From: Acidobacteriota bacterium | GTDB lineage: Bacteria > Acidobacteriota > Vicinamibacteria > Vicinamibacterales > UBA2999 | DNA: 64,000 bases | Assembly (NCBI GenBank): GCA_030697165.1 | Contig: JAUYQQ010000011.1 | Location: 186,001-250,000 of the forward strand | Direction of reading: 5' to 3' | Shown here: positions 1-64,000 of the stretch, one piece after another | Numbering within the stretch: the stretch's first letter is position 1 | Layout of the letters: each line of letters begins with the position of its first letter | Translations under genes and position numbers: made by a program | Notes under the pieces: model-generated | What the model was told of the DNA's origin: nothing | Seen by the model: the letters and a program-made list of their open reading frames with translations, nothing else | Databases searched by the model: none

Positions 1-550
1 CGTCAAAGGTGCCGTCGGTCTTAATCACGTAGGTGGCCTTCTCGACCTTCTTCTCAATGGGCCACTGTGCCGCCAGCCGGCGTTCCGCGTCTTCCTTGGT
101 CAGCTGATTGCGCTCCATGACCCGCGACAGCTGCATGGCCCGAGGGCAAGCGACCACGATCACGTCAGAAAACTGCTGCTCCCGGCCGGTCTCGTACAGG
201 AGCGGGATATCCGCCACGGCAAACGGCGTCTTCTTGGGGAGGGCGGCGAAGTACTTGTCGATGGCCTTCTGGACGGCCGGATGGATGATGGCCTCCAGAT
301 CCTGGCGGGCGCGCTTGTCCTTGAAGATGATCTGCCCGACGCGGATCCGGTCCATGGTGCCGTCGCGGCGAATGACATCGGGCCCGAATCGCTGCCTGAT
401 GGCCGCCAGGGCCGGGGTGCCGAGGGCCACCACTTCGCGGGCGAGGACATCCGCATCCACAATCGGCACGCCGGCCGCGCGCAGGCGGTCGGACACGTAA
501 GTCTTGCCGGTGGCAATGCCACCCGTGAGCGCTATCTTTCGGATCGCCAT
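1..550 (-). CDS. coaE: Dephospho-CoA kinase, 3' end outside window
   Basis: Phosphorylates the ribose 3'-OH of dephospho-CoA with ATP, the last step of coenzyme A synthesis, in the cytosol. The first 183 residues are visible. They begin MAIRKIALTGGIATGKT, which gives a P-loop (GGIATGKT, residues 10-17), followed by the family's DAD motif (VDADVLAREV) and an HP pair in the lid region (IIHPAVQ). The family is about 200 residues long, so only the extreme C-terminus lies off the left edge. The ATG at 550 is 13 nt after the folD stop, so coaE is the third gene of the permease-folD-coaE run. Confidence 0.93.
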   Translation of the reverse strand, partial: MAIRKIALTGGIATGKTYVSDRLRAAGVPIVDADVLAREVVALGTPALAAIRQRFGPDVIRRDGTMDRIRVGQIIFKDKRARQDLEAIIHPAVQKAIDKYFAALPKKTPFAVADIPLLYETGREQQFSDVIVVACPRAMQLSRVMERNQLTKEDAERRLAAQWPIEKKVEKATYVIKTDGTFD

Positions 551-563
551 AACGCGTGGGCGG

Positions 564-1505
564 CTAGGTTGCCCGCCCTTTATCCTTCCGCAGCTCCGCT
601 GCAGTCACCGTGTTCCGCAGAACCATTGCAATCGTCAGCGGCCCCACGCCGCCCGGCACGGGCGTCAGCGCGCCGGCCACCTCTGCCACCTCAGGATGCA
701 CGTCGCCAACCAGGACACTGCCCTTCTCGTCGAACTGCGCGCGCTTGCGGCTGCCCTCGGCAAACAAGCGCTCGACCTCGGCGCGATCGGTCAGGCTGTT
801 GATCCCCACGTCGATCACGGTCGCCCCCGGCTTGACGTAGTCGCGGGTCACAAACGCCGGCCGGCCAATCGCCGCCACCAGGATGTCGGCGGAGCGGGCC
901 ATCGCCGGCAGGTCGACCGTGCGCGAATGACACACGGTCACGGTCGCATCCCGGTGCAGCAGCAACAGCGCCATCGGCTTGCCGACAATGTCGCTGCGGC
1001 CAATGACCACGGCGTGCTTGCCGCGCATCGCGATGCCCTCGCGCTCGAGCAACTCGATGCAGCCAGACGGCGTGCAGGCCACCAGGCTGTGGCGCTTCTG
1101 GACCAGCAAGCCGATGTTGATCGGATGGAACCCGTCGACGTCCTTGAGCGGATCCACCGCATCGAAGATCTGCTGCTCGGCCTCGTCGCCCATGCCCGCC
1201 GGCAGCGGCGACTGCACCAGGATCCCGTCCGTGCGGTCATCGTCATTGAGGCGCCGCACGAGGGCAAGCGCGTCGGCGACGCGGGCCGTGTCTTCCAGCC
1301 GGAACAACTCGGCCCGGCAGCCGGCGGCGGTCACGGTCTTCAGCTTGTTCCGGACGTAGACTTCCGAGGCCGGGTTGTGGCCGGCCAGCACTACGGCCAG
1401 TCCCGGAGACCGGCCGTGGCGCTGTGCAAACGCGGCGATCCGCGGCGCCAGTTCGTCGCGAATGCCTGCGGCACAGGCGGCGCCATCTAAACGTCGTGCG
1501 GCCAG
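564..1505 (-). CDS. folD: Bifunctional methylene-THF dehydrogenase/cyclohydrolase
   Basis: Interconverts 5,10-methylene-THF, 5,10-methenyl-THF and 10-formyl-THF in cytosolic one-carbon metabolism. Seen: the YVRNK motif with its catalytic Lys, DGILVQSPLP, the NADP-binding segment IGRSDIVGKP, and the C-terminal signature PGGVGPLTIAM. The first ATG/GTG/TTG in this frame is a GTG at 1391, but conserved FolD sequence (LDGAACAAGIRDEL) lies upstream of it. The frame is closed by the permease stop at 1509-1511. The only sensible start is CTG at 1505, preceded by AGAAGGG at about 7 nt. This gives 313 residues, normal for the family. It lies 3 nt after the permease stop and in the same reading frame. 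Confidence 0.88.
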   Translation of the reverse strand: MAARRLDGAACAAGIRDELAPRIAAFAQRHGRSPGLAVVLAGHNPASEVYVRNKLKTVTAAGCRAELFRLEDTARVADALALVRRLNDDDRTDGILVQSPLPAGMGDEAEQQIFDAVDPLKDVDGFHPINIGLLVQKRHSLVACTPSGCIELLEREGIAMRGKHAVVIGRSDIVGKPMALLLLHRDATVTVCHSRTVDLPAMARSADILVAAIGRPAFVTRDYVKPGATVIDVGINSLTDRAEVERLFAEGSRKRAQFDEKGSVLVGDVHPEVAEVAGALTPVPGGVGPLTIAMVLRNTVTAAELRKDKGRAT

Positions 1506-1508
1506 GAG

Positions 1509-3221
1509 TTAGCCCTTCTCTCCGGAAGCCTTGGTCACGCCGAAGCCGACGGCCCACACCGCGACCGACACGGCGAGCATCTGCAGGCCGAAGGTGTCGG
1601 CCTCGTCGGCCGTGACGCCGATCTCGTGCCACTTCGCCGTGGTCTCGTTCGTGATGCCGAACTCGGTCATGTAGCCGAGGATCACCATGCAGACGGCATT
1701 GAAGATCAGCAGCAGGCCCAGCGTGTAGATGAAGTTGCCGAGCGACTGCATCGCCGTGCGCGCCGACGCTTCCGCGGCATTGACCAGCGGGCTGTGCGTG
1801 CGGCCGTAGAACCAGTAGATCACCATGCCGATGTCGAGCCACACCAGGAAGCGCACCCAGGTCAGGATCGGCAGGCTGAGCATCAGGTACGAGCACGACA
1901 GGATGCCGAGCACCGGGATGACCGGACCGAACGGCACCTTGAACGAGCGCTTGGCGTCGGGCCGCTTCACGCGCAACACGAGCACCGCGGCGCAGACCAC
2001 CACGAACGCGAACAGCGTGCCGATGCTGGTCATCTCGCCGACGACCTGGATCTGGGTGACGCCGGCGACCAGCGCGACGACGACGCAGGTGATGATGGTG
2101 GTGATGTAGGGCGTGCCGAACTTGGGGTGCACCTTGCTGACGCCCGGGGGGAGCAGGCGGTCGCGGCTCATCGCAAAAAAGATGCGCGGCTGGCTCATGA
2201 GCATGACGAGCATGACCGAGGTGATGCCGGCCACCGCGCCGGCCGACACCAGGCCGGCCGCCCAGTCCTGGCCAATCACGTTCAGGGCGTAGGCGACCGG
2301 CGCGTTGAGGAACCGCACCGATTCAGCGGCATCAACGATGGGGACACCCGGCAACGCTGCCTCCAGGGCGCGGTACTGCACGACTGGCACGATGCCACTC
2401 AACACGGCGCCGACCGCGAGATAGAGAATGGTGCAGACCACCAGCGATGCGAGGATGCCAATCGGCAGGTCGCGCGTCGGGTTCTTGGCTTCTTCGGCGG
2501 TGGTCGAGACGGCATCGAAGCCGATATAGGCAAAAAACACCACCGCCGCGGCGGCCATGATGCCGGGCCAGCCGTAGGGCGCGTAGGGCTGCCAGTTGGC
2601 CGGCTCGACATACGCCACGCCGGCGGCCAGGAAGAACAGCACGGCCGCCAGCTTGATGGCCACCATCACGGCGTTAAAGCGCGCCGACTCGCGGATGCCC
2701 ACGACCAGCAGCACCATGATGAAGAGCACGATCAGCACGGCCGGCAGGTTGATGATGCCAACCGGCGGCGCGGCCGCCATCCAGATGGGCAACTCGACGC
2801 CGAAGCCGGCCAGCAGCCGCTGCATGTAGCCGCTCCAGCCGATGGCGACCGTCATGGAACCGACCGCGTACTCGAGAATCAGGTCCCAGCCGATCATCCA
2901 GGCGACCAGTTCACCGAGCGTGGCGTACGCGTAGGTGTAGGCGCTGCCGGCGATGGGGATCATCGACGCGAACTCGGCATAGCAGAGCGCCGCAAAGGCG
3001 CACGCCAGGCCGGCGGCGAGATATGACATGGTGATCGCCGGGCCCGCCTGGTTCGCCGCCGCCGTGCCGGTAAGCACAAAAATGCCAGTGCCGATGATCG
3101 CGCCGATACCGAGGAGCGTGAGATCCCACGCCGAGAGGCTGCGTCTGAGGGCCTTGCCGCCATGTTCAACGTCGCCCACAAGCTGCTCGAGCGACTTCGT
3201 CTTGAACAGATTTGAATCCAT
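1509..3221 (-). CDS. APC-family cationic amino-acid permease
   Basis: Inner-membrane amino-acid transporter of the APC superfamily, closest in appearance to the CAT/YfnA branch. It has 570 residues. A short cytosolic N-terminus is followed by the APC signature GIGAIIGTGIF (around residues 37-47), and a dozen or more hydrophobic segments can be read along the chain. The FVVVCAAVLVLRVKRPD segment and a loop before the last helices resemble CAT transporters. The substrate cannot be read from sequence; basic amino acids are only the family expectation. ATG at 3221 follows GGAGGCGG, a strong ribosome site. It is the first gene of the permease-folD-coaE run. Confidence 0.85.
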   Translation of the reverse strand: MDSNLFKTKSLEQLVGDVEHGGKALRRSLSAWDLTLLGIGAIIGTGIFVLTGTAAANQAGPAITMSYLAAGLACAFAALCYAEFASMIPIAGSAYTYAYATLGELVAWMIGWDLILEYAVGSMTVAIGWSGYMQRLLAGFGVELPIWMAAAPPVGIINLPAVLIVLFIMVLLVVGIRESARFNAVMVAIKLAAVLFFLAAGVAYVEPANWQPYAPYGWPGIMAAAAVVFFAYIGFDAVSTTAEEAKNPTRDLPIGILASLVVCTILYLAVGAVLSGIVPVVQYRALEAALPGVPIVDAAESVRFLNAPVAYALNVIGQDWAAGLVSAGAVAGITSVMLVMLMSQPRIFFAMSRDRLLPPGVSKVHPKFGTPYITTIITCVVVALVAGVTQIQVVGEMTSIGTLFAFVVVCAAVLVLRVKRPDAKRSFKVPFGPVIPVLGILSCSYLMLSLPILTWVRFLVWLDIGMVIYWFYGRTHSPLVNAAEASARTAMQSLGNFIYTLGLLLIFNAVCMVILGYMTEFGITNETTAKWHEIGVTADEADTFGLQMLAVSVAVWAVGFGVTKASGEKG

Positions 3222-3283
3222 TCCGCCTCCAACTGAGTGGTCGGACCCGCCCCCTAGAGCGCGGGTGCTGGCAAACAGCCACG

Positions 3284-3289
3284 ATTATA
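3284..3289 (-). promoter_or_regulatory. Candidate -10 box for the permease operon
   Basis: TATAAT on the minus strand, about 62 nt upstream of the permease ATG, in the short gap after thiE. No convincing -35 was found at 16-18 bp. Confidence 0.45.
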
Positions 3290-3321
3290 TGAGGGATCGC
3301 TCGGCTTTGCGCCGGGCATTG

Positions 3322-3963
3322 TCAGGCCAGGGCGCGAATGAAGGCGCGGGCGCGCGCCTCGGGTGGCCCGGCGAGCAGGCCGCTAATCACCGCCACCGCC
3401 GCGGCACCGGCCTCAATCACCGCGGGGGCGCGCTCGATCGTAATTCCGCCGATGGCGACCACCGGCAGCGCGCGCGCAGCCGCCGCCGTGGCCACCAACC
3501 GCACGGTGTGGAGGCCCACCGCCGCAAAGCCGGTCGCCTTCGTGCCGGTCTCGAACACCGGCCCAATGGCCACATAGGAAATGGGGGCGGCCAGAGCCGC
3601 GGTCCACTGCTCCACCGTATGAGTGGACAGCCCAAGCCAGGCGTCGGGCCCGACGATGCGGCGCGCGTCGGCCGGACTCAGATCGTCCTGGCCGACGTGC
3701 AGGCCGGGCGCGTGCGACAGGACCGCGATATCGGCACGATCGTTGATGACGATGATTGCGCCGGCCGCCTGCGCGTCGGCCACCGCCGCAGCCGCCAGGT
3801 CGAGAAAGGCGCCGCTGTCCCAGGTCTTGGCTCGCAGTTGAATCAGCCGCACGCCGGCGGCGAGAAAGGCCCGGACAACGTCCAGCGGTGTGTGCCCGCC
3901 GGCGGCACAGAGGTCGACGTCAACGATCGCGTACAGCCGTGGGAACGGCCTAAGCTGTTTCAG
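3322..3963 (-). CDS. thiE: Thiamine-phosphate synthase
   Basis: Joins hydroxymethylpyrimidine diphosphate and the thiazole phosphate to make thiamine phosphate. It is a TIM barrel of about 213 residues. Seen: RLYAIVD at the first strand, [17 protein letters not shown] (diphosphate/Mg binding) and [13 protein letters not shown]. This is the more canonical of two ThiE/TenI-type genes in the window. No ATG, GTG or TTG lies close before RLYAIVD; a TTG at 4029 would overlap accC by 80 nt. CTG at 3963 gives [15 protein letters not shown], the expected N-terminus, and overlaps the accC 3' end by 14 nt. It is probably cotranscribed with accB-accC. Confidence 0.85.
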
Positions 3964-5320
3964 CGAGCCGGGTGGCCTTGGGCTTGGCGGCAAAGCGCTC
4001 CATGAAGTGCGTGCTGAGCCGGCCGGCAATGAAGTCGGGGTCGCTCAGAATCTTGAGGTGCAGGGGAATGCTGGTCTTGATGCCCTCCACCACCGACATC
4101 TCGAGCGTTCGCTTCATGCGCGCGATGGCTTCCTGGCGATCGCGGCCGTGCACGATCACCTTGGCAACCATCGAATCGTAGTACGGGGAGATCAGGCACT
4201 CGGAGTGGGCCGCAGTGTCGACGCGCACGCCCGGACCGCCGGGCACGCTGAACGCGTGGATCATGCCCGGCGACGGCACGAACGTCTCCGGGTCCTCGGC
4301 GTTGATGCGGCATTCCATGGCGTGGCCGGTAAAGGTCACCTCGCTCTGCTTGAAGCCGAGCCGGGCGCCGGCGGCAATGCGGATCTGTTCCTTGACGATG
4401 TCGATACCGGTCACCATTTCGGTCACCGGGTGCTCCACCTGCACGCGGGTGTTGACTTCCATGAAGAAGAAGTTGCCCTTGTCGTCCAGCAGGAACTCGA
4501 AGGTGCCGGCGTTGGTGTACTGGACCGCGCGGGCGGCGTCGACCACCACGGCGCCCATCTTGCGGCGAACCTTCTCGGACACGGCAATCGAGGGCGATTC
4601 CTCCAGCAGCTTCTGGTGCCGCCGCTGGATCGAACACTCGCGCTCGCCGAGGTGCACGACGTTGCCGTGGTGGTCGCCGAGAATCTGGAACTCGATGTGA
4701 CGCGGTGCATCGAGGTACTTCTCGATGTAGACGTCGCCGACGCCGAAGGCCGATTCCGCCTCGCGCTGGGCGGTCTTGAAGGCGTGCGCCAGTTCCGACT
4801 GCTCCCTGACAATGCGCATGCCGCGGCCACCGCCACCGGCCACCGCCTTGATGATCACGGGGTAGCCAATCTGCTGGGCAATTTTGATCGCCCGTTCTTC
4901 GCTATCCACCGGGCCGTCGCTGCCGGGCAGCATGGGCACGCCGGCCTTCTTCATGGCGCGGCGGGCCTTCGACTTGTCGCCGAGCAGGCGGATGACGCTC
5001 GGGTCGGGGCCGATGAAACGGATGTGGCACGCCTCGCACACCTCGGCGAGGTACGCGCTTTCGGACAAAAAGCCGTAGCCCGGGTGCAGCGCGTCGGCGC
5101 CGGTAATCTCGGCCGCGCTGATGATGGCCGGCACGTTGAGGTAGCTGTCGCTGCTGCGCGCCGGGCCGATGCAGATGTCTTCATCCGCGAACCGCACGTG
5201 CAGGGAATTCTCGTCGGCCTCGGAATAGACGGCCACGGTCTTGATGCCCAACTCGCGACACGCGAAAATCACGCGCAGCGCGATCTCTCCACGATTGGCG
5301 ACAAGGATTTTCTTGAACAT
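3950..5320 (-). CDS. accC: Biotin carboxylase subunit of acetyl-CoA carboxylase
   Basis: Carboxylates the biotin on AccB using ATP and bicarbonate, the first half-reaction of acetyl-CoA carboxylase in fatty-acid synthesis. It has 456 residues, the normal length. Seen in order: the N-terminal Rossmann-like segment ([14 protein letters not shown]), the ATP-grasp glycine loop [11 protein letters not shown], the Lys/His-rich REAESAFG...YIEKYL segment, and the signature [16 protein letters not shown]. It starts 3 nt after accB ends, in the standard accB-accC order; accA and accD are not in the window. Confidence 0.96.
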
Positions 5321-5323
5321 AAG

Positions 5324-5800
5324 TTAGGTGGTGGGACGAATCGCGAACAGGCGTTCGCCGTACTGCACGGCCTGCCCGTTCTCCACGTAGACGCTGGTGA
5401 TCTCGCCGTCGTACTCGGAATCGATCTCGTTCATGAGCTTCATGGCTTCGATGATGCACAGCACCTGGCCCTTGCGCACCACATCGCCGACCGAGGCCAG
5501 CGCCTTGGCGCCGGGTTCCGCGGCACGGTAGAACGTGCCGACGATCGGCGACTTGACCATCGCCAGCTCGCCGCCCTCTTCGGCCACAGGCACCGCCGCA
5601 GCCGGCACGGCGGGCGCGGCCACCGGGGCCGCCGCCGGCGCCGCGATCGGCGCGGCCATCGCCACGTGCGGGACCGCGACGACCTGGTGACTCGACCCGC
5701 TCTTAATCCGGATCTTCACGCCGTCGTGTTCCAGTTCGAACTCGCTCAGCTCATTCGCCTTGATGAATTCGATGAGCTGCTTGATCTCGTCCAGTGTCAT
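5324..5800 (-). CDS. accB: Biotin carboxyl carrier protein
   Basis: Carries carboxybiotin between the biotin carboxylase and carboxyltransferase of acetyl-CoA carboxylase. It has 158 residues. An N-terminal helical part (LDEIKQLIEFIKANELSEFE) leads into an Ala/Pro/Val linker (about 45-80), then a biotinyl domain with EAMKLMNE in which Lys121 is the expected biotin site. The TFYRAAEPGAK thumb segment typical of acetyl-CoA carboxylase BCCP is present. ATG at 5800 was chosen because it gives the standard N-terminus. It is the first gene of accB-accC-thiE. Confidence 0.95.
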   Translation of the reverse strand: MTLDEIKQLIEFIKANELSEFELEHDGVKIRIKSGSSHQVVAVPHVAMAAPIAAPAAAPVAAPAVPAAAVPVAEEGGELAMVKSPIVGTFYRAAEPGAKALASVGDVVRKGQVLCIIEAMKLMNEIDSEYDGEITSVYVENGQAVQYGERLFAIRPTT

Positions 5801-5875
5801 GTCGGGATGATGGTATCAAAACGCCGCCTGTTCGCGCGCGCCCCGCCGCCGGCGGGTCCAGCTAAAGCTTTTGGG

Positions 5876-5881
5876 ATTATA
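5876..5881 (-). promoter_or_regulatory. Candidate -10 box for accB-accC-thiE
   Basis: TATAAT on the minus strand, with AAGACA 18 bp upstream as a partial -35. The transcript would start near 5869 and have a leader of about 69 nt. The surrounding 5801-5932 gap holds no other gene. Confidence 0.5.
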
Positions 5882-5932
5882 CACTTAGGGGCATCGGAAT
5901 GTCTTCCGCGGCCAACCCGGGAGCCAGCGGCA

Positions 5933-7105
5933 TCAGGCGGTGTCGCGGGTTTGGCGGTCGGCCTCGATGGCCCCGAGCCACTGCTCCAGGTCGGCGACGA
6001 CCGCCGCCTGGCGCCGCGCGGCCAACCGGACGCGGGCGGCTTGTTCCTCGGCGGCTTGCTGCGCCACGCGGTCCCGCGCGGCTTGCTCTTCGGCCGCGAA
6101 CCGCTCAGCTCGCTCCCGCGCGGCCTGCTGCGCTGCCCGTTCTTCAGCAGCCCGTGCTTCAGCAGCGCGCGCTTCCGCAGCGCGTTGCTCGGCAGCACGG
6201 CGTTCGGCTTCAGCGCGCTCTTCGGCAGCCATCCGCTCGGCGTGCTCGCGTTCGGCACGCTTCTCGGCCGCCATCCGCTCCTCGTGCTCCCGTTCGGCAC
6301 GCGCCTCGGCGGCGATCCGCTCAGTGTGCTCGCGTTCGGCCCGCGCCTCGGCGGCCACCCGCTCGGCGTGTTCGCGCTCGGCACGCGCTTCGGCGGCCAG
6401 CCGCTCAGCCCGCTCGCGCTCGGCGCGTTCCTCGGCGGCTCGCAGCTCGGCCCGCTCCCGCAGGTCGCGCTCGACATCCGCAAAGGCATCGGCCGGCTGC
6501 TGCTGCAAGTCAACCGCATCGATGGCACTAGCAGCGATCATCGGCGGCACCACCGGCGGCCCGCCTCCGCTCGCGCCGTAGCGGACTTCGTCCGCAGAGG
6601 CGGACGACGTTTCTCCCAGCTGCCTAAGCAGGGTGTCGAAGTCGAAGAGGTCTTCCACCTTCACAGGCGATGGCGGGGCCAGGACCGGCGCCGGGGCAAC
6701 CACCTGGGAGAGGCGTTCAACGGAGTCTTCGAGGTCCGGGTCGAACTGCGCCAGCTGGAGGGCGCGCTGATAGTGCGCCAGGGCTTGCGCCATGTCGCCG
6801 CGCTGTTGGTGGATTTCAGCCAGGCCACGGATGGCCGGCAAGTTGGTGGGCGCCGCCTGCACGACGGTGGTCAGCTCGACCGCGGCCTCGTCCAACCGCC
6901 CCACTTCGAGCAGGGCCCGGCCCAGCGTGACCCGCGCCGACAGGTAGCCCGGGTGATGCGCCAGGCCGGCGCGGCAGATGTCCACGGCCTCGGCAGCGTC
7001 GCCGGCCCGGCGACACTCCTCCGCCAGTTGCGCAAAAGTAATCGACGCCGGGTCCGCTTGGACCCGGCGTCGCAGTTCGAGGACCCGCGGGCTATCGGCA
7101 GCCAC
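5933..7105 (-). CDS. TPR protein with long Ala/Glu/Arg coiled coil
   Basis: Not assigned to a named family. Residues about 20-125 form TPR-like helices (AEAVDICRAGLAHHPGYLSARVTLGRALLE and onward). A Pro/Ala linker and an acidic patch (VEDLFDFDTLL, about 150-160) follow. Residues about 215-365 are an uninterrupted Ala/Glu/Arg-rich coiled coil containing five near-identical 14-residue units of the type AERLAAEARAEREH (about 233-302, DNA about 6200-6410). There is no signal peptide or membrane segment, so it is probably a cytosolic scaffold. It lies 9 nt after the PKD lipoprotein and appears to be the last gene of the pilus cluster. A role in pilus assembly is inferred from position only. Confidence 0.7.
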   Translation of the reverse strand: MAADSPRVLELRRRVQADPASITFAQLAEECRRAGDAAEAVDICRAGLAHHPGYLSARVTLGRALLEVGRLDEAAVELTTVVQAAPTNLPAIRGLAEIHQQRGDMAQALAHYQRALQLAQFDPDLEDSVERLSQVVAPAPVLAPPSPVKVEDLFDFDTLLRQLGETSSASADEVRYGASGGGPPVVPPMIAASAIDAVDLQQQPADAFADVERDLRERAELRAAEERAERERAERLAAEARAEREHAERVAAEARAEREHTERIAAEARAEREHEERMAAEKRAEREHAERMAAEERAEAERRAAEQRAAEARAAEARAAEERAAQQAARERAERFAAEEQAARDRVAQQAAEEQAARVRLAARRQAAVVADLEQWLGAIEADRQTRDTA

Positions 7106-7114
7106 TCAGTCAGT

Positions 7115-8390
7115 TTACGTGATCGTCACGCTGACTGTCGTGGTCGCCGTGCGGCCCAGTGAATCTTTGATCGTCAGCCTGACGACGTAGGTGCCGGCGC
7201 GAGTAAAGCGATGCCGGTTGATGGGGCCGGGTTGCAGTTCCTCAGAGCTGCCATCACCCCAGTTGAATTTGTATTCCACAATGGGATTCGTGCTGGTGCT
7301 GGCACTGGCGTCGAAGTTGATCTCGGTCGCTGTGGTCAGCGGCGCTGTCGGTGAGAACACGAGTGCAGCTGATATGCCGGCACCGGCCGCGGTGACCGAC
7401 AGCGACTGCGTCGCCTGCCCAATCGAACCGGCATCGTCGGTTACGGTCAGCACGATACTGTAAGTGCCGACGGTCGAGAACGAGCGCGCCGTGGTCACGC
7501 CACTGGCGGTACGGCCGTCGCCGAAGTTCCAACCGTAGCTGACAATCCGTCTCGGCAACGTCGCGCGCGACTGCTCGGCGTTGAAAAAGACGTCCTGGTT
7601 GACGCCGACCGGGGTGGGCGACATCAGGAAACTCGCGACCGGTGGCGTTGACGCCGCCACCGTGACCGTCCGCACCGCCGTGTTCTGCGCACCACGGCTG
7701 TCGGTGACCGTCAGGCTGACCTGCAGAGCGCCCACGGTCCGGTACTCGTGGCTCGTGACCATGCCCGAGCCCGACGTGCCGTCGCCGAAGTTCCACGCAT
7801 AGTTGCAGGCAGTGAGGCACGCGGTGCCGTTGTTGGTGGTCGTCGAGGCATCGAAGGCGGCGGTTGAGAACGCCTGCGGCGACGCCGGCGTCACCGTGAA
7901 TGCAGCAACCAGGCCCGGGTTGGTCGGCAGAATCACGCCCTGGGGCACCAACTGAATATCGACCCCGCGGGCCAGCTCGTTCAGGAAGTCACCGGAGTCG
8001 ATTGGCGTGACGGCAATCGTCACGGTCTGCGCCACCTGCCCGCCGGCAATGGGAGACGCGGGGGGCGAGGTATAGCGCAGTGTCCCCCCCCGTGACCGGC
8101 GATTTGGTACTCAGGGTGCCAAAGTCCTGGACCACGCCCCCCACAATGATCGCCGCGCGCAGCGGCCGGCCCGTGATCGGCTGGCCGTTGGCGTCACGGC
8201 CCGTGATCTCGATGGTGGCGCTACTCACGCCGTCCTGGATCAGCGACGTGGTATTCGACGTGAGCATGATTGAATAGCCGAGTGTTGACGGCCCGGCCAG
8301 CGCCGGGATCTCCACCTTGTTGGTGCAGCCGGCGAGGCCAGCCACCAGGAGGATGCCCGCTAAAGTCTTGATTGAAGTTGGCATGATCAC
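7115..8390 (-). pseudogene. PKD-domain lipoprotein interrupted by frameshift in C8/G8 run
   Basis: Two overlapping reading frames read as one protein if one base is removed from the run of eight C at 8084-8091. The upstream frame (8390 to about 8090) encodes a signal peptide with a clean lipobox (LAGC) and a small Ig-like domain (SSATIEITGRDANGQPITG). With seven bases it continues SPVTGG-TLRYTSPPASPIAGG into the downstream frame, which encodes three PKD domains marked WNFGDGTSG, WNFGDGRTAS and FNWGDGSSEE. The restored product is about 430 residues: an outer-membrane or surface lipoprotein with adhesive-type Ig/PKD domains. As sequenced it would end soon after the run. An assembly error, phase variation or true decay are all possible. 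It sits just downstream of pilQ and the other lipoprotein. Confidence 0.75.
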
Positions 8391-8401
8391 ATTACCCGCT
8401 G

Positions 8402-9040
8402 CTATGAGTCGCCGAAGTCGCCAAACTGCACATCGATCGTGCCGCTGACTGAGACAGCATTGCCGGCCTGATCCTGTCCGTAGAACGTGACCTCGGCGAT
8501 GGTTGACAGGAAGATGAGGCCACGACCACCGACCAGGGTGACCAGCGGCCGCTCGAGCTTGGCCTGGTGGCGGACCAGGTCGAAATTCACCGTGACCGAC
8601 GTGCCGGGCACAATCGTTGCCGTGGTGCCGCCATCGAAGCCGTAGGGCACGTCCACGCCTTCGACGTTGCGGCCGTCGGTTCGGCGATAGCGCACCCGGT
8701 AGCGATTGAGTGTGACGGAGTTGAGCGCGGTCGGCGCGGTGGTGCTGAGGGCGTTCTTCATCTCGGCGCGAATGGTCGCCAGCCCGATGTCGTTGAAGAC
8801 CGTCGGTTGCTGCACCGTGACGCCACCGACCGACACGTCGACCAGCGTCTGGACGTCCGACAGCAGGCTCGAGGTACCGGAGCCAGTGCCGCCGCCGGCC
8901 TGCGCCGCCACGCGCTCCATGATCAGGAAGGCGGGGCCGCTTCCCGTTTGCGCCAGGTCAGCGCACGCGGTGAACGACAGGCCGCACAGGGCGGCGGCCA
9001 GCAGGCCTTTGATGTTGCGAATCGAGTTCGGTGTACTCAT
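8402..9040 (-). CDS. Putative secreted lipoprotein in pilus cluster, function unknown
   Basis: 212 residues, not recognised. The N-terminus has a signal peptide (KGLLAAALCGLSFTAC) with a slightly non-canonical lipobox, FTAC; Cys26 would be lipidated. The mature part is Gly/Ser-rich at first, then beta-rich (VDVSVGGVTVQQPTVF, SVTVNFDLVRHQAKLERPLV) and ends with a strand-rich stretch (SGTIDVQFGDFGDS), which suggests a small beta-sandwich. ATG at 9040 is 5 nt after the pilQ stop, so translation is probably coupled. It precedes the PKD lipoprotein. Context suggests an exported partner of the pilus secretin, which is an inference. Confidence 0.7.
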   Translation of the reverse strand: MSTPNSIRNIKGLLAAALCGLSFTACADLAQTGSGPAFLIMERVAAQAGGGTGSGTSSLLSDVQTLVDVSVGGVTVQQPTVFNDIGLATIRAEMKNALSTTAPTALNSVTLNRYRVRYRRTDGRNVEGVDVPYGFDGGTTATIVPGTSVTVNFDLVRHQAKLERPLVTLVGGRGLIFLSTIAEVTFYGQDQAGNAVSVSGTIDVQFGDFGDS

Positions 9041-9045
9041 ATGCC

Positions 9046-11427
9046 CTACTTCAGGATCTTGGGAGTAATGAAGATCAAGAGTTCGTCCTGGCTCTCGCGG
9101 TTGGTGTCGTTTTTGAACAGCCAGCCGATTAGCGGGATGCGATGCAGCCCCGGCGTGCGGTCCTGGGTCGACGATTCCGCGCTGTTGTAAATGCCGCCGA
9201 TGACGGTCGTATCGCCGTCGGCCACGAGCACGGTGGTCTGCGCCGCCTGCTTGTCGATCGACGGGGTCGGCTGCGCCGCGGAGGTCTGCGAGTAGTTGGG
9301 CGCCGACTTGTCGACGATGATGCGCATGATCACGGTGCCAGAGGCGGTGATCTGCGGCGTCACGCGCAGCACCAACGCCGCGGGGATGAAGGTCACCGTC
9401 ACGGTGTTGTTCGAGATGGTCTGCACGGGAATCTGCGAACCCTGCGTGATCTCGGCCTCGATGTTGTTCTGGGTTGACACCCGCGGGCTCGAGACAATGC
9501 GCACCTTGCCCGAGTTTTCGAGGGCGCGCAGCTGAACATCAAGGTTCAGGGCGCCGTTGATCGAGCCAAGCGCCAGGCCGAGCGCGCTCGGCGCGGCGAG
9601 GTTGACCCCGCCGGTGGTGGCGGCCGCCCCAGCGGTCGCCGGGAAGACCAGGCCGGTGGTGGTGCCCACCGACGGGTCGATGCGGCCGTTCATGCCCCAC
9701 TGGATGCCGAGCTCCTTCGCGAAATTGCGATTGAGCGTGATGATGCGGGCTTCGATCTCGACCTGCGGCTGGGGCGTGTCGAGGGCGGCAATCAGCTCGC
9801 TGGCGGCCTGCAGTCGATCCGCGAGGTCGCGGATGATCAGCGTATTGGTGCGCGTGTCAATCTGGACATCGCCACGCGGCGAGAGCGCGCTCTTGGTGAT
9901 GATCGGCACCAGGTCGCGGGCCTGCGCATAGCTCAGCGGCCGGGTGATGACGCGCAGTTCGCCGGCCAGGGCGCTGGCGTCGGCCAGCTTCTTACGGTCT
10001 TCGGTCTCCTGCGCCAGCACGCTGACCGGCACGATACGGACGATGGTGCCGTCCACGCTGTAGCCCAGCTTGTTGGCGCGCAGGATGATGTCGAGCGCCT
10101 GGTCCCAGGGGACATCGCGCAACGACACGTCAACCGTGCCCTGGATGGACGGGTCGATCACAATGTTCAGGCCGCTGATCTCGGCGAAGGTGCGCAGCAC
10201 GGCGCGCAGATCGGCGCTCTGGAAATCCAGGGTGATCGGGTCACCCGTGAACGTGCGTTGGCCCTGTGCGTTGGTCGCGGTCTGCAGCGTGGCGAGCCCC
10301 GACGGCGCCTGCCCGCCTTCGCGGCCGATGGCCGCAACGGCAGGCTCCCGCCGAAGCTCGTTGACGACATTCGGAGCGGAGGCGGACGCGGCCACTTCCG
10401 CCACTTCGACCGGCGCAGGAGGAGGCGGCGCCACCGGCCCGCCTTCGCGGCCGGAGGCCGTTACGGCGAGGTCTCGCCGCAGCTCGCCAGCCGACTCGCG
10501 AGCGGAGGCGGATGGGACCAAGGTCTCGACGGCGCGATTGAAGAGGACACGAATCTCCTCTCCCACTGTTTCAACCGTGTACGGAAGCTTGCGTGCCAGG
10601 TCGATCACGACGCGCGTGACGAGCGGCTCGCGGCTGTTGGTCGCGACGCGCACGCGCTCGATCCCGGCCGCGTTGACGGCGGTGACCGGGGCGGCCCGGC
10701 CGGCGGTGACGCCCTGGAAGTCGAGGAACACGCGCGCCGGCAGGTCGCGGGTTTCATCCACCGACGACGCCACCAGCGGACCGTTGCCAGCGAGCGTGAT
10801 CGCAAAACCGTTGGACACCTCTGAGGCCGTGATCGACCTCAGTGCCGTCGCCATGGCGCGAACCGCCGTGGTCTTCGCGACGGCGGGCTCGCCCGCCGTC
10901 TCGCCCGCCGGAGCCTTGGCGGAGGTGGGAGCCTTGGCGAAGGTGGGCGCCTTGGGCGCAATCGACGGCACCGTGGTCACGGCAGCTCCACCTGGCGCGG
11001 CCCCTCGATCGACTTCCACGAGGATGGTGTTCCGCGAACTGCGGACGCGGTGCTTGGCAGCCCGTTCGAGGCGCACGCGAACGCGCGCCACCGGCGCGCC
11101 GTCGGGGGCGCTGGCCCCCTCAATCGCGACACCGGCCACTGGCGCCAGCATCGCCGCGATCGGCATCGCAGCAAGGCTGCCGGCCGTCGTGTTCCTCAGG
11201 TCAACCAGGACCGTTAACGGGTCCGGCTGGCTGGTGAGGTACGCCACCGGCTCGCTGGCTTCGATCAGCACGGTGCTGAGCGCGCCATCGAGCCGCGACG
11301 AGATTGAACGTAGGGCTGGGGTGTCGGCGCCGGGGCCCCTCGGCACCGGACCGCTGGCAGTCAACGTGACCGCCAGGGCTGCCGCCAGGGGCGCAGCCAA
11401 TACCAGTCGAGGAATGCGACCGTGCAT
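9046..11427 (-). CDS. pilQ: Type IV pilus secretin PilQ
   Basis: Outer-membrane secretin through which the type IV pilus passes. It has 793 residues from the ATG at 11427, which overlaps the pilP stop (TGATG). Seen in order: a Sec signal peptide (VLAAPLAAALAVTLTASG), two AMIN-like domains (about 40-130 and 190-285), a low-complexity linker, an STN/N0-like segment (ITLDFQSADLRAVLRTFAEISG), an N1/KH-like domain, and the secretin domain with VEIEARIITLNRNFAKELGIQWG and the C-terminal PGLHRIPLIGWLFKNDTNRESQDELLIFITPKIL. The linkers carry repeat-derived segments (see findings). It is cotranscribed with pilMNOP. Confidence 0.95.
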   Translation of the reverse strand: MHGRIPRLVLAAPLAAALAVTLTASGPVPRGPGADTPALRSISSRLDGALSTVLIEASEPVAYLTSQPDPLTVLVDLRNTTAGSLAAMPIAAMLAPVAGVAIEGASAPDGAPVARVRVRLERAAKHRVRSSRNTILVEVDRGAAPGGAAVTTVPSIAPKAPTFAKAPTSAKAPAGETAGEPAVAKTTAVRAMATALRSITASEVSNGFAITLAGNGPLVASSVDETRDLPARVFLDFQGVTAGRAAPVTAVNAAGIERVRVATNSREPLVTRVVIDLARKLPYTVETVGEEIRVLFNRAVETLVPSASARESAGELRRDLAVTASGREGGPVAPPPPAPVEVAEVAASASAPNVVNELRREPAVAAIGREGGQAPSGLATLQTATNAQGQRTFTGDPITLDFQSADLRAVLRTFAEISGLNIVIDPSIQGTVDVSLRDVPWDQALDIILRANKLGYSVDGTIVRIVPVSVLAQETEDRKKLADASALAGELRVITRPLSYAQARDLVPIITKSALSPRGDVQIDTRTNTLIIRDLADRLQAASELIAALDTPQPQVEIEARIITLNRNFAKELGIQWGMNGRIDPSVGTTTGLVFPATAGAAATTGGVNLAAPSALGLALGSINGALNLDVQLRALENSGKVRIVSSPRVSTQNNIEAEITQGSQIPVQTISNNTVTVTFIPAALVLRVTPQITASGTVIMRIIVDKSAPNYSQTSAAQPTPSIDKQAAQTTVLVADGDTTVIGGIYNSAESSTQDRTPGLHRIPLIGWLFKNDTNRESQDELLIFITPKILK

Positions 11428-11924
11428 CACTTGACCTCTTCTCCACCGCGCAGGAACTTGCGCACTTCGCGCTGCTTCTCGAGCGACAGCGGATCGTTGA
11501 CTTCCTGAAGAATGACTACTGCTTGCGCCGTGATCGAACGAATGACGCCGTCGAACAACTTGTCGCCGGCGCGGACCGTGAAGACCTTGCCGTCGGGACC
11601 CGCCACCATGGCCAGAAACGCGCCGCGGCTCAGCATGATCCCCCTGACGACAATCGCGTTGGTCTCGAGCCCGGGCACGCCATCTGGGCGCTTGGCCGAC
11701 GCGTTGTTGCCGCGCACCGCATCCGTACCGCGGTTGACCAGATCCACGAACGGATCGCGCCGTCCGTCTGGGCTGTATTGGAAGTTGGGCGGCGGGGCCG
11801 GCAACGGCGGACCCGGAGCGGCGGCAGGAGCGGCCGGCGCTGGCGCCTTCGGCTTCTGCGCGTGCAGCGTCTCGGCCGTGAGGCCGGCCAGCAAGACGAC
11901 GACGAGAACGACGGGCGTGTGCAT
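11427..11924 (-). CDS. pilP: Type IV pilus assembly protein PilP
   Basis: Periplasmic connector between the inner-membrane PilN/PilO and the secretin PilQ. It has 165 residues: a signal peptide (TPVVLVVVLLAGLTAETLHA), a Pro/Ala-rich linker, then a PilP beta domain (YSPDGRRDPFVDLV, then NAIVVRGIMLSRGAFLAMVAGPDGKVFTVRAGDKLFDGVI). Unlike the classical PilP there is no lipobox Cys, so it is probably not lipidated. The ATG at 11924 overlaps the pilO stop and its own stop overlaps the pilQ start. Confidence 0.9.
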   Translation of the reverse strand: MHTPVVLVVVLLAGLTAETLHAQKPKAPAPAAPAAAPGPPLPAPPPNFQYSPDGRRDPFVDLVNRGTDAVRGNNASAKRPDGVPGLETNAIVVRGIMLSRGAFLAMVAGPDGKVFTVRAGDKLFDGVIRSITAQAVVILQEVNDPLSLEKQREVRKFLRGGEEVK

Positions 11925-12547
11925 CACTTCTTTGCCGGCGCCTTCTTCGGCGCCTTCTTGCCCTTGGCGGCAGCCGGCGCCGCGGGCTGTTCGACCAGCA
12001 CGAAGGTCGTCGCCGTACACGCAATCGTCATCGTCGACGCCGAATTGGCGCCTTCGCGCTGGGCGAGGGTCAGGCCGCCGATGTTGATAATGCGCGGGAA
12101 CTTGCTGACGCGATCGAGGAACAGGCCGAGGTTGTGATACGTGCCTTCGAGCTGGAGGCTGATCGGCCACTCGGCGTGCATTTCCTTCATGCTGATGGCC
12201 TGGGGGCGGAAGCCGCGAATGACGAGGTTCGATTGCACCGCGAGCGTCTGCACCCGCCGCAGCAAGTCGCCGGCGTCGCGCTCGTCGGGCAGGATCGGCT
12301 TGAGGCTGTCGAGCCGTGCCTCGAGTTCGGTGACCTGGGCGCGGAACTCGGGCAACTGCCTGGCCGTGGCTTGGCCCGTGCTGATGCGGGCGCGAATCGC
12401 GCTCAGCTCGACCGACTGGGTCGCGATCGCCGCCTGGCGCGGCATCTCGTAGTAGTAGTAAAAGGCGCCGGCGGCCGCGAGCGAGACCGCCACGAAGATG
12501 CCCAGCTGCCCCTGCCACGGGATCTTGCCGAATGAGAGGCTAGCCAC
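11924..12547 (-). CDS. pilO: Type IV pilus assembly protein PilO
   Basis: Inner-membrane bitopic protein that pairs with PilN in the alignment subcomplex. It has 207 residues. A short N-terminus and one membrane helix (LGIFVAVSLAAAGAFYYYYEM, about 16-36) are followed by a periplasmic coiled coil (QSVELSAIRARISTGQATARQLPEFRAQ) and a ferredoxin-like domain. The C-terminus ends in a Lys/Ala-rich tail (AAAKGKKAPKKAPAKK), an odd extension for the family. It overlaps pilN upstream by 8 nt and pilP downstream. Confidence 0.93.
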   Translation of the reverse strand: MASLSFGKIPWQGQLGIFVAVSLAAAGAFYYYYEMPRQAAIATQSVELSAIRARISTGQATARQLPEFRAQVTELEARLDSLKPILPDERDAGDLLRRVQTLAVQSNLVIRGFRPQAISMKEMHAEWPISLQLEGTYHNLGLFLDRVSKFPRIINIGGLTLAQREGANSASTMTIACTATTFVLVEQPAAPAAAKGKKAPKKAPAKK

Positions 12548-13160
12548 GCTTGCCTCCTTTTTTACCGGTCGTGAGCGGTGGCGGTGGATCGATGCCCGCC
12601 ATCTGGAAGGTGCCGCGGATCGTGAACTGAATCAGGTCGGGGGTCGCACCCGAACCGCTGACGACCACGCTGTCGACGATTTCCACCGGTCGCCGGAAGT
12701 AGCGCGAGGCCTCGAGGTTGCCGACGAAGTCCGACAGCGACGTCAACGTGAGACAGCGGCCCTGGATGGTCAGGTTGTAACCTTCCTGGCGCACGCTGGT
12801 CAGCCACGTCATGTCGGGCAAGGCCCGGCTGACCTGGTCGATCATGTGCACGGGGGCGTTCTGGCCCTTGCGCAGTTCGTCGATCAGGGCCACCCGCTGC
12901 TCGAGTTGCACCTTGCGCGCCTCGAACTCCTGCACCTGTTTCAGGATCTCGGCCAGGCGCTGCTCTTCCCGCTTGGCCGCCTCGACCTCGCGCACCACTT
13001 GCGCTTCCTGCTGCCCGATCGCCCAGTAGCGCCAGCCGACGCCGACGAGCGTGAGCACGACCAGCAGGCTGCCGATCACGGTGATCTTCTGCCCGGCCTG
13101 GAACCCCTTGCTGACCGCGACGACGGTGCGGCGTTCCGACAGGAGGTTAATCCGAATCAT
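12540..13160 (-). CDS. pilN: Type IV pilus assembly protein PilN
   Basis: Inner-membrane bitopic protein whose cytoplasmic N-terminus binds PilM and whose periplasmic part pairs with PilO. It has 206 residues. The N-terminal INLLSE is the PilM-binding motif, followed by a membrane helix (KITVIGSLLVVLTLVGVGWRYWAIG, about 25-49), a coiled coil, and a periplasmic ferredoxin-like domain. The start overlaps the pilM stop by 4 nt (ATGA type). The last residues are Gly/Lys-rich (TTGKKGGKRG). Confidence 0.94.
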   Translation of the reverse strand: MIRINLLSERRTVVAVSKGFQAGQKITVIGSLLVVLTLVGVGWRYWAIGQQEAQVVREVEAAKREEQRLAEILKQVQEFEARKVQLEQRVALIDELRKGQNAPVHMIDQVSRALPDMTWLTSVRQEGYNLTIQGRCLTLTSLSDFVGNLEASRYFRRPVEIVDSVVVSGSGATPDLIQFTIRGTFQMAGIDPPPPLTTGKKGGKRG

Positions 13161-14221
13161 CGGTCACCCACCTTGCGCAACGCGAGGCCCATCGCCACCG
13201 CCGCCACCGGCGCCAGGTCCTCGGCGCTCTCGATGCCGAGTTTCTTGGGGTCGCAGGCGACCTGGCGGAACGGATCGAACCGCTCCACTTCGGTGTCGAA
13301 CCGCTCGCGCAGCGACTCGGCAAAGCCCTCGACCCGCGACGCGCCGCCGCACAGCATGATGCGGTCAATGCGCTCGCTGGCCGCGGTGGCCTTGAAAAAG
13401 TCGAACGTCTTCTCGACCTCGAGCAGCACGTTGTCGGTCATGGCCCGCAGCACGGCGCGCGCGTCCTCGAAGGTGGCGCCATCGACGTCCTGCCCCTTCT
13501 TCAGCATCTCGGCCGCTTCGTACGGCAGGTTCAGTTCCTTCTGCACCGCCTCGGTGAACGCATTGCCACCCATCGAGACGTCGCGGGTGAACACCGACTG
13601 CGCGCCGGTCAGGATGTTGATGTTGATGGCGCTGGCGCCGGCATTGAGGATGGCCACGACCGCGGTCGGCTCGAAGCCGTAGTTGGCCTCGAAGGCGTTC
13701 TGCAGCGCGAACACGTCGACATCGACAATCACCGGCGTCTTGCCCGCCTGGGCGATCACGTTGGTGTAGTCGGCGATCTTGTCCTTCTTGGCGGCGACCA
13801 GCAGCACTTCCATGCTGCCCTGGCTGTCCTGGCCGGTGCCCGGGTCGAGGATCTCGTAGTCGAGGTTCACGTCCTGGATGTCGAACGGGATGTACTGCTC
13901 GGCTTCCCAGTAGATGGACTCGGACAGTTCCGACTCGGTCATCGCCGGCAGCGTGATCTTCTTGACGATCACCGAGTTGCCCGACAGCGACGCGACGATG
14001 TCCTTGGCCTTGAAGCGCTTGTTGGCGAACAGGCGCCGCACGGCATCGGCGACCGCGCCGCCATCGATGATGGCGCCGTCGACAATGCTGTCGGGCGGGA
14101 CCGATTCGACCCCGATGGCCGAGACGCGGTAGCCCTTGCCCGACGCTTTAAGTTCGATCGCCTTGACGGAACTCGACCCGATGTCGAGGCCTACCAGGCT
14201 TTTTGGTCGACGAAACAGCAC
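13157..14221 (-). CDS. pilM: Type IV pilus assembly ATPase-like protein PilM
   Basis: Cytosolic actin/FtsA-fold protein that forms the inner ring of the pilus alignment complex through PilN. It has 354 residues. Seen: the phosphate-1 motif VGLDIGSSSVKAIEL near the N-terminus, VAILNAGASAININI (phosphate-2) and LCGGASRVEGF (adenosine motif). It starts at GTG 14221, with GGAGA about 10 nt before. It is the first gene of pilMNOPQ. No clear -10/-35 pair was found on the minus strand upstream, though an AT-rich palindrome lies about 130-165 nt away. Confidence 0.95.
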   Translation of the reverse strand: MLFRRPKSLVGLDIGSSSVKAIELKASGKGYRVSAIGVESVPPDSIVDGAIIDGGAVADAVRRLFANKRFKAKDIVASLSGNSVIVKKITLPAMTESELSESIYWEAEQYIPFDIQDVNLDYEILDPGTGQDSQGSMEVLLVAAKKDKIADYTNVIAQAGKTPVIVDVDVFALQNAFEANYGFEPTAVVAILNAGASAININILTGAQSVFTRDVSMGGNAFTEAVQKELNLPYEAAEMLKKGQDVDGATFEDARAVLRAMTDNVLLEVEKTFDFFKATAASERIDRIMLCGGASRVEGFAESLRERFDTEVERFDPFRQVACDPKKLGIESAEDLAPVAAVAMGLALRKVGDR

Positions 14222-14352
14222 GTTACGTTGTCTCCAGACCTACGCCGCAGGGGCAAACTGAATACCACTTAGCCCAAGCGTCCCGATCCACCAAAATGGG
14301 CCTAGAATGCCGGAAATGGCGATTCGAGGCGGCGTTAGGGGATCCGGCCAAC

Positions 14353-14386
14353 ATACAAAACTGCAATCAACTAACGTTTTTTGTAT
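14353..14386. promoter_or_regulatory. AT-rich palindrome upstream of pilM
   Basis: ATACAAAA-N18-TTTTGTAT, in an unusually AT-rich island of the otherwise GC-rich 14222-14655 intergenic region between divergent pilM and rplM. It could be an operator or part of a promoter. No matched regulator family was recognised. The rest of 14222-14436 shows no gene. Confidence 0.35.
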
Positions 14387-14436
14387 ATCAACGCGAGTGG
14401 CTGGTCCCTTCCCTGCCACCCGGGCTTATCGGAAGT

Positions 14437-14573
14437 AGATCAGGGTGCCTACAGTGCTTAAGGTGCCTAAGGTGCCTAGGTGCCTAAGGTGCCTGGGGTG
14501 CGAAGATTCGTGCAGGAAGGTCGAGGCACTCCAGGCCCCCTAGGCACCTGAGGCACTCTAGGCACCTTGTCTT
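14437..14573. repeat. 9-bp GGTGCCTAA-type repeat array with inverted arm
   Basis: Direct copies of a 9-bp unit (GTGCCTAAG and variants) from about 14441 to 14500, then a spacer, then the same unit inverted (AGGCACCTG, AGGCACTCT, AGGCACCTT) to about 14568. The two arms can pair into a long imperfect hairpin. The distal end of the inverted arm runs into the rplM -35 box. The same unit recurs at 17036, 39241 and 62234. Confidence 0.85.
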
Positions 14574-14595
14574 AAGGCCGAAATACCTGTATTAT
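14567..14595 (+). promoter_or_regulatory. Promoter of rplM-rpsI-rpsB
   Basis: TTGTCT (14567-14572), 17 bp spacer, TATTAT (14590-14595). Transcription would start near 14602, leaving a leader of about 54 nt. The leader contains a hairpin, GTCC-T-CCCC loop GGGG-GC-GGAC, at 14607-14627, which could mediate ribosomal-protein feedback. Confidence 0.65.
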
Positions 14596-14655
14596 CTTGG
14601 TTTGCCGTCCTCCCCTTGGGGGCGGACGTGATCGCTCGTGACTTAGGAAACAGGA

Positions 14656-15087
14656 ATGCAGACTTACGTACCCTCTGTGAAGACCATGCCCGTGAAGTGG
14701 CATGTCATTGATGCCAATGGCAAGGTCCTTGGCCGCATTGCCACCGACGCCGCGAAGCTGTTGCAGGGCAAGCACAAAGCCATTTACACCCCGTATCTCG
14801 ACACCGGCGATCACGTCGTGATCGTCAACGTCGACAAGGTGAAGCTGACCGGCCGCAAGGAAGACCAGAAGGTCTACCAGCGCCACAGTGGCTACCCCGG
14901 CGGCCTGCGCACCGACCGCGCCAAGGTCGTTCGCGCGGAGAACCCGATGCGCATGGTCGAAGAAGCCGTGCGCGGCATGTTGCCGAAGTCGAAGCTCGGC
15001 GACGCGATGTATCGCAAGTTGAATGTGTATGCCGGCGACAAGCACCCGCACGCCGCACAGAAACCCACCGCTTTCGAGGTCAAGTAA
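14656..15087 (+). CDS. rplM: 50S ribosomal protein L13
   Basis: Early-assembly 23S rRNA-binding protein of the large subunit. It has 143 residues. Seen: [27 protein letters not shown] at the N-terminus and [19 protein letters not shown], then [25 protein letters not shown]. The ATG at 14656 follows AGGAAACAGGA; a second Met at residue 11 is an alternative that would give the more usual N-terminus. It leads the classic rplM-rpsI pair, here followed by rpsB. Confidence 0.97.
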
Positions 15088-15088
15088 C

Positions 15089-15481
15089 TTGGCAGCTACT
15101 GAATATTACGCAACCGGGCGGCGCAAGGAATCGACGGCCCGCGTGTTCCTTCGTCCCGGCACCGGCACCATCAAGGTCAACAAGCGCGAGTTCGTCGAGT
15201 TCTTCCCGCGCGAGACGCTCCGCATCCTGGTGAAGTCCCCGCTCATCCTCACGGAAACCGCCGAACAGTTCGACATCCTGGCGACCGTGTCTGGCGGCGG
15301 CATGACCGGGCAGGCCGGCGCGATTCGCCTCGGCATCTCCCGCGCGTTGTGCGAGTTCAATCTCGAACTGCGCTCGAAGCTCAAGAAAGACGGCTTGCTC
15401 ACGCGCGATGCGCGCGCGAAAGAACGCAAGAAATACGGCATGGCTGGCGCCCGCAAGCGGTTCCAGTTCAGCAAGCGCTAA
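15089..15481 (+). CDS. rpsI: 30S ribosomal protein S9
   Basis: Small-subunit head protein whose C-terminal tail contacts P-site tRNA. It has 130 residues: [22 protein letters not shown] at the start, [19 protein letters not shown] in the middle, and the tRNA-contacting tail ending KRFQFSKR. The start is TTG at 15089, one base after the rplM stop, with GAGGT about 10 nt before; no ATG or GTG exists in frame near the conserved N-terminus. The stop overlaps the next ATG (TAATG). Confidence 0.96.
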
Positions 15482-16320
15482 TGGCTACCACGGATGGAGG
15501 CAATTTGACCCCGCTCGCGATGAAGGACCTGCTCGAAGCAGGCGTGCACTTCGGACACCAGACCAAGCGTTGGAATCCCAAGATGAAGCCGTTCATCTTC
15601 GGGGAACGCAGTGGCATCTACATTCTCGACCTCGGCAAGACCGTCAAGCACTACCGAGAGGCCGAGGACTTTGTGCGCCAGCTGGCGGCCGAAGGCAAGT
15701 CCATCCTCTTCGTGGGCACCAAGCGCCAGGCCCAGGACGTGGTCGCCGAAGAAGCGACGCGCTGCGGCATGTATTACGTCAACGAGCGCTGGCTCGGCGG
15801 CCTGCTGACCAACTTCACCACGATTCAACGCAGCCTCAACCGCTTGCGCGATCTCGAGGCGATGTCGACCGACGGCCGCTACGAGACGATGCCCAAGAAG
15901 GAAATCGCGAAGGCCGAGAAGGAGAAGCGCAAGCTCCTCAAGAACCTCGAAGGCATTCGCCACATGGGCCGCCTGCCCGACGCGCTGTTCGTCGTCGATA
16001 CGCGCAAGGAACAGATTGCCGTGGACGAGGCCCGCAAGCTGAAGATCCCGGTGATCGGCATCGTCGACACCAACTGCGATCCCGATCAGATCGACTACGT
16101 GATTCCGGGCAACGACGACGCGCTGCGTTCGGTCAAGTTGTTCGTGTCGCGCGTGGCCGATGCGGTCATCGACGGCCGCAGCCAGCGTGAATCGGCGATG
16201 GCCGAGCAGCAGCAGAGCGAGGCCGAAGCGGCCGCCGCGCGCGAGGCCAGCCGCACGGTGCGCCCGGCGGACATCAACAAGCCCCAGCGTCCCGCTGAGA
16301 CGCCCGCCCCGACGGCCTAG
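15481..16320 (+). CDS. rpsB: 30S ribosomal protein S2
   Basis: Small-subunit protein bridging head and body, and the last step in S1 recruitment. It has 279 residues from ATG 15481. Seen: [35 protein letters not shown] is preceded here by an extra 14 residues; [18 protein letters not shown] and [11 protein letters not shown] are conserved. A TTG at 15505 with GGAGG at 15496-15500 is an equally good start and would give the usual short N-terminus. The C-terminal about 35 residues are Glu/Ala-rich and non-conserved. It is coupled to rpsI by stop/start overlap. Confidence 0.96.
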
Positions 16321-16328
16321 AGCCGATT

Positions 16329-16350
16329 CGACAAACCTGAAGGTTTGTCG
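16329..16350 (+). repeat. Perfect hairpin between rpsB and tsf
   Basis: CGACAAACCT-GA-AGGTTTGTCG, a perfect 10-bp stem with a 2-nt loop, just after the rpsB stop and before the terminator at 16359. It may be an RNA processing or stability element. Confidence 0.6.
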
Positions 16351-16358
16351 CCACTTTC

Positions 16359-16393
16359 CGCGCCGGCTGCGATAACACGGGCCGGCGCGTTTT
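16359..16393 (+). terminator. Intrinsic terminator between rpsB and tsf
   Basis: 9-bp stem CGCGCCGGC/GCCGGCGCG with a 13-nt loop, followed by TTTT. It lies 34 nt before the tsf ATG, so it may be a partial terminator or attenuator that lowers tsf expression relative to rpsB. Confidence 0.6.
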
Positions 16394-16427
16394 ACGTACA
16401 GCGATCTTTGGTTGAGGAGTTAGTGAA

Positions 16428-17033
16428 ATGGCAGCGACAGCAGCACAGGTCAAGGAACTGCGCGACAAGACCGGCGCGGGAATGATGGATTGCAAGGCGG
16501 CACTCGAGGAATCGGGCGGCGACGTCGACAAGGCCGTCGACATTCTGCGCAAGAAGGGCCTGGCCCAGGCGGCCAAGCGCGCCGGCCGCCTCGCCAAGGA
16601 CGGCGTGATTGGTCACTACATCCACATGGGCGGCAAGGTGGGCGTGCTCGTGGAAGTGAACTGCGAGACGGATTTCGTGGCCCGCACACCCGAGTTCCAG
16701 ACGCTGGCCAAGGAGATCGCCATGCACATCGCCGCGGCCAGCCCGCTGGTGGTGCGGCGCGAAGAGCTCGGCCCAGACGTCCTCGAGAAGGAACGCGAGA
16801 TTTACCGCGCCCAGTTCGCCAGTTCGGGCAAGCCGGCCAACGTCATCGAGAAGATCATCGAGGGCAAGCTCGACAGCTACTACTCGCAGGTGTGCCTGCT
16901 GGATCAGCCGTCGGTGCGCGACCCCAACGTCACGATCAATCAAATGGTGGCGGCCGCCACGGCCAAGACGGGCGAAAACGTCACTATCACGCGGTTCGTG
17001 CGCTTCAAGCTGGGCGAACTCGCACAGGAATAA
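16428..17033 (+). CDS. tsf: Translation elongation factor Ts
   Basis: Guanine-nucleotide exchange factor for EF-Tu. It has 201 residues, the short form like that of Thermus rather than the about 280-residue E. coli form. Seen: an N-terminal UBA-like domain (AAQVKELRDKTGAGMMDCKAALEESGGDVDKAVDILRKKG) containing the conserved TGAGMMDCKKAL-type motif, then IHMGGKVGVLVEVNCETDFVAR. GAGGAG precedes the ATG by 8-9 nt. The stop TAA abuts a 9-bp repeat array. Confidence 0.97.
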   Translation: MAATAAQVKELRDKTGAGMMDCKAALEESGGDVDKAVDILRKKGLAQAAKRAGRLAKDGVIGHYIHMGGKVGVLVEVNCETDFVARTPEFQTLAKEIAMHIAAASPLVVRREELGPDVLEKEREIYRAQFASSGKPANVIEKIIEGKLDSYYSQVCLLDQPSVRDPNVTINQMVAAATAKTGENVTITRFVRFKLGELAQE

Positions 17034-17035
17034 GG

Positions 17036-17121
17036 TGCCTAAGGGTGCCTAGAGTGCCTATGGTGCCTGGCGTGCGATCAGCACCTCAGGCACTTTAGGC
17101 ACCCTAGGCACTTTAGGCACC
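17036..17121. repeat. 9-bp repeat array forming a long hairpin upstream of pyrH
   Basis: Left arm of about 41 bp made of GGTGCCTAA-type 9-mers, a GATCA loop, and a right arm of the same 9-mers inverted. Read as reverse complement, the right arm matches the left at most positions, so RNA or a cruciform could form a nearly continuous stem. The right arm ends 4 nt before the pyrH -10 box. Confidence 0.9.
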
Positions 17122-17124
17122 AGC

Positions 17125-17130
17125 TATAAT
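17125..17130 (+). promoter_or_regulatory. -10 box of pyrH, leaderless arrangement
   Basis: TATAAT ending 6 nt before the GTG start of pyrH, so the predicted transcription start coincides with the start codon. No good -35 is present; that position lies in the repeat arm. Confidence 0.6.
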
Positions 17131-17136
17131 CGGTCT

Positions 17137-17868
17137 GTGTCCGCCCCGTCCTCTCCCCCTCCCCACTACAAACGCATCCTTTTGAAACTGTCTGGCGAAG
17201 CCCTCATGGGCGACCAGAACTACGGGATCGACCCGGCCGTGGCCACGCGCATCGCCCAGGACATTGCCGAGATCCAGGCGCTCGGGGTCCAGACGGCGGT
17301 GGTCATCGGCGGCGGCAACATCTTCCGCGGGCTGGCGGCCAGTGCGCGCGGCATGGACCGGTCGACCGGCGACTACATGGGCATGCTGGCCACCGTCATC
17401 AACGCCCTCGCGCTGCAGGATGCCCTCGAGCACAACGGGGTCGCCACGCGGGTGCTGACGGCCATCGAAATGCGCGCGGTCGCCGAGCCGTTCATCCGCC
17501 GCCGCGCTGTCCGCCACCTGGAAAAGGGCCGCGTCGTGGTGTTCGCGGCCGGGACCGGCAATCCCTACTTCACGACCGACACCGCCGCGGCGCTCAGGGC
17601 CATGGAGATGAAGGCCGAAGTCATCCTGAAGGGCACCAAGGTCGACGGCATCTACACCGCCGACCCGGTCAAGGACCCGTCAGCGACCCGCTACGACACC
17701 ATTTCGTACCTGCAGGTGCTGCAGGCACGCCTGCAGGTCATGGACGCCACCGCCATTTCCCTGTGCATGGACAACAAGCTGCCAATTCTCGTGTTCAACC
17801 TCAAGACGCCGGGCAACATCCGCCGGGTCGTGATGGGGGAAACCATCGGGACACTCGTGACGGCTTAA
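17137..17868 (+). CDS. pyrH: UMP kinase
   Basis: Phosphorylates UMP to UDP in pyrimidine synthesis; bacterial hexameric amino-acid-kinase fold, usually UTP-inhibited and GTP-activated. It has 243 residues. Seen: [44 protein letters not shown], and [18 protein letters not shown], all typical. The start is GTG 17137 ([16 protein letters not shown]), giving a short non-conserved extension; it lies exactly where the TATAAT at 17125 would start transcription. It belongs to the usual rpsB-tsf-pyrH-frr block. Confidence 0.97.
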
Positions 17869-17952
17869 CACGACGGTTCAATCACTAAGGTTCAATCACT
17901 ACGGTTCAATCACGACGGTTCAATCACTAGGGTTCAAGCACGCAGGTTCAGG
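17869..17952. repeat. Six tandem copies of a 14-bp unit between pyrH and frr
   Basis: Units of the form CAC-N-A-N-GGTTCAAT, with copies at 17869, 17883, 17897, 17911, 17925 and 17939. The first starts right after the pyrH stop. The last two diverge, and the final unit ends CAGG instead of CAAT, which creates the purine-rich ribosome site for frr. Confidence 0.92.
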
Positions 17953-17955
17953 ACT

Positions 17956-18525
17956 ATGGATGTAACTGACGTCAAGGGTTTGTTCGCCGAAGCAAAGAAG
18001 CGCATGGACGCGCATGTGGAGTTCGCCCGCAAGGAACTGGCGGGGGTCAGGACCGGCCGCGCCTCCACCGGCATGCTCGAGGGCGTGCACGTCGAAGCGT
18101 ATGGCTCGAAGATGCCGCTCAACCAGGTAGCGACGCTGTCGATTCCCGAGCCGGCGCTGATCGTGTGCCAGCCGTTCGACCCGTCGATCATGGCCGCGCT
18201 CGAGCGCGCCATCCGGTTGTCGGACCTGGGCCTGAACCCGGCCTCCGACGGCAAGGTGCTGCGCATCCCGATTCCGTCGCTGACCGAAGAACGGCGCAAG
18301 GACCTCTCGCGCCACGTGCACAAGATGGCCGAGGAAGGCCGCAACCACGTACGCGTCGTGCGCCGCGACGCCAACGACCGGCTCAAGAAGATGCTGAAGG
18401 ACCACGACATCTCGGAAGACGACGAGAAGCGCGCGCTCGATGAAGTGCAGAAACTGACCGACCAGCACGTCAAGGCGATCGACGACCTGCAGGAGAAGAA
18501 GGACCAGGAACTGCTTGGCAAATAG
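17956..18525 (+). CDS. frr: Ribosome recycling factor
   Basis: With EF-G, splits post-termination ribosomes. It has 189 residues; the family is about 185. Seen: MDAHVEFARKELAGVRTGRAS in helix 1, GMLEGVHVEAYGSKMPLNQVATLSIPEP in domain II, and RIPIPSLTEERRKDLSRHVHKMAEEGRNHVRVVRRDAND, the conserved three-helix hub. ATG at 17956 is preceded by CAGGAC, supplied by the last copy of the 14-bp repeat. thrC begins inside its last codons. Confidence 0.97.
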   Translation: MDVTDVKGLFAEAKKRMDAHVEFARKELAGVRTGRASTGMLEGVHVEAYGSKMPLNQVATLSIPEPALIVCQPFDPSIMAALERAIRLSDLGLNPASDGKVLRIPIPSLTEERRKDLSRHVHKMAEEGRNHVRVVRRDANDRLKKMLKDHDISEDDEKRALDEVQKLTDQHVKAIDDLQEKKDQELLGK

Positions 18526-19702
18526 CTACCTGACGCACCTGGAGTGCAGCAGCGGGTGCGGCGCGGGACCGTTCGATCCGCGGCAAGTCCATTTCCTCTG
18601 CCCCGCCTGCAACCTGCCCATGCTGGCGCGCTACGACCTCAAGGCGGCGCGCGCCTGGAAGAAAGAAACGCTGGCGGACCGCGCCCCGAACATGTGGCGG
18701 TATCGCGAACTGATGCCGCTGCTGGCCGCCGACTCCCCCGTCACGCTCGGCGAAGGCCTCACGCCGCTGCTGCACGCCCAGCGTCTCGGCCGCACGCTCG
18801 GCCTCGAACGACTGCTGATCAAGGACGAGTCGCTCAACCCCACTAATTCGTTCAAGGCCCGCGGCCTGTCGGCCGCCATCTCGCGCGCCAAGGCCCTGCA
18901 CGCCGAAACCGTGTTTCTGCCGACGGCGGGCAACGCCGGCAACGCGGCGGCAGCATACGCCGCAGCCGCGGGCATGAAGTGCGAGGTCTTCATTCCGCGG
19001 GATGCGAAGCAGCCATTCATTGACGAATGCCGCCTCTACGGCGCCAACGTGACGCTGGTCGATGGACTCATTACCGACGCGGGCAAGGTCGCCAACGACA
19101 CCGCCAAGCCGCTCGGCTGGTACGAAGTCGCGACGTTCCGCGAAGTGGGACGGGCCGAAGGCAAGAAGACCATGGGCTACGAACTGGCCGAGCAGCTGAA
19201 CTGGACGCTGCCTGACTGGATCATCTACCCAACCGGCGGCGGCACCGGCCTGGTCGGCATGTGGAAGGCCTTTGCGGAGATGGAGGCCATCGGTTGGCTG
19301 GCCGCCGGGCAGCGCCCGAAGATGGTGTCAGTGCAAACCGAGGGCTGTGCCCCGATTATCCGTGCCTTCGACAGCGGCGCCGAGACCGCCGGCACCTGGG
19401 AGAACGCGCATACCGTGGCCGACGGGCTGCGCGTGCCGCGCGCCGTTGCCGACTTCCTGATCCTGCGCACGCTCCGGGAAAGCGGCGGCGCGGCGGTGGC
19501 CGTGTCAGACGCGCAGATGGTCGAGGACATGAAGCTGATTGGCAGCCTCGAAGGCGTGTCGGCCGCGCCCGAAGGCGGCGCGGCCCTGAGCGCCATTCGC
19601 ACGCTCGTCGCGAGCGGCCGAATCAAGCCGCACGAAACGGTGGTGTTGTTCAACACCGGCGGCGCCCTCAAGTACATGGATGTCTTGCGTAGTAGCCAGT
19701 AG
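18515..19702 (+). CDS. thrC: Threonine synthase
   Basis: PLP enzyme that converts O-phosphohomoserine to threonine. It has 395 residues. An N-terminal zinc-ribbon-like segment has paired cysteines (LECSSGCG, FLCPACN). Next come the substrate-binding LGEGLTPLL, the PLP-Lys motif NPTNSFKARG, and the glycine loop PTGGGTGLVGMW. This matches the class with threonine synthases that carry an N-terminal Cys pair. The start is TTG 18515, overlapping the frr 3' end by 11 nt. The last three codons (SSQ) and the stop come from the 7-bp repeat array. Confidence 0.93.
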   Translation: MANSYLTHLECSSGCGAGPFDPRQVHFLCPACNLPMLARYDLKAARAWKKETLADRAPNMWRYRELMPLLAADSPVTLGEGLTPLLHAQRLGRTLGLERLLIKDESLNPTNSFKARGLSAAISRAKALHAETVFLPTAGNAGNAAAAYAAAAGMKCEVFIPRDAKQPFIDECRLYGANVTLVDGLITDAGKVANDTAKPLGWYEVATFREVGRAEGKKTMGYELAEQLNWTLPDWIIYPTGGGTGLVGMWKAFAEMEAIGWLAAGQRPKMVSVQTEGCAPIIRAFDSGAETAGTWENAHTVADGLRVPRAVADFLILRTLRESGGAAVAVSDAQMVEDMKLIGSLEGVSAAPEGGAALSAIRTLVASGRIKPHETVVLFNTGGALKYMDVLRSSQ

Positions 19703-19846
19703 CCAGTAGCCAGTAGCCAGTAGCCAGTAGCCAGTAGCCAGTAGCCAGTAGCCAGTAGCCGGTAGCCAGAAGAGCGCTTGTCTTTCTGGCCTCTGGCTAC
19801 TGGCATCTGGCTACTGGCATCTGGCTACTGGCATCTGGCTACTCAG
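19691..19846. repeat. 7-bp AGTAGCC array with inverted partner between convergent genes
   Basis: Ten exact copies of AGTAGCC from 19691 to 19760 plus one variant, a spacer of about 23 nt, then inverted copies (CTGGCTA alternating with CTGGCAT) to about 19846. The array spans from the thrC stop to the pfkA stop and can fold into a long hairpin, so it may act as a bidirectional transcription stop. Confidence 0.92.
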
Positions 19847-20925
19847 TCGCCGAGCGACACGCCCATCGCGCGAGCCGTCCGCAGCAAGTCGTAGTCGAGC
19901 GGCACGGTCTTGGTGCGGCCCACGATGTCGGCCAGCGGCACCGGCACGATGTCGGGCGGGTTGTTCGCCACCATCTTGCCAAACACGCCGCGCTGCAACA
20001 GCGCAACCGCGGCGCCGCCAAATCGCGTGGCCAGCACCCGGTCAAACGCCGTGGGGCCACCACCGCGCTGCAAGTGGCCGAGCACGACGCAGCGCGCCTC
20101 CTTGCCGGTCTTCTCTTCCAGTTGCTCGGCGACGGTGATGCCGACACCACCGAGACGCTCGACGTACCCGGCGCGCGCCGGCTGCCTGACGGTGAAACTG
20201 CCGCCCACCGGCTTGGCGCCCTCGGCCACGACCACGATGCTGAACTTGGCCCCGAACGACTCGCGCTTGCGAATGGTCGCAGCGACCTTGTCGAGGTCGA
20301 AGGGAATCTCCGGCATCAGGATGACATCGGCGCCGCCCGCCACGCCGCTGTGCAGCGCGATCCAGCCGGCATAGCGGCCCATCACTTCCACCACCATGAT
20401 GCGTTTGTGCGCCTCCGCGGTCGTGTGGAGGCGATCGATGGCCAAGGCGGCGAAGTCGACCGCGGTGTCGAAGCCAAAGCAACTGGTCGTGCCGACGATG
20501 TCGTTGTCGATGGTCTTGGGCACGCCGACGATGGGGATGCCCTTCAGGTAGAACTGGTGCGCGATGCTCAACGAGCCGTCACCGCCAATCACCACCAGGG
20601 CATTGAGCCCCATCTTGTGGAACGTATCGACCACCTTGTCGGAGTAGTCGACCTTGCCTTCGGCGGTATCGACGGGATACTCGAACGGGTTGCCGTGGTT
20701 GGTCGTACCGAGAATGGTGCCGCCCAGGCGCAGGATCCCGGTGACGTCGCGCGGCGTGAGCACCCGCGTGCGCGAGGGGTCGAGGAGGCCGTCGAAACTA
20801 TCTTCGAGCCCCACCACTTCAATGCCGGCATTGTGGGCGGCCTTGACGACCGCCCGTATGACGGCGTTCAGCCCCGGGGCGTCGCCGCCACCCGTGAGAA
20901 CGCCGATTTTCTTGACCTGAGGCAC
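19843..20925 (-). CDS. pfkA: 6-phosphofructokinase
   Basis: Phosphorylates fructose 6-phosphate to the 1,6-bisphosphate in glycolysis. It has 360 residues. Seen: VLTGGGDAPGLNAVIRA (phosphoryl-donor loop), VVIGGDGSLSIA, PKTIDNDIVGT with the catalytic Asp, and EVMGRYAGWIALHSG. The donor-specificity positions are mixed: GGDGS has the Gly typical of ATP enzymes, while PKTIDND has the Lys typical of PPi enzymes. That is the pattern of group III (mixed-substrate) PFKs. The start is GTG at 20925, with AAGGG 8 nt before. Confidence 0.93.
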   Translation of the reverse strand: MPQVKKIGVLTGGGDAPGLNAVIRAVVKAAHNAGIEVVGLEDSFDGLLDPSRTRVLTPRDVTGILRLGGTILGTTNHGNPFEYPVDTAEGKVDYSDKVVDTFHKMGLNALVVIGGDGSLSIAHQFYLKGIPIVGVPKTIDNDIVGTTSCFGFDTAVDFAALAIDRLHTTAEAHKRIMVVEVMGRYAGWIALHSGVAGGADVILMPEIPFDLDKVAATIRKRESFGAKFSIVVVAEGAKPVGGSFTVRQPARAGYVERLGGVGITVAEQLEEKTGKEARCVVLGHLQRGGGPTAFDRVLATRFGGAAVALLQRGVFGKMVANNPPDIVPVPLADIVGRTKTVPLDYDLLRTARAMGVSLGD

Positions 20926-20967
20926 TTGGTAACCCTTAAGAAACGGTGAAAAAGCAGAAAGCTTTGA

Positions 20968-20973
20968 TATTAT
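20968..20973 (+). promoter_or_regulatory. Candidate -10 box for tRNA-Ala
   Basis: TATTAT in an AT-rich pocket, with the predicted start about 14 nt before the tRNA 5' end. No clear -35. The same pocket may also serve pfkA on the other strand. Confidence 0.4.
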
Positions 20974-20993
20974 TGTTCAGTTGTCGACTTGAC

Positions 20994-21069
20994 GGGCGGC
21001 TAGCTCAGCTGGGAGAGCGCAGCGTTCGCAACGCTGAGGTCACGAGTTCGATCCTCGTGCCGTCCACCA
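20994..21069 (+). tRNA. tRNA-Ala, anticodon CGC
   Basis: Full cloverleaf of 76 nt read by eye. The acceptor GGGCGGC pairs with GCCGTCC (one G-T). The D arm is GCTC...GAGC. The anticodon stem is CAGCG/CGCTG with loop TTCGCAA, giving anticodon CGC for the GCG codon. The T arm is ACGAG-TTCGATC-CTCGT, with discriminator A and an encoded CCA end. It stands alone between pfkA and lolA. Confidence 0.96.
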
Positions 21070-21075
21070 TTCGAC

Positions 21076-21205
21076 TCACCGACGTTCCGCCTACGGCGAA
21101 CCGTCGGTTCGCTCATGGCGGGCCTCCACAGGTCGAATGTCCTGAGCGAGTCATCGGCCGGCTCAGCCGGACGATGCGAGTCGAAGGACCTCCCCCAAAG
21201 CAACT
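21076..21205. repeat. Cluster of hairpin repeats between tRNA-Ala and lolA
   Basis: At least two hairpins: CCGACG...CGTCGG just after the tRNA, and CATCGGCCGGC-TCA-GCCGGACGATG further on, flanked by GTCCTGAGCGAGTC and GCGAGTCGAAGGAC. The latter resemble widespread interspersed bacterial repeats that contain TCGAAGGAC. No gene was seen here. Confidence 0.55.
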
Positions 21206-21233
21206 TAACTACTCACTCACGAGTCCTAATAGT

Positions 21234-21911
21234 ATGGGTACCGTGAGGTTTCTTCTCGCATCATCTTTCGCCGTTCTCGCCGGCCTGACCATGTCCGCCG
21301 CGCAGGCTCCTCAGGATCCCACCGCGCTGGCGACGAAGGTGCAACAACGCTACAACGCCGTCCGTGATTTTTCTGGCGACTTCGTCCAGACCTACGAGGG
21401 CGGCGTGCTGCGGACCAAGACGACCGAACGTGGCACCGTCGCGATCAAGCGTCCGGGCCGCATGCGCTTCACCTACACCAAGCCCGAGCGCAAGGAATTC
21501 GTCTCTGACGGCACGCGGCTCTATACGCACCTGGTGGCCGACAAGCAGGTCATCGTCAGCCCGGCGCCGGACCCCGCAGACGGCGACATCCCGGCGCTCT
21601 TCCTGGCCGGGCATTCAGACCTGGGCCGCGACTACGTGGCGACGTTCACACCATTGCCCGGTGCGGCACCGGGGCTGGTCACGCTGCAACTGGTGCCGCG
21701 CAAGGCCCACCACGACTACGACTCGCTTGGCATCGGAATCGACCCGAAAACCCTGCAAATCCAGTTCTTGACGGCCCTCGACAAGCAGGGCGGCCGGTCG
21801 TCGTTTTCCTTCACCAACCTGAAGGAAAATCGCGGTTTGACCGATAAAGACTTTGAGTTTCGCATTCCCCGCGGCGTGGAAGTATTGACCAATGGTGCAC
21901 GCTCTCAATAA
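21234..21911 (+). CDS. lolA: Outer-membrane lipoprotein carrier protein LolA
   Basis: Periplasmic chaperone that takes lipoproteins from the inner membrane to the outer membrane. It has 225 residues from ATG 21234; a GTG at 21243 is an alternative start. A signal peptide (RFLLASSFAVLAGLTMSAAQA) precedes the LolA half-barrel: VQQRYNAVRDFSGDFVQTYEGG, GTVAIKRPGRMRFTYTKPERKEFVSDGTRLYTH, and the C-terminal strand region. The 3' end overlaps the start of the secretin gene by 20 nt, so the two are cotranslated. Confidence 0.92.
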   Translation: MGTVRFLLASSFAVLAGLTMSAAQAPQDPTALATKVQQRYNAVRDFSGDFVQTYEGGVLRTKTTERGTVAIKRPGRMRFTYTKPERKEFVSDGTRLYTHLVADKQVIVSPAPDPADGDIPALFLAGHSDLGRDYVATFTPLPGAAPGLVTLQLVPRKAHHDYDSLGIGIDPKTLQIQFLTALDKQGGRSSFSFTNLKENRGLTDKDFEFRIPRGVEVLTNGARSQ

Positions 21912-23757
21912 CCGCCTCCCCCGCTCCATTCGGACCGCCCTGCTGCTGGCGGCCGTCGTGACGATTGCGGCCTGCGCCAGTTCCGGCGGCTCCTTCACAG
22001 TCGCACGCGACGCCGAGACCTCCCAGAACTACGATCTCGCCGTGGCCGAGTACACCAAGCTCGTGCGCACCAGGCCCGATGACCGAAACGCCCGCGCCGG
22101 ACTCGAGCGGGCCAAGCTGCGCGCCTCGCAGGACCACTTTGCCAGGGCTCGCCGCCTCGCCGCTACCGGCAGCCTCGAAGAGGCCCTGGTCGAATACCAG
22201 CTCGCCTCGGAACTCAATCCCGGCAACGGCGACATCAACGTGGAGCTGCAGGCCACGCGCTCGCAGTTGCGCGCCAAGGTCGCCGTCCGTGAAGACGGCA
22301 AGACCCGCCTGCAATCGCTGATCGAACAAAGCCTGGAGTCGCCGCTGCCCGGCGCCACCCTGCCGACCGGCGTCAAGCTGCCCGACAGCCTGGTGTTCCG
22401 CGATGCCGGCTCCAGGGATGTCTATGCGGCGATCGGCAAGTTCACCAACCTGAGCGTCCTGTTCGACCCGACGTTCCGCGACCAGCCGGTGTCGATCGAC
22501 CTGCGCGGCGTCTCGCTCGAAGAGGCGCTGGCCGCGGTCTCGACGACCACGCGCAACTTCTGGCGCGCCACCTCGGCGAACACCATCACGATCGTCCCCG
22601 ACAACGCCGCCAAGCGGCGTGAGTATGAAGAGGAAATCGTCCGCACCTTCTACTTGAGCAACGCCGACCTCAAGGAAACCATCGACATGCTCCGCATCGT
22701 CGTCGATGCGCGCCGCCTGTCGTCGATCACGGCGACCAACGCGATCACGATCAAGGACACGCCCGAGCGCATTACCGCCGCCGGCCGGATCATCGCCGCG
22801 ATCGACAAGGCGCGGCCGGAAGTGATCATCGACGTCGAGTTGCTCGAGGTCAACCGCACGCACATGCACGAGTACGGCCTGCAGATCGCCTCGCCGGCGT
22901 CGTCGCCCACCGGCATCAACGGCCAGGTGGAGATCAATCAGCCGGGGGGGATCTCGCTGCGCGCGCTGACCAACCTGACCCAGGCCGACGTGCTGCTGAC
23001 CAACCTGCCGTCGCTCTACTATCGCCTGCTGAAGAACGACGGGGCCACGCGGATCCTGGCCAACCCGCAGTTGCGCACGTCGGAGGGCATCCCGGCGCAG
23101 GCCCGTTTCGGCGAGCGCGTGCCGGTGCCGGTCACGACGTTCGCGCCGATCGCCGCCGGCGGCGTGCAGACGCAGCCGATCACGTCCTTCAACTACGAAC
23201 CGATCGGCGTCAACATCGACATCACGCCGCGGACGCATCACGACGATGCCGTGACCCTGGCGCTGAAGGTGGAGTTGAGCAGCATTTCGGGCACCGGGTT
23301 CGGCGGCCTGCCCACGTTCGGCAGCCGCTCGATCAACACGGTGATTCGCTTGAAGGACGGCGAGACCAACATGCTCGCGGGCTTGATTCGCGATGAAGAG
23401 CGGTCGTCACTCGCCAGCATCCCCGGCCTCGGCGACATCCCGGTGATTGGGCGGCTCTTTGGCTACAACAAGAAAGAGACGCAGGAGACCGACATCATCC
23501 TGACGCTGACGCCGCGGATTGTGCGGGTGCTGAACCTGACCGCCGAGGACCTGCAGCCGTTCCGCATGGGCCGCGATGGCGGCGCACCGGTTACCGACAT
23601 TGCCCCGCTGCCCATTCCCCTGCCGCTGCCGCAGCGTCCACCGGGCGGCGACGATGCGGCTGGCACTGCCCCCTCGTTCCCGAATGCCCCGGCCGGTCCG
23701 GCGGCTCCCGTCCGGGCCCCGGGGCCCACCCCGGTCAAGCCGCCTAAGGGCCGCTAG
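21892..23757 (+). CDS. Lipid-anchored TPR secretin (type II secretion GspD-like)
   Basis: Outer-membrane secretin of the type II/III superfamily, 621 residues. The N-terminus is a lipoprotein signal with lipobox IAAC (Cys28). Residues about 40-120 form TPR-like repeats instead of a long linker. An N0/STN-like domain (LVFRDAGSRDVYAAIGKFTNLSVLFD) and an N1-like domain (RTFYLSNADLKETIDMLR...ITIKDTPERI) follow, then the secretin core VIIDVELLEVNRTHMHEYGLQ through VPVPVTTFAP to GLGDIPVIGRLFGYNKKETQETDIILTLTPRIV. A Pro/Ala-rich tail follows. It differs from PilQ in lacking AMIN domains. Lipidation is an inference from the lipobox. Confidence 0.88.
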   Translation: MVHALNNRLPRSIRTALLLAAVVTIAACASSGGSFTVARDAETSQNYDLAVAEYTKLVRTRPDDRNARAGLERAKLRASQDHFARARRLAATGSLEEALVEYQLASELNPGNGDINVELQATRSQLRAKVAVREDGKTRLQSLIEQSLESPLPGATLPTGVKLPDSLVFRDAGSRDVYAAIGKFTNLSVLFDPTFRDQPVSIDLRGVSLEEALAAVSTTTRNFWRATSANTITIVPDNAAKRREYEEEIVRTFYLSNADLKETIDMLRIVVDARRLSSITATNAITIKDTPERITAAGRIIAAIDKARPEVIIDVELLEVNRTHMHEYGLQIASPASSPTGINGQVEINQPGGISLRALTNLTQADVLLTNLPSLYYRLLKNDGATRILANPQLRTSEGIPAQARFGERVPVPVTTFAPIAAGGVQTQPITSFNYEPIGVNIDITPRTHHDDAVTLALKVELSSISGTGFGGLPTFGSRSINTVIRLKDGETNMLAGLIRDEERSSLASIPGLGDIPVIGRLFGYNKKETQETDIILTLTPRIVRVLNLTAEDLQPFRMGRDGGAPVTDIAPLPIPLPLPQRPPGGDDAAGTAPSFPNAPAGPAAPVRAPGPTPVKPPKGR

Positions 23758-25007
23758 ACTTTCGCGACCGACGCGCCCAGCTTCTGCAGGCGCTCCACCA
23801 GGCGGCTGTAGCCGCGCTCCACGGTCTCCAGGGGTTCGACCCTGCTCTGCCCGTCCGCCGCCAGCGCCGCGGCAATCAGCGCCATGCCCGACCTGATGTC
23901 GCGGCTGTCGAGGCTCTTGCCGCGCAGCTTGCACGGCCCGGTCACGATAATGCGATGAGGGTCGCACAGGAACAGGTCGGCCCCCATGCCGCTCATCTGC
24001 TCCAGCGCAAACAATCGCAGTTCGTAGAGCCAGTCGTGCACCAGCGTGGCGCCATCGGCCTGCGTGGCGAGCACGGTGACCAGGCTCACGAGGTCACTCG
24101 GGAAACTCGGCCACAACCCGGTCGTGATGCGCCCGGCGCCGCGGAGGCGCGAAGCCTCGACCTTGAACACGTCGTTGTCTTGCACGCACTGGACGCGCAT
24201 CTTGGCGAGCACCGACGCGACCACTTCCATGTCGACAGGCCGCGTGCCGCCGATCTCGACGTGGCCGCCGGTGATGGCGCCGGTCACGGCCCAACTGCCG
24301 GCCTCGATGTAGTCGCCATAGAGGGTCTTCTCGGCCCCCGATCGTTTCGCCACGCCCTCGATGCGAATCGTGTGCGATCCCTCGCCGCTCACGCCGACGC
24401 CCATCGCACGCAAGAATTCGCCGAGTTCCACCACGTGCGGCTCACACGCCGCATGGCGAATCTCGGTCACGCCGATGGCGGCCGCCGCCGCGAGCATCGC
24501 GGTCTCGGTGCCGGTGACCGACGCTTCGTCCAGGTAGATCGACGCGGGCTTGAGGCCGTCAGGCGCTTCGAGGCGATGCCCGGAGCCGGCCACGCCGCGC
24601 GCGCCCATGGCGATCAGGGCTTCCAGATGCGTCTTGATGGTGCGGCGCGCCGGAAAGTCTCCACCAGGAGGCGCGACAAATGCCCGGCCGCGCCGGGCCA
24701 GCAGCGGGCCCAACAACAACACCGACCCCCGCAGCCGCCCGACGAGCGCGCTATCGGGCTCGTCCTTGGTGACCTCGGTGCAGCGGATGCGCAAGGTCGT
24801 GCTGCCGATGCCTTCGACCTCGGCACCGAGGTCGAGCAGCAATCGCGCCATCACCTCCACGTCGGCAATGCGAGGCATGTTGCGAAGGGTGCACCACTCG
24901 CTCGTCAGCAGGCACGCCGCCATGAGCGGCAGCGCCGCGTTCTTGTTGCCCTCGACGTCGATCCGGCCCTCGATGCGGTGCCCGCCTTCAATCACTAATG
25001 TAGACAT
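23754..25007 (-). CDS. murA: UDP-GlcNAc 1-carboxyvinyltransferase with Asp in place of catalytic Cys
   Basis: Transfers enolpyruvate from PEP to UDP-GlcNAc, the first committed step of peptidoglycan precursor synthesis. It has 417 residues, normal. Seen: GNKNAALPLMAACLLT with the conserved Lys-Asn pair near residue 21, and RGSVLLLGPLLARRG. The active-site loop reads PPGGDFPARRTIKTHLEAL, where most bacteria have a Cys in GGC; here it is Asp117. In known MurAs (M. tuberculosis, Chlamydia) this substitution keeps activity and gives intrinsic fosfomycin resistance. It is the last gene of the nagZ-to-murA operon and converges with the secretin, sharing a CTAG stop. Confidence 0.93.
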   Translation of the reverse strand: MSTLVIEGGHRIEGRIDVEGNKNAALPLMAACLLTSEWCTLRNMPRIADVEVMARLLLDLGAEVEGIGSTTLRIRCTEVTKDEPDSALVGRLRGSVLLLGPLLARRGRAFVAPPGGDFPARRTIKTHLEALIAMGARGVAGSGHRLEAPDGLKPASIYLDEASVTGTETAMLAAAAAIGVTEIRHAACEPHVVELGEFLRAMGVGVSGEGSHTIRIEGVAKRSGAEKTLYGDYIEAGSWAVTGAITGGHVEIGGTRPVDMEVVASVLAKMRVQCVQDNDVFKVEASRLRGAGRITTGLWPSFPSDLVSLVTVLATQADGATLVHDWLYELRLFALEQMSGMGADLFLCDPHRIIVTGPCKLRGKSLDSRDIRSGMALIAAALAADGQSRVEPLETVERGYSRLVERLQKLGASVAKV

Positions 25008-25010
25008 GGC

Positions 25011-25949
25011 TCAGAATTCACCTAAGCAGATGATCTCATCTCGCAGGGTCACGCCGAAGCGATCTTTCACCGCCGCGCGGCACTCTTCGACCAGTGCCTT
25101 GATGTCGGCCGCGGTGGCCGTGCCGTCGTTAATCACAAAGTTGGCGTGGGTCGGCGACACCCGCGCGCCGGCGCGCACCGCGCCCTTGAGCCCGGCGCGA
25201 TCGACCAGCGCGCCGGCCGAGGGGGGAATGCCCTCCGGAATGCGATCGCGCGACGGATCGGGATTCATGAAGATGCAGCCGGCGCTCGGCGCCGCCAGCG
25301 GCTGGGTCCGCTTCCGGAACGCCAGCGACTCGCGCGCCACCAGGCGCAGCGCGGTCGGATCGGCACCCGGCGTGACCCGGAACGCCGCCCACAGCACGAT
25401 CTCGCCCGTTCGCTTCAGGCGGCTGTAGTCGTAGTCGAACTCCATCCGATCCGCCGGCGCCTGCAGCAAGGTTCCGTCGGGCCTGACGAGGCGCACACTC
25501 TCGACGAGGTCGCCGAGGTTGGTCTTCTGCCAATGCGCGTTGCCATAGATGGCGCCGCCGACGGTACCCGGTGTGCCGGCCCAGGCCTCGAGGCCGGCGT
25601 AGCCACGGGTGATCGTCCACCGGACCAGTCCGTTGATGGTCACGGCCGCGTCGGCCCGCACCAGCCGATCGCCCACGGCGTTGACCGCCCCGCCCCGCGG
25701 ACGAATGACCAGGCCACGCACGCCACGGTCCGAGACCAGCACGTTCGACCCGCCGCCCAGCATGGTGACCGGTTGCCCAGCGGCTCGCGCAATCGCCAGC
25801 GCCTTCAGCACCTCGTCTGAGTTCAGGGGCTCGAACAACACGTCGGCCGGGCCGCCGACCTTGAACGTGGTCAACGGCGCCAGCGGCGCATCGACGATGA
25901 TGCGCCCGGCACCAAAAGCCGCCGCCAGGTTCTCGACCAGGGCGCTCAC
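25011..25949 (-). CDS. murB: UDP-N-acetylenolpyruvoylglucosamine reductase
   Basis: NADPH- and FAD-dependent reduction of the enolpyruvyl group to UDP-MurNAc, the step after MurA. It has 312 residues. Seen: LTTFKVGGPADVL, the FAD-binding VTMLGGGSNVLVSDRGVRGLVIRP, AGTPGTVGGAIYGNAH, and PSAGCIFMNP. It lacks the Tyr-loop of the E. coli form, so it is a type II MurB. The proton-donor position in PSAG-x-F is Cys rather than the usual Ser. GTG at 25949 overlaps pxpC; murA starts 3 nt after. Confidence 0.95.
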   Translation of the reverse strand: MSALVENLAAAFGAGRIIVDAPLAPLTTFKVGGPADVLFEPLNSDEVLKALAIARAAGQPVTMLGGGSNVLVSDRGVRGLVIRPRGGAVNAVGDRLVRADAAVTINGLVRWTITRGYAGLEAWAGTPGTVGGAIYGNAHWQKTNLGDLVESVRLVRPDGTLLQAPADRMEFDYDYSRLKRTGEIVLWAAFRVTPGADPTALRLVARESLAFRKRTQPLAAPSAGCIFMNPDPSRDRIPEGIPPSAGALVDRAGLKGAVRAGARVSPTHANFVINDGTATAADIKALVEECRAAVKDRFGVTLRDEIICLGEF

Positions 25950-26896
25950 GACGCGTCCCTCAAGTCGGCGTAGCGCAACAGTTGGCGTTCGCGGGCAATC
26001 AACGCCGCCACCGCCTCTTGTCGCGAGCAGAGGATCAGCTCGATGAAGTCGCCGGGCGCAAGCTGCGCGGCCAGCGGCAGATCCGCCGAGATGACGTGAC
26101 CCACCTTCGGATATCCGCCGGCGGTCTGTCGATCCGCCATCAGCAGGATCGGCTCGCCGGCCGACGGCACCTGGATCGCGCCCATGCCGACCGGCTCGGA
26201 GATCAACTCCCCTTCTAGCGCGCGCACGAGCGGCGGACCTTCGAGGCGATACCCCATGCGGTTCGATCGCGGCGAGATCCGAAAGCTGACGCCGGCCAGG
26301 GCCTTCAACGAATCGTGACGAAACCAGCTGTCCTGCGGTCCGGCGATCATGCGCAGGCGCGCCCGGCCGCCGGTCGGCAAGGTGAGGCCGTTGGCCTTTC
26401 GCGGCGGCCGGGACCCGGGCCGATCCTGGACCGGCAGGCGATCACCGGCCCGGAGTGCTCGACCCTCGACACCGCCCATGCCGCTCACCAGGTGCGTGGC
26501 CCGACTGCCGAGCACGACCCCGGTCAGCAATCCGCCGGCCACGGCCAGATACGCGCGCGCGCCCTGCACAATCCGGCCGAACTTCAGGCGCTGGCCGCGC
26601 TCCACACCAAACGACGCCCCCATCGGCACCGGTCGCCCGTCGCACGTGACCTCGAACAGCGCGCCGACGATGGCGACCGTGGTATCAGCATCGAGGAGCA
26701 CCTCGGGACCGATCAGCGTGATCTCCAGTGTCGCGGCGTCCGGATCGTTCCCCACCAAATGGTTGGCGAGGCGATGCGAGAAGGTATCCATGGGGCCGGC
26801 GACCGGCACGCCGACGGCTTGATGACCGTGTCGGCCGAGGTCCTGCACCGACGTCAGCAGTCCCGGCTTCGTGATCTCCAACGCACCGAGGTTCAT
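25946..26896 (-). CDS. pxpC: 5-oxoprolinase subunit C
   Basis: One of the three subunits (PxpA-B-C) that open 5-oxoproline to glutamate with ATP. It has 316 residues and belongs to the biotin-dependent carboxylase-like KipA family. Seen: ITKPGLLTSVQDLGRHGHQAVGVPVAGPMD at the N-terminus, which is diagnostic, then LVGNDPDAATLEITLIGP and later GGYPKVGHVISADLPLAAQLAPGD. ATG at 26896 overlaps the pxpB stop by 4 nt. No pxpA is present in the window. Confidence 0.88.
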   Translation of the reverse strand: MNLGALEITKPGLLTSVQDLGRHGHQAVGVPVAGPMDTFSHRLANHLVGNDPDAATLEITLIGPEVLLDADTTVAIVGALFEVTCDGRPVPMGASFGVERGQRLKFGRIVQGARAYLAVAGGLLTGVVLGSRATHLVSGMGGVEGRALRAGDRLPVQDRPGSRPPRKANGLTLPTGGRARLRMIAGPQDSWFRHDSLKALAGVSFRISPRSNRMGYRLEGPPLVRALEGELISEPVGMGAIQVPSAGEPILLMADRQTAGGYPKVGHVISADLPLAAQLAPGDFIELILCSRQEAVAALIARERQLLRYADLRDAS

Positions 26897-27552
26897 GAAC
26901 GGCGCCCCGTGATGGGGACAAACCTGACCAGGTCGCCCGGCGCCAACAGGCTCGGCGGGGTGCGGTTCGGGTCGAACATCACGCGCTCCGCGCGGCCGAT
27001 GAGTTGCCAACCGCCCGGACTGGCCACGGGGTAGACGCCCGTTTGCTGGCCGGCAATGCCTACCGAACCGGCCGCCACGCGCTCGCGCGGCACGCGATGC
27101 CGTGGCGCGGCAATACTGGGCTCGACCCGCCCCATGTACGCGAACCCAGGCACGAACCCGAGCATGTAGACGCGATAGACGCGGCCCGCATGCCGTTCGA
27201 TCACCTCGTCCTCGGTGCAACCCGCGTATGCGGCGACCGCGGCGAGGTCCGGGCCATCCGGCCCGCCGTAGTGCACACCGATCTCGATCGGCGTGCTCGC
27301 GGCCGTCGACTCGATCGCCGCCACCGCGCCGCCGTCGTCGGCAATCGCGTGTTCGAGCGCAGCGAGGTCGGTTTGCAGGGGGTCGAAGTGCACGCCGACC
27401 GTGCAGTATCCGGGCGCCACATCGCGCACCCCCCGCAGGTTCCGTCCGCGCAATCGCGCGGCCAGCGCGATCGCGCGCTCGTTCACGACCGGGTCGATCA
27501 CCGGCTCGAATTCGACCAGCAGCATCGCATCCCCGCACTCGCGAACCCTCAT
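26893..27552 (-). CDS. pxpB: 5-oxoprolinase subunit B
   Basis: Partner of PxpC in 5-oxoproline hydrolysis; KipI-type, 219 residues. Seen: the N-terminal GDAMLLVEFEP segment and the cyclophilin-like domain, with YRVYMLGFVPGFAYMGRVEP and GSVGIAGQQTGVYPVASPGGWQLIGR, both characteristic. It could instead be a KipI-like kinase inhibitor, but the adjacent pxpC and the conserved catalytic-type motifs favour the oxoprolinase. It overlaps mpl upstream and pxpC downstream by 4 nt each. Confidence 0.88.
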   Translation of the reverse strand: MRVRECGDAMLLVEFEPVIDPVVNERAIALAARLRGRNLRGVRDVAPGYCTVGVHFDPLQTDLAALEHAIADDGGAVAAIESTAASTPIEIGVHYGGPDGPDLAAVAAYAGCTEDEVIERHAGRVYRVYMLGFVPGFAYMGRVEPSIAAPRHRVPRERVAAGSVGIAGQQTGVYPVASPGGWQLIGRAERVMFDPNRTPPSLLAPGDLVRFVPITGRRS

Positions 27553-28943
27553 CGCAAGGCGTCCAGCAACTTGCCGTGAATGCCCCCGAACCCGCCATTC
27601 GACATCACCACGATCACATCCCCATAGCGCGCCTCTTTCGAAACCGCGTCGACAATGGCGTCCACCGTGGGCAAGTGGCGGGCGGCTACGCCGGCGGCGT
27701 CGAGGTCTTCGACCAGCCGTGCTTCGGACAGCCGTTCCTCCGGCGGCAGGCTCGATCGGAAGATCGACGCCAACACCACCTGGTCGGCGCCGGCAAAAGC
27801 GCGGGCAAAGTCATCCTGGAAGACGCGGCGGCAAGAGGAGGCCGAGCGCGGTTCGAAGATCGCCCACATGCGGCGCGTCCCGATCGAGCGCCTGAGCGCC
27901 TTCAGGGTTTCGTCAACCGCTGTCGGGTGGTGCGCGAAGTCGTCGTAGACCGTCACGCCGCGCGCCTCGCCGACAACTTCGAGGCGACGCTTGATGCCTG
28001 CGAAGCTCGCCAGCCCCTCGCGCAGGGCCTCGCGGTCGAGGCCGAGGTCCACGCCCACGGCAATCGCCGCCACGGCGTTGCGCACGTTGTGTTCGCCTAA
28101 CATCACCATGCGGAAGCGTCCGAGATCTCGCCCCCCGCGAACGACCGTGAACGCCGTGTCCGTGCCACTGGTGATGTCGAGGGCCCGCCAATCGGCGCCC
28201 TCGCCCAGACCGAACGTCTGCACGCGGCTGCGGGCCAGGGGTGCCAACGCCGCGGCATCGGGGCTGTCGGCGCCAAGCAGCGTGAGTCCGCTCCGCGGCA
28301 CCAGGTTCACCAGCCGCTTGAACGCGAGGCGCACCTCGTCCAGGTTCGCGTAGATGTCGGCGTGATCGAACTCGATGTTGTTCACGACCGCGATGTCGGG
28401 CAGGTACTTCAGGAACTTGGCCGTCTTGTCGAAGTAGGCGCTGTCGTACTCGTCGCCTTCGATGACGAACGCCCGTCCCTTGCCCATGCGGTAGCTGGCG
28501 CCGCCGACGCCGAAGTTACGGGCGATGCCGCCCACCAGCACCGTCGGATCCGCACCCGCCGCTGTCAGTAACCACCCGGCCAGCGACGTCGTCGTGGTCT
28601 TGCCGTGCGTGCCGGCAATGACGATCGACTGCGAATCCCACAACCAGTGATCGCGAATCGCCTCAGGCAGCGAGGTGTAGCGCAGCTTGCGATCGAGCAC
28701 GGCTTCGAGCTCGGCGTTGCCGCGGGAGATGGCGTTGCCGACGACGACCAGGTCAAGCGCGCCGGCGACGTGCTCGGCCCGATACCCCTCGAGCACCGTG
28801 ATGCTCTCGGCGGCCAGGAAGTCGCTCATGGGTGGATAGACGTGTTCGTCTGAGCCACTCACGTCGTTCCCGGCATGCTTCAACAGCGCGGCCAACGTTG
28901 CCATGGCCGTACCACAAACACCGATTAAGTGAATCCGAGCCAC
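27549..28943 (-). CDS. mpl: UDP-MurNAc:tripeptide ligase (murein recycling)
   Basis: Attaches a recycled L-Ala-D-Glu-mDAP peptide to UDP-MurNAc, bypassing MurC-D-E. It has 464 residues. Seen: RIHLIGVCGTAMATLAALLKHAGNDVSGSDE, the ATP loop VIAGTHGKTTTTSLAGWLL, VIEGDEYDSAYFDK, NNIEFDHADIY and DDFAHHPTAVDETL. The GTAM rather than G-G motif separates Mpl from MurC. It starts at GTG 28943, overlapping the ldcA stop (TAGTG). It lies in a run with nagZ and ldcA, which also act in peptidoglycan recycling. Confidence 0.93.
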   Translation of the reverse strand: MARIHLIGVCGTAMATLAALLKHAGNDVSGSDEHVYPPMSDFLAAESITVLEGYRAEHVAGALDLVVVGNAISRGNAELEAVLDRKLRYTSLPEAIRDHWLWDSQSIVIAGTHGKTTTTSLAGWLLTAAGADPTVLVGGIARNFGVGGASYRMGKGRAFVIEGDEYDSAYFDKTAKFLKYLPDIAVVNNIEFDHADIYANLDEVRLAFKRLVNLVPRSGLTLLGADSPDAAALAPLARSRVQTFGLGEGADWRALDITSGTDTAFTVVRGGRDLGRFRMVMLGEHNVRNAVAAIAVGVDLGLDREALREGLASFAGIKRRLEVVGEARGVTVYDDFAHHPTAVDETLKALRRSIGTRRMWAIFEPRSASSCRRVFQDDFARAFAGADQVVLASIFRSSLPPEERLSEARLVEDLDAAGVAARHLPTVDAIVDAVSKEARYGDVIVVMSNGGFGGIHGKLLDALR

Positions 28944-29863
28944 TATGAAACCGCTGCCTCCATGATGACCACGGCCGGTGAGGACGAGCCGATGATGTCG
29001 GCGCGCACGCCGAACGGCAGCGTCCAGGTCGCACCGGCCGTATGGCCGGAGGGAAATCCAAACAGGACCGGACCGGCGAAGCCGGCCGTGAACTCGCGCA
29101 GTACGTCGCGAATGGCCGGGTCGCCACCCGGTTCGTCGCACCCGGGGAATTCGCCGAACACGATCGCACCGGCGCGGCTGAAGACCCCGGCCTGGGCGAG
29201 TTGCGTGAGCATGCGGTGAATGCGGTACGGCCGCTCGCCGATATCCTCGAGGAACAGCGCACACCCCGGCAGCGCGGCGAACGCCCAGGGCGTGCCGAGT
29301 GACGACACCAATTGCGTGATGGTGCCGCCCATCAGCGCGCCGCTGGCGCGTCCCGGCCGCAACACCTCCAGCCCCGCGGGGCGCAGTTCCCCCGCCGGCG
29401 CCGCCGTCATCATCACCCGGCGAAACGAATCCTCGTCGTAGGCGGACGGCCCCTGCGACAGGCGGCGGTCCACCATCGGTCCATGAATCGCGTTCAGGCC
29501 GTTCAGTTGGTAGAACGACAGCAGCGCGGTGATGTCGCTGTAGCCGATCAGCGCCTTACGCGCGTCGCGCAACCGGGCCACGTCCAGCAGCGGCAGCACC
29601 TGCGCACTGCCGTAGCCGCCCCGCATGGCAATCAACGCGGCGATCGATGGGTCGGCCCAGGCCTGGTGAATGGCGTGGGCACGCACTTCAGCCGAGCCGG
29701 CCACGAAACGCTGCCTGGCAAAGAGCGACTCGTCGTAGACCGCCTCGAAGCCCAGGCGCGCGAGTTCGGCGACGCCGGCGGCGACCTCTTCTGCGGGGAA
29801 CGAGCTGGCCGGGGCGACCAGGGCCACGCGGTCGCCGGACTGCAGCCGCCGGAGCGCAATCAC
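28943..29863 (-). CDS. ldcA: LD-carboxypeptidase (murein tetrapeptide carboxypeptidase)
   Basis: Peptidase family S66; removes the terminal D-Ala from recycled murein tetrapeptides to give the tripeptide used by Mpl. It has 306 residues and no signal peptide, so it is cytosolic as expected. Seen: GDRVALVAPASSFP, IAMRGGYGSAQVLPLLD, and the nucleophile motif LIGYSDITALL, with a C-terminal FGFPSGHTA that supplies the His. Overlaps link it to nagZ upstream (4 nt) and mpl downstream. Confidence 0.93.
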   Translation of the reverse strand: MIALRRLQSGDRVALVAPASSFPAEEVAAGVAELARLGFEAVYDESLFARQRFVAGSAEVRAHAIHQAWADPSIAALIAMRGGYGSAQVLPLLDVARLRDARKALIGYSDITALLSFYQLNGLNAIHGPMVDRRLSQGPSAYDEDSFRRVMMTAAPAGELRPAGLEVLRPGRASGALMGGTITQLVSSLGTPWAFAALPGCALFLEDIGERPYRIHRMLTQLAQAGVFSRAGAIVFGEFPGCDEPGGDPAIRDVLREFTAGFAGPVLFGFPSGHTAGATWTLPFGVRADIIGSSSPAVVIMEAAVS

Positions 29864-30963
29864 AAGAACGCTGCCATTTCGGCGGCCACCAGCTGGTGCT
29901 CCTGGCGTCCGAGGACCTGGCGCAAGTCGCGGATGCGACGGGCCGCCGGCCGCCGCTCGCCCATCAGGAAACGCTCTTTGGCCCGCCGCAGGCGCGCGAA
30001 CGCATCGTCACACCGGGCCGCGGCGATCACCCCCGACTCCACCGCCCTCACCAAGGCTTCGAGGGTCCGCGCCTGGAGGTCGAGGTCGCCGCTGCACACC
30101 AGGATGCCGTCGCAGCCGGCGCGAATGGCCTCGACCGCCGACTCGGGCACCGGGTAGCGGGCGCTGACCGCCTTCATCTCGAGGTCGTCGCTCAAAATGA
30201 CGCCCTCGAACCCCAGCTCGTCACGCAGGAGGTCCTGCACCACCTTCGGCGACAGGGTCGAGGGCCGCTGGTCGTCAAGCGACGGCACCAGGACATGGGC
30301 GGTCATGATGAACGCCACGTTCTCGGCAATGGCGGCGCGGAACGGCTCGAACTCGATGGCGCGAAGCCGATCGGGGGGATGCTCCACCAGCGGCAACTCG
30401 AAATGCGAGTCGGTGCTGGTATCGCCGTGGCCGGGGAAATGCTTGCCGCACGCCGCCACGCCGGCGGCCTGCAGGGTCTTGATGATCACCCGTCCGAGCC
30501 GGGCGACGTCGTCGGCCCGTTCTGAAAGCGCGCGATCGCCGATCACCGGGTTCTTCGGGTTGGTGTGAATGTCGAGGACCGGCGCGTAGTCGAGCGTGAT
30601 GCCGACGGCGCGCAACTCTTCGGCCAGCGCGTTGGCAAAGCGCTCGGCGAGCGCCTCGCCTTCCTCGCGTCCGGCGCGGCCCAGCGTGGCCATGGGCGGC
30701 CACTGGGTAAACGGCTCCTTCAGTCTCGCGACGCGGCCGCCTTCCTGGTCAACACTGACCCAGGCCGGGCTGGTGCGGCCAAGCGCTTCGCTTTCCGCCG
30801 CCAGTTCAGCCACCTGCTCCGGCGCTTCGATGTTGCGGCTGAACAGGATGATGCCGCCCAGGTCAAACTCCCGCGCCAGCGACCGCATCTCGACCGGCAT
30901 GGTGCGATCGGGAATGCTGCCGATCAGGAATTGGCCGAGGTCGCGTCTCGTGGCTAGTGGCAT
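29860..30963 (-). CDS. nagZ: Beta-N-acetylhexosaminidase NagZ (GH3)
   Basis: Removes GlcNAc from GlcNAc-1,6-anhydroMurNAc peptides in cytosolic peptidoglycan recycling. It has 367 residues. Seen: GIILFSRNIEAPEQV, the KHFPGHGDTSTDSH loop carrying the catalytic Asp-His dyad of NagZ enzymes, and SDDLEMKAV with the nucleophile Asp. The last about 30 residues are Arg-rich. It starts at ATG 30963 behind GGGAG. It is the first gene of a seven-gene operon in which every junction overlaps or is within 4 nt. Confidence 0.95.
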   Translation of the reverse strand: MPLATRRDLGQFLIGSIPDRTMPVEMRSLAREFDLGGIILFSRNIEAPEQVAELAAESEALGRTSPAWVSVDQEGGRVARLKEPFTQWPPMATLGRAGREEGEALAERFANALAEELRAVGITLDYAPVLDIHTNPKNPVIGDRALSERADDVARLGRVIIKTLQAAGVAACGKHFPGHGDTSTDSHFELPLVEHPPDRLRAIEFEPFRAAIAENVAFIMTAHVLVPSLDDQRPSTLSPKVVQDLLRDELGFEGVILSDDLEMKAVSARYPVPESAVEAIRAGCDGILVCSGDLDLQARTLEALVRAVESGVIAAARCDDAFARLRRAKERFLMGERRPAARRIRDLRQVLGRQEHQLVAAEMAAFL

Positions 30964-30977
30964 TTGCTCCCTGTAGC

Positions 30978-31018
30978 CTCCGGCTTCAGCCGGAGCTCAG
31001 GTCCGCCTAAAGGCGGAC
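30978..31018. repeat. Two short hairpin repeats between nagZ and GHMP kinase
   Basis: CTCCGGCTTCAGCCGGAG at about 30979-30996 and GTCCGCCTAAAGGCGGAC at 31001-31018, both nearly perfect. They lie in the predicted nagZ leader and just upstream of the shared -10. The same kind of hairpin (GTCCGGCTTTAGCCGGAC) lies before the gene at 33839. Confidence 0.75.
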
Positions 31019-31026
31019 TCCACAGA

Positions 31027-31034
31027 ATTATAAT
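31027..31034. promoter_or_regulatory. Shared bidirectional -10 box of nagZ and GHMP kinase
   Basis: The palindrome AATTATAATT contains TATAAT on both strands (plus 31029-31034, minus 31032-31027). On the plus strand the start would be the GTG of the kinase itself (6-nt gap); on the minus strand the nagZ leader would be about 57 nt with two hairpins. Confidence 0.6.
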
Positions 31035-31040
31035 TGCGCC

Positions 31041-32033
31041 GTGCGTATCTCAGCGTCCGCTCCGACACGAATTGATCTGGCCGGTGGCACCATCGACATC
31101 TGGCCGTTGTACCTGTTCCACCCGGGCGCGCAGACGCTGCACATCGCCATCAGCCTGCGGGCGCACGCCTGGATCGAGCCGCGGCCCGACGATCGAATCG
31201 AGTTGATCTCCGAGGACACCGATCGCATGGTGAACCTGCCGGCCGATCAGCTCAGGGGTGACGAGACCCTGCCCTTGCTCGGCCGCCTGGCGCACCGCTT
31301 TGGCGCGCATGGCCTGCGGCTGACGACCCGCGGCGAGTCGCCGGCCGGTGCCGGGATCGCCGGCTCCTCTGCCCTGAACATCGCCATCTGCGGGGCCCTC
31401 GCGCGTTTCACCCACCAGGAGCTCGATCCCGAGACCCTGATGGACGTCGCGAAAGATGTCGAGGCCCAGGTCATCCACGTGCCGACGGGCCTGCAGGACT
31501 ACCGGCCGGCCATGTACGGCGGCATCGCGGCGCTCGAACTCGAAGCCGGCCGGCCAGTTCGGGTCGCGCTTGACGTCGACCCCAACGAGCTGCAGCAGCG
31601 CCTGGTCCTTTGTTACACGGGGGAACCGCGCAACTCGGGCACCAACAACTGGGAGATCACCAAGCGGCACATCGATGGTGACCGGCACATCTTCGACTGC
31701 TTCGAGCGTATTCGCGACACGGCGGCCGCCATGCGCGCGGCCCTCACGCAAGGCGACTGGGACACGACCGCGCAGTGCCTCGCCACCGAGTGGGACAATC
31801 GCAAGCGCCTGGCCCCTGGCGTCACCACCGCCGCCATTGACGAACTAATCGGGCGCGCCATGGCCGCAGGCGCGCAGGGGGCCAAGGTTTGCGGCGCGGG
31901 CGGCGGCGGGTGCCTGGTCTGCATCGCGCCCCCGGACCAGGTTCCGGCCGTGCGCGAGGCACTCGCCGACGGCGGCGCCCGCATCCTGGACTTCCAGATT
32001 GAAACCACCGGCCTGAGCGTCATCGAGGCATGA
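31041..32033 (+). CDS. GHMP-family sugar kinase (HddA/fucokinase-like)
   Basis: ATP-dependent small-molecule kinase of the GHMP superfamily, 330 residues. Seen: the N-terminal APTRIDLAGGTIDIWPLY, the ATP loop SPAGAGIAGSSALNIAI and the C-terminal CGAGGGGCLVCI. The first motif resembles D-glycero-D-manno-heptose-7-phosphate kinase and L-fucokinase rather than galactokinase or mevalonate kinase. The substrate is not certain, so no symbol is given. The GTG at 31041 coincides with the predicted transcription start; it overlaps polX downstream (ATGA). Confidence 0.75.
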   Translation: MRISASAPTRIDLAGGTIDIWPLYLFHPGAQTLHIAISLRAHAWIEPRPDDRIELISEDTDRMVNLPADQLRGDETLPLLGRLAHRFGAHGLRLTTRGESPAGAGIAGSSALNIAICGALARFTHQELDPETLMDVAKDVEAQVIHVPTGLQDYRPAMYGGIAALELEAGRPVRVALDVDPNELQQRLVLCYTGEPRNSGTNNWEITKRHIDGDRHIFDCFERIRDTAAAMRAALTQGDWDTTAQCLATEWDNRKRLAPGVTTAAIDELIGRAMAAGAQGAKVCGAGGGGCLVCIAPPDQVPAVREALADGGARILDFQIETTGLSVIEA

Positions 32034-33769
32034 GCGCACCCCTGCCCGCGCCCCTCGACAATCGCGCCATCGCGCGCGTGTTGCTGGAGATTGCCGACCT
32101 GCTCGAACTGAAGGGCGAGAACCCCTTCAAGATTCGCGCGTATCGCAACGGCGCCGACGTCGTGGCGCATGCCGCCGAAGCCGCCGCCGGCCTGGACGAG
32201 GCCGCCCTGCGGGCCTGGCCCGGCATTGGCAAGGACCTCGCCACGCGGATTCGCGACATCGCGGCCACCGGCACCTGCGAAGTGCGCCGGGTGTTACTGC
32301 AGGAGTTTCCCGAGACGCTGCTCGAGGTCTTGCGGCTGCAGGGCGTGGGTCCCAAGACCGTCGCGATGCTCTACAAGGAACTTCACATCACGAGCCTCGA
32401 CGACCTGGGCCAGGCCGCGAGGACGGGCCGGATCCGCGGGCTCAAGGGCATGGGCGCCAAGAAAGAGGAGCTGATCCTGAAGGCGCTCGACGAGCGCCAG
32501 CGCCACGCCGGCCGCCACCTGCTGCACAAGTCAACCGAGGTGGCCGAGGCCCTGATCGCCTACCTGACGACGCACGCGCCGGCGGCTACCATCGTGACGG
32601 TGGGCAGCGTGCGCCGGGGCGCCGAGACGAGCGGCGACCTCGACCTGCTGGCCACCGGCGCCGACCAGACGCTGGCGGACGCGTTGGTGACCTATCCCAC
32701 GGTCGAGCGGATCCTCGGCCACGGGCCGACCAAGGCCAGCGTGTTGCTGCGGGGCGGCTACCAGGCCGACCTGCGCATCGTGCAACCCGATCAGCGCGGG
32801 GCCGCGCTGCAATATTTCACCGGCTCGAAAGCACACAACATCGCCCTGCGCGACCGGGCGCTCGAGCGCGGCTGGAAGCTCAACGAGTACGGTTTGTTCG
32901 ATGCCAGGGACCGGGCGATCGCCGGCCCGACCGAGGAAGGCATCTACGAGGCCCTGGGCCTGGCCTGGATTCCCCCTGAACTTCGCGAGAACCGCGGCGA
33001 GCTCGATGCGGCGGACCAGCAGGCCCTGCCCGCCCTTCTCAAGCAGGAGGACCTGCGCGGTGACGTCCACATGCACACCACCGAGTCCGATGGCCGCGAG
33101 AGCCTGGCAACGATGGTGGCGGCCGCCATGGCCCGCGGCCTCGAGTACATTGCGATCACCGACCACACCCAGTCGCTGGCAATGACCAACGGCCTGGACG
33201 AGGCCCGCACCTACGCCGCGGCCGAGCGCATTCGCGCGTATTCCGCGACGCTAAAGGGCTTCACGGTTCTGGCCGGCATCGAATGCGACATTCTCGCCGA
33301 CGGCCGTCTCGACCTGGCCGACGACTGCCTGGCTGGTCTCGACCTGGTCGTCGCTTCGGTCCACTCGGCCATGCAGCAGGACGAAGCCGAGATGACGGCG
33401 CGCATTATCAAGGCGATCGAGCACCCGTCGGTGGATATCATCGGCCACCTGACGGGCCGCATGCTGCTGCGCCGCGATCCGTCCCGTGTCAACGTCGAGA
33501 AGGTGATTGATGCGGCGGCGGCCAACGGCGTGGCGCTCGAGATCAACTCGCAACCCTACCGGCTGGACCTGTCCGACAGCCACGCCCGGCTGGCGCGGGA
33601 TCGCGGGGTGAAGATCGCCATCAATTCCGACGCGCACGAGATCGACGCGCTCGGCTACACCCGCTGGGGCGTGCTGACCGCCCGCCGCGCCTGGCTCACC
33701 AAGGACGACGTGCTCAATACCTTGCCGCTGCCGAAGTTCCGAAAGGCCCTGCGCCGGAACCGGGGGTGA
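32030..33769 (+). CDS. polX: DNA polymerase X family with PHP domain
   Basis: Bacterial PolX for gap-filling and base-excision repair, with a C-terminal PHP phosphoesterase that gives 3'-5' exonuclease or AP-site activity. It has 579 residues. Seen: N-terminal helix-hairpin-helix segments (AWPGIGKDLATRI, LQGVGPKTVAMLY), the nucleotidyltransferase motif VGSVRRGAETSGDLDLLATG, and a PHP domain beginning DLRGDVHMHTTESDGRESL, continuing TDHTQSLAMTNGL and KIAINSDAHEI. It is translationally coupled to the GHMP kinase. Confidence 0.93.
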   Translation: MSAPLPAPLDNRAIARVLLEIADLLELKGENPFKIRAYRNGADVVAHAAEAAAGLDEAALRAWPGIGKDLATRIRDIAATGTCEVRRVLLQEFPETLLEVLRLQGVGPKTVAMLYKELHITSLDDLGQAARTGRIRGLKGMGAKKEELILKALDERQRHAGRHLLHKSTEVAEALIAYLTTHAPAATIVTVGSVRRGAETSGDLDLLATGADQTLADALVTYPTVERILGHGPTKASVLLRGGYQADLRIVQPDQRGAALQYFTGSKAHNIALRDRALERGWKLNEYGLFDARDRAIAGPTEEGIYEALGLAWIPPELRENRGELDAADQQALPALLKQEDLRGDVHMHTTESDGRESLATMVAAAMARGLEYIAITDHTQSLAMTNGLDEARTYAAAERIRAYSATLKGFTVLAGIECDILADGRLDLADDCLAGLDLVVASVHSAMQQDEAEMTARIIKAIEHPSVDIIGHLTGRMLLRRDPSRVNVEKVIDAAAANGVALEINSQPYRLDLSDSHARLARDRGVKIAINSDAHEIDALGYTRWGVLTARRAWLTKDDVLNTLPLPKFRKALRRNRG

Positions 33770-33794
33770 GAATGTGGCGGGGTGAGAACGTGGC

Positions 33795-33812
33795 GTCCGG
33801 CTTTAGCCGGAC
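33795..33812. repeat. Hairpin repeat upstream of small gene
   Basis: GTCCGGC-TTTA-GCCGGAC, 7-bp perfect stem, ending 12 nt before a TATAAT. It is similar to the 31001 hairpin, which also precedes a -10 box by about 10 nt. Confidence 0.7.
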
Positions 33813-33824
33813 CGTGCCTACCCG

Positions 33825-33830
33825 TATAAT
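33825..33830 (+). promoter_or_regulatory. -10 box of the small gene at 33839
   Basis: TATAAT ending 8 nt before the ATG, so the transcript would have 0-2 leader bases. Confidence 0.55.
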
Positions 33831-33838
33831 GGCGGCCA

Positions 33839-34129
33839 ATGGACGCGGTCGCGGAAATCAAGAAACTCTATTACGGCGCCACGAAGGCCACCATCCAGCG
33901 TGATCTGGAGCGGGCGATCGACTTGCTGAAGACGCTGCCGTCCGAGGAGGATCGCGACCGGGTCGCGGTCTACATGGATGGGTTGTCGCAGATGCGGTCG
34001 GAGTGGGCCCAGGCCAACCGCGGGGGCGTCGCTACCCCCGGTTCGCCGCCGCGCGCTTCTTCGCGGCCAGCCGCAGGGCCTCGGGGACGTTCCGGTCCGC
34101 CGCCACCTTCTTCACGTCGCTCTCGGTAA
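33839..34129 (+). CDS. Small conserved-looking protein, function unknown
   Basis: 96 residues. The first about 60 (EIKKLYYGATKATIQRDLERAIDLLKTLPSEEDRDRVAVYMDGLSQMRSEW) look like a real helical protein with charged, amphipathic helices. The last about 35 are Pro/Arg/Ser-rich and lie opposite the 3' end of the convergent gene at 34032, so that part may be a low-constraint read-through tail. It has its own promoter. No family was recognised with confidence. Confidence 0.65.
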   Translation: MDAVAEIKKLYYGATKATIQRDLERAIDLLKTLPSEEDRDRVAVYMDGLSQMRSEWAQANRGGVATPGSPPRASSRPAAGPRGRSGPPPPSSRRSR

Positions 34130-34808
34130 GGCGCTGCATCAGGTTCATCGACATGGCGACCGGGGTCTTCGAGTTCTTCACGAGGCTGAGCACCACCGAG
34201 TAGTTCTTCGTCCACGCGCGCGTGTTGGCGATCGTGCGCAGGATGTCTTCCGAGACGTTGCCCATCTTGGCAAAGGCCTCGACCTCGGCGTCGTTGACCT
34301 TGGGGCAGCTGAGCACCGCCGAGGCCACCAGGCGGTTGGGATCGCGAATCAGCACCGATCGCATTTCCCGCGTGCCCTTCATCGCGCACTTCAGCTTTTC
34401 GGGGACACCCATGTTGGCCAGGCGCTGGCCGAAGGTGAGCGCCGTCTCCCCTTCTTGCTGCCCGAACTCGAGCCCCGACTCGTCGGTGTCGAGCAGCGGC
34501 TCGTCGAAGTCGGGCGCCGGAGTCGCCGAGGGCGTGATGCCGCGGGCGATGAAGAACTCGCGCAGTTCCACCGGCACGTCCGAGCGCGCGATGAAGCTCG
34601 CCACCAGCTCCGGCGGCAGCAATCCCAGCGTGGTGTTGGCGATTTCACGGATCTCGGAATCGGCGTCCGAGGTGAGGATCATCAGGATACCGAGCTGCTC
34701 GAGCGGCCGCGGCGCGACGGCGCCCTGCGCCGCCAGCAGGCGCACATCGCGGGCCACTTCACCGCGCCTGAAGAAGTCCAGCAGCGGGCTGCCGAGGCCG
34801 GCGGCCAT
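34032..34808 (-). CDS. Hypothetical helical-repeat protein
   Basis: 258 residues, not recognised. It is mostly alpha-helical with HEAT-like spacing (EQLGILMILTSDADSEIREIANTTLGLLPPELVASFIARSD, then DPNRLVASAVLSCPKVNDAEVEAFAKMGNVSEDILRTIANTRAWTKNYSVVLSLVKNSKTPVAMSMNLMQRLTESDVKKVAADRNVPEALRLAAKKR). A less ordered acidic stretch (EPLLDTDESGLEFGQQEGE) separates two halves. There is no signal peptide. It abuts the RodZ-like gene upstream with a 1-nt overlap, so the two are probably cotranscribed. Confidence 0.7.
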   Translation of the reverse strand: MAAGLGSPLLDFFRRGEVARDVRLLAAQGAVAPRPLEQLGILMILTSDADSEIREIANTTLGLLPPELVASFIARSDVPVELREFFIARGITPSATPAPDFDEPLLDTDESGLEFGQQEGETALTFGQRLANMGVPEKLKCAMKGTREMRSVLIRDPNRLVASAVLSCPKVNDAEVEAFAKMGNVSEDILRTIANTRAWTKNYSVVLSLVKNSKTPVAMSMNLMQRLTESDVKKVAADRNVPEALRLAAKKRAAANRG

Positions 34809-35554
34809 CAGTATCGGACCAGGAAGTCTTCGTAGTCGTCGCGGCCGATGCGCACCGACAGCACCTCGCCGGGCACGCCGAGCAAGCGGCCGGCTTGGCC
34901 GTTGATGCTGAACTGCACGGCCGACGCGTTATCGCCCAACAGCCACAGCTCTTCGCCGAGATCGATTCGCAGGGTCTCGCCCTGCTCGACCATGCGGGCC
35001 ACGATCTCGCGGCCATCGGCCATGACGCGCAGTTGACAGCGGGACGACATGGTGAGCGTCACAACCACCGGCCGCGGCAAGGCCAGCGAGGCTTCCGTGA
35101 AGCCGCCGGCCGGCAGTACTTCGGCACGACGCGATGGAGCGGACACCGATTCGATACGGGCCGGAGTCTCGCCCGAGCGTGCCGGCCAACCAAAGTAAGC
35201 GACGCCCGCCAAGAGCGGCAGAATGGCGCCCGCGACCGCGATGATCCGTTGGAGCGGGCGCGACGGTTCCGGCGAGAGCACCACCGTGGCCGACACCGGC
35301 AGCGGCAGGTCGTCGGGATGCGCGGCCATGAACTCGCGCAGCAGTTCGTCGGGATTGAGGCCGACCTCGCTCGCGACCGACTTCACGATCGAGCGGCGAT
35401 AGATGCCATCAGGCAACGCCGTAATGCAATTGCCTTCGAGCGATTCGATCGTACGCACCGAGAGCTTCGTGATCTCGGCAAGTTGCCGGCACGACAAGCC
35501 CTTGGCTTCGCGGGCCATCTTGAGACGCGTCGCCGGATCGAGCGGGCGTTGCAT
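34808..35554 (-). CDS. RodZ-like helix-turn-helix membrane protein
   Basis: 248 residues. The N-terminal HTH_25-type domain (KMAREAKGLSCRQLAEITKLSVRTIESLEGN, then LPDGIYRRSIVKSVASEVGLNPDELLREFM) is that of RodZ and related cytoskeletal adaptors. One membrane helix follows (IIAVAGAILPLLAGVAYFGWP, about 104-124), then an extracytoplasmic beta domain similar to the RodZ C-terminal domain (LTMSSRCQLRVMADGREIVARMVEQGETLRIDLGEELWLLGDNASAVQFSINGQ). A role in cell-shape control is the family expectation; no mreBCD is in the window. Confidence 0.75.
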   Translation of the reverse strand: MQRPLDPATRLKMAREAKGLSCRQLAEITKLSVRTIESLEGNCITALPDGIYRRSIVKSVASEVGLNPDELLREFMAAHPDDLPLPVSATVVLSPEPSRPLQRIIAVAGAILPLLAGVAYFGWPARSGETPARIESVSAPSRRAEVLPAGGFTEASLALPRPVVVTLTMSSRCQLRVMADGREIVARMVEQGETLRIDLGEELWLLGDNASAVQFSINGQAGRLLGVPGEVLSVRIGRDDYEDFLVRY

Positions 35555-35627
35555 AGCTAATGCTGCGGTGTACGAACGTTGGTTAATTGCCAGAACTGCC
35601 TATCTTTCAAGGGGGCAGAACGACATA

Positions 35628-36296
35628 TTAGGAAACCGAATGCTCCGAGTCAAACCCCAAACGCAGATCGATGACTCGTTTTTGCACAAACTGAGACAGG
35701 CGTTCTCCGCCTAAAGGGATGAAGGCGCCGATGGCCGCCACGCCGGCTGCGCCACTAGCTGCCACCAGAGGAATCGATGGCAGGTCGATCCCACCAATCG
35801 CCAACACCGGCCGGCCAGCTGACACGTCTACCACTGCCGCCAACCCCTCCCAGCCCAGACACACTGCCCAGGGCTTCGAAACCGTCGGGCACACCGTGCC
35901 TGCTATCAGGTGATCGGCATTCCCCGAAGAAACTGCGGCCGCCGCGCTGTGAACGGACCGCCCAATGCAGAATCCGGGAGCCGTCACGTGGCGGACGGCC
36001 TCGACCGGGAACGACCGCTCCTTCAGGTGAACGCCCGCTGCGCCAGCCGCCCAGGCGACGTCCAGTCGGTCATTTACCAAAACCCGGGTGGCGGTATCCC
36101 TGAGATCGCTGACGATCGCCTTGGCCAGGCCGACCAGGGCCGCGGCTTCGAGGTCGGGTTCACGAACCTGCACCAGGTCAACCCCCGCCTCGGCAGCCGC
36201 ACGGACCTGCGTCCGGAGCGCCTCGACCCAGGCGCCCGTCTCGATCCCGAGCGCTGCGCCCAGGCGCCGCCGGTCGGTGACGAGGCACAGCATCAT
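35628..36296 (-). CDS. ThiE/TenI-family thiamine phosphate synthase-like protein
   Basis: 222 residues; the second TIM-barrel paralog of this family in the window. Seen: LCLVTDRRRL at the start, VQVREPDLEAAALVGLAKAI, VLVNDRLDVAWAAGAAGVHLKERSFPVEAVR, and AGTVCPTVSKPWAVCLGWEGLAAV, with AIGGID near the end. The diphosphate-loop and the GVHL-x-x region differ from the canonical ThiE at 3322, so this is closer to TenI (thiazole tautomerase-like). The function is not certain. It is coupled by 4-nt overlap to the small membrane protein upstream. Confidence 0.8.
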   Translation of the reverse strand: MMLCLVTDRRRLGAALGIETGAWVEALRTQVRAAAEAGVDLVQVREPDLEAAALVGLAKAIVSDLRDTATRVLVNDRLDVAWAAGAAGVHLKERSFPVEAVRHVTAPGFCIGRSVHSAAAAVSSGNADHLIAGTVCPTVSKPWAVCLGWEGLAAVVDVSAGRPVLAIGGIDLPSIPLVAASGAAGVAAIGAFIPLGGERLSQFVQKRVIDLRLGFDSEHSVS

Positions 36297-36547
36297 GGCT
36301 GGTCGTCAGCCGGCGGCTGGGAGGCCTTGGAGGCGAGCGAGTCGCCCAGTTCCACCAGCCCCACGGCGATGTTGACCAGGCCCAGACCGCTGATGGCCCC
36401 GCGCAGGTAGTTGCTGGTCAACACCGCCTCGAGGGCCGGCGACCACTCGACGAAGTAGTTGCGCTCCCAGAAGGTCGACCACGGGATCAACACCAACAGG
36501 AGACCGGTTTCGAGCAGGAGGGCGACGAAGAGAAGGCGCCTGAACAG
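36293..36547 (-). CDS. Small two-helix membrane protein with CTG start
   Basis: 84 residues. Two hydrophobic segments can be read: RLLFVALLLETGLLLVLIPW at the N-terminus and GAISGLGLVNIAVGLVELG near the middle, with WERNYFVEWSPALEAVLTSNYLR between them. Upstream of the first helix the frame is closed by the TPR gene stop (36551-36553). The only start that keeps the first helix is CTG at 36547; the first TTG would cut it away. It lies in the same frame as the preceding TPR gene. Function unknown. Confidence 0.65.
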   Translation of the reverse strand: MFRRLLFVALLLETGLLLVLIPWSTFWERNYFVEWSPALEAVLTSNYLRGAISGLGLVNIAVGLVELGDSLASKASQPPADDQP

Positions 36548-36550
36548 AAA

Positions 36551-38599
36551 TCAGCCCCGGGCCTGGACTTTGGACAGCCGATCGATATGCCCGGACACGT
36601 CGCGATACCCACCGGACTCGGATTCGAGTTCGACGAATACTGCCAGCGCGCGCGAACTCTCGCCGACCACCTCGAGCGTCTGGGCGAGATCGTACAAGAG
36701 CGACCGGCCGGCATCGGCCGTGGGCGCGGGCGCTTCCGCCGCCCGCTCCAGCCACTCGATGGCGTGCTCCAGGTCCTTGCGTTCGAGATACAGCCGCCCC
36801 AGCATCGAGGCGGCATCAAACCGCTGCCGCGGCGACCGGGTCGCCCCCTCGAGCGCCTTCATGGCGTCCTCGGTCATCCCCATCTCGTGATACGTCAGCG
36901 CCAGCCGATACTGTTCGGCAGCGGCCTCCTCGGCCGACTGGCGGTTCGACTCGTCGCGCAGGCCACGGAACACCTGGTCGAGCGACCGCGGCGCCGGGGA
37001 CGTCAGCGGCGCAGGCACCGGAGGATCCGCCAGCGCATCGGTGAGATCGATCTCGATGGTGCCGGAATCGGAGAACGTCTCCACCGGAAGCGGCGCACCC
37101 TTTGGCGCGGCCTTCGCGACCGGTGCCGGCGGTGGTTCGGGAACCGGCGGCGTATCGAACGACACGCCTTCGTTCAGATCCAGCTTTTCGGTGGCCAGGA
37201 ACGGGCTGTCGCCGCTCAGGCGATCGGCAATGATCGCGTCGGGATCGGCCTCGCCCAACATCACGAGGGCGCGGCGGAACCGGTCGAGGTTGGCGCGGTT
37301 CCACGGCTCGCGAGCGACGAGATCCTCGCTGATGATGCGCGCTTCGAGACCGCGGCCGACGTTCAGGTAGGCGTCGGCCAACTGCGCCTGCGCCTCGTAC
37401 ATGGTGGCCTCGAGGTCGCCGTCCACGCAGATCTCCACCAGCCGCATGAGGGCCACCAGGTGGGTGGGGACGCGAATGGTGAACTCGTGCAGCGACACGG
37501 CGGCCGCGGCGTAGTCGCCGTCCTCCAGCGCCGCATCGGCGACCGCGTCAATGCACTCGTACCCCGCCTCCGCGTTCGACTCGGCCAGGCGGCAGCCGAC
37601 CACGACGGCCGCCTGCGCCTGGCTGCGATCCAGCGTCAGTGCCTGCTTGATCGCGGCGCGGCCTTCGCTGGTGCGGCCGGCCGTCAGCTCCATTTCACCG
37701 AGCGTGATCCACAGGGCTGGGTCGGCCCCCGCCGTCTCGGCCGAGAGATAGGTGCGCGCTTTCGCGAGGTCGCCGCGCGCCACGTACGCCATGGCCAGCC
37801 CGGCCCGGACCTCGAGGTCCGCGGGATCCGCCTCCGCCACCTGCCCGAGCACTTCGAGCGACAGGTCGCCCTGCCCCGCCTGGGCAAAGGCCGCCGCGAC
37901 CTGCTTCAGTTCGACGGCGCCACTGGCCACCTTGCGCGCCAGGTCGGGCGTCTGTCCCGCAAGGTACGCGACAAACAAGCGTGTCCGCGTCTCCTCGTCC
38001 GAGCTGTCGAGGTCAAACGCCGCCTGCAAGGCGCTCAGCGCGTCGGCGCCGTGGTCCTGCTTCTCGTAGCGCGCGGCCACGTCGCGGAACTCACGCAGCG
38101 CCGTCACGACATCGCCGGTTTCGGCCGCCAGGTGGGCCGCACGCATGCGGGCCTCGAGGTCGTCGGGATCCAGGGTCCCCAGGCGGATGGCGATCTCCGC
38201 CGCGCCCTTCTTGTCGCCGCGGGCCTTGCGGCGGTCGGCGACGGTCTGGAAGTACTGTTTCGCGTCCGCGAGGGTGCCCTGCCGGGCGGCCAGGTCGCCT
38301 GACTGCAACAGGGCGTACTCGTCGTCTGGCTTGAGCTTGAGGATCTTCTTGAAGAGGGCCGCCGCCTTTGGATAGAACCCTTCCTCGGCGAGGTGGTCGG
38401 CGATGCGCGTGAACTGTTGAAGGCCCTTGTCGAGCTGGTTGCCCCGCACGTAGAGGTCGCCCAGGGCGTTGGCGCTGTTCCAGTCGCGCGGCTGGGCTTC
38501 GACTACCTTGACGTACTCCACGATAGCCGCATCAATGCGGCCCTGTCGGAGTGCTTTTTCCGCACTTTTAAGTGCGGCTTCACGATCGAACGGCGGCAC
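36551..38599 (-). CDS. Large TPR-repeat protein
   Basis: 682 residues of tandem TPR-like helices throughout. The N-terminus begins DREAALKSAEKALRQGRIDAAIVEYVKVVEAQPRDWNSANALGDLY, and similar units run to about residue 450. A Pro/Ala-rich linker containing acidic segments (GTIEIDLTDAL) follows, then a second TPR block to the end (YHEMGMTEDAMKALEGAT...). There is no signal peptide or membrane segment. It is probably a cytosolic protein-interaction scaffold, but the partner is unknown. It follows rnhB and precedes the small membrane protein in the same operon. Confidence 0.8.
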   Translation of the reverse strand: MPPFDREAALKSAEKALRQGRIDAAIVEYVKVVEAQPRDWNSANALGDLYVRGNQLDKGLQQFTRIADHLAEEGFYPKAAALFKKILKLKPDDEYALLQSGDLAARQGTLADAKQYFQTVADRRKARGDKKGAAEIAIRLGTLDPDDLEARMRAAHLAAETGDVVTALREFRDVAARYEKQDHGADALSALQAAFDLDSSDEETRTRLFVAYLAGQTPDLARKVASGAVELKQVAAAFAQAGQGDLSLEVLGQVAEADPADLEVRAGLAMAYVARGDLAKARTYLSAETAGADPALWITLGEMELTAGRTSEGRAAIKQALTLDRSQAQAAVVVGCRLAESNAEAGYECIDAVADAALEDGDYAAAAVSLHEFTIRVPTHLVALMRLVEICVDGDLEATMYEAQAQLADAYLNVGRGLEARIISEDLVAREPWNRANLDRFRRALVMLGEADPDAIIADRLSGDSPFLATEKLDLNEGVSFDTPPVPEPPPAPVAKAAPKGAPLPVETFSDSGTIEIDLTDALADPPVPAPLTSPAPRSLDQVFRGLRDESNRQSAEEAAAEQYRLALTYHEMGMTEDAMKALEGATRSPRQRFDAASMLGRLYLERKDLEHAIEWLERAAEAPAPTADAGRSLLYDLAQTLEVVGESSRALAVFVELESESGGYRDVSGHIDRLSKVQARG

Positions 38600-38613
38600 T
38601 TTGTAAACGGCCC

Positions 38614-39237
38614 TCAGGCAATGGTATCAAACAGGGTCGCCGGCCGGAACGTTCGCCGGTGCTGCGGCGAGTAGCCAAACCGGGCGACCGCCGCCAGATG
38701 CTCGGCTGTCGCATAGCCCTTGTGTCGGTCGAAACCGTATCGCGGGTCAGCGCGGTGAAGCTCGTGCATCATTCGATCCCGGGTCACCTTGGCGACGATC
38801 GACGCCGCGGCAATGGCCGACGAGCGGCGATCGCCGCCAATCACCCCGCGCTGGGCCATCGGCAATGACGGAATTCGAAAGGCATCTACCAAAACTGCAT
38901 CTGGCAGGGGGGCCAGCGCCAGCACGGCCCGCCGCATCGCCTGCAGCGTGGCCTGGTGGATGTTGATGCGGTCGATCTCGTCCGGGGTCACCGACACCAC
39001 CGCCCAGGCGATGGCTTTCGAGACAATCTCTTCGTGCAACCGGTCGCGCTGGGCGGCGGTCAGGGCCTTCGAGTCGGCCAGGCCGTCGATGCGCCGCTGC
39101 GGGTCGAGGATGACGGCCCCGGCCATGACCGGCCCGGCCAGGCATCCCCGCCCGACTTCATCCACTCCGGCGACACAGACAAAGCCGTATCGTCGGAGCG
39201 CGTTCTCAATCGTGCGGCGCGCGCTTACCCTCGCCAC
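38614..39237 (-). CDS. rnhB: Ribonuclease HII
   Basis: Cleaves RNA of RNA-DNA hybrids and single ribonucleotides in DNA. It has 207 residues. Seen: the catalytic GVDEVGRGCLAGPV (Asp-Glu), the later Asp in LPDAVLVDAF, and SSAIAAASIVAKVTRDRMM, with GYATAEH near the C-terminus. It starts at GTG 39237, immediately downstream of a 9-bp repeat array whose units (AAGGGTG) resemble a ribosome site. This is the classic rplS-rnhB order. Confidence 0.95.
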   Translation of the reverse strand: MARVSARRTIENALRRYGFVCVAGVDEVGRGCLAGPVMAGAVILDPQRRIDGLADSKALTAAQRDRLHEEIVSKAIAWAVVSVTPDEIDRINIHQATLQAMRRAVLALAPLPDAVLVDAFRIPSLPMAQRGVIGGDRRSSAIAAASIVAKVTRDRMMHELHRADPRYGFDRHKGYATAEHLAAVARFGYSPQHRRTFRPATLFDTIA

Positions 39238-39240
39238 ACC

Positions 39241-39294
39241 GGCACCCTTGGCACCCTTGGCACCCGAGGCACATTAGGCACCTTAGGCACCCTG
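39241..39294. repeat. 9-bp repeat array, single orientation, between rnhB and rplS
   Basis: Six units of the GGCACCTTA type on the plus strand (GGTGCC-x-x-x on the minus strand), with no inverted arm. It lies between the rplS stop and the rnhB start and is the same family as at 14441 and 17036. Confidence 0.88.
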
Positions 39295-39295
39295 G

Positions 39296-39643
39296 CTACG
39301 ACGTCTTTTTGACTTCCTTCATGCGGGCCGCCTTGCCCTTGAGGTCGCGCAGGAAGTACAGCTTCGCGCGGCGGACCTTGGCGGAGCGCAGCACTTCGAC
39401 CTTGGAGATGGTCGGCGAGTGCATCGGGAAGATACGCTCGACGCCCTGGCTGAACGACACCTTGCGGACGGTGAAGGTGGCCCGGTTGCCGCCCTTGCGG
39501 AGACCGATGACGACCCCCTCGAACACCTGGATGCGTTCCTTGTCGCCTTCCTTGACGCGCACGTGCACGCGCACCGTGTCGCCGGCCTTCATGCGGGGCC
39601 GCTCGACCAGTTGCGCCTTCTCTACCATCTCCATCGCAGTCAT
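39296..39643 (-). CDS. rplS: 50S ribosomal protein L19
   Basis: Large-subunit protein near the subunit interface. It has 115 residues from ATG 39643, which overlaps the trmD stop (TGATG). Seen: FMPGD-type [51 protein letters not shown], and [21 protein letters not shown]. An upstream ATG at 39667 would overlap trmD more, so the coupled start is preferred. Confidence 0.97.
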
Positions 39644-40371
39644 CACTTGCTCCTTTTGCTCAACCACTCGTGTTCATCGGCGTCGAGCGCCGCGTCCGCC
39701 AGGAGGTCGGGCCGCCGTTCGGCCGTCCGTTCCAACGCCGCGTTGCGCCGCCACCGGCGAATTTCGCCATGATGCCCCGAGACCAACACCGGCGGCACCG
39801 CCCGTCCCTCGAATTCCGCGGGCCTCGTGTAGTGCGGGTAATCGAGCAACCCGCGCGTAAACGAATCCCCCTCCACCGACTGCTCGTCGCCGACGACACC
39901 CGGCACCAGCCTCGCCACCGCGTCCACGACCGCCAGCGCCGCAATCTCGCCGCCCGACAGCACGTAGTCGCCAATCGACAGTTCTTCGGTCGCCAGCGCC
40001 TCGCGCACCCGTTCGTCGATGCCCTCGTAGCGCCCGCACAGCAGCACCAGGTGGCCCAGACCCACCAGCCGCCGCGCCCCAGACTGGGTAAACGGCACTC
40101 CGGCCGGCGTCAGCATCACGACCGCATCGGGCGTCCCGCGCGTCTCGCGAATCGCGGCCAGCGCGGCGAAGAACGGCTCGGGCTTCATCACCATGCCCGG
40201 GCCGCCGCCAAACGGCACATCGTCCACGACGTGGTGTTTATCCGTCGTGTAGTCGCGGAGGTTGTGGACCACGATGTCGATCAGTCCACTGGTCCGGGCC
40301 CGCCCCACCACGCCTTCCGCGAGGCCGGCTTCGACCATCCGCGGAAAGATCGTGATGATATCGACCTTCAT
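39643..40371 (-). CDS. trmD: tRNA (guanine37-N1)-methyltransferase
   Basis: Makes m1G37 in tRNAs reading CNN codons, preventing frameshifting. It has 242 residues. The SPOUT-type knot is marked by [37 protein letters not shown] and [21 protein letters not shown]. The C-terminus [10 protein letters not shown] is typical. ATG 40371. It is part of the standard rpsP-khpA-rimM-trmD-rplS-rnhB run. Confidence 0.97.
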
Positions 40372-40377
40372 TTTCTC

Positions 40378-40435
40378 CTGGCCTCGCTCCGCTTCGGCGG
40401 GCTGTTTCCCGGCCTCGCTCCGCTGCGGCGGGCTA
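40378..40435. repeat. Tandem interspersed repeat between rimM and trmD
   Basis: Two copies of a 29- to 30-bp unit containing GGCCTCGCTCCGCTKCGGCGGGCT separated by the spacer, each able to form a short hairpin. The second copy runs into the last codons of rimM. No gene lies here. Confidence 0.75.
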
Positions 40436-40966
40436 ACGCCACTCTCCGTTCAGTTCCAGCAGGCCATCGGGCGGGCGCACCGTGATGCGTTTGGCCGCGA
40501 CGTCCACCGTGCAAATCTCGTCAGCGAGGGGGATCAGCAGCTCGCTGCGCTTCCCCGCCACCACCAGCCGCGCCTGGGCGCTGTCGTCCAGCACGTCGGT
40601 CACGCGCCCCACGAACTCGCCGGCCTCGGTCACCACCTCGCACCCAATCAGGTCGCGGTGGAAGAACTCGCCCTCATCGAGCAGCGCCGTCTCGACTTCG
40701 TCGGTGCGCAGCTGCTGGCCGGCCAGCAGCTCCGCGTCGTTCATCGAGCCGATGCCCGAGAACATGATCACCGGGCGGCCCTGGTGCATTCGCATCGTGA
40801 CCACGTCCAGAGTGGACGGCTCGCCGCCCCGGCGGCGCGTCCACAACCGGGCACCCTTGCGAAACCGCTCCTCCGGGAAGTCGGTCTCGGGATTCACGAT
40901 CACCTCGCCGCGATTGCCGTGCGTCCGGGCGATCACGCCCACGAGGATGCCCGCGTCCCACTCCAC
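40433..40966 (-). CDS. rimM: Ribosome maturation factor RimM
   Basis: Binds S19 and assists 30S head maturation. It has 177 residues. Seen: the N-terminal [29 protein letters not shown] and the PRC-barrel domain ([37 protein letters not shown]), then [21 protein letters not shown]. It starts at GTG 40966, 5 nt after khpA ends. Confidence 0.95.
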
Positions 40967-40971
40967 GGGAC

Positions 40972-41226
40972 TTAGCTGCGGCCGGTTTGATCGCGGATGT
41001 CGAGGCTGACCTTCTGGTCGTCGTCCTCGGCAGCGCTCGACAGCAGCGTCCGCAACGCGGCGGCGGTCCGACCCTGCCGGCCAATCACGCGGCCGAGGTC
41101 GCCCGAGGCCACCTGCAATTCGTAGACGGTCGCGCCGCGGCGCTCCGATGCCCGCACGCTGACGGCGTCGGGCTGGTCGGCCAGCGCGCGCGCCACGGCT
41201 TCGATGAGTCCCTTGAGGTCGGCCAC
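40972..41226 (-). CDS. khpA: KH-domain RNA-binding protein KhpA
   Basis: Small RNA-binding protein, usually a partner of KhpB (Jag). It has 84 residues with a single KH domain: LKGLIEAVARALADQPDAVSVR, then the GXXG loop GRVIGRQGRTAAALRTLL. It starts at GTG 41226, 9 nt after rpsP. The position between rpsP and rimM is the usual one. Confidence 0.94.
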   Translation of the reverse strand: MADLKGLIEAVARALADQPDAVSVRASERRGATVYELQVASGDLGRVIGRQGRTAAALRTLLSSAAEDDDQKVSLDIRDQTGRS

Positions 41227-41235
41227 AGGGAGGTC

Positions 41236-41529
41236 CTAGGCGGTCGGGGCCGCGGGCTGGGCCACGACCGGCTCAACCACGACGCCACGGTCGCGAGTCA
41301 GGTGCTTCGCCATCAGCGTGCGCACCGAGTCCGACGGCTTCGCGCCGACCTTCACCCAGTGGGCGACCCGGTCCTTGTTGATCTCGAACACCGCCGGCTG
41401 GTTGCGCGGGTTGTAGAAGCCGAGCACCTCGATGAACTCGCCTTCCTTCTTGGAGCGGGCCTCGGACACCACGATGCGGAAAAACGGGCGCTTCTTCGAA
41501 CCGGTGCGACGCATGCGAATCGACAACAT
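41236..41529 (-). CDS. rpsP: 30S ribosomal protein S16
   Basis: Small-subunit assembly protein. It has 97 residues. Seen: MLSIRMRRTGSKKRPFFRIVVSEARSKKEGEFIEVLGFYNP, all typical, and WVKVGAKPSDSVRTLM. The tail after residue about 85 is a short Val/Pro/Ala stretch. It leads the rpsP-khpA-rimM-trmD-rplS-rnhB block. Confidence 0.97.
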   Translation of the reverse strand: MLSIRMRRTGSKKRPFFRIVVSEARSKKEGEFIEVLGFYNPRNQPAVFEINKDRVAHWVKVGAKPSDSVRTLMAKHLTRDRGVVVEPVVAQPAAPTA

Positions 41530-41579
41530 CTTGAACTCTCTACCTGCGGCACATGGTGGCCGCGCTTCTTGGTTTCCGA

Positions 41580-41599
41580 GGGCGCACTAAAGTGCGCCC
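41580..41599. repeat. Perfect hairpin between ffh and rpsP
   Basis: GGGCGCACT-AA-AGTGCGCCC, a 9-bp perfect stem after the ffh stop on the minus strand. There is no T tract, so it is more likely an interspersed repeat or mRNA boundary than a strong intrinsic terminator. Confidence 0.7.
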
Positions 41600-41616
41600 C
41601 TACGAACGACGAACGA

Positions 41617-42978
<1,362 letters not shown>

Positions 42979-43010
42979 ACCCTTATCCTACATGAACTTC
43001 AAGCGATCGG

Positions 43011-44294
43011 TCAAACCGATTTGAGGCGGTGCCCGAGCTTGTCTTTCTTTACTTTCAGGTACTTACGGGTGGTGTCGGAGGCGGCAATCTCCAGTGGGAG
43101 GGTCGAGGACACCGACAGGCCGTACCCCTGCAGACCCACGAACTTACGGGGATTGTTGGTCAGCAGCCGCATGGTTCGGACCCCCAGGTCGCGCAGGATC
43201 TGGGCGCCGATGCCGTAATCACGCTGGTCGGGCTTGAAGCCCAGCTTCTCGTTCGCCTCGACCGTGTCGAGGCCCTGGTCCTGCAGTGCATAGGCCCGAA
43301 TCTTGTTGGCCAGGCCAATGCCGCGCCCTTCCTGGTTGAGATACAGGAGCACGCCCCGGCCTTCGGCGGCAATGCGCCGCATCGCGGCATCGAGCTGGTC
43401 GCCACAGTCGCAGCGGGCCGAATGGAACACGTCACCGGTCAGGCACTTCGAGTGCACGCGCACCAGGATGTCCTTGCCCGAGCTGATGTCCCCTGCCACC
43501 AGCGCGACGTGGGTCATGCTGTCGAGGACGCTGGTGTAGGCGTGAATGCGGAACGGGCCGAGTTCGGTCGGCAAATCCGCTTCCGCCGCTTTCTGAACGA
43601 GGCCTTCGTGCTGCATCCGGTGCTGGATGAGATCCGCCACCGTGATCATCAGCAGTTTGTGCTTGCGCGCGAACTTCGCCAGTTCGGGCACGCGCGCCAT
43701 GGTGCCGTCCTTCTTGGCAATCTCACAGATCACGCCGGCCGGCTCCAGGCCCGCCATGCGCGACAGGTCAACCGCCGCCTCGGTCTGGCCCGCGCGCACC
43801 AGTACGCCGCCGTCGCGCGCGCGCAGCGGGAACACGTGCCCCGGCCGCGCCAGGTCGGCGGGCTTGGTCTTCGGATCGATCGCCGTCAGGACCGTGCGCG
43901 CGCGGTCGTGCGCCGAGATGCCGGTGGACGTGCCGCGCTTCGCCTCGACGCCGACACAGAAAGCCGTCTCGAACTGCGTCGAGTTCATCTGCTGCGGCAC
44001 CTGCAGCGGGATGTTCAGTTCGTCGAGCCGGGCCGCGGTCATGGGCATGCAGATCAGGCCGCGCCCGTGCGTCATCATGAAGTTGATCGCCTCCGGCGTC
44101 ACGTGCTCGGCGGCAATCGTCAGGTCGCCTTCGTTCTCGCGATCCTCGTCATCGACGACGATCAGCATCTCGCCGCGGCGATACGCGGCCACCGCGGTGT
44201 CGATGGTCGCAAACGGCGACTGCGGCCGCGCGCCCGTCGCAATCTTCAGGGCCCGCGACTTGGGGCTGGCGGCTTGGGGCTTCGTAGTGGTCAT
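43011..44294 (-). CDS. ribBA: Bifunctional DHBP synthase / GTP cyclohydrolase II
   Basis: The N-terminal RibB domain makes 3,4-dihydroxy-2-butanone 4-phosphate from ribulose 5-phosphate; the C-terminal RibA domain opens GTP, the first step of riboflavin synthesis. It has 427 residues from ATG 44294. Seen: DDEDRENEGDLTIAAEHVTPEAINFMMTHGRGLIC (RibB), HVFPLRARDGGVLVRAGQTEAAVDL, and the RibA zinc motif SKCLTGDVFHSARCDCGDQL with LNQEGRGIGLANKIRAY. The start overlaps the ribE stop by 4 nt. No ribH follows. Confidence 0.95.
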   Translation of the reverse strand: MTTTKPQAASPKSRALKIATGARPQSPFATIDTAVAAYRRGEMLIVVDDEDRENEGDLTIAAEHVTPEAINFMMTHGRGLICMPMTAARLDELNIPLQVPQQMNSTQFETAFCVGVEAKRGTSTGISAHDRARTVLTAIDPKTKPADLARPGHVFPLRARDGGVLVRAGQTEAAVDLSRMAGLEPAGVICEIAKKDGTMARVPELAKFARKHKLLMITVADLIQHRMQHEGLVQKAAEADLPTELGPFRIHAYTSVLDSMTHVALVAGDISSGKDILVRVHSKCLTGDVFHSARCDCGDQLDAAMRRIAAEGRGVLLYLNQEGRGIGLANKIRAYALQDQGLDTVEANEKLGFKPDQRDYGIGAQILRDLGVRTMRLLTNNPRKFVGLQGYGLSVSSTLPLEIAASDTTRKYLKVKKDKLGHRLKSV

Positions 44295-44884
44295 GACTTC
44301 CTGAGTTCCATGGCGCGGACCGCGTACTTGCCGAATAAGTCGCATTCGAGGTTGACCTTGTCGCCGGCCCGCAGCAGCTTGAGCGTCGTCGTCCGCCAGG
44401 TAAACGGGATCACCTGCACGTCGAACTGCCGCTCGCCAAGGCCGGCCACGGTGAGGCTGACGCCGTCGACGGCGACCGAACCCTTGCGAATGAAATACGC
44501 GGCCAGCCCGGGGGGAAAGGCAATCGTCACCCAATGCGACTCGGCTTCGGGCCGGACGTCTTCGACGGTCCCGACCCCGTCCACGTGGCCCAGGACGAAG
44601 TGACCATCGACGCGGCCGTCGAACCGGAGCGGCCGCTCCAGATTGACCGATTGCCCGCGCTGCAACGCGCCAAAGGTCGTGACGCGCGCGGTTTCGGGGC
44701 CGACGTCGGCCAGCACGTGCTCGCCGTCAATCAGGATGACGGTCAGGCACACCCCGTTCACGGCCACGCTGTCGCCCAGCTTCAGCTCGGTGGCGAGCGG
44801 CGTGTGGATGCGCACGCGGTATCCGCCCCCCGTACCCTTGACCTCGGCCAGCGTGCCGACCGCCTCAACGATCCCCGTGAACAT
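44291..44884 (-). CDS. ribE: Riboflavin synthase, alpha chain
   Basis: Dismutates two 6,7-dimethyl-8-ribityllumazine molecules to riboflavin. It has 197 residues from ATG 44884 ([12 protein letters not shown]). The two lumazine-binding repeats are clear: LGDSVAVNGVCLTV with DGHFVLGHVDGVG, and GSVAVDGVSLTVAGL. The first repeat holds the catalytic N-terminus MFTGIVE. It overlaps the ribD 3' end by 20 nt. ribD-ribE-ribBA are coupled. Confidence 0.95.
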   Translation of the reverse strand: MFTGIVEAVGTLAEVKGTGGGYRVRIHTPLATELKLGDSVAVNGVCLTVILIDGEHVLADVGPETARVTTFGALQRGQSVNLERPLRFDGRVDGHFVLGHVDGVGTVEDVRPEAESHWVTIAFPPGLAAYFIRKGSVAVDGVSLTVAGLGERQFDVQVIPFTWRTTTLKLLRAGDKVNLECDLFGKYAVRAMELRKS

Positions 44885-45950
44885 CTGCTTCCATCCAGGC
44901 ATCCGGCCCGAGCGTCTCAACCCGCACTGGAATGAGTTGCGACATTGGCACCGGCAGTCCGTCGAACACCTTGGCGCCCTGCTCACCCAGTTCGGTGGGC
45001 GCCACAATCACAATCACACGGTCGACGATACGCGCCCGCCAGGCCGCGGCATGCAAAGCGCCGCCCCCCTCGAGCAGTAACGCTGAGATGTCCCACGCCA
45101 GCAGCGCCCGGACGTCGGTGGCCAGGTCGCCGGTGCCTGCCACCAGGGTGGCGCCCGCCGCCCGCAAGGCGTCGGCGCGACCCGGCTGCTGCGCCACCGT
45201 CTCAGCCGTACTGATTATTATGACCGGGCCAGCGGCCAGCGTCGAGAAGAGGCGCGCGCTGGACGGCGTGCGCAGCCGGCGGTCGAACACCACCCGCGCC
45301 AGCGGCCGCAAGCGGTAAGAGTCGCGGGCCGTCAGCACGGGATCATCGGCCAGGACCGTGCCCGACCCCACCCCCACGGCGTCCACCGCTCCGCGCAGGC
45401 GCTGGGTCCGGCGATTGGCCGCCGACGAGGTGATCGCGGTGCGCACCCCGGGGGCCGCCGCGATCTTGCCGTCCTGGCTGGTGGCGACCTTTACGGTCAC
45501 CATGGGCCGTCCCGCGGTCTGCACGGTCGTGAAGGCCCGGTTGAGGCGCGCGGCGTCCTCGCCGAGCAGCCCCACCTCCACCTGGATGCCGCTCGCGCGC
45601 AACTGCGTAAAGCCCCGCCCGCTGACCAGCGGATTGGGGTCGGTCATGGCCGCGACCACCCGCGCGATGCCGGCGCCGATGATGCGATCGGTACATGGAC
45701 CGGTGCGGCCGACGTGACAACAGGGCTCGAGATTCACATAGAGCGTCGCGCCGCGCGCGCGCTCCCCGGCGGCCTGCAGCGCGAACACCTCGGCGTGTGG
45801 ATCGCCGACGCGAGGGTGCCGGCCCTCGCCGACGATCACGCCGTCGGTGCCGACCACCACGGCGCCCACCATCGGATTGGGCGTCGTGACACCCTCGGCC
45901 CGCCGGGCGTGAAACAACGCGCGCCGCATGTAATCGGCGTCGCTCACCAT
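44865..45950 (-). CDS. ribD: Bifunctional pyrimidine deaminase/reductase RibD
   Basis: Deaminates and reduces the first pyrimidine intermediate of riboflavin synthesis. It has 361 residues. The deaminase domain has the zinc site HAEVFAL and [15 protein letters not shown]. The reductase domain starts about residue 145 ([16 protein letters not shown]...[17 protein letters not shown]) and continues to [13 protein letters not shown]. The start overlaps the ftsY 3' end by 7 nt. It leads ribD-ribE-ribBA. Confidence 0.95.
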
Positions 45951-46867
45951 TTCTCTTGGAAGATGGCGTCGACGTATTCACGCGGCGAGAACGGCAGCAA
46001 GTCGTCCACGCCTTCGCCGACGCCGATGTACCGAATCGGCAGCTTCAAGTCGTGGGCAATGGCGACCGCGATGCCGCCCTTGGCGGTGCCATCGAGCTTG
46101 GTCAACACGATCCCGGTGACCCCGGCCACGCTGGTGAACTCGCGGGCCTGCGCCAGGCCGTTCTGCCCGACGGTGGCATCGAGCACCAGCAGCACTTCGT
46201 GAGGTGCCCCGGCCACCTCGCGGCTCGCCACCCGCCGGATCTTGTCGAGTTCGTTCATGAGGTTGGTGCGCGTATGGAGCCGGCCGGCGGTATCGACCAG
46301 CACGACGTCGCGCTGGCGAGCCTTGCCCGCCGTGATCGCGTCGAACACCACGGCCGCCGGATCCGACCCCTCGCGCGCGCGGACCATCTCGACGCCGGCG
46401 CGATCCGCCCAAATTTGCAACTGGTCCACCGCCGCGGCACGAAAGGTGTCGGCCGCGCAAATCAGCGGCGTGCGGCCCTCGCGCTTCAACTGATTCGCCA
46501 ACTTGCCGATCGTGGTGGTCTTGCCGACGCCGTTGACGCCGACGATCAGCATGACGTGCGGCTTCACCGTGGGCGGAGCCAGCGGGGTCGTCGCTTCCAG
46601 TACGCGCAACATCTCCTGCTTCACGAGCTCGCGCAGGCTCTCGCCGCGACGTTGCCGCCGTGTGACGGCGCCGACAATTTCGCCCGACGCGGCGACGCCG
46701 ACGTCGGCCATCAGCAGCACCTCTTCGAGCGCTTCGGCGGTCTCGGCATCGATGTCGCGGGTGCGCGCCTCGGTAGCGTCGGCGAGCCGCACGATGTCTT
46801 CAAACTTGTCAACCAGCTGCTGCGTCGTGCGCTGCAGCCCCTGCTTCAACTTGTCAAAAAGGCCCAT
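45944..46867 (-). CDS. ftsY: Signal recognition particle receptor FtsY
   Basis: Membrane-associated GTPase receptor for Ffh-bound ribosomes. It has 307 residues, lacking the long acidic A domain of E. coli FtsY. Seen: the N domain ([24 protein letters not shown]), the G1 motif [36 protein letters not shown], and [14 protein letters not shown]. The C-terminus [13 protein letters not shown] is typical. It follows gpsA by 17 nt. Confidence 0.97.
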
Positions 46868-46884
46868 TCGTTGGTCAGATCTTT

Positions 46885-47886
46885 CTACGCGTGTTCCAGC
46901 TTTTGCTTGCGGCCCATCAGGTTCCTGATCGCGGTCTGCGGGTCACTGCGGCCCGCCAGCACGTCGGACATTCCCTGGGCAATCGGGAGCTCGATCCCAT
47001 GGCGGGCGCCGAGCGCCAGCGCCGCCTCGGTCGTGCGCACACCTTCGGCGACCGTCTTCGTCCGGGCCAGTATCTGCGCCAGCGATTCACCGCGCGCCAG
47101 CGCCATCCCTAACTGCCGGTTCCGGCTGAGATCGCCAGTACACGTCAGCACGAGATCGCCCAGGCCCGCGAGGCCGGCCATGGTTTCGCGCTGGGCGCCC
47201 AGGCCGACCGCGAGCCTGGAGAGCTCGGCCAGGCCACGCGTGATCAGGGCCGCCAGTGCGTTGTGACCGAGCCCGAGGCCTTCGACCACTCCGGCCGCAA
47301 TCGCAATGATGTTCTTGAGGGCGCCGCCGATCTCCACGCCGACCACGTCGCTGCTGCCATACAGCCGCAGCGAGTTCGACCGGAAGTGGGCCTGGATCAT
47401 CTCGACGGCGGCAGACGATGCCCCAGCGGCGACCATGGCGGTTGGCAGTTCGCGCGCCAGCTCGATCGCGAAGCTCGGGCCCGACAGGACCACCACCTCG
47501 ACACCGGCAGGACATTCGGCGCGAAGCACCTCCGACATGCGCAGCATCGAGCCCTGCTCGAGACCCTTGGTCGCGCTGACCACGTTGCAGCCGGTTGCCA
47601 TGAACGGGTTGGCCGCCCGCATCACGTCGCGCACGCCGTGCGACGGCACCGCAACGACGACGAACCGAGCGCCGACCAGCGCGTCTTCGAGCGCATGGGT
47701 CGGCCCCAGCGACGGCGGCAGTTCGATGCCCGGTAAATACGTCGCGTTGACCCGCGTCGTCGCCATCTGCGTAGCGAGCGCAGCGTCCCGGGCCCACAGG
47801 CGGACGTCGTGCCCGGTCCGCGCCAGGTGCACGGCCAGCGCCGTGCCCCAACTACCCGATCCCAACACCCCGATGGTGTGTGTCAT
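46885..47886 (-). CDS. gpsA: Glycerol-3-phosphate dehydrogenase [NAD(P)+]
   Basis: Reduces dihydroxyacetone phosphate to sn-glycerol 3-phosphate for phospholipid synthesis. It has 333 residues from ATG 47886. Seen: [29 protein letters not shown] (NAD fold), [29 protein letters not shown], and the catalytic-Lys region [38 protein letters not shown]. Overlap with plsY upstream (4 nt) links the two enzymes that make and acylate G3P. Confidence 0.96.
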
Positions 47887-48455
47887 GTCCCTAATGCGCG
47901 TTCGGTTCGCGACCACAGGCGGGCGACATTGCCGCGGTGACGGAACAGAATCAAGGCCGCCACGATGGTGGCGCCGAGGTCGACCGCGCGCAGGCCCGGC
48001 GTCGACCACTCGATCACCGGCAGCAGCACGGCGGCGACGATGGAACCGAGCGAGACGAAGCGGGTGCGGGCGACCGTCAACCCGAACGCCGCCGCGGCAA
48101 TCGCCGTCGGCCACGGCGCCAGCACCCCGAACACGCCGCTGGCGGTCGCCACGCCCTTGCCGCCTTTGAAGCCCAGCCAGACTGGATAGATCTGGCCCAC
48201 CACGGCGGCCACCCCGGCCGCCACCCCCGCCGGCCCCGGGCCCACCACCAACACCGCGCCGGCGCCCTTGGTGACGTCGGCGAGCATCACGGCGAGCCCC
48301 ATGCGCCATCCGCCGGTGCGGTACACGTTCGCCGCGCCGACGTTACCGCTGCCGACCTGGCGCAGGTCCACGCCACGCGCCGACTGCGCGACGAGGTAGC
48401 CGATCGGCAGCGAGCCGACGGCGTAGCCGATCAGGATGGCGGGAAGGAGGTCCAT
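47883..48455 (-). CDS. plsY: Acyl-phosphate:glycerol-3-phosphate acyltransferase
   Basis: Inner-membrane enzyme that makes lysophosphatidic acid from G3P and acyl phosphate. It has 190 residues from ATG 48455 with about five membrane helices. Seen: GSGNVGAANVYRTGG, the GFKGGKGVATASG motif and, near the C-terminus, RHRGNVARLW. The start overlaps the thpR stop. The pair with gpsA is common. Confidence 0.95.
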   Translation of the reverse strand: MDLLPAILIGYAVGSLPIGYLVAQSARGVDLRQVGSGNVGAANVYRTGGWRMGLAVMLADVTKGAGAVLVVGPGPAGVAAGVAAVVGQIYPVWLGFKGGKGVATASGVFGVLAPWPTAIAAAAFGLTVARTRFVSLGSIVAAVLLPVIEWSTPGLRAVDLGATIVAALILFRHRGNVARLWSRTERALGT

Positions 48456-49066
48456 ACGAGTGGCGCACTGACCAGTCCAGTATAGTGCGGCCCTCGCCCC
48501 TCGACTGCGCTCGGGGCGACCCTGAGCCTGTCGAAGGGCCGTGTCAGATGGCTGCGATACAGGGTGACGCGATCCACCACCGATCGCGCGCCGCGCACCT
48601 CGACCGACTGCAGCACCTTGGGCCAATCGACACCCGCCCCGGCCATCTTGATGCGCCCGAGCGTGAGATGCGGCAGCAGGGGCCGCGACTCGGGATCGAA
48701 CGTGCCCGCGAGCCGCCGGCTCACCTCGGCCTCGAGCGCGCCGAGCGGCGAACCGCCGGCGACCACCCCGAGCCACAGCGCCCGCGGATGACGCGGCGAC
48801 GGGAACGCGCCGATGCCGCGCCACTCGACCTCGAACGGCGCCATGTCGTAGGGCGGGGACAGCTGCTCGCAGAGCGCCGGCAGCGCCGCCTCGTCAACCT
48901 CGCCGATGAACCGCAGCGTCACATGCATCGCCGCCGGCCTGACCCAGGTGATCTTCGGCGGCGTCTTCACGGCGTCGATCTTGTTGGTGATGACCTGGAT
49001 GACCCGGGCGGCCTCGGCGCGAACGGCATCGCCGACATCAATGGCGACAAAGACCCTCGCGAACAT
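48431..49066 (-). CDS. thpR: RNA 2',3'-cyclic phosphodiesterase (2H family) with repeat-derived tail
   Basis: 2H phosphoesterase that hydrolyses RNA 2',3'-cyclic phosphates. It has 211 residues from ATG 49066. Both HxT motifs are seen: MHVTLRFIGE and LPHLTLGRI. Near the end, after LYRSHLT, the sequence RPFDRLRVAPSAVEGR precedes GPHYTGL; this segment is encoded by an interspersed repeat (48493-48542) that is in frame. The remainder matches a normal 2H C-terminus, so the repeat looks inserted without breaking the gene. It overlaps cinA upstream and plsY downstream. Confidence 0.88.
   Translation of the reverse strand: MFARVFVAIDVGDAVRAEAARVIQVITNKIDAVKTPPKITWVRPAAMHVTLRFIGEVDEAALPALCEQLSPPYDMAPFEVEWRGIGAFPSPRHPRALWLGVVAGGSPLGALEAEVSRRLAGTFDPESRPLLPHLTLGRIKMAGAGVDWPKVLQSVEVRGARSVVDRVTLYRSHLTRPFDRLRVAPSAVEGRGPHYTGLVSAPLVWTSFPPS
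48493..48542. repeat. Interspersed palindromic repeat inside thpR
   Basis: CGCCCCTCGACTGCGCTCGG followed by GGCGACCCTGAGCCTGTCGAAGG. This is the form of a widespread bacterial intergenic repeat (CCTTCGACAGGCTCAGG and its partner). Here it lies within coding sequence and adds about 16 residues in frame. Confidence 0.8.
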
Positions 49067-50340
49067 CAGCCTCCCAGCAACGAGCGGCGCAACAGGTCGA
49101 TGGCCCAGTTTGCCGACATGGCCTTGACCATGTCGCGCCCGCCGGGGAACCGGAACGTGCGCACGTGTGTGGCCGCGCCGGCGACGGCAATGCACACGGT
49201 GCCGACCGGCTTCTCGGCGCTGCCGCCGCCGGGCCCGGCGATGCCGGTAATGCTGACGCCGACCTGCACGCCGGCGCGGTCGCGAATGCCTTCGGCCATG
49301 GCGGCGGCCACCGGCTCGCTGACCGCGCCATGTTCCCTGATCAACGACGCGGGCACGCCAAGCAGGTCAACCTTGGCTTGATTGCTGTACGCCACGATGC
49401 TGCGCTCGACGTAGTCGGAACTCCCCGGCACGTCGGTCAACCGCGACGTGGCCAGACCGCCGGTGCAGGATTCGGCGAGCGCCACGCGCCAGCCGCGCGC
49501 GCGCAGCAACTCGCCCACCGTGGCCTCGAGCGACGCGCCGTTGGTGCTGACGACGTCGCGACCGAGTGCGCGCGTCAACTCATCGACCGCTGCGTCCAGC
49601 GCCGCCGCCGCCGACGGCGCGTCGGCGGATTGAAGCACCAGGTGCAGCTCGACCTGGCCAAGCCCGGCAAGAATGGTCGTGTCGATCGCCGGGTGCTGCG
49701 CCAGCCAGCGCGAGTAAATGGGCTGCGCGACTTCCTCGACCGCGGATTCGCCCTTACCGGATACGCGCACCAGGCGGCGAAACAGCCGCGTGTCGCCCGC
49801 GAGGGCGGCCAGGCGTGTCCGCACCTCGCCGGCCATCATCGGCTGCATCTCGCGGGGTGGGCCCGGCAGCAAGGCAATGACTGCCCCGTCGTGCTCGAGC
49901 CATAGTCCGGGCGCGGTGCCGTTCGGGTTGTCGAGGACGGTCGCGCCGCTCGGCACCTGGGCCTGGCGGCGGTTGACGGCCGGCATCTTCCAGCCGCGCG
50001 AGGCAAACCGCCGCTCGATCGCCTCGATGATCACGGGGTCTTCGCGCATCGACAGCCCCAGGTGGCCCGCCACCACCTCGCGGGTGAGGTCATCGTCGGT
50101 GGGACCGAGGCCACCAGTCATCACGACCACGCGGTGCCGATGCAAGGCGTGCGCAAGGTAAGACGCGAGCTCGCCGCGGTGGTCGCCGATGATCGCCTTG
50201 CACGTCACGGCGATGCCGAGATCGTTCAGCACCTGGGTGATGAAGAGCGAGTTGGTGTCGGTCTTCTCGGGCGTGAGCAGCTCGCTGCCAACGGCGATGA
50301 TGGTCGCGTCGAGGGGGCGGGAGTCTACGCGATCAGCCAC
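49066..50340 (-). CDS. cinA: CinA family protein with nicotinamide-nucleotide amidase domain
   Basis: Two-domain CinA. The N-terminal MoCF-like domain (ATIIAVGSELLTPEKTDTNSLFITQVLNDLGI, VVMTGGLGPTDDDLTRE) is probably an ADP-ribose pyrophosphatase-type domain. The C-terminal PncC-type NMN amidase domain has ALAESCTGGLATSRLTDVPGSSDYVERSIVAYSNQAK and VSITGIAGPGGGSAEKPVGTVCIA. It recycles NMN. The start is uncertain: GTG 50340 (16-nt overlap with pgpA) was chosen; ATG 50361 (431 residues) is possible. Confidence 0.9.
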   Translation of the reverse strand: MADRVDSRPLDATIIAVGSELLTPEKTDTNSLFITQVLNDLGIAVTCKAIIGDHRGELASYLAHALHRHRVVVMTGGLGPTDDDLTREVVAGHLGLSMREDPVIIEAIERRFASRGWKMPAVNRRQAQVPSGATVLDNPNGTAPGLWLEHDGAVIALLPGPPREMQPMMAGEVRTRLAALAGDTRLFRRLVRVSGKGESAVEEVAQPIYSRWLAQHPAIDTTILAGLGQVELHLVLQSADAPSAAAALDAAVDELTRALGRDVVSTNGASLEATVGELLRARGWRVALAESCTGGLATSRLTDVPGSSDYVERSIVAYSNQAKVDLLGVPASLIREHGAVSEPVAAAMAEGIRDRAGVQVGVSITGIAGPGGGSAEKPVGTVCIAVAGAATHVRTFRFPGGRDMVKAMSANWAIDLLRRSLLGG

Positions 50341-50792
50341 GACGGCATCCACCACATGCACAGGCGCAGCACGAGGTACGCATACACCCCGGCCATCGCG
50401 TCGTCGAGCATGATGCCGTAGCCGCCGGGCAGGTGCTCCAGGCGGCCGGCCGGGTACGGCTTGACGACATCAAACAGCCGGAACAGCAGGAATCCGACCA
50501 GGACGCCGGCGAGCGACACCGGCAGCAATGCCAGCGTGATCAACATCCCGAGTACTTCGTCGATCACGACCGGCCCGGGATCCTTGCGGCCGAGGGCGCG
50601 CTCGGCGCCGTTGGCCGACCAGATGCCCGCCGCCAGCACCACGGCAATGGTTCCCAGTTCGAACGCCGGCATCCCCACCCAGCGGACGAAGGCGAACAGC
50701 GCCAGGGCCGCCAGCGAACCGGCGGTGCCGGGAGCGATCGGGAAGAACCCGACGTAGCCAAAGGTGGCCACAAACAACGCCAACTGGTTCAT
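50325..50792 (-). CDS. pgpA: Phosphatidylglycerophosphatase A
   Basis: Dephosphorylates phosphatidylglycerol phosphate to phosphatidylglycerol in the inner membrane. It has 155 residues with about four membrane helices. Seen: ATFGYVGFFPIAPGTAGSLAAL, VVIDEVLGMLITL, and LFRLFDVVKPYPAGRLEHLPGGYGIMLDDAMAGVYAYL, all diagnostic. It adjoins plsY and gpsA in a phospholipid-synthesis run. It overlaps the RDD gene by 4 nt. Confidence 0.94.
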   Translation of the reverse strand: MNQLALFVATFGYVGFFPIAPGTAGSLAALALFAFVRWVGMPAFELGTIAVVLAAGIWSANGAERALGRKDPGPVVIDEVLGMLITLALLPVSLAGVLVGFLLFRLFDVVKPYPAGRLEHLPGGYGIMLDDAMAGVYAYLVLRLCMWWMPSWLIA

Positions 50793-51778
50793 TCGCTGAC
50801 CACGCGGGTGCCCGCCAGACGATCGTGCAAGGCGCGATGATCGCTGCTGAAGAACGCCGGCACGTACGACAGCCCCAGCGTGGCCGGCACCAGCATGCAG
50901 CCAACCGCCCGCAACACGCCACCGGCCGCGTCGATCGGCCGGCCGTCGTCGCCAATCACCCGCAGCCCGAGGAGCATCTTGCCAATGGTTTGTCCGCCGG
51001 CCACGGTGAACGCCGCCACGTAGCCGAACGCCAGCAGCGCCAGGAAGGCGGCGAACGGCGCCACCGGAATGACCCGCAGATCCTCGATCGTCGTTTGCAG
51101 CCCGGAAATGCGCAGCGTGAGAAACAACACCGCGGCGTCCACCGCCGCGAGCAGGGCGAGGTCGATCACGCCGGCGCCAACCCGCGCCGCCAGCGTCGGC
51201 GCCTGCATCAGTGAGGCCACGGTTTCAGCAGTCAGCGCGCTGACCTCGGCGCTGGTCGGCGGCGCCGGCGCCGGCTCGAACGCGAGCGGCGCTTCCATGC
51301 GGACTGGCCGCGTGGTCCGTGGCCGGTTGCGCGGGATCTCGGGGGTGGCGCGGCGCACGGCCAGCGGCGTGCGCGCCGCGCGTGGCAGGAGCGGCGCGTC
51401 ATCGAACGGCAGCGCGTTCGGATCCGCCGGCACGTCTGGCGGCTCGTGCTCCGGCTCGGCCCGGGCGTGGGGCTCGGCGAGCGACATCAACGACGGGGCT
51501 GAGGGTTCGAGAGCGCCGGACCGGGGTTCGGATGCGACCGCCGTGCCGGACTCGGCATCGCCAAACAGGCGATCGAGATCCAGCGCCCCAGCGGCGAGGT
51601 TGTCGGTCTGCCGCTTGATGGCCGGCAACTCGAAGTCACCGGACGATTCCGAGGCCGGGTCTGGTCGCAGGGCTAGATCGGGCTCGGTGCTGAAGGGCGA
51701 CAGCGAGAAGTCGTACTGGCAGTTCCGGCACCGGTCGGTGGTCTCAAACCCAAGGTAACCGCACTTCGGGCACTTCAT
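50789..51778 (-). CDS. Zinc-ribbon and RDD-domain membrane protein
   Basis: 329 residues. An N-terminal zinc ribbon (MKCPKCGYLGFETTDRCRNCQYDFS) leads to a long Pro/Ala/Glu-rich disordered region (about 30-185). A C-terminal RDD domain of three or four membrane helices follows (LAARVGAGVIDLALLAAVDAAVLFLTL; GGQTIGKMLLGLRVIGDDGRPI; LHDRLAGTRVV). The RDD domain is found in small transporters or accessory membrane proteins; the substrate is not known. It is coupled to the TPR protein upstream. Confidence 0.85.
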   Translation of the reverse strand: MKCPKCGYLGFETTDRCRNCQYDFSLSPFSTEPDLALRPDPASESSGDFELPAIKRQTDNLAAGALDLDRLFGDAESGTAVASEPRSGALEPSAPSLMSLAEPHARAEPEHEPPDVPADPNALPFDDAPLLPRAARTPLAVRRATPEIPRNRPRTTRPVRMEAPLAFEPAPAPPTSAEVSALTAETVASLMQAPTLAARVGAGVIDLALLAAVDAAVLFLTLRISGLQTTIEDLRVIPVAPFAAFLALLAFGYVAAFTVAGGQTIGKMLLGLRVIGDDGRPIDAAGGVLRAVGCMLVPATLGLSYVPAFFSSDHRALHDRLAGTRVVSE

Positions 51779-52632
51779 TCGCGGGGCGGCTCGGTGGACG
51801 GGACGGCGGGCGCGGGCGCCGAGGCCTCGGCGATCGCAATCGCCAGCAGCTCGGTTTGAATCGCGCCGCGCAAGCGATCCGCATCCGGGCGTAACGAGTC
51901 GCCGAGCGGCACGCGGTCGAGGACGCGCAGCGCGTCGCGCAACTTGCCGCTCCCAAACAGCGCGCGGCCCTGGACCAGGTAGGTTTCAGTGGGCGCCGGC
52001 ACGGGCAGCGGCGCCGGCGTGACCGAAGCGGTCACCGGCGTCCCGGCGGTGGCCTGGACCGGGAACCAGTCGGCCAGGCCGTTCGGCGTGACGACGACAA
52101 ACGAAATGGCGGCCACGATCACAATCGCCGCCGCCGTCAGCAGCCACAACACCAGGCTGCGCGAGCGCGGCTCCTCGGTCGGCTGACCGGTGGTCGCGGG
52201 CCTGACCCGGGCGCGTTCGCGGCCCGCCGGCGCCACGTGCGACGAGGTGCGCTGGCCCACGTCGAGGCGATCGATGCGTCCAATCACGCCGAGCGCCACG
52301 TCGTGCGAGGCGCCCTGGTCCAGGGCATCGCTCAGCAGCGCGCGGGCGCGCACCACCTCGCCGCGATCGAACGCTTCGAGGCCCTGGTGCACGAGCGCCT
52401 CGGAAATGCGCTGCTGCTCCGCCTGCGCGCTGCGCGCGCGATCGATATACGCCCGCGCGCGATCGTGGTTGCGATCGAGGAACAGCACGCGGGTCCACAG
52501 GTTGACCGCGGCGTCGAACTCACCGGCAAAATAGTGATCGAGACCCGTCACGAGCAGATGCTCGATACGCCCCTCGTCTTCAGCGGGCAGCGCCTCAGGC
52601 CGGCGAGGGCCTGACGTGTGCGGGTCGGCCAT
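51775..52632 (-). CDS. TPR membrane protein, function unknown
   Basis: 285 residues. N-terminal cytosolic TPR-like helices (EGRIEHLLVTGLDHYFAGEFDAAVNLWTRVLFLDRNHDRARAYIDRAR) are followed by a second helical block. One membrane helix (LVLWLLTAAAIVIVAAISFVVV, about 160-181) and a Pro/Ala/Thr-rich periplasmic part end in another short TPR-like block (GRALFGSGKLRDALRVLDRVP). It may be a scaffold. It starts at ATG 52632 close to a divergent promoter shared with ftcD and is the first gene of the long minus-strand run. Confidence 0.75.
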   Translation of the reverse strand: MADPHTSGPRRPEALPAEDEGRIEHLLVTGLDHYFAGEFDAAVNLWTRVLFLDRNHDRARAYIDRARSAQAEQQRISEALVHQGLEAFDRGEVVRARALLSDALDQGASHDVALGVIGRIDRLDVGQRTSSHVAPAGRERARVRPATTGQPTEEPRSRSLVLWLLTAAAIVIVAAISFVVVTPNGLADWFPVQATAGTPVTASVTPAPLPVPAPTETYLVQGRALFGSGKLRDALRVLDRVPLGDSLRPDADRLRGAIQTELLAIAIAEASAPAPAVPSTEPPRE

Positions 52633-52674
52633 GGGTAAGTGACGGTGATTATAGCACTTACCCTGACCTACAAT
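52633..52674. promoter_or_regulatory. Divergent promoter region of ftcD and TPR gene with palindrome
   Basis: GGGTAAGTG-N13-CACTTACCC (52633-52663) forms a clean inverted repeat. Within it TATAAT (52653-52648) reads to the minus strand. TACAAT (52669-52674) reads to the plus strand, 8 nt before the ftcD ATG. The palindrome could be an operator controlling both. Confidence 0.55.
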
Positions 52675-52682
52675 GGATAGCC

Positions 52683-53606
52683 ATGCCGACCATTGAATGC
52701 GTTCCTAACATCAGCGAAGGTCGCCGCCTCGATGTCATCGACGCCCTGGCCGACACGCTCCGCGGCGTTGCTGGCATGCGCGTCCTCGACGTCCAGTCCG
52801 ACGCCACCCACAACCGTTCTGTCTTCACGCTGGCCGGCACCGCTGAAGGACTGGCCGCCGGCATCCCCAGGCTGTTCGAAGGAGCCATCGCCGCCATCGA
52901 CCTGCGCACGCACACGGGTGAGCACCCCCGGCTGGGCGCCGTGGATGTCGTGCCGTTCATTCCCATCGACGGCGTGACCATGGCCGAGTGCGTCGCGCTG
53001 GCGAAGGCCATCGCGGCCGACGTGGCGACGCGGTACCAACTGCCGGTTTACCTGTACGAGGACGCGTCGACCAACGCCGCCCGAAAGAACCTCGAGGACA
53101 TTCGCCGGGGCGAGTTCGAGGGGCTGGCCGCCAAGATGAGGCAGCCGGCGTGGGCGCCCGACTTTGGTCCGGCCGCGCCGCACGCGACCGCCGGCGCGTC
53201 GGTGATCGGCGCGCGCATGCCGCTCATCGCCTACAACATCAACCTGGCCACCAACCGGCTGGAGGTCGCGAAGAAGATTGCGTCGGCCATCCGCATGAGC
53301 AGCGGCGGCTTGCGCTTCGTCAAGGCCATGGGCATTCCGCTCGAAGACCGCGGCATCGTCCAGGTGTCGATGAACCTCACCAACTACGAAAAGACGCCGA
53401 TCTACCGGGTGTTCGACCTGGTGAAGCGCGAGGCCGAGCGCTATGGGGTGCAGGTGCTCGAGAGCGAGATCGTCGGGCTGGTGCCGTCGGCGGCGCTCAC
53501 GCAAACGGCGGAGTACTTCCTGCGTCTCGAAGGATTCTCCAGCGGCCAGATTCTCGAGAACAAACTCAACCACGAAGACACCAAGGACACGAAGAAGCCA
53601 ACCTAG
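52683..53606 (+). CDS. ftcD: Glutamate formimidoyltransferase
   Basis: Transfers the formimino group between N-formimino-L-glutamate and THF in histidine degradation or folate metabolism. It has 307 residues, the N-terminal-domain-only form. Seen: VPNISEGRRLDVIDAL, AGIPRLFEGAIAAIDLRTHTGEHPRLGAVDVVPF and IAYNINLATNRLEVAKKIASAIR. The last 12 residues (NHEDTKDTKKPT) come from an interspersed repeat, not from the family. It stands alone; no hut genes are nearby. The predicted transcript is nearly leaderless. Confidence 0.93.
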   Translation: MPTIECVPNISEGRRLDVIDALADTLRGVAGMRVLDVQSDATHNRSVFTLAGTAEGLAAGIPRLFEGAIAAIDLRTHTGEHPRLGAVDVVPFIPIDGVTMAECVALAKAIAADVATRYQLPVYLYEDASTNAARKNLEDIRRGEFEGLAAKMRQPAWAPDFGPAAPHATAGASVIGARMPLIAYNINLATNRLEVAKKIASAIRMSSGGLRFVKAMGIPLEDRGIVQVSMNLTNYEKTPIYRVFDLVKREAERYGVQVLESEIVGLVPSAALTQTAEYFLRLEGFSSGQILENKLNHEDTKDTKKPT

Positions 53607-53640
53607 GCTTCGTGCGCTTCGCGTCCTTCGTGGTTGCTAT
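53567..53640. repeat. Interspersed inverted repeat at the ftcD 3' end
   Basis: AACCACGAAGACACCAAGGA on the left arm and TCCTTCGTGGTT on the right arm form a hairpin between ftcD and the ntrC-type gene. This CACGAAG-type repeat is common in many bacteria; here the left arm forms the ftcD C-terminus. Confidence 0.75.
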
Positions 53641-55004
53641 TTCTCGGTGCGCGGCGTGACACCGAAGGCACGCAGCTTCTTGTACAGGTTCGAGCGCTCG
53701 ACCCCGAGCACTTCGGCCGTGCGCGACATGTTGCCCTGATGCGACGCCAGGGTCTTGAGGATGTAGTCTTTCTCGAACTCGTCGCGCGCCTCGGACAGTG
53801 GTCGCGCCGGACCCGGTGACGCCGGCGCGTCGGGCACACCGTCGCGGCCGAGGAAGCCCAGGTCTTGCGCCGTGATCGTGTCGCCCGACACCATGATGAT
53901 CAGGCGTTCGATGACGTTGCGTAATTCGCGCACGTTGCCCGGCCACGAATACTGGCGCAGCCGCGCCGCCGCCTCCGGCGCCAGCCGCTTTGGTTTGCGG
54001 CCGTACTCCGTGGCCAGCAAGGCCATGAAGTGATCGGCCAATTGCGGGATATCGTCCTGACGCGTGCGCAAGGCCGGCACGAAGATCGGGATCACATTGA
54101 GCCGAAAATAGAGATCTTCCCGAAAGCGACCGGCGGCAATCTCGCCGACCAGATCCTTGTTCGTCGCCGCGACCACGCGGACGTCCACTTTGATCCGCTG
54201 GGTGCCGCCGACGCGCTCCATCACCTGCTCCTGGAGGACCCGCAGCACCTTGGCCTGCGTCTTGAGGCTCATGTCGGCGATCTCGTCCAGGAAGATGGTT
54301 CCGTTATTGGCCTGCTCGAACCGCCCCGGCTTGTCAGCGACGGCGCCGGTGAACGCTCCGCGCACGTGGCCGAACAGCTCGGACTCAATCAGTTCCTCGG
54401 GAATGGCGGCGCAATTCACCTCGATGAACGGGCCGCTCTTGCGCCGGCTGCTCTGGTGGATAAGCCGGGCCACCAACTCCTTGCCGGTGCCGTTGTCGCC
54501 CAGGACCAGGACGCGACCGTTGGTCGGTGCGGCCAGGGACACTTGCTGCCGCAAGTGCGCCATGGCGGGGCTGTCCCCAACCATCGTGTAGTTCTGCTGC
54601 CGATCGACCTTGGCCCGCAGCACGCGGTTCTCGGCCTCGAGATCGCGCTGCCGCAGCGCGTTGCGCACGACCAGCACCGTCTTCTCCAGCGACAGCGGCT
54701 TCTCGATGAAGTCGAACGCCCCCATCTTGATGGCGCGCACCGCCGACTCGATGTTGCCGTGGCCCGAGATGATGACGACCTGGGAATCGATCTGGCGCTC
54801 GCGCAGCCGCTGCAGCGTGGTCAGGCCGTCGAGGCCGGGCAGCCAGATGTCAAGGACGATCACGTCAAAGGCATCGCTGTTCGCCCGCTCCAGGCATTCC
54901 TCGCCCGTGCCGACACTCTCGACCTCGAAGCCTTCGTCTTTCAGGACCCCGCTGATCGACGAGCGCACGCCGGGTTCATCGTCAACAACAAGAATGGACG
55001 GCAT
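53637..55004 (-). CDS. Sigma-54-dependent response regulator (NtrC/NtrX type)
   Basis: 455 residues. The receiver domain has the phospho-acceptor Asp in DVIVLDIWLPGLDG. A sigma-54 AAA+ domain follows, with the Walker A loop LGDNGTGKELVARLIH, the GAFTGA motif in VRGAFTGAVADKPGRFEQ and Walker B FLDEI. The C-terminal Fis-type helix-turn-helix (HQGNMSRTAEVLGVERSNLYKKLRAFG) binds DNA. It overlaps the kinase gene (TGATG), so it is probably the cognate regulator; the pair resembles NtrY-NtrX. Confidence 0.92.
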   Translation of the reverse strand: MPSILVVDDEPGVRSSISGVLKDEGFEVESVGTGEECLERANSDAFDVIVLDIWLPGLDGLTTLQRLRERQIDSQVVIISGHGNIESAVRAIKMGAFDFIEKPLSLEKTVLVVRNALRQRDLEAENRVLRAKVDRQQNYTMVGDSPAMAHLRQQVSLAAPTNGRVLVLGDNGTGKELVARLIHQSSRRKSGPFIEVNCAAIPEELIESELFGHVRGAFTGAVADKPGRFEQANNGTIFLDEIADMSLKTQAKVLRVLQEQVMERVGGTQRIKVDVRVVAATNKDLVGEIAAGRFREDLYFRLNVIPIFVPALRTRQDDIPQLADHFMALLATEYGRKPKRLAPEAAARLRQYSWPGNVRELRNVIERLIIMVSGDTITAQDLGFLGRDGVPDAPASPGPARPLSEARDEFEKDYILKTLASHQGNMSRTAEVLGVERSNLYKKLRAFGVTPRTEK

Positions 55005-57253
55005 CAGGCTGGTAGCTCGATGATAAACCGGGTTCCGGTCGGCACGTTGTCGAACACGTCGATGCTGCCCCCGTGCTCGGCGACGATGCGCCGGACAATG
55101 GCCAGGCCGAGGCCGCTGCCGCGGCCCTTGGTCGAGTAGTACGGCAGGAACAGCTTGTCGCGCTCGGCCGACGGTATGCCGGGGCCGGTGTCGGCCACCA
55201 CCACCCGGATCAGGCTGTTCGGCACGTCCCGGGCGGTCTCGACCACAATCGCGCCGCTGCGTCCCATCGCCTCAATCGCGTTGTCGACCAGGTTGATGAT
55301 GACCCGCTTCATCTGCTCGGGGTCGACCCGCACCTGGCCGACGCCCGGGTCGTAGCGCTTCTCGAAGGTGACCGAGGCGAACAGCCCGTCGTACAGCGCG
55401 AGCGTGGTGTTCAACAGGTCGTGCAGTTCGGTCGGCACCGCGCGGGGTGCGGGCATACGGGCAAACTGCGAGAACTCGTCAACCAGGCCCTTGAGCGACT
55501 CGACCTCGCCGATGATGGTCGCGGTGCATTCCTGCACCAGGTCCTGCAGCGGCGGCGCCACGTCGCTCAACTTGCGGCGCAGGCGCTCGGCCGACAACTG
55601 GATCGGGGTCAACGGGTTCTTGATCTCGTGCGCCAGCCGGCGCGCCACCTCGCGCCACGCCGCCACCTTCTGCGCGCGAATCAGCGGTGTCACGTCATCG
55701 ACCACCAGCACGGTGCCGTCGAAGCCGCCGTCGGTGCCAGGCACCCGCGTCGCCGCCGCCACCACGTGCCGCTCGCGGCCGTCCCGCACCAGCGCCACTT
55801 CCTGCGCGAACGAATCCATCCGCGCCTTGGCTGCCTGGTCGAGCACGTCGTTGATCACCGCCAGGTCGGGGCGCGCAAACACGTCCACCGCGGGACTGCC
55901 GACGACGGCGGCATCGACCTCGAGCAGGCGCACGGCCGAGGGGTTGATGGTGCCAATGCGGCCGGAGCGATCGATCGAAACCACGCCGGTGGCAATGCGC
56001 TCGAGAATGGCCTCGATATAGCGGCGGCGGCCTTCGCCCTCTTCGTGCTTGCGCTCGAGGTCGATGCCGGCGCGTTCCAGCCGGCGGCGGGTCGACGCCA
56101 CTTCCGCGGCCATGGCATTGAACGCCTCGACCATGGAGCCGAACTCGTCGGTCCCCTCGTGGGCGATCCGGTGATCGTAGTGGCCGGCGCCAATCTCCTT
56201 GGCGGCTTCCGACAGCATCTGCACCGGACGGGTGATGCGCTTGGCCAGGTACAGGCCCATCCAGGTCGAACCGACCAGGATCAGCAGCGTGACCATGACG
56301 AAGAACGACACGTAGACGCCGGCGAGCGGCTGCTTCAAGACCCGCAGCTGGGTGTAGTCCTCGTAGGCCTTCGTCATGCGGCGCGCCCGCTCCGCACGTT
56401 CGCCCGACAGGTACTCGCTCACCACCACCGCGCCGGTCACTTGTCCGGCCCCGTTCCGGACGGCCTCGCCGACGTGCAGCAGGTCTCCCCCGCCGGCAAG
56501 CTGCTCGAGGACACTCGGCGCGTTTTCGGTCCCGCTCGCGGCCCGGCCGGCCAGGCGATCGGCCGACCCGCGCGCCCACCCCTGCGGCATGGCCGGTGCC
56601 GCGACATCGACCAGCGACACCACGCTCGGCGGCTGGCCCGGCACGCGGTCGGCGCGGTAGACCTGCACCACCGCCACGCGCGGGCCAGTGACTTCGGGCG
56701 CCACGATGTTTTGCACCCGCGTCATGTCGGCGGTGGTCAGGTCGATAGCCCCCAATTCGCGGGCCAGCCGCCCGGCCTGCTCGGTGACCAGCCGTTCGCG
56801 CTCCTGGTAGTAGTCGGCGGCAATGCTGTTCGCCCCGGACAGGATCTCTTCCATCGGCGTGTTGAACCAGCGGTCCACCGCGGTCAGCACGACGCGGCTG
56901 CCGACAATCAAGACCAGCACTGCGGGAATGACGGTGAGGCCGAGGAACGCGAGCACCAGCTTGGCGCGGAAGCGCCCGAGCGGCAGGCCGCTGCGGCCGT
57001 CGAACACCGACTTGATCACGTTGCGCGCCAGCACGAAGCCGAGCGCGACGAGCATGGTGATGTTGGTGGCGTAGAGCGCGTAGAGCACGACTTCGGTCAG
57101 GAAGTCGGGCGACAGCGTCGAGGTGCGATCGGCCAGCCAGACAATGCCGCCGAGCGCGACGAGCAGCATGACGATGCCGGCCAGGATTAGTGGCGGGTTG
57201 TCGCGGAACGGTCGGCGCGCCCGCACCGGCGCGCGGGGCTTGGCGGACGCCAC
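55004..57253 (-). CDS. NtrY-type membrane sensor histidine kinase
   Basis: 749 residues. Two N-terminal membrane helices (PPLILAGIVMLLVALGGIVWL; FLTEVVLYALYATNITMLVALGFVLA), another (LVLAFLGLTVIPAVLVLIVGSRVV), a periplasmic sensor part, a fourth helix (VSFFVMVTLLILVGSTWMGLYLA) and HAMP. A PAS-like domain, a HisKA motif LAHEIKNPLTPIQLSAERLRR with the phospho-His, and HATPase_c (DPEQMKRVIINLVDNAIEAM, GSGLGLAIVRRIVAEHGG) complete it. This is the NtrY layout. It is coupled to the sigma-54 regulator. Confidence 0.9.
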   Translation of the reverse strand: MASAKPRAPVRARRPFRDNPPLILAGIVMLLVALGGIVWLADRTSTLSPDFLTEVVLYALYATNITMLVALGFVLARNVIKSVFDGRSGLPLGRFRAKLVLAFLGLTVIPAVLVLIVGSRVVLTAVDRWFNTPMEEILSGANSIAADYYQERERLVTEQAGRLARELGAIDLTTADMTRVQNIVAPEVTGPRVAVVQVYRADRVPGQPPSVVSLVDVAAPAMPQGWARGSADRLAGRAASGTENAPSVLEQLAGGGDLLHVGEAVRNGAGQVTGAVVVSEYLSGERAERARRMTKAYEDYTQLRVLKQPLAGVYVSFFVMVTLLILVGSTWMGLYLAKRITRPVQMLSEAAKEIGAGHYDHRIAHEGTDEFGSMVEAFNAMAAEVASTRRRLERAGIDLERKHEEGEGRRRYIEAILERIATGVVSIDRSGRIGTINPSAVRLLEVDAAVVGSPAVDVFARPDLAVINDVLDQAAKARMDSFAQEVALVRDGRERHVVAAATRVPGTDGGFDGTVLVVDDVTPLIRAQKVAAWREVARRLAHEIKNPLTPIQLSAERLRRKLSDVAPPLQDLVQECTATIIGEVESLKGLVDEFSQFARMPAPRAVPTELHDLLNTTLALYDGLFASVTFEKRYDPGVGQVRVDPEQMKRVIINLVDNAIEAMGRSGAIVVETARDVPNSLIRVVVADTGPGIPSAERDKLFLPYYSTKGRGSGLGLAIVRRIVAEHGGSIDVFDNVPTGTRFIIELPA

Positions 57254-57258
57254 TGGGC

Positions 57259-57723
57259 CTATTCCTTGCTGCCTCGCAGGGCGCGCGCTTCCTGCACGAA
57301 GTCGTCCACATCGCGGAAGTCGCGGTAGACCGAGGCGAACCGCACGTACGCGACCTGGTCGAGGCGCTTCAGTTCCTGCATGACGAGCGCGCCCAGGTCC
57401 TTGCCGGGAATCTCGCGCTCGGGCTTCTCAATCAGAAGCTGCTCGGCCATGTCGGCAATCTCTTCGATGTCGGCGACCTTGACCGGCCGCTTCTCGCAGG
57501 CCTTGAGCAGGCCGCCAATCAGCTTCTGGCGCTCGAACCGCTCGCGCGTGCCGTCCTTCTTCACGACCATGTACGGAATCTCGTCGATGCGCTCGTAGCT
57601 CGTGAAGCGCTTCCGGCACGTGTCGTTCAGGCACTGGCGGCGGCGGCGAATCACATCGCCCTCGCGGCTCTCGCGCGAATCGACCACCTTGTCGCCGAGT
57701 TCACCGCAGAACGGACATTTCAC
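57259..57723 (-). CDS. nrdR: Transcriptional repressor NrdR
   Basis: Zinc-ribbon and ATP-cone regulator that represses ribonucleotide reductase genes. It has 154 residues. Seen: KCPFCG...RRRRQCLNDTCRKRFTSYE (zinc ribbon with four Cys) and the ATP-cone FERQKLIGGLLKACEKRPV. It starts at GTG 57723, overlapping the flippase-like gene by 4 nt. nrd genes themselves are not in the window. Confidence 0.95.
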   Translation of the reverse strand: MKCPFCGELGDKVVDSRESREGDVIRRRRQCLNDTCRKRFTSYERIDEIPYMVVKKDGTRERFERQKLIGGLLKACEKRPVKVADIEEIADMAEQLLIEKPEREIPGKDLGALVMQELKRLDQVAYVRFASVYRDFRDVDDFVQEARALRGSKE

Positions 57724-58739
57724 CCGAGGTCTCCTCTCGCCAGGCCGCCAATCTTCAGGCCCTCCTGGATCGTGAAAATCATGCCCGCGATCACCACCGG
57801 CACGACGCCGATGGCGTGCAGGACAATCGCCGCCCCGACGGCGGTGTCGTTATCGGCCCCGAAAAACGAGGTCGCGCCCAGCCGGAACGCCTCGTGAAAG
57901 CCGCCGACGCCGCCCGGCGTCGGAACCGCCACGCCCACCACCAGCGGCGCAAGCATCAGCAAGCTGCCGGTCATCGGCATGTCGATGCGGAAGGCCACCG
58001 CCACCGCCCACAACCCGCCGGCGACCACCACCCACAGGGCGATCGACCAGCCGAGGGCGGCCACGACCCGCCACGGACTGCGCAGCACGGCAAATCCTTC
58101 AGCGAACGTTCGCGCCAGTCGTGCGATCCACGTCGCGATCCGCGCGGGTAAGACCCGCTCGGCCTTGAGCAGCCACCCGTGCAACCGCTCGGGGTGGCCG
58201 GCCATCACGAACATCACCACCAGCATCCCGAGCGCCACCGGCGCCATGACGAAGCCGCCGTAGCGAATGGCGCTGAACATGGCCGAATCGCGCGACTCCA
58301 GCCCGGGATCGAACCACAGCAGGAACGCCGCCAGCAGCAGCAACACCGCCACCAGGTCGAGGATGCGCTCGACGATGATCGTGGCGAAGGCGGCCGTGGC
58401 GCTCAGCCCTTCCTTGCGGGCAAGCAAATACGGGCGAATCACTTCGCCGGCGCGGGCGGGCAAGACCGCCGACGCGGCAAACCCAATGACGGTGGTTCGC
58501 AACACCACCATGAAACGGGTCGGCCCCAGCGGGGCGAGCAGGTACTGCCAGCGCTCGGCGCGAATCAAGAACGTCACGCACGTCATCACCACCGAGACCA
58601 CCAGAAGATCGACCCGCGCGGCCCTGACCGACGTCAGCACCTTGCCCAAGTCCGCATTTCGCAGGAAGAGGTACAGAAGCCCAACCGCCAGACCAAGGAT
58701 GACCAGTGTCCGAAGGACGATGCGCAAACCACCGTCCAT
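57720..58739 (-). CDS. Lysylphosphatidylglycerol synthase-type flippase membrane protein
   Basis: 339 residues with about eight membrane helices. It belongs to the UPF0104/AglD family (the membrane part of MprF). Seen: the N-terminal DGGLRIVLRTLVILGLAVGLLYLFLRNADL, VLRTTVIGFAASAVLPARAGEVIRPYLLARKEGLS, and near the C-terminus VPTPGGVGGFHEAFRLGATSFFGADN. The ATG at 58739 was preferred over upstream candidates because it gives the standard N-terminus. The transported lipid is not known. It is first in a run with nrdR, the kinase and the regulator. Confidence 0.85.
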   Translation of the reverse strand: MDGGLRIVLRTLVILGLAVGLLYLFLRNADLGKVLTSVRAARVDLLVVSVVMTCVTFLIRAERWQYLLAPLGPTRFMVVLRTTVIGFAASAVLPARAGEVIRPYLLARKEGLSATAAFATIIVERILDLVAVLLLLAAFLLWFDPGLESRDSAMFSAIRYGGFVMAPVALGMLVVMFVMAGHPERLHGWLLKAERVLPARIATWIARLARTFAEGFAVLRSPWRVVAALGWSIALWVVVAGGLWAVAVAFRIDMPMTGSLLMLAPLVVGVAVPTPGGVGGFHEAFRLGATSFFGADNDTAVGAAIVLHAIGVVPVVIAGMIFTIQEGLKIGGLARGDLG

Positions 58740-58841
58740 ACTACATGAGGTATCGATTGGGCGCGGCACCCCAGCACATTGGCGTCTTGCGCATGGTCCG
58801 CCGGGCCGTTACCATGTTGCCTTCCTTTCACACGAGCGCCC

Positions 58842-59780
58842 GTGCCTTCACAACCTCTCTTAGATACCCAGCTTGATGGCTTGTCCCTGGTCCGCCGCGG
58901 GAAGGTGCGTGATGTCTATGCCATAGACGATGCCCTGATCCTGGTGGCGACGGACCGCATTTCGGCATTCGACTACGTGCTGGGTTCAGGCATCCCCGAC
59001 AAGGGCCGCGTCCTGAACCAGCTGTCGGCGTTCTGGTTCGCCCGCACCGGCCACATCGTGCCGAACCACATGCTGTCGATCGACGTGCCGGCCTACCCCG
59101 CCGCCGCGCAGACGTACGCGGCGCAGCTCGAGGGCCGGTCGATGCTGTCCCGGCGCACCAATCCCCTGCCCGTGGAATGCGTGGCCCGCGGCTATCTCTC
59201 GGGCTCGGGCTGGAAGGACTACCTGGCGACCGGCGAAGTGTGTGGCATCAAGCTGCCGTCGGGGATGCGCGAGTCGGACCGCTTGCCCGAGCCGCTGTTC
59301 ACGCCGGCGACCAAGGCCGACTCGGGCCACGACGAGAACATCAGCGAAGCGGCCGCCGCGCAGGTGGTCGGCGCGGAGCTGCTGGCGCGGCTCAAGAAAC
59401 TGACGCTCGCGCTCTACGCCCACGGCGTGGCGCACGCCGAATCCAAGGGCATCATCCTGGCCGACACCAAGTTCGAGTTCGGCCTGACCGACAGCGGCGA
59501 GCTGCTGCTGATCGACGAAATGATGACGCCCGATTCGTCGCGCTACTGGCCCAAGGACCGGTATGCGCCCGGCGGTCCCCAGCCGAGCTTCGACAAGCAA
59601 TACGTCCGCGACTACCTCGAGTCGATCAAGTGGAACAAGCAGCCGCCGGTCCCGTCCCTGCCGGCGGACGTGGTCGCGCGCACCCGCGACAAGTACATGG
59701 ACGCCTATCGCCGGCTGACGGGCCAGGAGTTGGTGACCGCCTCCCCCTCCGCCGAGGCTACGGGGGACAGGGGTGAATAA
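58842..59780 (+). CDS. purC: Phosphoribosylaminoimidazole-succinocarboxamide synthase
   Basis: SAICAR synthetase of purine synthesis. It has 312 residues from GTG 58842. Seen: LDGLSLVRRGKVRDVYAIDDALILVATDRISAFDYVLGSGIPDKG, VARGYLSGSGWKDY, and ADTKFEFGLTDSGELLLIDEMMTPDSSRYW. The last about 14 residues (ASPSAEATGDRGE) come from a repeat and extend beyond the normal C-terminus. The stop overlaps the start of the Fis-like gene. Confidence 0.94.
   Translation: MPSQPLLDTQLDGLSLVRRGKVRDVYAIDDALILVATDRISAFDYVLGSGIPDKGRVLNQLSAFWFARTGHIVPNHMLSIDVPAYPAAAQTYAAQLEGRSMLSRRTNPLPVECVARGYLSGSGWKDYLATGEVCGIKLPSGMRESDRLPEPLFTPATKADSGHDENISEAAAAQVVGAELLARLKKLTLALYAHGVAHAESKGIILADTKFEFGLTDSGELLLIDEMMTPDSSRYWPKDRYAPGGPQPSFDKQYVRDYLESIKWNKQPPVPSLPADVVARTRDKYMDAYRRLTGQELVTASPSAEATGDRGE
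59741..59772. repeat. Repeat-derived tail at the purC 3' end
   Basis: CCTCCGCCGAGGCTACGGGG resembles the interspersed CCGCCGAGGCTACGGCGG hairpin. It is in frame at the end of purC, and its right end forms the region just before the GTG of the next gene. Confidence 0.55.
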
Positions 59781-59985
59781 GCTCCTGGACCAGTTGGTTG
59801 CCGAGATGGTGACACGGGGCGTGCACTACGCCGACGCGCAGCGCGAGTTCGAGAAGCGCTTCATCGGCTGCGTCATCGACAAACACGACGGCAACCTGTG
59901 CAAAGCCGCCGACACGCTGGGCGTGCACCGCAACACCCTCACGCGCAAGGTGAAAGACCTGAAGATTCGCGTCCGGTCCCTGTAG
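59773..59985 (+). CDS. Fis-family helix-turn-helix protein
   Basis: 70 residues. The C-terminal 40 (YADAQREFEKRFIGCVIDKHDGNLCKAADTLGVHRNTLTRKVKDLKI) are a Fis-type DNA-binding domain like the one at the end of NtrC-type regulators. There is no receiver or AAA domain. It starts at GTG 59773, overlapping purC by 8 nt. A nucleoid-type or local regulator is the usual interpretation; the target is unknown. Confidence 0.85.
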   Translation: MNKLLDQLVAEMVTRGVHYADAQREFEKRFIGCVIDKHDGNLCKAADTLGVHRNTLTRKVKDLKIRVRSL

Positions 59986-59986
59986 G

Positions 59987-60111
59987 CGCGCCGCTTCGCG
60001 GCGCGTAGGGCTCGAGCCCTCCGGGCTCTTCGTGGGGCTCGGCGCTACGCGCCTCGTGGGGCCCTACGACGCATAGCGAGCCCGACGAAGGCCGAAGGCC
60101 GAGCCCCACGA
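59987..60111. repeat. Nested inverted repeats downstream of the Fis-like gene
   Basis: CGCGCCGC-TTC-GCGGCGCG at 59987-60005, CGTAGGGC (60004-60011) pairing with GCCCTACG (60061-60068), and TCGTGGGGCTCGGC (60030-60043) pairing with GCCGAGCCCCACGA (60098-60111). This about 125-bp block has no gene and could form large RNA structures that end the purC-fis transcript. Confidence 0.85.
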
Positions 60112-60150
60112 GCGAAGCGAGCCCCCGCCACCCCGGCCGCAGGGCACGCC

Positions 60151-60179
60151 TTGACGCCCTCTGCGGCCTCCGCTATCAT
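60151..60179 (+). promoter_or_regulatory. groESL sigma-70-type promoter
   Basis: TTGACG (60151-60156), 17-bp spacer, TATCAT (60174-60179). The start is predicted near 60186, inside the following operator. Confidence 0.75.
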
Positions 60180-60205
60180 TAGCAGTCGTGCATGTCGACT
60201 GCTAG
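60179..60205 (+). promoter_or_regulatory. CIRCE-like operator upstream of groESL
   Basis: TTAGCAGTC-N9-GACTGCTAG. The consensus CIRCE for HrcA is TTAGCACTC-N9-GAGTGCTAA. The spacing and palindrome match, with a compensated base-pair change (C to G on the left, G to C on the right) and G for A at the last base. A second palindrome, GGCAGTCGACTGCC, lies at 60213-60226. Confidence 0.75.
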
Positions 60206-60279
60206 CTAACAGGGCAGTCGACTGCCAAAGAACCATCACGCTACATAACCAGCAAACGTTAGAGACGGAGAGCAACAGC

Positions 60280-60582
60280 ATGGCTTTAAGACCGCTCCAC
60301 GACCGCATCCTCGTGCAGCGCACTGAGGAAGAAGAACAGAAGGTTGGCGGCATCATCATCCCGGACTCGGCCAAGGAAAAGCCGCAGCAGGGCAAGGTGA
60401 CGGCTGTCGGCGCTGGTAAGGCTGACAAGGACGGCAAGCGCATTGCGCTCGACGTCAAGGAAGGCGACACCATCCTGTTCGGCAAGTACTCGGGGCAGGA
60501 AGTGCGTGTCGACGGCGAGGATTACCTCATCATGCGCGAGGACGAAGTCCTGGCGGTGATCGAGGGCGGGAAAAAGAAGTAA
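60280..60582 (+). CDS. groES: Co-chaperonin GroES
   Basis: Heptameric lid of the GroEL chaperonin. It has 100 residues from ATG 60280, with GGAG 9 nt upstream. Seen: [42 protein letters not shown] and [33 protein letters not shown]. It precedes groEL by 18 nt. Expression is probably heat-inducible through the CIRCE-like operator. Confidence 0.98.
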
Positions 60583-62232
<1,650 letters not shown>

Positions 62233-62233
62233 C

Positions 62234-62278
62234 ACCTTAGGGTGCCTAGGGTGCCAAAGGTGCCAAAGGTGCCAAAGG
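62234..62278. repeat. 9-bp GGGTGCC array downstream of groEL
   Basis: Five units (GGGTGCCTA, then GGTGCCAAA repeated) just after the groEL stop, before the terminator. Same family as at 14441, 17036 and 39241; no inverted arm here. Confidence 0.88.
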
Positions 62279-62286
62279 GAAAGTCT

Positions 62287-62324
62287 AAAGGCCCGGGAGC
62301 TATTGCTTCCGGGCCTTTTCTTTT
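62287..62324. terminator. Bidirectional terminator between groEL and prfC
   Basis: AAAGGCCCGGGAGC, TATT loop, then GCTTCCGGGCCTTT and a T tract (CTTTTCTTTT). A run of A on the other arm lets it also serve the convergent prfC. Confidence 0.9.
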
Positions 62325-63922
62325 CAGGGCATGACCGCCAGTAGCTGAACGCCAGGGTTGTTGCGTTCGCAATACTCGAGCGCCCATTCTGACTCGAACA
62401 GGATCATCGGGCGGCCCTCGCGATCGGTGGCGCTGCGCGTGCCCGCCGTTGACGCCGACATCGCGGCTACCTTGTCGGCCGGCCCCACCACCCAGCGCGC
62501 AGCCTTGTACGGCAGAGAGTCCACGTCGCACATCACGTTGTATTCGTTCTCGAGGCGCGCCTTCAACACTTCGAGCTGAAGCGGACCGACCGTGCCCAGG
62601 ATCGGCTCGCGCCGCCCCACGGTGGGATAGAGGACCTGCATCAGGCCCTCCTCCTCCAACTGCCGAATGCCATCGTCAAACTGCTTGAAGCGGACGTCGC
62701 GCAGACGGGCGATGCCGAAATGCTCGGCCGGGAAGCGCGGGATGGCCGGGTACTTCAGCGCGAAGCCGTGGTACAGCGTGTCGCCGATGCCGAACTGGCC
62801 CGGATTCACCAGGCCGACCACGTCTCCCGGGTACGCCCGCTCGATGGTTTCGCGATTGCCGCCGAAGAAGCGATAGGGCCGCGACGCGCGGATCTCCGTG
62901 CCCTGCCGCGCGTTGGTGATCACCATGTCCTTCTCGAAGACGCCGGAGCACACGCGCAGAAACGCCACGCGGTCGCGATGGCGGCGGTTCATGTTCGCCT
63001 GAATCTTGAAGACAAACCCGCTGAAGTTCGGCGACTCGGGCGCGATCATTCCCTGGTCGCTCATGCGGGGACGCGGCGGCGGCGCCAGCTCGGTCAACGC
63101 TTTCAGAAACGGCTCGAGACCGAAGTTCGACAACGCGCTGCCGAAGAACACCGGCGTGTGCTTGAAGTCGAGATAGGCCTGGTGATCGAACGAGGTGCCC
63201 GCGCCGGTGACGAGTGACGTCTCGTCGATCAAGTGCTGCCACGGCTCCTGCCCCAGCAGCTCGGCGAGCCGCGGGTCGTGCGCGTTCGACACCTGCACCG
63301 GCGCCTCTTGGGCGCGGCCCTTCCGCTCGTAGAAGTGCACGATCGAGTTCTCGAGGTCGAACACGCCGCGGAAGCGATCGCCGCTGCCGATCGGCCAGTT
63401 CATGGGCACCGCGTGAATGCCCAGCACGCGCTCGATCTCGTCGAGCAGGTCGAACGGGTCGCGGCTCGGCTGATCCAGCTTGTTGATGAAGGTCAGCACC
63501 GGCAGCTTGCGCAGCTTGCACACCTCGAACAGCTTGCGCGTTTGCGCTTCGATGCCCTTGGCGGCGTCGATCACCATCACGACCCCGTCCACGGCAAACA
63601 GCGTCCGGTAGGTGTCTTCGCTGAAGTCCTTGTGGCCCGGGGTGTCGAGCAGCGTCAGGTGGTGCTCGCCGATGTCGAACTCGACGGCTGCCGACGTCAC
63701 CGAAATGCCGCGCTCGCGCTCGATGTCCATCCAGTCGGAGACGACCGCGCGTTCGGATTTGCGGCCGCGCACCGCGCCGGCCAGCTCGATGGCGCCGGCG
63801 TACAGCAGCAGCTTCTCGGTGAGCGTGGTCTTGCCCGCGTCCGGGTGGGAAATGATGGCGAACGTGCGGCGTCGCGCGACTTCGGCTTTCAGCGTGGAAT
63901 CAATGGAGGCAGCAGTGGTCAA
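62324..63922 (-). CDS. prfC: Peptide chain release factor 3
   Basis: GTPase that removes RF1/RF2 from terminated ribosomes. It has 532 residues. Seen: the G1 motif IISHPDAGKTTLTEKLLLYAGAIELAGAV, DTPGHKDFSEDTYRTL (G3), NKLDQPSRDPFDLLDEIE (G4), and C-terminal LMQVLYPTVGRREPILGTVGPLQLEVLKARLENEYNV. The start is TTG 63922, immediately after the stop of the upstream fragment, with no ATG nearby in frame. Confidence 0.97.
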   Translation of the reverse strand: MTTAASIDSTLKAEVARRRTFAIISHPDAGKTTLTEKLLLYAGAIELAGAVRGRKSERAVVSDWMDIERERGISVTSAAVEFDIGEHHLTLLDTPGHKDFSEDTYRTLFAVDGVVMVIDAAKGIEAQTRKLFEVCKLRKLPVLTFINKLDQPSRDPFDLLDEIERVLGIHAVPMNWPIGSGDRFRGVFDLENSIVHFYERKGRAQEAPVQVSNAHDPRLAELLGQEPWQHLIDETSLVTGAGTSFDHQAYLDFKHTPVFFGSALSNFGLEPFLKALTELAPPPRPRMSDQGMIAPESPNFSGFVFKIQANMNRRHRDRVAFLRVCSGVFEKDMVITNARQGTEIRASRPYRFFGGNRETIERAYPGDVVGLVNPGQFGIGDTLYHGFALKYPAIPRFPAEHFGIARLRDVRFKQFDDGIRQLEEEGLMQVLYPTVGRREPILGTVGPLQLEVLKARLENEYNVMCDVDSLPYKAARWVVGPADKVAAMSASTAGTRSATDREGRPMILFESEWALEYCERNNPGVQLLAVMP

Positions 63923-64000
63923 TCAGTGAATCTCTGCGATGAATTTTACCAGTTCCCCGCCCCAGATCGCCGGAATCGAATGGGTGCCGTGGCCGCGGGT
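63923..64000 (-). CDS. 3' end of an unidentified gene
   Basis: The last 25 residues read GHGTHSIPAIWGGELVKFI...EIH before a TGA at 63923-63925. The fragment resembles the C-terminus of alpha/beta-hydrolase-type proteins, but it is too short to identify. It runs off the right edge and is adjacent to prfC (no gap between the stop and the prfC TTG). Confidence 0.4.
   Translation of the reverse strand, partial: TRGHGTHSIPAIWGGELVKFIAEIH

Follow-up and report, generated by a model that had tools for sequence, protein, structure and literature searches.

What does a run of eight C mean when it splits an otherwise intact lipoprotein gene in an acidobacterial genome? The question is raised by a 64,000 nt stretch of DNA (the window), which is part of a 5.39 Mb genome in 23 contigs. 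An initial annotation had noted that such a run can serve as an on/off switch for a surface protein, and also that it can be an assembly error. Here we compare the locus with its relatives and the run with others in the same assembly, and conclude that the gene probably carries a recent null allele; the break may instead be a consensus error, and the evidence hardly speaks for a switch.

A lipoprotein gene of a pilus operon is broken at a run of eight C

The gene lies on the minus strand, and its N-terminal and C-terminal parts are in different frames that meet at the run. The features of the locus are as follows.

5933..7105, minus strand: downstream TPR-repeat protein, a conserved neighbour
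7115..8083, minus strand: C-terminal part, in the other frame, which completes the Ig-like domain and carries three PKD domains
8084..8091: eight consecutive C on the plus strand (eight G on the coding strand), at which the two frames join
7989..8384, minus strand: N-terminal fragment with the lipoprotein signal and most of the Ig-like domain
8402..9040, minus strand: upstream neighbour, a small putative lipoprotein without family match, a conserved neighbour in relatives
9046..11436, minus strand: pilQ, type IV pilus secretin (TIGR02515, E 4.9e-116; PF00263)
11427..14221, minus strand: pilP, pilO, pilN and pilM (PF04351, PF04350, PF05137, PF11104; TIGR01175)

The upstream frame begins with an ATG at 8384 or, alternatively, with a GTG at 8390. 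For about 99 codons, as far as the run, it encodes the genuine protein; beyond that it is out of frame until a stop at 7989. Codon-usage scoring likewise selects different minus-strand frames on the two sides of the run. Alignment to the intact orthologue of genome G008 puts the change at or beside the run, because the G008 protein spans both halves without interruption, and next to the junction its residues agree with the window's upstream frame ahead of the run and with the downstream frame immediately behind it. This is the sole C/G run longer than seven in the window; the single run of seven (22944-22950) is inside an unbroken frame. The assembly holds no second allele, and a search of the genome gave one full match. 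As assembled, the frame break is real, and both the break and its position are observed directly.

The protein encoded by the two halves is largely the one first described. A lipobox, L-A-G-C, can be read directly from the signal peptide, and the three PKD stretches downstream of the run match PF18911 (E 4.7e-45), in agreement with the lipoprotein signal and three PKD domains of the initial annotation. The Ig-like domain it also named corresponds to a weak Invasin_D3 match, the only one upstream of the run, which at E 2.7e-4 falls under the Pfam cut-off. Orthologues are 419-424 aa long, close to the roughly 430 residues proposed for the restored protein. NCBIfam had no match to the PKD protein that passed its cut-off, nor any to the protein of 8402-9040. 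The predicted structure of the intact Lake Baikal orthologue, computed from a three-row alignment, has a mean pLDDT of 45 and was set aside.

On the minus strand the genes read pilM, pilN, pilO, pilP, pilQ, the small protein, the PKD lipoprotein gene and the TPR gene. At all six same-genus loci (L004-L009), and in many members of the order, pilQ is likewise followed by the small protein, the PKD gene and the TPR gene. The broken gene shows every mark of a PKD lipoprotein of the pilus operon, namely the lipobox, the three PKD domains and its place at the pilQ end. Its product is presumably exposed at the cell surface and at work in the service of the pilus. Positions 5933-14221 of the window present a conserved order of eight genes in which pilMNOPQ are joined by the small family-less lipoprotein, the Ig/PKD lipoprotein and the TPR protein. 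The latter three stay next to pilQ throughout the order and seem to be uncharacterised accessory proteins of the pilus.

The gene is intact and lacks the run in relatives

The C-terminal half as query matched 33 of 40 genomes, and the intact G008 orthologue matched 39 of 43 genomes of the family, both counts taking in the genome of the window itself and PKD genes at other places. Among the loci found, the named relative that comes closest is an Acidobacterium assembly from Lake Baikal (L134, 78% identity). At 29 loci of relatives (L004-L032), both halves of the protein were matched in 26, and in all 26 they share a single frame. Two flagged in-frame stops, in L029 and L031, proved to be natural protein ends. 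The relatives thus offer none of the many disabling mutations that were to identify a true pseudogene. The claim that the run at 8084-8091 breaks an otherwise intact gene is supported.

No further stop or frameshift was found in the PKD lipoprotein gene. By a simple Nei-Gojobori count, which is rough because dS is 0.6-1.5, dN/dS against L004 and L005 was 0.52 and 0.22 upstream of the run, 0.23 and 0.09 just past it, and 0.12 and 0.29 for the PKD part; with L006 added to the comparison, every part stayed below 1 (0.09-0.78). Relative to L004 and L005, both halves show what these ratios indicate to be purifying selection. A single lesion was found, and both halves appear to be under selection, so the break is either very recent or not real. 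A broken frame among intact orthologues is what a recent pseudogene should present; neither relaxed selection nor further lesions accompany it here, as expected if the break is very recent.

Divergence within 7115-8384 is mosaic. In comparisons with L004 and L005, the N-terminal half is nearer to G008 (67% versus 52%) and the PKD half nearer to G003 (80% versus 61%), a pattern that suggests recombination within the gene.

The same loci bear on the idea of phase variation, in which the run would be a contingency tract that switches a pilus-linked lipoprotein on and off, like the poly-G tract of neisserial pilC. A lipoprotein in a pilus operon is a suitable kind of gene, and the homopolymer lies inside an open frame that its length sets. 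However, the tract is not kept, at constant or varying length, in the other species compared: no C/G run of seven or more occurs at any of the 29 loci, and within about 170 nt at the site the longest one measures 2-6 bases in all 26 orthologues. Eight bases is also short for a hypermutable G/C tract, which counts against a switch. Genome-wide, runs of eight occur at 2.0 per Mb, within the 0.5-5.7 per Mb of 10 relatives. With the tract not conserved and long runs not enriched, a selected switch is without support, and we consider phase variation unlikely. A reversible poly-G switch newly arisen in this species, a free-living acidobacterium, and convergent with that of neisserial pilC is similarly improbable. 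If it were a switch, poly-G phase variation of pilus functions would extend to free-living Acidobacteria. A literature search, judged by titles and the beginnings of abstracts, found no report of Acidobacteria that vary phase through homopolymers; searches for a lipoprotein with PKD domains linked to their type IV pili, for homopolymeric tracts in environmental bacteria and for poly-G with MEGAHIT also returned nothing.

A full-length protein could in principle be made from the split gene by programmed ribosomal frameshifting or transcriptional slippage at the G run, which sits exactly at the frame change. Such a site should be conserved, and conserved motifs are given as marks of recoding by Antonov et al. 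(2013; PMC3711429). In contrast, neither a frame change nor a slippery motif is conserved here: the 26 relatives encode the protein in a single open frame and have no run of this kind. Recoding is therefore very improbable.

Homopolymer runs elsewhere and the type of assembly

A consensus or assembly error would mean that the gene of the organism is intact and that the length of the run was miscalled or a minority variant kept. The character of the assembly matters here. A comparison of 40 of the 46 contig ends gave seven exact pairwise overlaps, with lengths of 141 bases in four cases, 133 in two and 123 in one; the largest default k of MEGAHIT is 141. One contig breaks in what we take to be 23S rRNA, which forms part of the case for short reads. 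Contig C19 of the window's genome (G000) starts with 55 G (L082 1-55) followed by a short tandem repeat, and the end of contig C7 (L242) has C/G runs of 12 and 8; both are likely read artefacts at contig ends. The 55 G are as would be given by the poly-G tails of two-colour Illumina chemistry, which are described in PMC9712116. Together with the overlaps, they make this look like a short-read de Bruijn assembly, and the homopolymer error of long reads is for that reason not obviously applicable. In short-read assemblies a run of eight bases is spanned within single reads.

C/G runs across the genome, scored with the 55-G contig start left out, mostly leave the frame unbroken where it can be called. 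The 82 runs of exactly seven comprise 38 in a clear coding frame, two apparently shifted, two at a strand change and 40 ambiguous. Eleven runs of eight include five in frame, one shifted (the PKD lipoprotein gene) and five ambiguous; one of four runs of nine is in frame and three are ambiguous, as are two runs of ten and one of 12. Clear unbroken coding runs of seven to nine therefore number 44 (38, five and one, respectively). In six same-genus genomes, 57 of 58 runs of eight were scored, one at a contig edge being omitted, with 24 in frame, one shifted and 32 ambiguous. Broken runs of eight make up one of six clear coding cases here versus one of 25 in those genomes, too few to separate from chance. 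Runs of eight scored as shifted in relatives are in L335 (G003) and L132 (G020). Broken runs are rare both here and in the same-genus genomes, and the numbers are too small to call an excess here.

Two conserved genes in this genome are broken at C/G runs of seven to nine. The second, conserved in the genus, lies outside the window on contig C16, where a run of seven interrupts it (121371-121379; L283 702-708). Its query half matched all nine genomes of the genus, the own genome included, and both halves were found in one frame in six of eight relatives; in L310 and L314, both near contig ends, only the first half was found. A Pfam search gave no match for this gene and hence no sign that it encodes a surface antigen. 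The other apparently shifted run of seven (L267) was rejected as an ordinary gene boundary.

The same kind of break in the two genes could have a shared technical cause. Assembly error, as first proposed, is weakened by the short-read marks and by the 44 coding runs that stay in frame, and keeps some force from the C16 gene, from the lone lesion in a gene under selection and from the literature expectation for singleton frameshifts (PMC3711429). We regard it as possible, though less probable than a genuine mutation. If it were an error, the locus would be a warning not to mistake homopolymer breaks in an assembly for biology.

A probable recent frameshift by slipped-strand replication

The reading we prefer, with moderate confidence, is that the lipoprotein gene of the pilus operon carries a recent slipped-strand null allele in the sequenced population. 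The gene would encode a lipoprotein with an Ig-like and three PKD domains and form part of this acidobacterial group's operon for type IV pili. A G/C run of eight, there by chance, would have slipped during replication and so produced one recent frameshift. Translation would then halt after about 131 residues, inside or just past the Ig-like domain, and the PKD domains would be lost. The outcome would be a fresh null allele, presumably neither built nor kept as a switch, that another slip could revert. We infer that the reads carry the frameshift, that slippage was its cause and that the truncated product is inactive. If the null allele is real, it shows that a lipoprotein linked to the pilus and kept throughout the order can disappear, at least temporarily. 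On present evidence the broken lipoprotein gene is an ordinary one, and the initial interpretation as a whole is partly supported.

Comparison with known systems

Phase variation of pilC in Neisseria gonorrhoeae was reportedly described by Jonsson and colleagues in 1991. The pilC tract lies in the signal sequence. This nearest known switch (neisserial pilC; PMC7593972) resembles our locus in that the frame of a pilus-associated surface protein is broken by a frameshift. Here, in contrast, no length variation is seen, the run is shorter and not conserved in relatives, and it lies about 99 codons into the gene.

A closer likeness is to the singleton frameshifted genes and recent pseudogenes of Antonov et al. 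(2013; PMC3711429), which share with this gene one frameshift, intact homologues and restriction to a single genome. In that paper, phase variation is marked by repeats near the site together with a known phase-variable function, and frameshifts confined to one genome are treated either as indels of recent origin or as errors of sequencing. With the genomes at hand in 2013, lone frameshifts validated by homology were expected to be mostly sequencing errors rather than genuine indels; this expectation and the conserved C16 gene interrupted at a run of seven speak against a recent mutation. The present case differs from those singletons in that, with no further decay yet, the frameshift affects a conserved gene of a pilus operon in an assembly that resembles a short-read one.

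Follow-up and report, generated by a model that had tools for sequence, protein, structure and literature searches.

A long, nearly perfect hairpin fills most of the gap between the genes tsf and pyrH in the stretch of 64,000 nucleotides analyzed here (hereafter the window), and raises the question of whether it is a device private to pyrH, a structure that affects how tsf transcripts end, or one copy of a dispersed element. Both genes are plus-strand ORFs with inferred names (tsf, 16428-17033; pyrH, 17137-17868, with a GTG start), and the gene order tsf-pyrH-frr-dxr, likewise named by inference, was recovered in relatives using the proteins of the window as queries. The left arm of the hairpin (17034-17075, plus strand) consists of four and a half tandem GGTGCCTAA-like 9-mers, the first of which lies immediately 3' of the tsf stop codon TAA (17031-17033). 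It is followed by a 5-nt loop, GATCA (17076-17080), and by a right arm (17081-17121) that carries the same 9-mer family on the opposite strand, with one stem mismatch per approximately 9 nt. The hairpin folded better than every shuffle, with an RNA folding energy of -69.9 kcal/mol for the plus strand (z -10.5), -68.5 for the minus strand (z -9.4), and -36 when folded as DNA (z -8.5). These results confirmed the two inverted arms facing each other over a 5-nt loop (42 and 41 nt) that a sequence-only reading had noticed, and shifted the start of the structure from 17036 to 17034. The right arm, which had been described as touching the -10 box, stops at 17121, 3 nt upstream of TATAAT (17125-17130, plus strand) and 15 nt upstream of the pyrH GTG.

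The GTG begins 7 nt past this -10-like box, and a similar box precedes pyrH in 44 of 50 distinct tsf-pyrH gaps, which suggests that pyrH is probably leaderless. A sigma-70 scan found no -35 match upstream of TATAAT and called neither a promoter nor a terminator at 17034-17121. An Rfam scan of the window returned one tRNA only, and no curated RNA model matched the hairpin.

The repeat unit itself recurs in the window. Seven copies of the exact 9-mer GGTGCCTAA were present against 0.12 expected, distributed over three loci (14462/14479, 17034-17121, and 39274-39291). The first belongs to a second facing pair of this family, located between divergent genes (14444-14566, with arms at 14444-14501 and 14524-14566), and the last to a single minus-strand array (39241-39293) directly past the stop of a minus-strand gene that ends at 39296 and, judged by eye, looks like rplS. 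The sequence-only reading had counted a fourth locus; the plus-strand array there (62241-62278), 8 nt past the stop of a groEL-like ORF, proved to be built of the variant GGTGCCAAA, and a separate, ordinary T-tailed hairpin lies downstream of it (62287-62318). Other families occur in the window as well. The pyrH-frr gap is occupied by a plus-strand array of the 14-mer GGTTCAAGCACGAG (GGTTCAA family, 17869-17950), a family also found in this gap in the sister species G008, and one relative (L049) has a GGATTTGAG array there. Facing AGTAGCC arrays occupy the gap between two convergent genes (19691-19843) and provide the TAG stop of the left one. A tandem repeat of 42/84 bp was also observed within a coding region (6216-6461).

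Beyond the window, we sampled 2.04 Mb of the 5.39-Mb genome of this uncultured bacterium (38%), read in stretches. Arrays were identified with Tandem Repeats Finder and genes were called with our own ORF and codon-usage script, so that gene calls are approximate and uncurated; family thresholds were set by us, tests on the same arrays are mutually dependent, and the assemblies are metagenomic. The sample contained at least 11 families of mainly intergenic tandem units of 7-18 nt, namely AGTAGCC, GGGAGTC, AGGGATC, AGATCAGG, AAAGTTG, GGTGCCTAA (GGTGCC), CACAGAGGA, GGTTCAAGCACGAG (GGTTCAA), GGGAGGGCACTTCTTGTC, GGACACGAA, and GGTGATTT, some of which may be related (e.g., AGGGATC and AGATCAGG). Intergenic sequence makes up only about 8% of the sample, yet arrays of period 7 were intergenic in 76 cases and genic in 17, and those of period 8 in 20 and 7 cases, respectively; periods 12 and 15 were genic, as protein repeats would give. 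Likewise, 80 of the 113 GGTGCC places were intergenic despite 92% of the sample being called coding. Genome-wide, the two-unit pattern GTGCCTNNGGTGCCT was found at 294 places and its reversed control at none. Inverted repeats scoring at least 14 were present in 127 of 801 gaps versus 0 of 150 shuffled gaps, and 146 of the 225 gaps with arrays had no detectable facing partner.

Facing arrays follow a fixed polarity. Among adjacent pairs of the same family, 36 were oriented (+,-), none (-,+), and one had both members on the same strand, where "+" is the purine- or G-rich strand of each family. Since these strands were named partly after seeing examples, the polarity within each family is solid and the rule that the purine-rich arm comes first across families is suggestive; in 92% of 79 array hairpins, purines made up over half of the left arm, and AGTAGCC has no clear bias. 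Placement was likewise non-random with respect to genes and strand: arrays were mainly intergenic, favored 3' ends, and kept to one strand, so that the random distribution named by the sequence-only reading as a refutation was not what we found. We counted 108 sense and 24 antisense arrays lying no more than 15 nt from a gene 3' end, as against 39 in total near 5' ends. Arrays in tandem gaps lay a median of 2 nt from the stop versus 29 nt from the next start (81 of 111 were nearer the stop), and density was lowest between divergent genes (depletion p 8e-7). Part of this 3'-end bias could stem from selection against damage to the promoter of the next gene. As a separate observation, 17 of the 25 sampled AGTAGCC loci cluster by gyrA, gyrB, dnaN, dnaA, and rnpA (G000 C8:350000-428000; L078-L080, L236, L237), probably around the replication origin. 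No other family clustered in this way, and the cluster could reflect local spread of a young family.

The families tested were largely confined to this species (G000). AGTAGCC was found at 107 places here versus 0-4 in genus-mates, GGGAGTC at 81 versus 0-5, and GGTTCAA at 43 versus 0-7; GGTGCC was more widely shared within the genus than the other tested families. Phylum-wide scans showed AGTAGCC to be rare beyond this genome and ACACAGAGG to be sparse and scattered. Among 129 orthologous gaps of G000 and G008, arrays were present in both species in 18 (same family in 5), in neither in 73, in G000 only in 22, and in G008 only in 16, differences that may be gains or losses on either side. Several counterparts in G008 were nearly empty (88 bp versus 0, 63 versus 0, and 145 versus 7). 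The centers of the palindromes differed among families. Of 16 aligned AGTAGCC loci, about 15, counted by eye and lying in both orientations, had the center CAGAAGAGCTCTTGTCTTTCTGG in common, which indicates that the palindrome was copied whole. Most GGTTCAAGCACGAG copies have GGTTCTNAGAACC-like centers. The loops of GGTGCCTAA copies differ among loci and have no common center, which would fit an old family or one formed in place. Of the marks of a MITE, no terminal repeats were found and no target-site duplication was identified; the occupied/empty pairs with G008 have diverged too far (about 82% protein identity) for a duplication to be visible.

The tsf-pyrH gap shows the same replacement among relatives. 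Close relatives recovered with PyrH were metagenome-assembled Acidobacteriota, several of them labelled Vicinamibacteria. The genus-mates G008, G001, and G002 carry the GGTGCC family in this gap with altered units; being common to four species, the family is not a recent arrival there. In two further genus-mates the arms are GGGGCTT-like (G003) and AAGGGTTAC-like (G004), and among remoter relatives the gap contains GGTTC, AGTC, or plain GC hairpins or is missing altogether. Taken with the number, placement, and turnover of the families, the hairpin before pyrH resembles rapidly changing, element-like DNA more than a switch dedicated to that gene. Two peculiarities of these assemblies were noted: in one metagenome bin (L103) the gap is apparently 1452 nt long, owing to an insertion or a misassembly, and five bins labelled Acidimicrobiia, Reyranella, or Bifidobacterium breve (L106, L114, L116, L121, L123) encode a PyrH 79-91% identical to the Acidobacteriota protein and are probably mislabelled.

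We consider it fairly probable that the hairpin is a copy of dispersed, REP-like intergenic palindromes with tandem arms, which spread as DNA, sit at 3' ends, and are replaced within the genus. The sequences themselves show the anatomy, the multiplicity and polarity of the arrays, their bias toward 3' ends and restriction to the species, the empty or replaced orthologous sites, and the shared center in one family, whereas active spread, a machinery behind it, and any effect on transcripts are inferences. Copying at the DNA level fits best, because the arrays have no G.U preference and no T-tract and because copies lie on either strand and also in gaps between convergent genes. A palindrome with facing tandem arms would be copied, as a whole in at least one family, and copies would be retained mostly in gene 3' ends, where arrays would gain or lose whole units and families would give way to others. 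Transcription of the upstream gene would include a copy lying behind its stop codon. In the tsf-pyrH gap, such a copy would fold into a hairpin at the tsf mRNA 3' end, most likely shielding that end and hindering read-through into a separate, probably leaderless pyrH transcript. A bolder version, which we put forward tentatively, is that these palindromes could represent a new class of mobile DNA, with tandem arms, many independent families per genome, a single polarity (purine-rich first), one common mover targeting gene 3' ends, and families born and replaced within the genus.

Alternatively, the tsf-pyrH junction might need a hairpin, serving as a selected terminator or insulator that lineages build from any available repeat. 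We regard this as rather unlikely, even though 20 of the 50 gaps were strongly structured (z <= -3), with unrelated sequences directly upstream of the retained -10-like box, and the sense orientation and 3'-end bias of the arrays point the same way. In 17 of the 50 gaps, fewer than 30 nt lie ahead of the box, so that the site tolerates or attracts hairpins and requires none. Arrays also co-occurred at orthologous gaps of G000 and G008 above expectation despite their different families (odds ratio 3.7, p 0.002), a result that can also be read as gaps merely tolerant of insertions. Of 53 array hairpins located in tandem gaps, just 2 had a T-tract, defined as five or more T among the 8 nt that follow, and none lies behind 17034-17121; plain inverted repeats likewise had none, in a count made with no positive control set. 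The groEL array adjoins an ordinary T-tailed hairpin. The mismatched pairs of array hairpins between tandem genes comprised 50 G.U and 59 A.C, which leaves no trace of RNA-level selection, and a pair-change test limited to four species gave two two-sided pairs, not above shuffles. The proposal of the earlier reading that the hairpin ends tsf transcripts stands in part. An effect on the transcript end is plausible, given that the arrays are intergenic, located at 3' ends, and strand-locked, but the hairpin is one of many element-like arrays from many families, has no T-tract, belongs to a class with no G.U bias, and is missing from many relatives in which only a few bases separate tsf from pyrH. 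Our preferred guess at a function, though less likely than not, is that the hairpin acts at the 3' end of the tsf mRNA by limiting read-through into pyrH.

It is also unlikely that neutral slippage produced the arrays as local short tandem repeats, with inverted pairs arising by template switching. Units of 7-9 nt are the usual size among bacterial long simple repeats (PMC4679880), and the arrays have the defining property of such repeats, tandem units of 5-11 nt running longer than expected; their copy numbers differ among loci, as do the GGTGCC loops. Against local slippage stand the recurrence of one unit at numerous unrelated loci of a single species with its near absence in sisters, the single polarity in 36 of 37 pairs, and the common center at about 15 AGTAGCC loci.

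It appears improbable that the arrays are ordinary REP/REPIN elements mobilized by a Y1 (RAYT) transposase. The genome does encode six Y1_Tnp genes, and the arrays are high-copy, extragenic, palindromic, and often in inverted pairs, as REPs are. REPs are reported to form inverted dimers and to provide TAG stop codons through their GTAG ends (PMC3733652); AGTAGCC arrays do much the same, the neighboring stop being TAG in 19 of 25 cases and mostly inside the array. On the other hand, a REP unit is a stem-loop of about 20-40 nt with a GTAG/CGTC end, whereas the units here measure 7-18 nt, are not stem-loops themselves, form hairpins only between facing arrays, and contain GTAG in the AGTAGCC family only. 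Nor does any family flank a cognate RAYT gene: four of the six Y1_Tnp genes are flanked by other repeats, and no array family was found beside the six, save for one stray GGGAGTC array near the C2 gene. Small repeats were observed alongside the Y1 genes of L243, L244, L245, and G000:C2:47054, lying on either side of the gene in L243, L244, and C2; these are likely to be ordinary REP systems that share the genome with the arrays. Finally, a cruciform or supercoiling switch of pyrH, suggested by a long near-perfect palindrome stopping just short of TATAAT, is highly improbable, since the arm brings neither a -35 nor conserved sequence, the -10-like box is kept without this palindrome in most relatives, and the same anatomy occurs hundreds of bases away from promoters and between convergent genes.

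If dispersed palindromes are the correct reading, short intergenic tandem repeats would be copies of hairpin elements turning over in the genus at mRNA ends rather than slippage noise. It would then become possible to test which agent copies a 9-bp unit to dozens of sites, why facing arrays keep to a single polarity, and whether such elements stand in for terminators. The locus also cautions that a single striking hairpin does not amount to a gene-specific switch.

Our searches of the open-access literature found no account of such an anatomy in Acidobacteriota, and the known systems resemble it in part. Like intrinsic terminators, the arrays place a strong hairpin past a stop codon, but they have a far longer stem, no T-tract, and no G.U preference. 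With REP/BIME/REPIN elements (PMC3116915, PMC3733652) they share short, intergenic, palindromic, multicopy sequences that form inverted pairs at or over gene ends and provide TAG stops. A REP is nevertheless a stem-loop with a neighboring Y1 gene, while each arm described here is an array of 7-9-nt units without a stem of its own, in at least 11 families. The BOX elements of Streptococcus pneumoniae (PMC3049150) are likewise dispersed intergenic hairpins with a tandem module of variable copy number; in BOX, a repeated central module of approximately 45 bp is bounded by unique ends, whereas here the arms themselves are the tandem arrays. The TAACTGA heptamers of Beggiatoaceae (PMC4679880) are also intergenic direct arrays of 7-nt units, present at well over 100 places in one genome, with a scattered phylogeny and no known mover. 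Those heptamers, however, are direct repeats (with one indirect case) situated just before start codons, whereas the arrays reported here stand head-to-head past stop codons.
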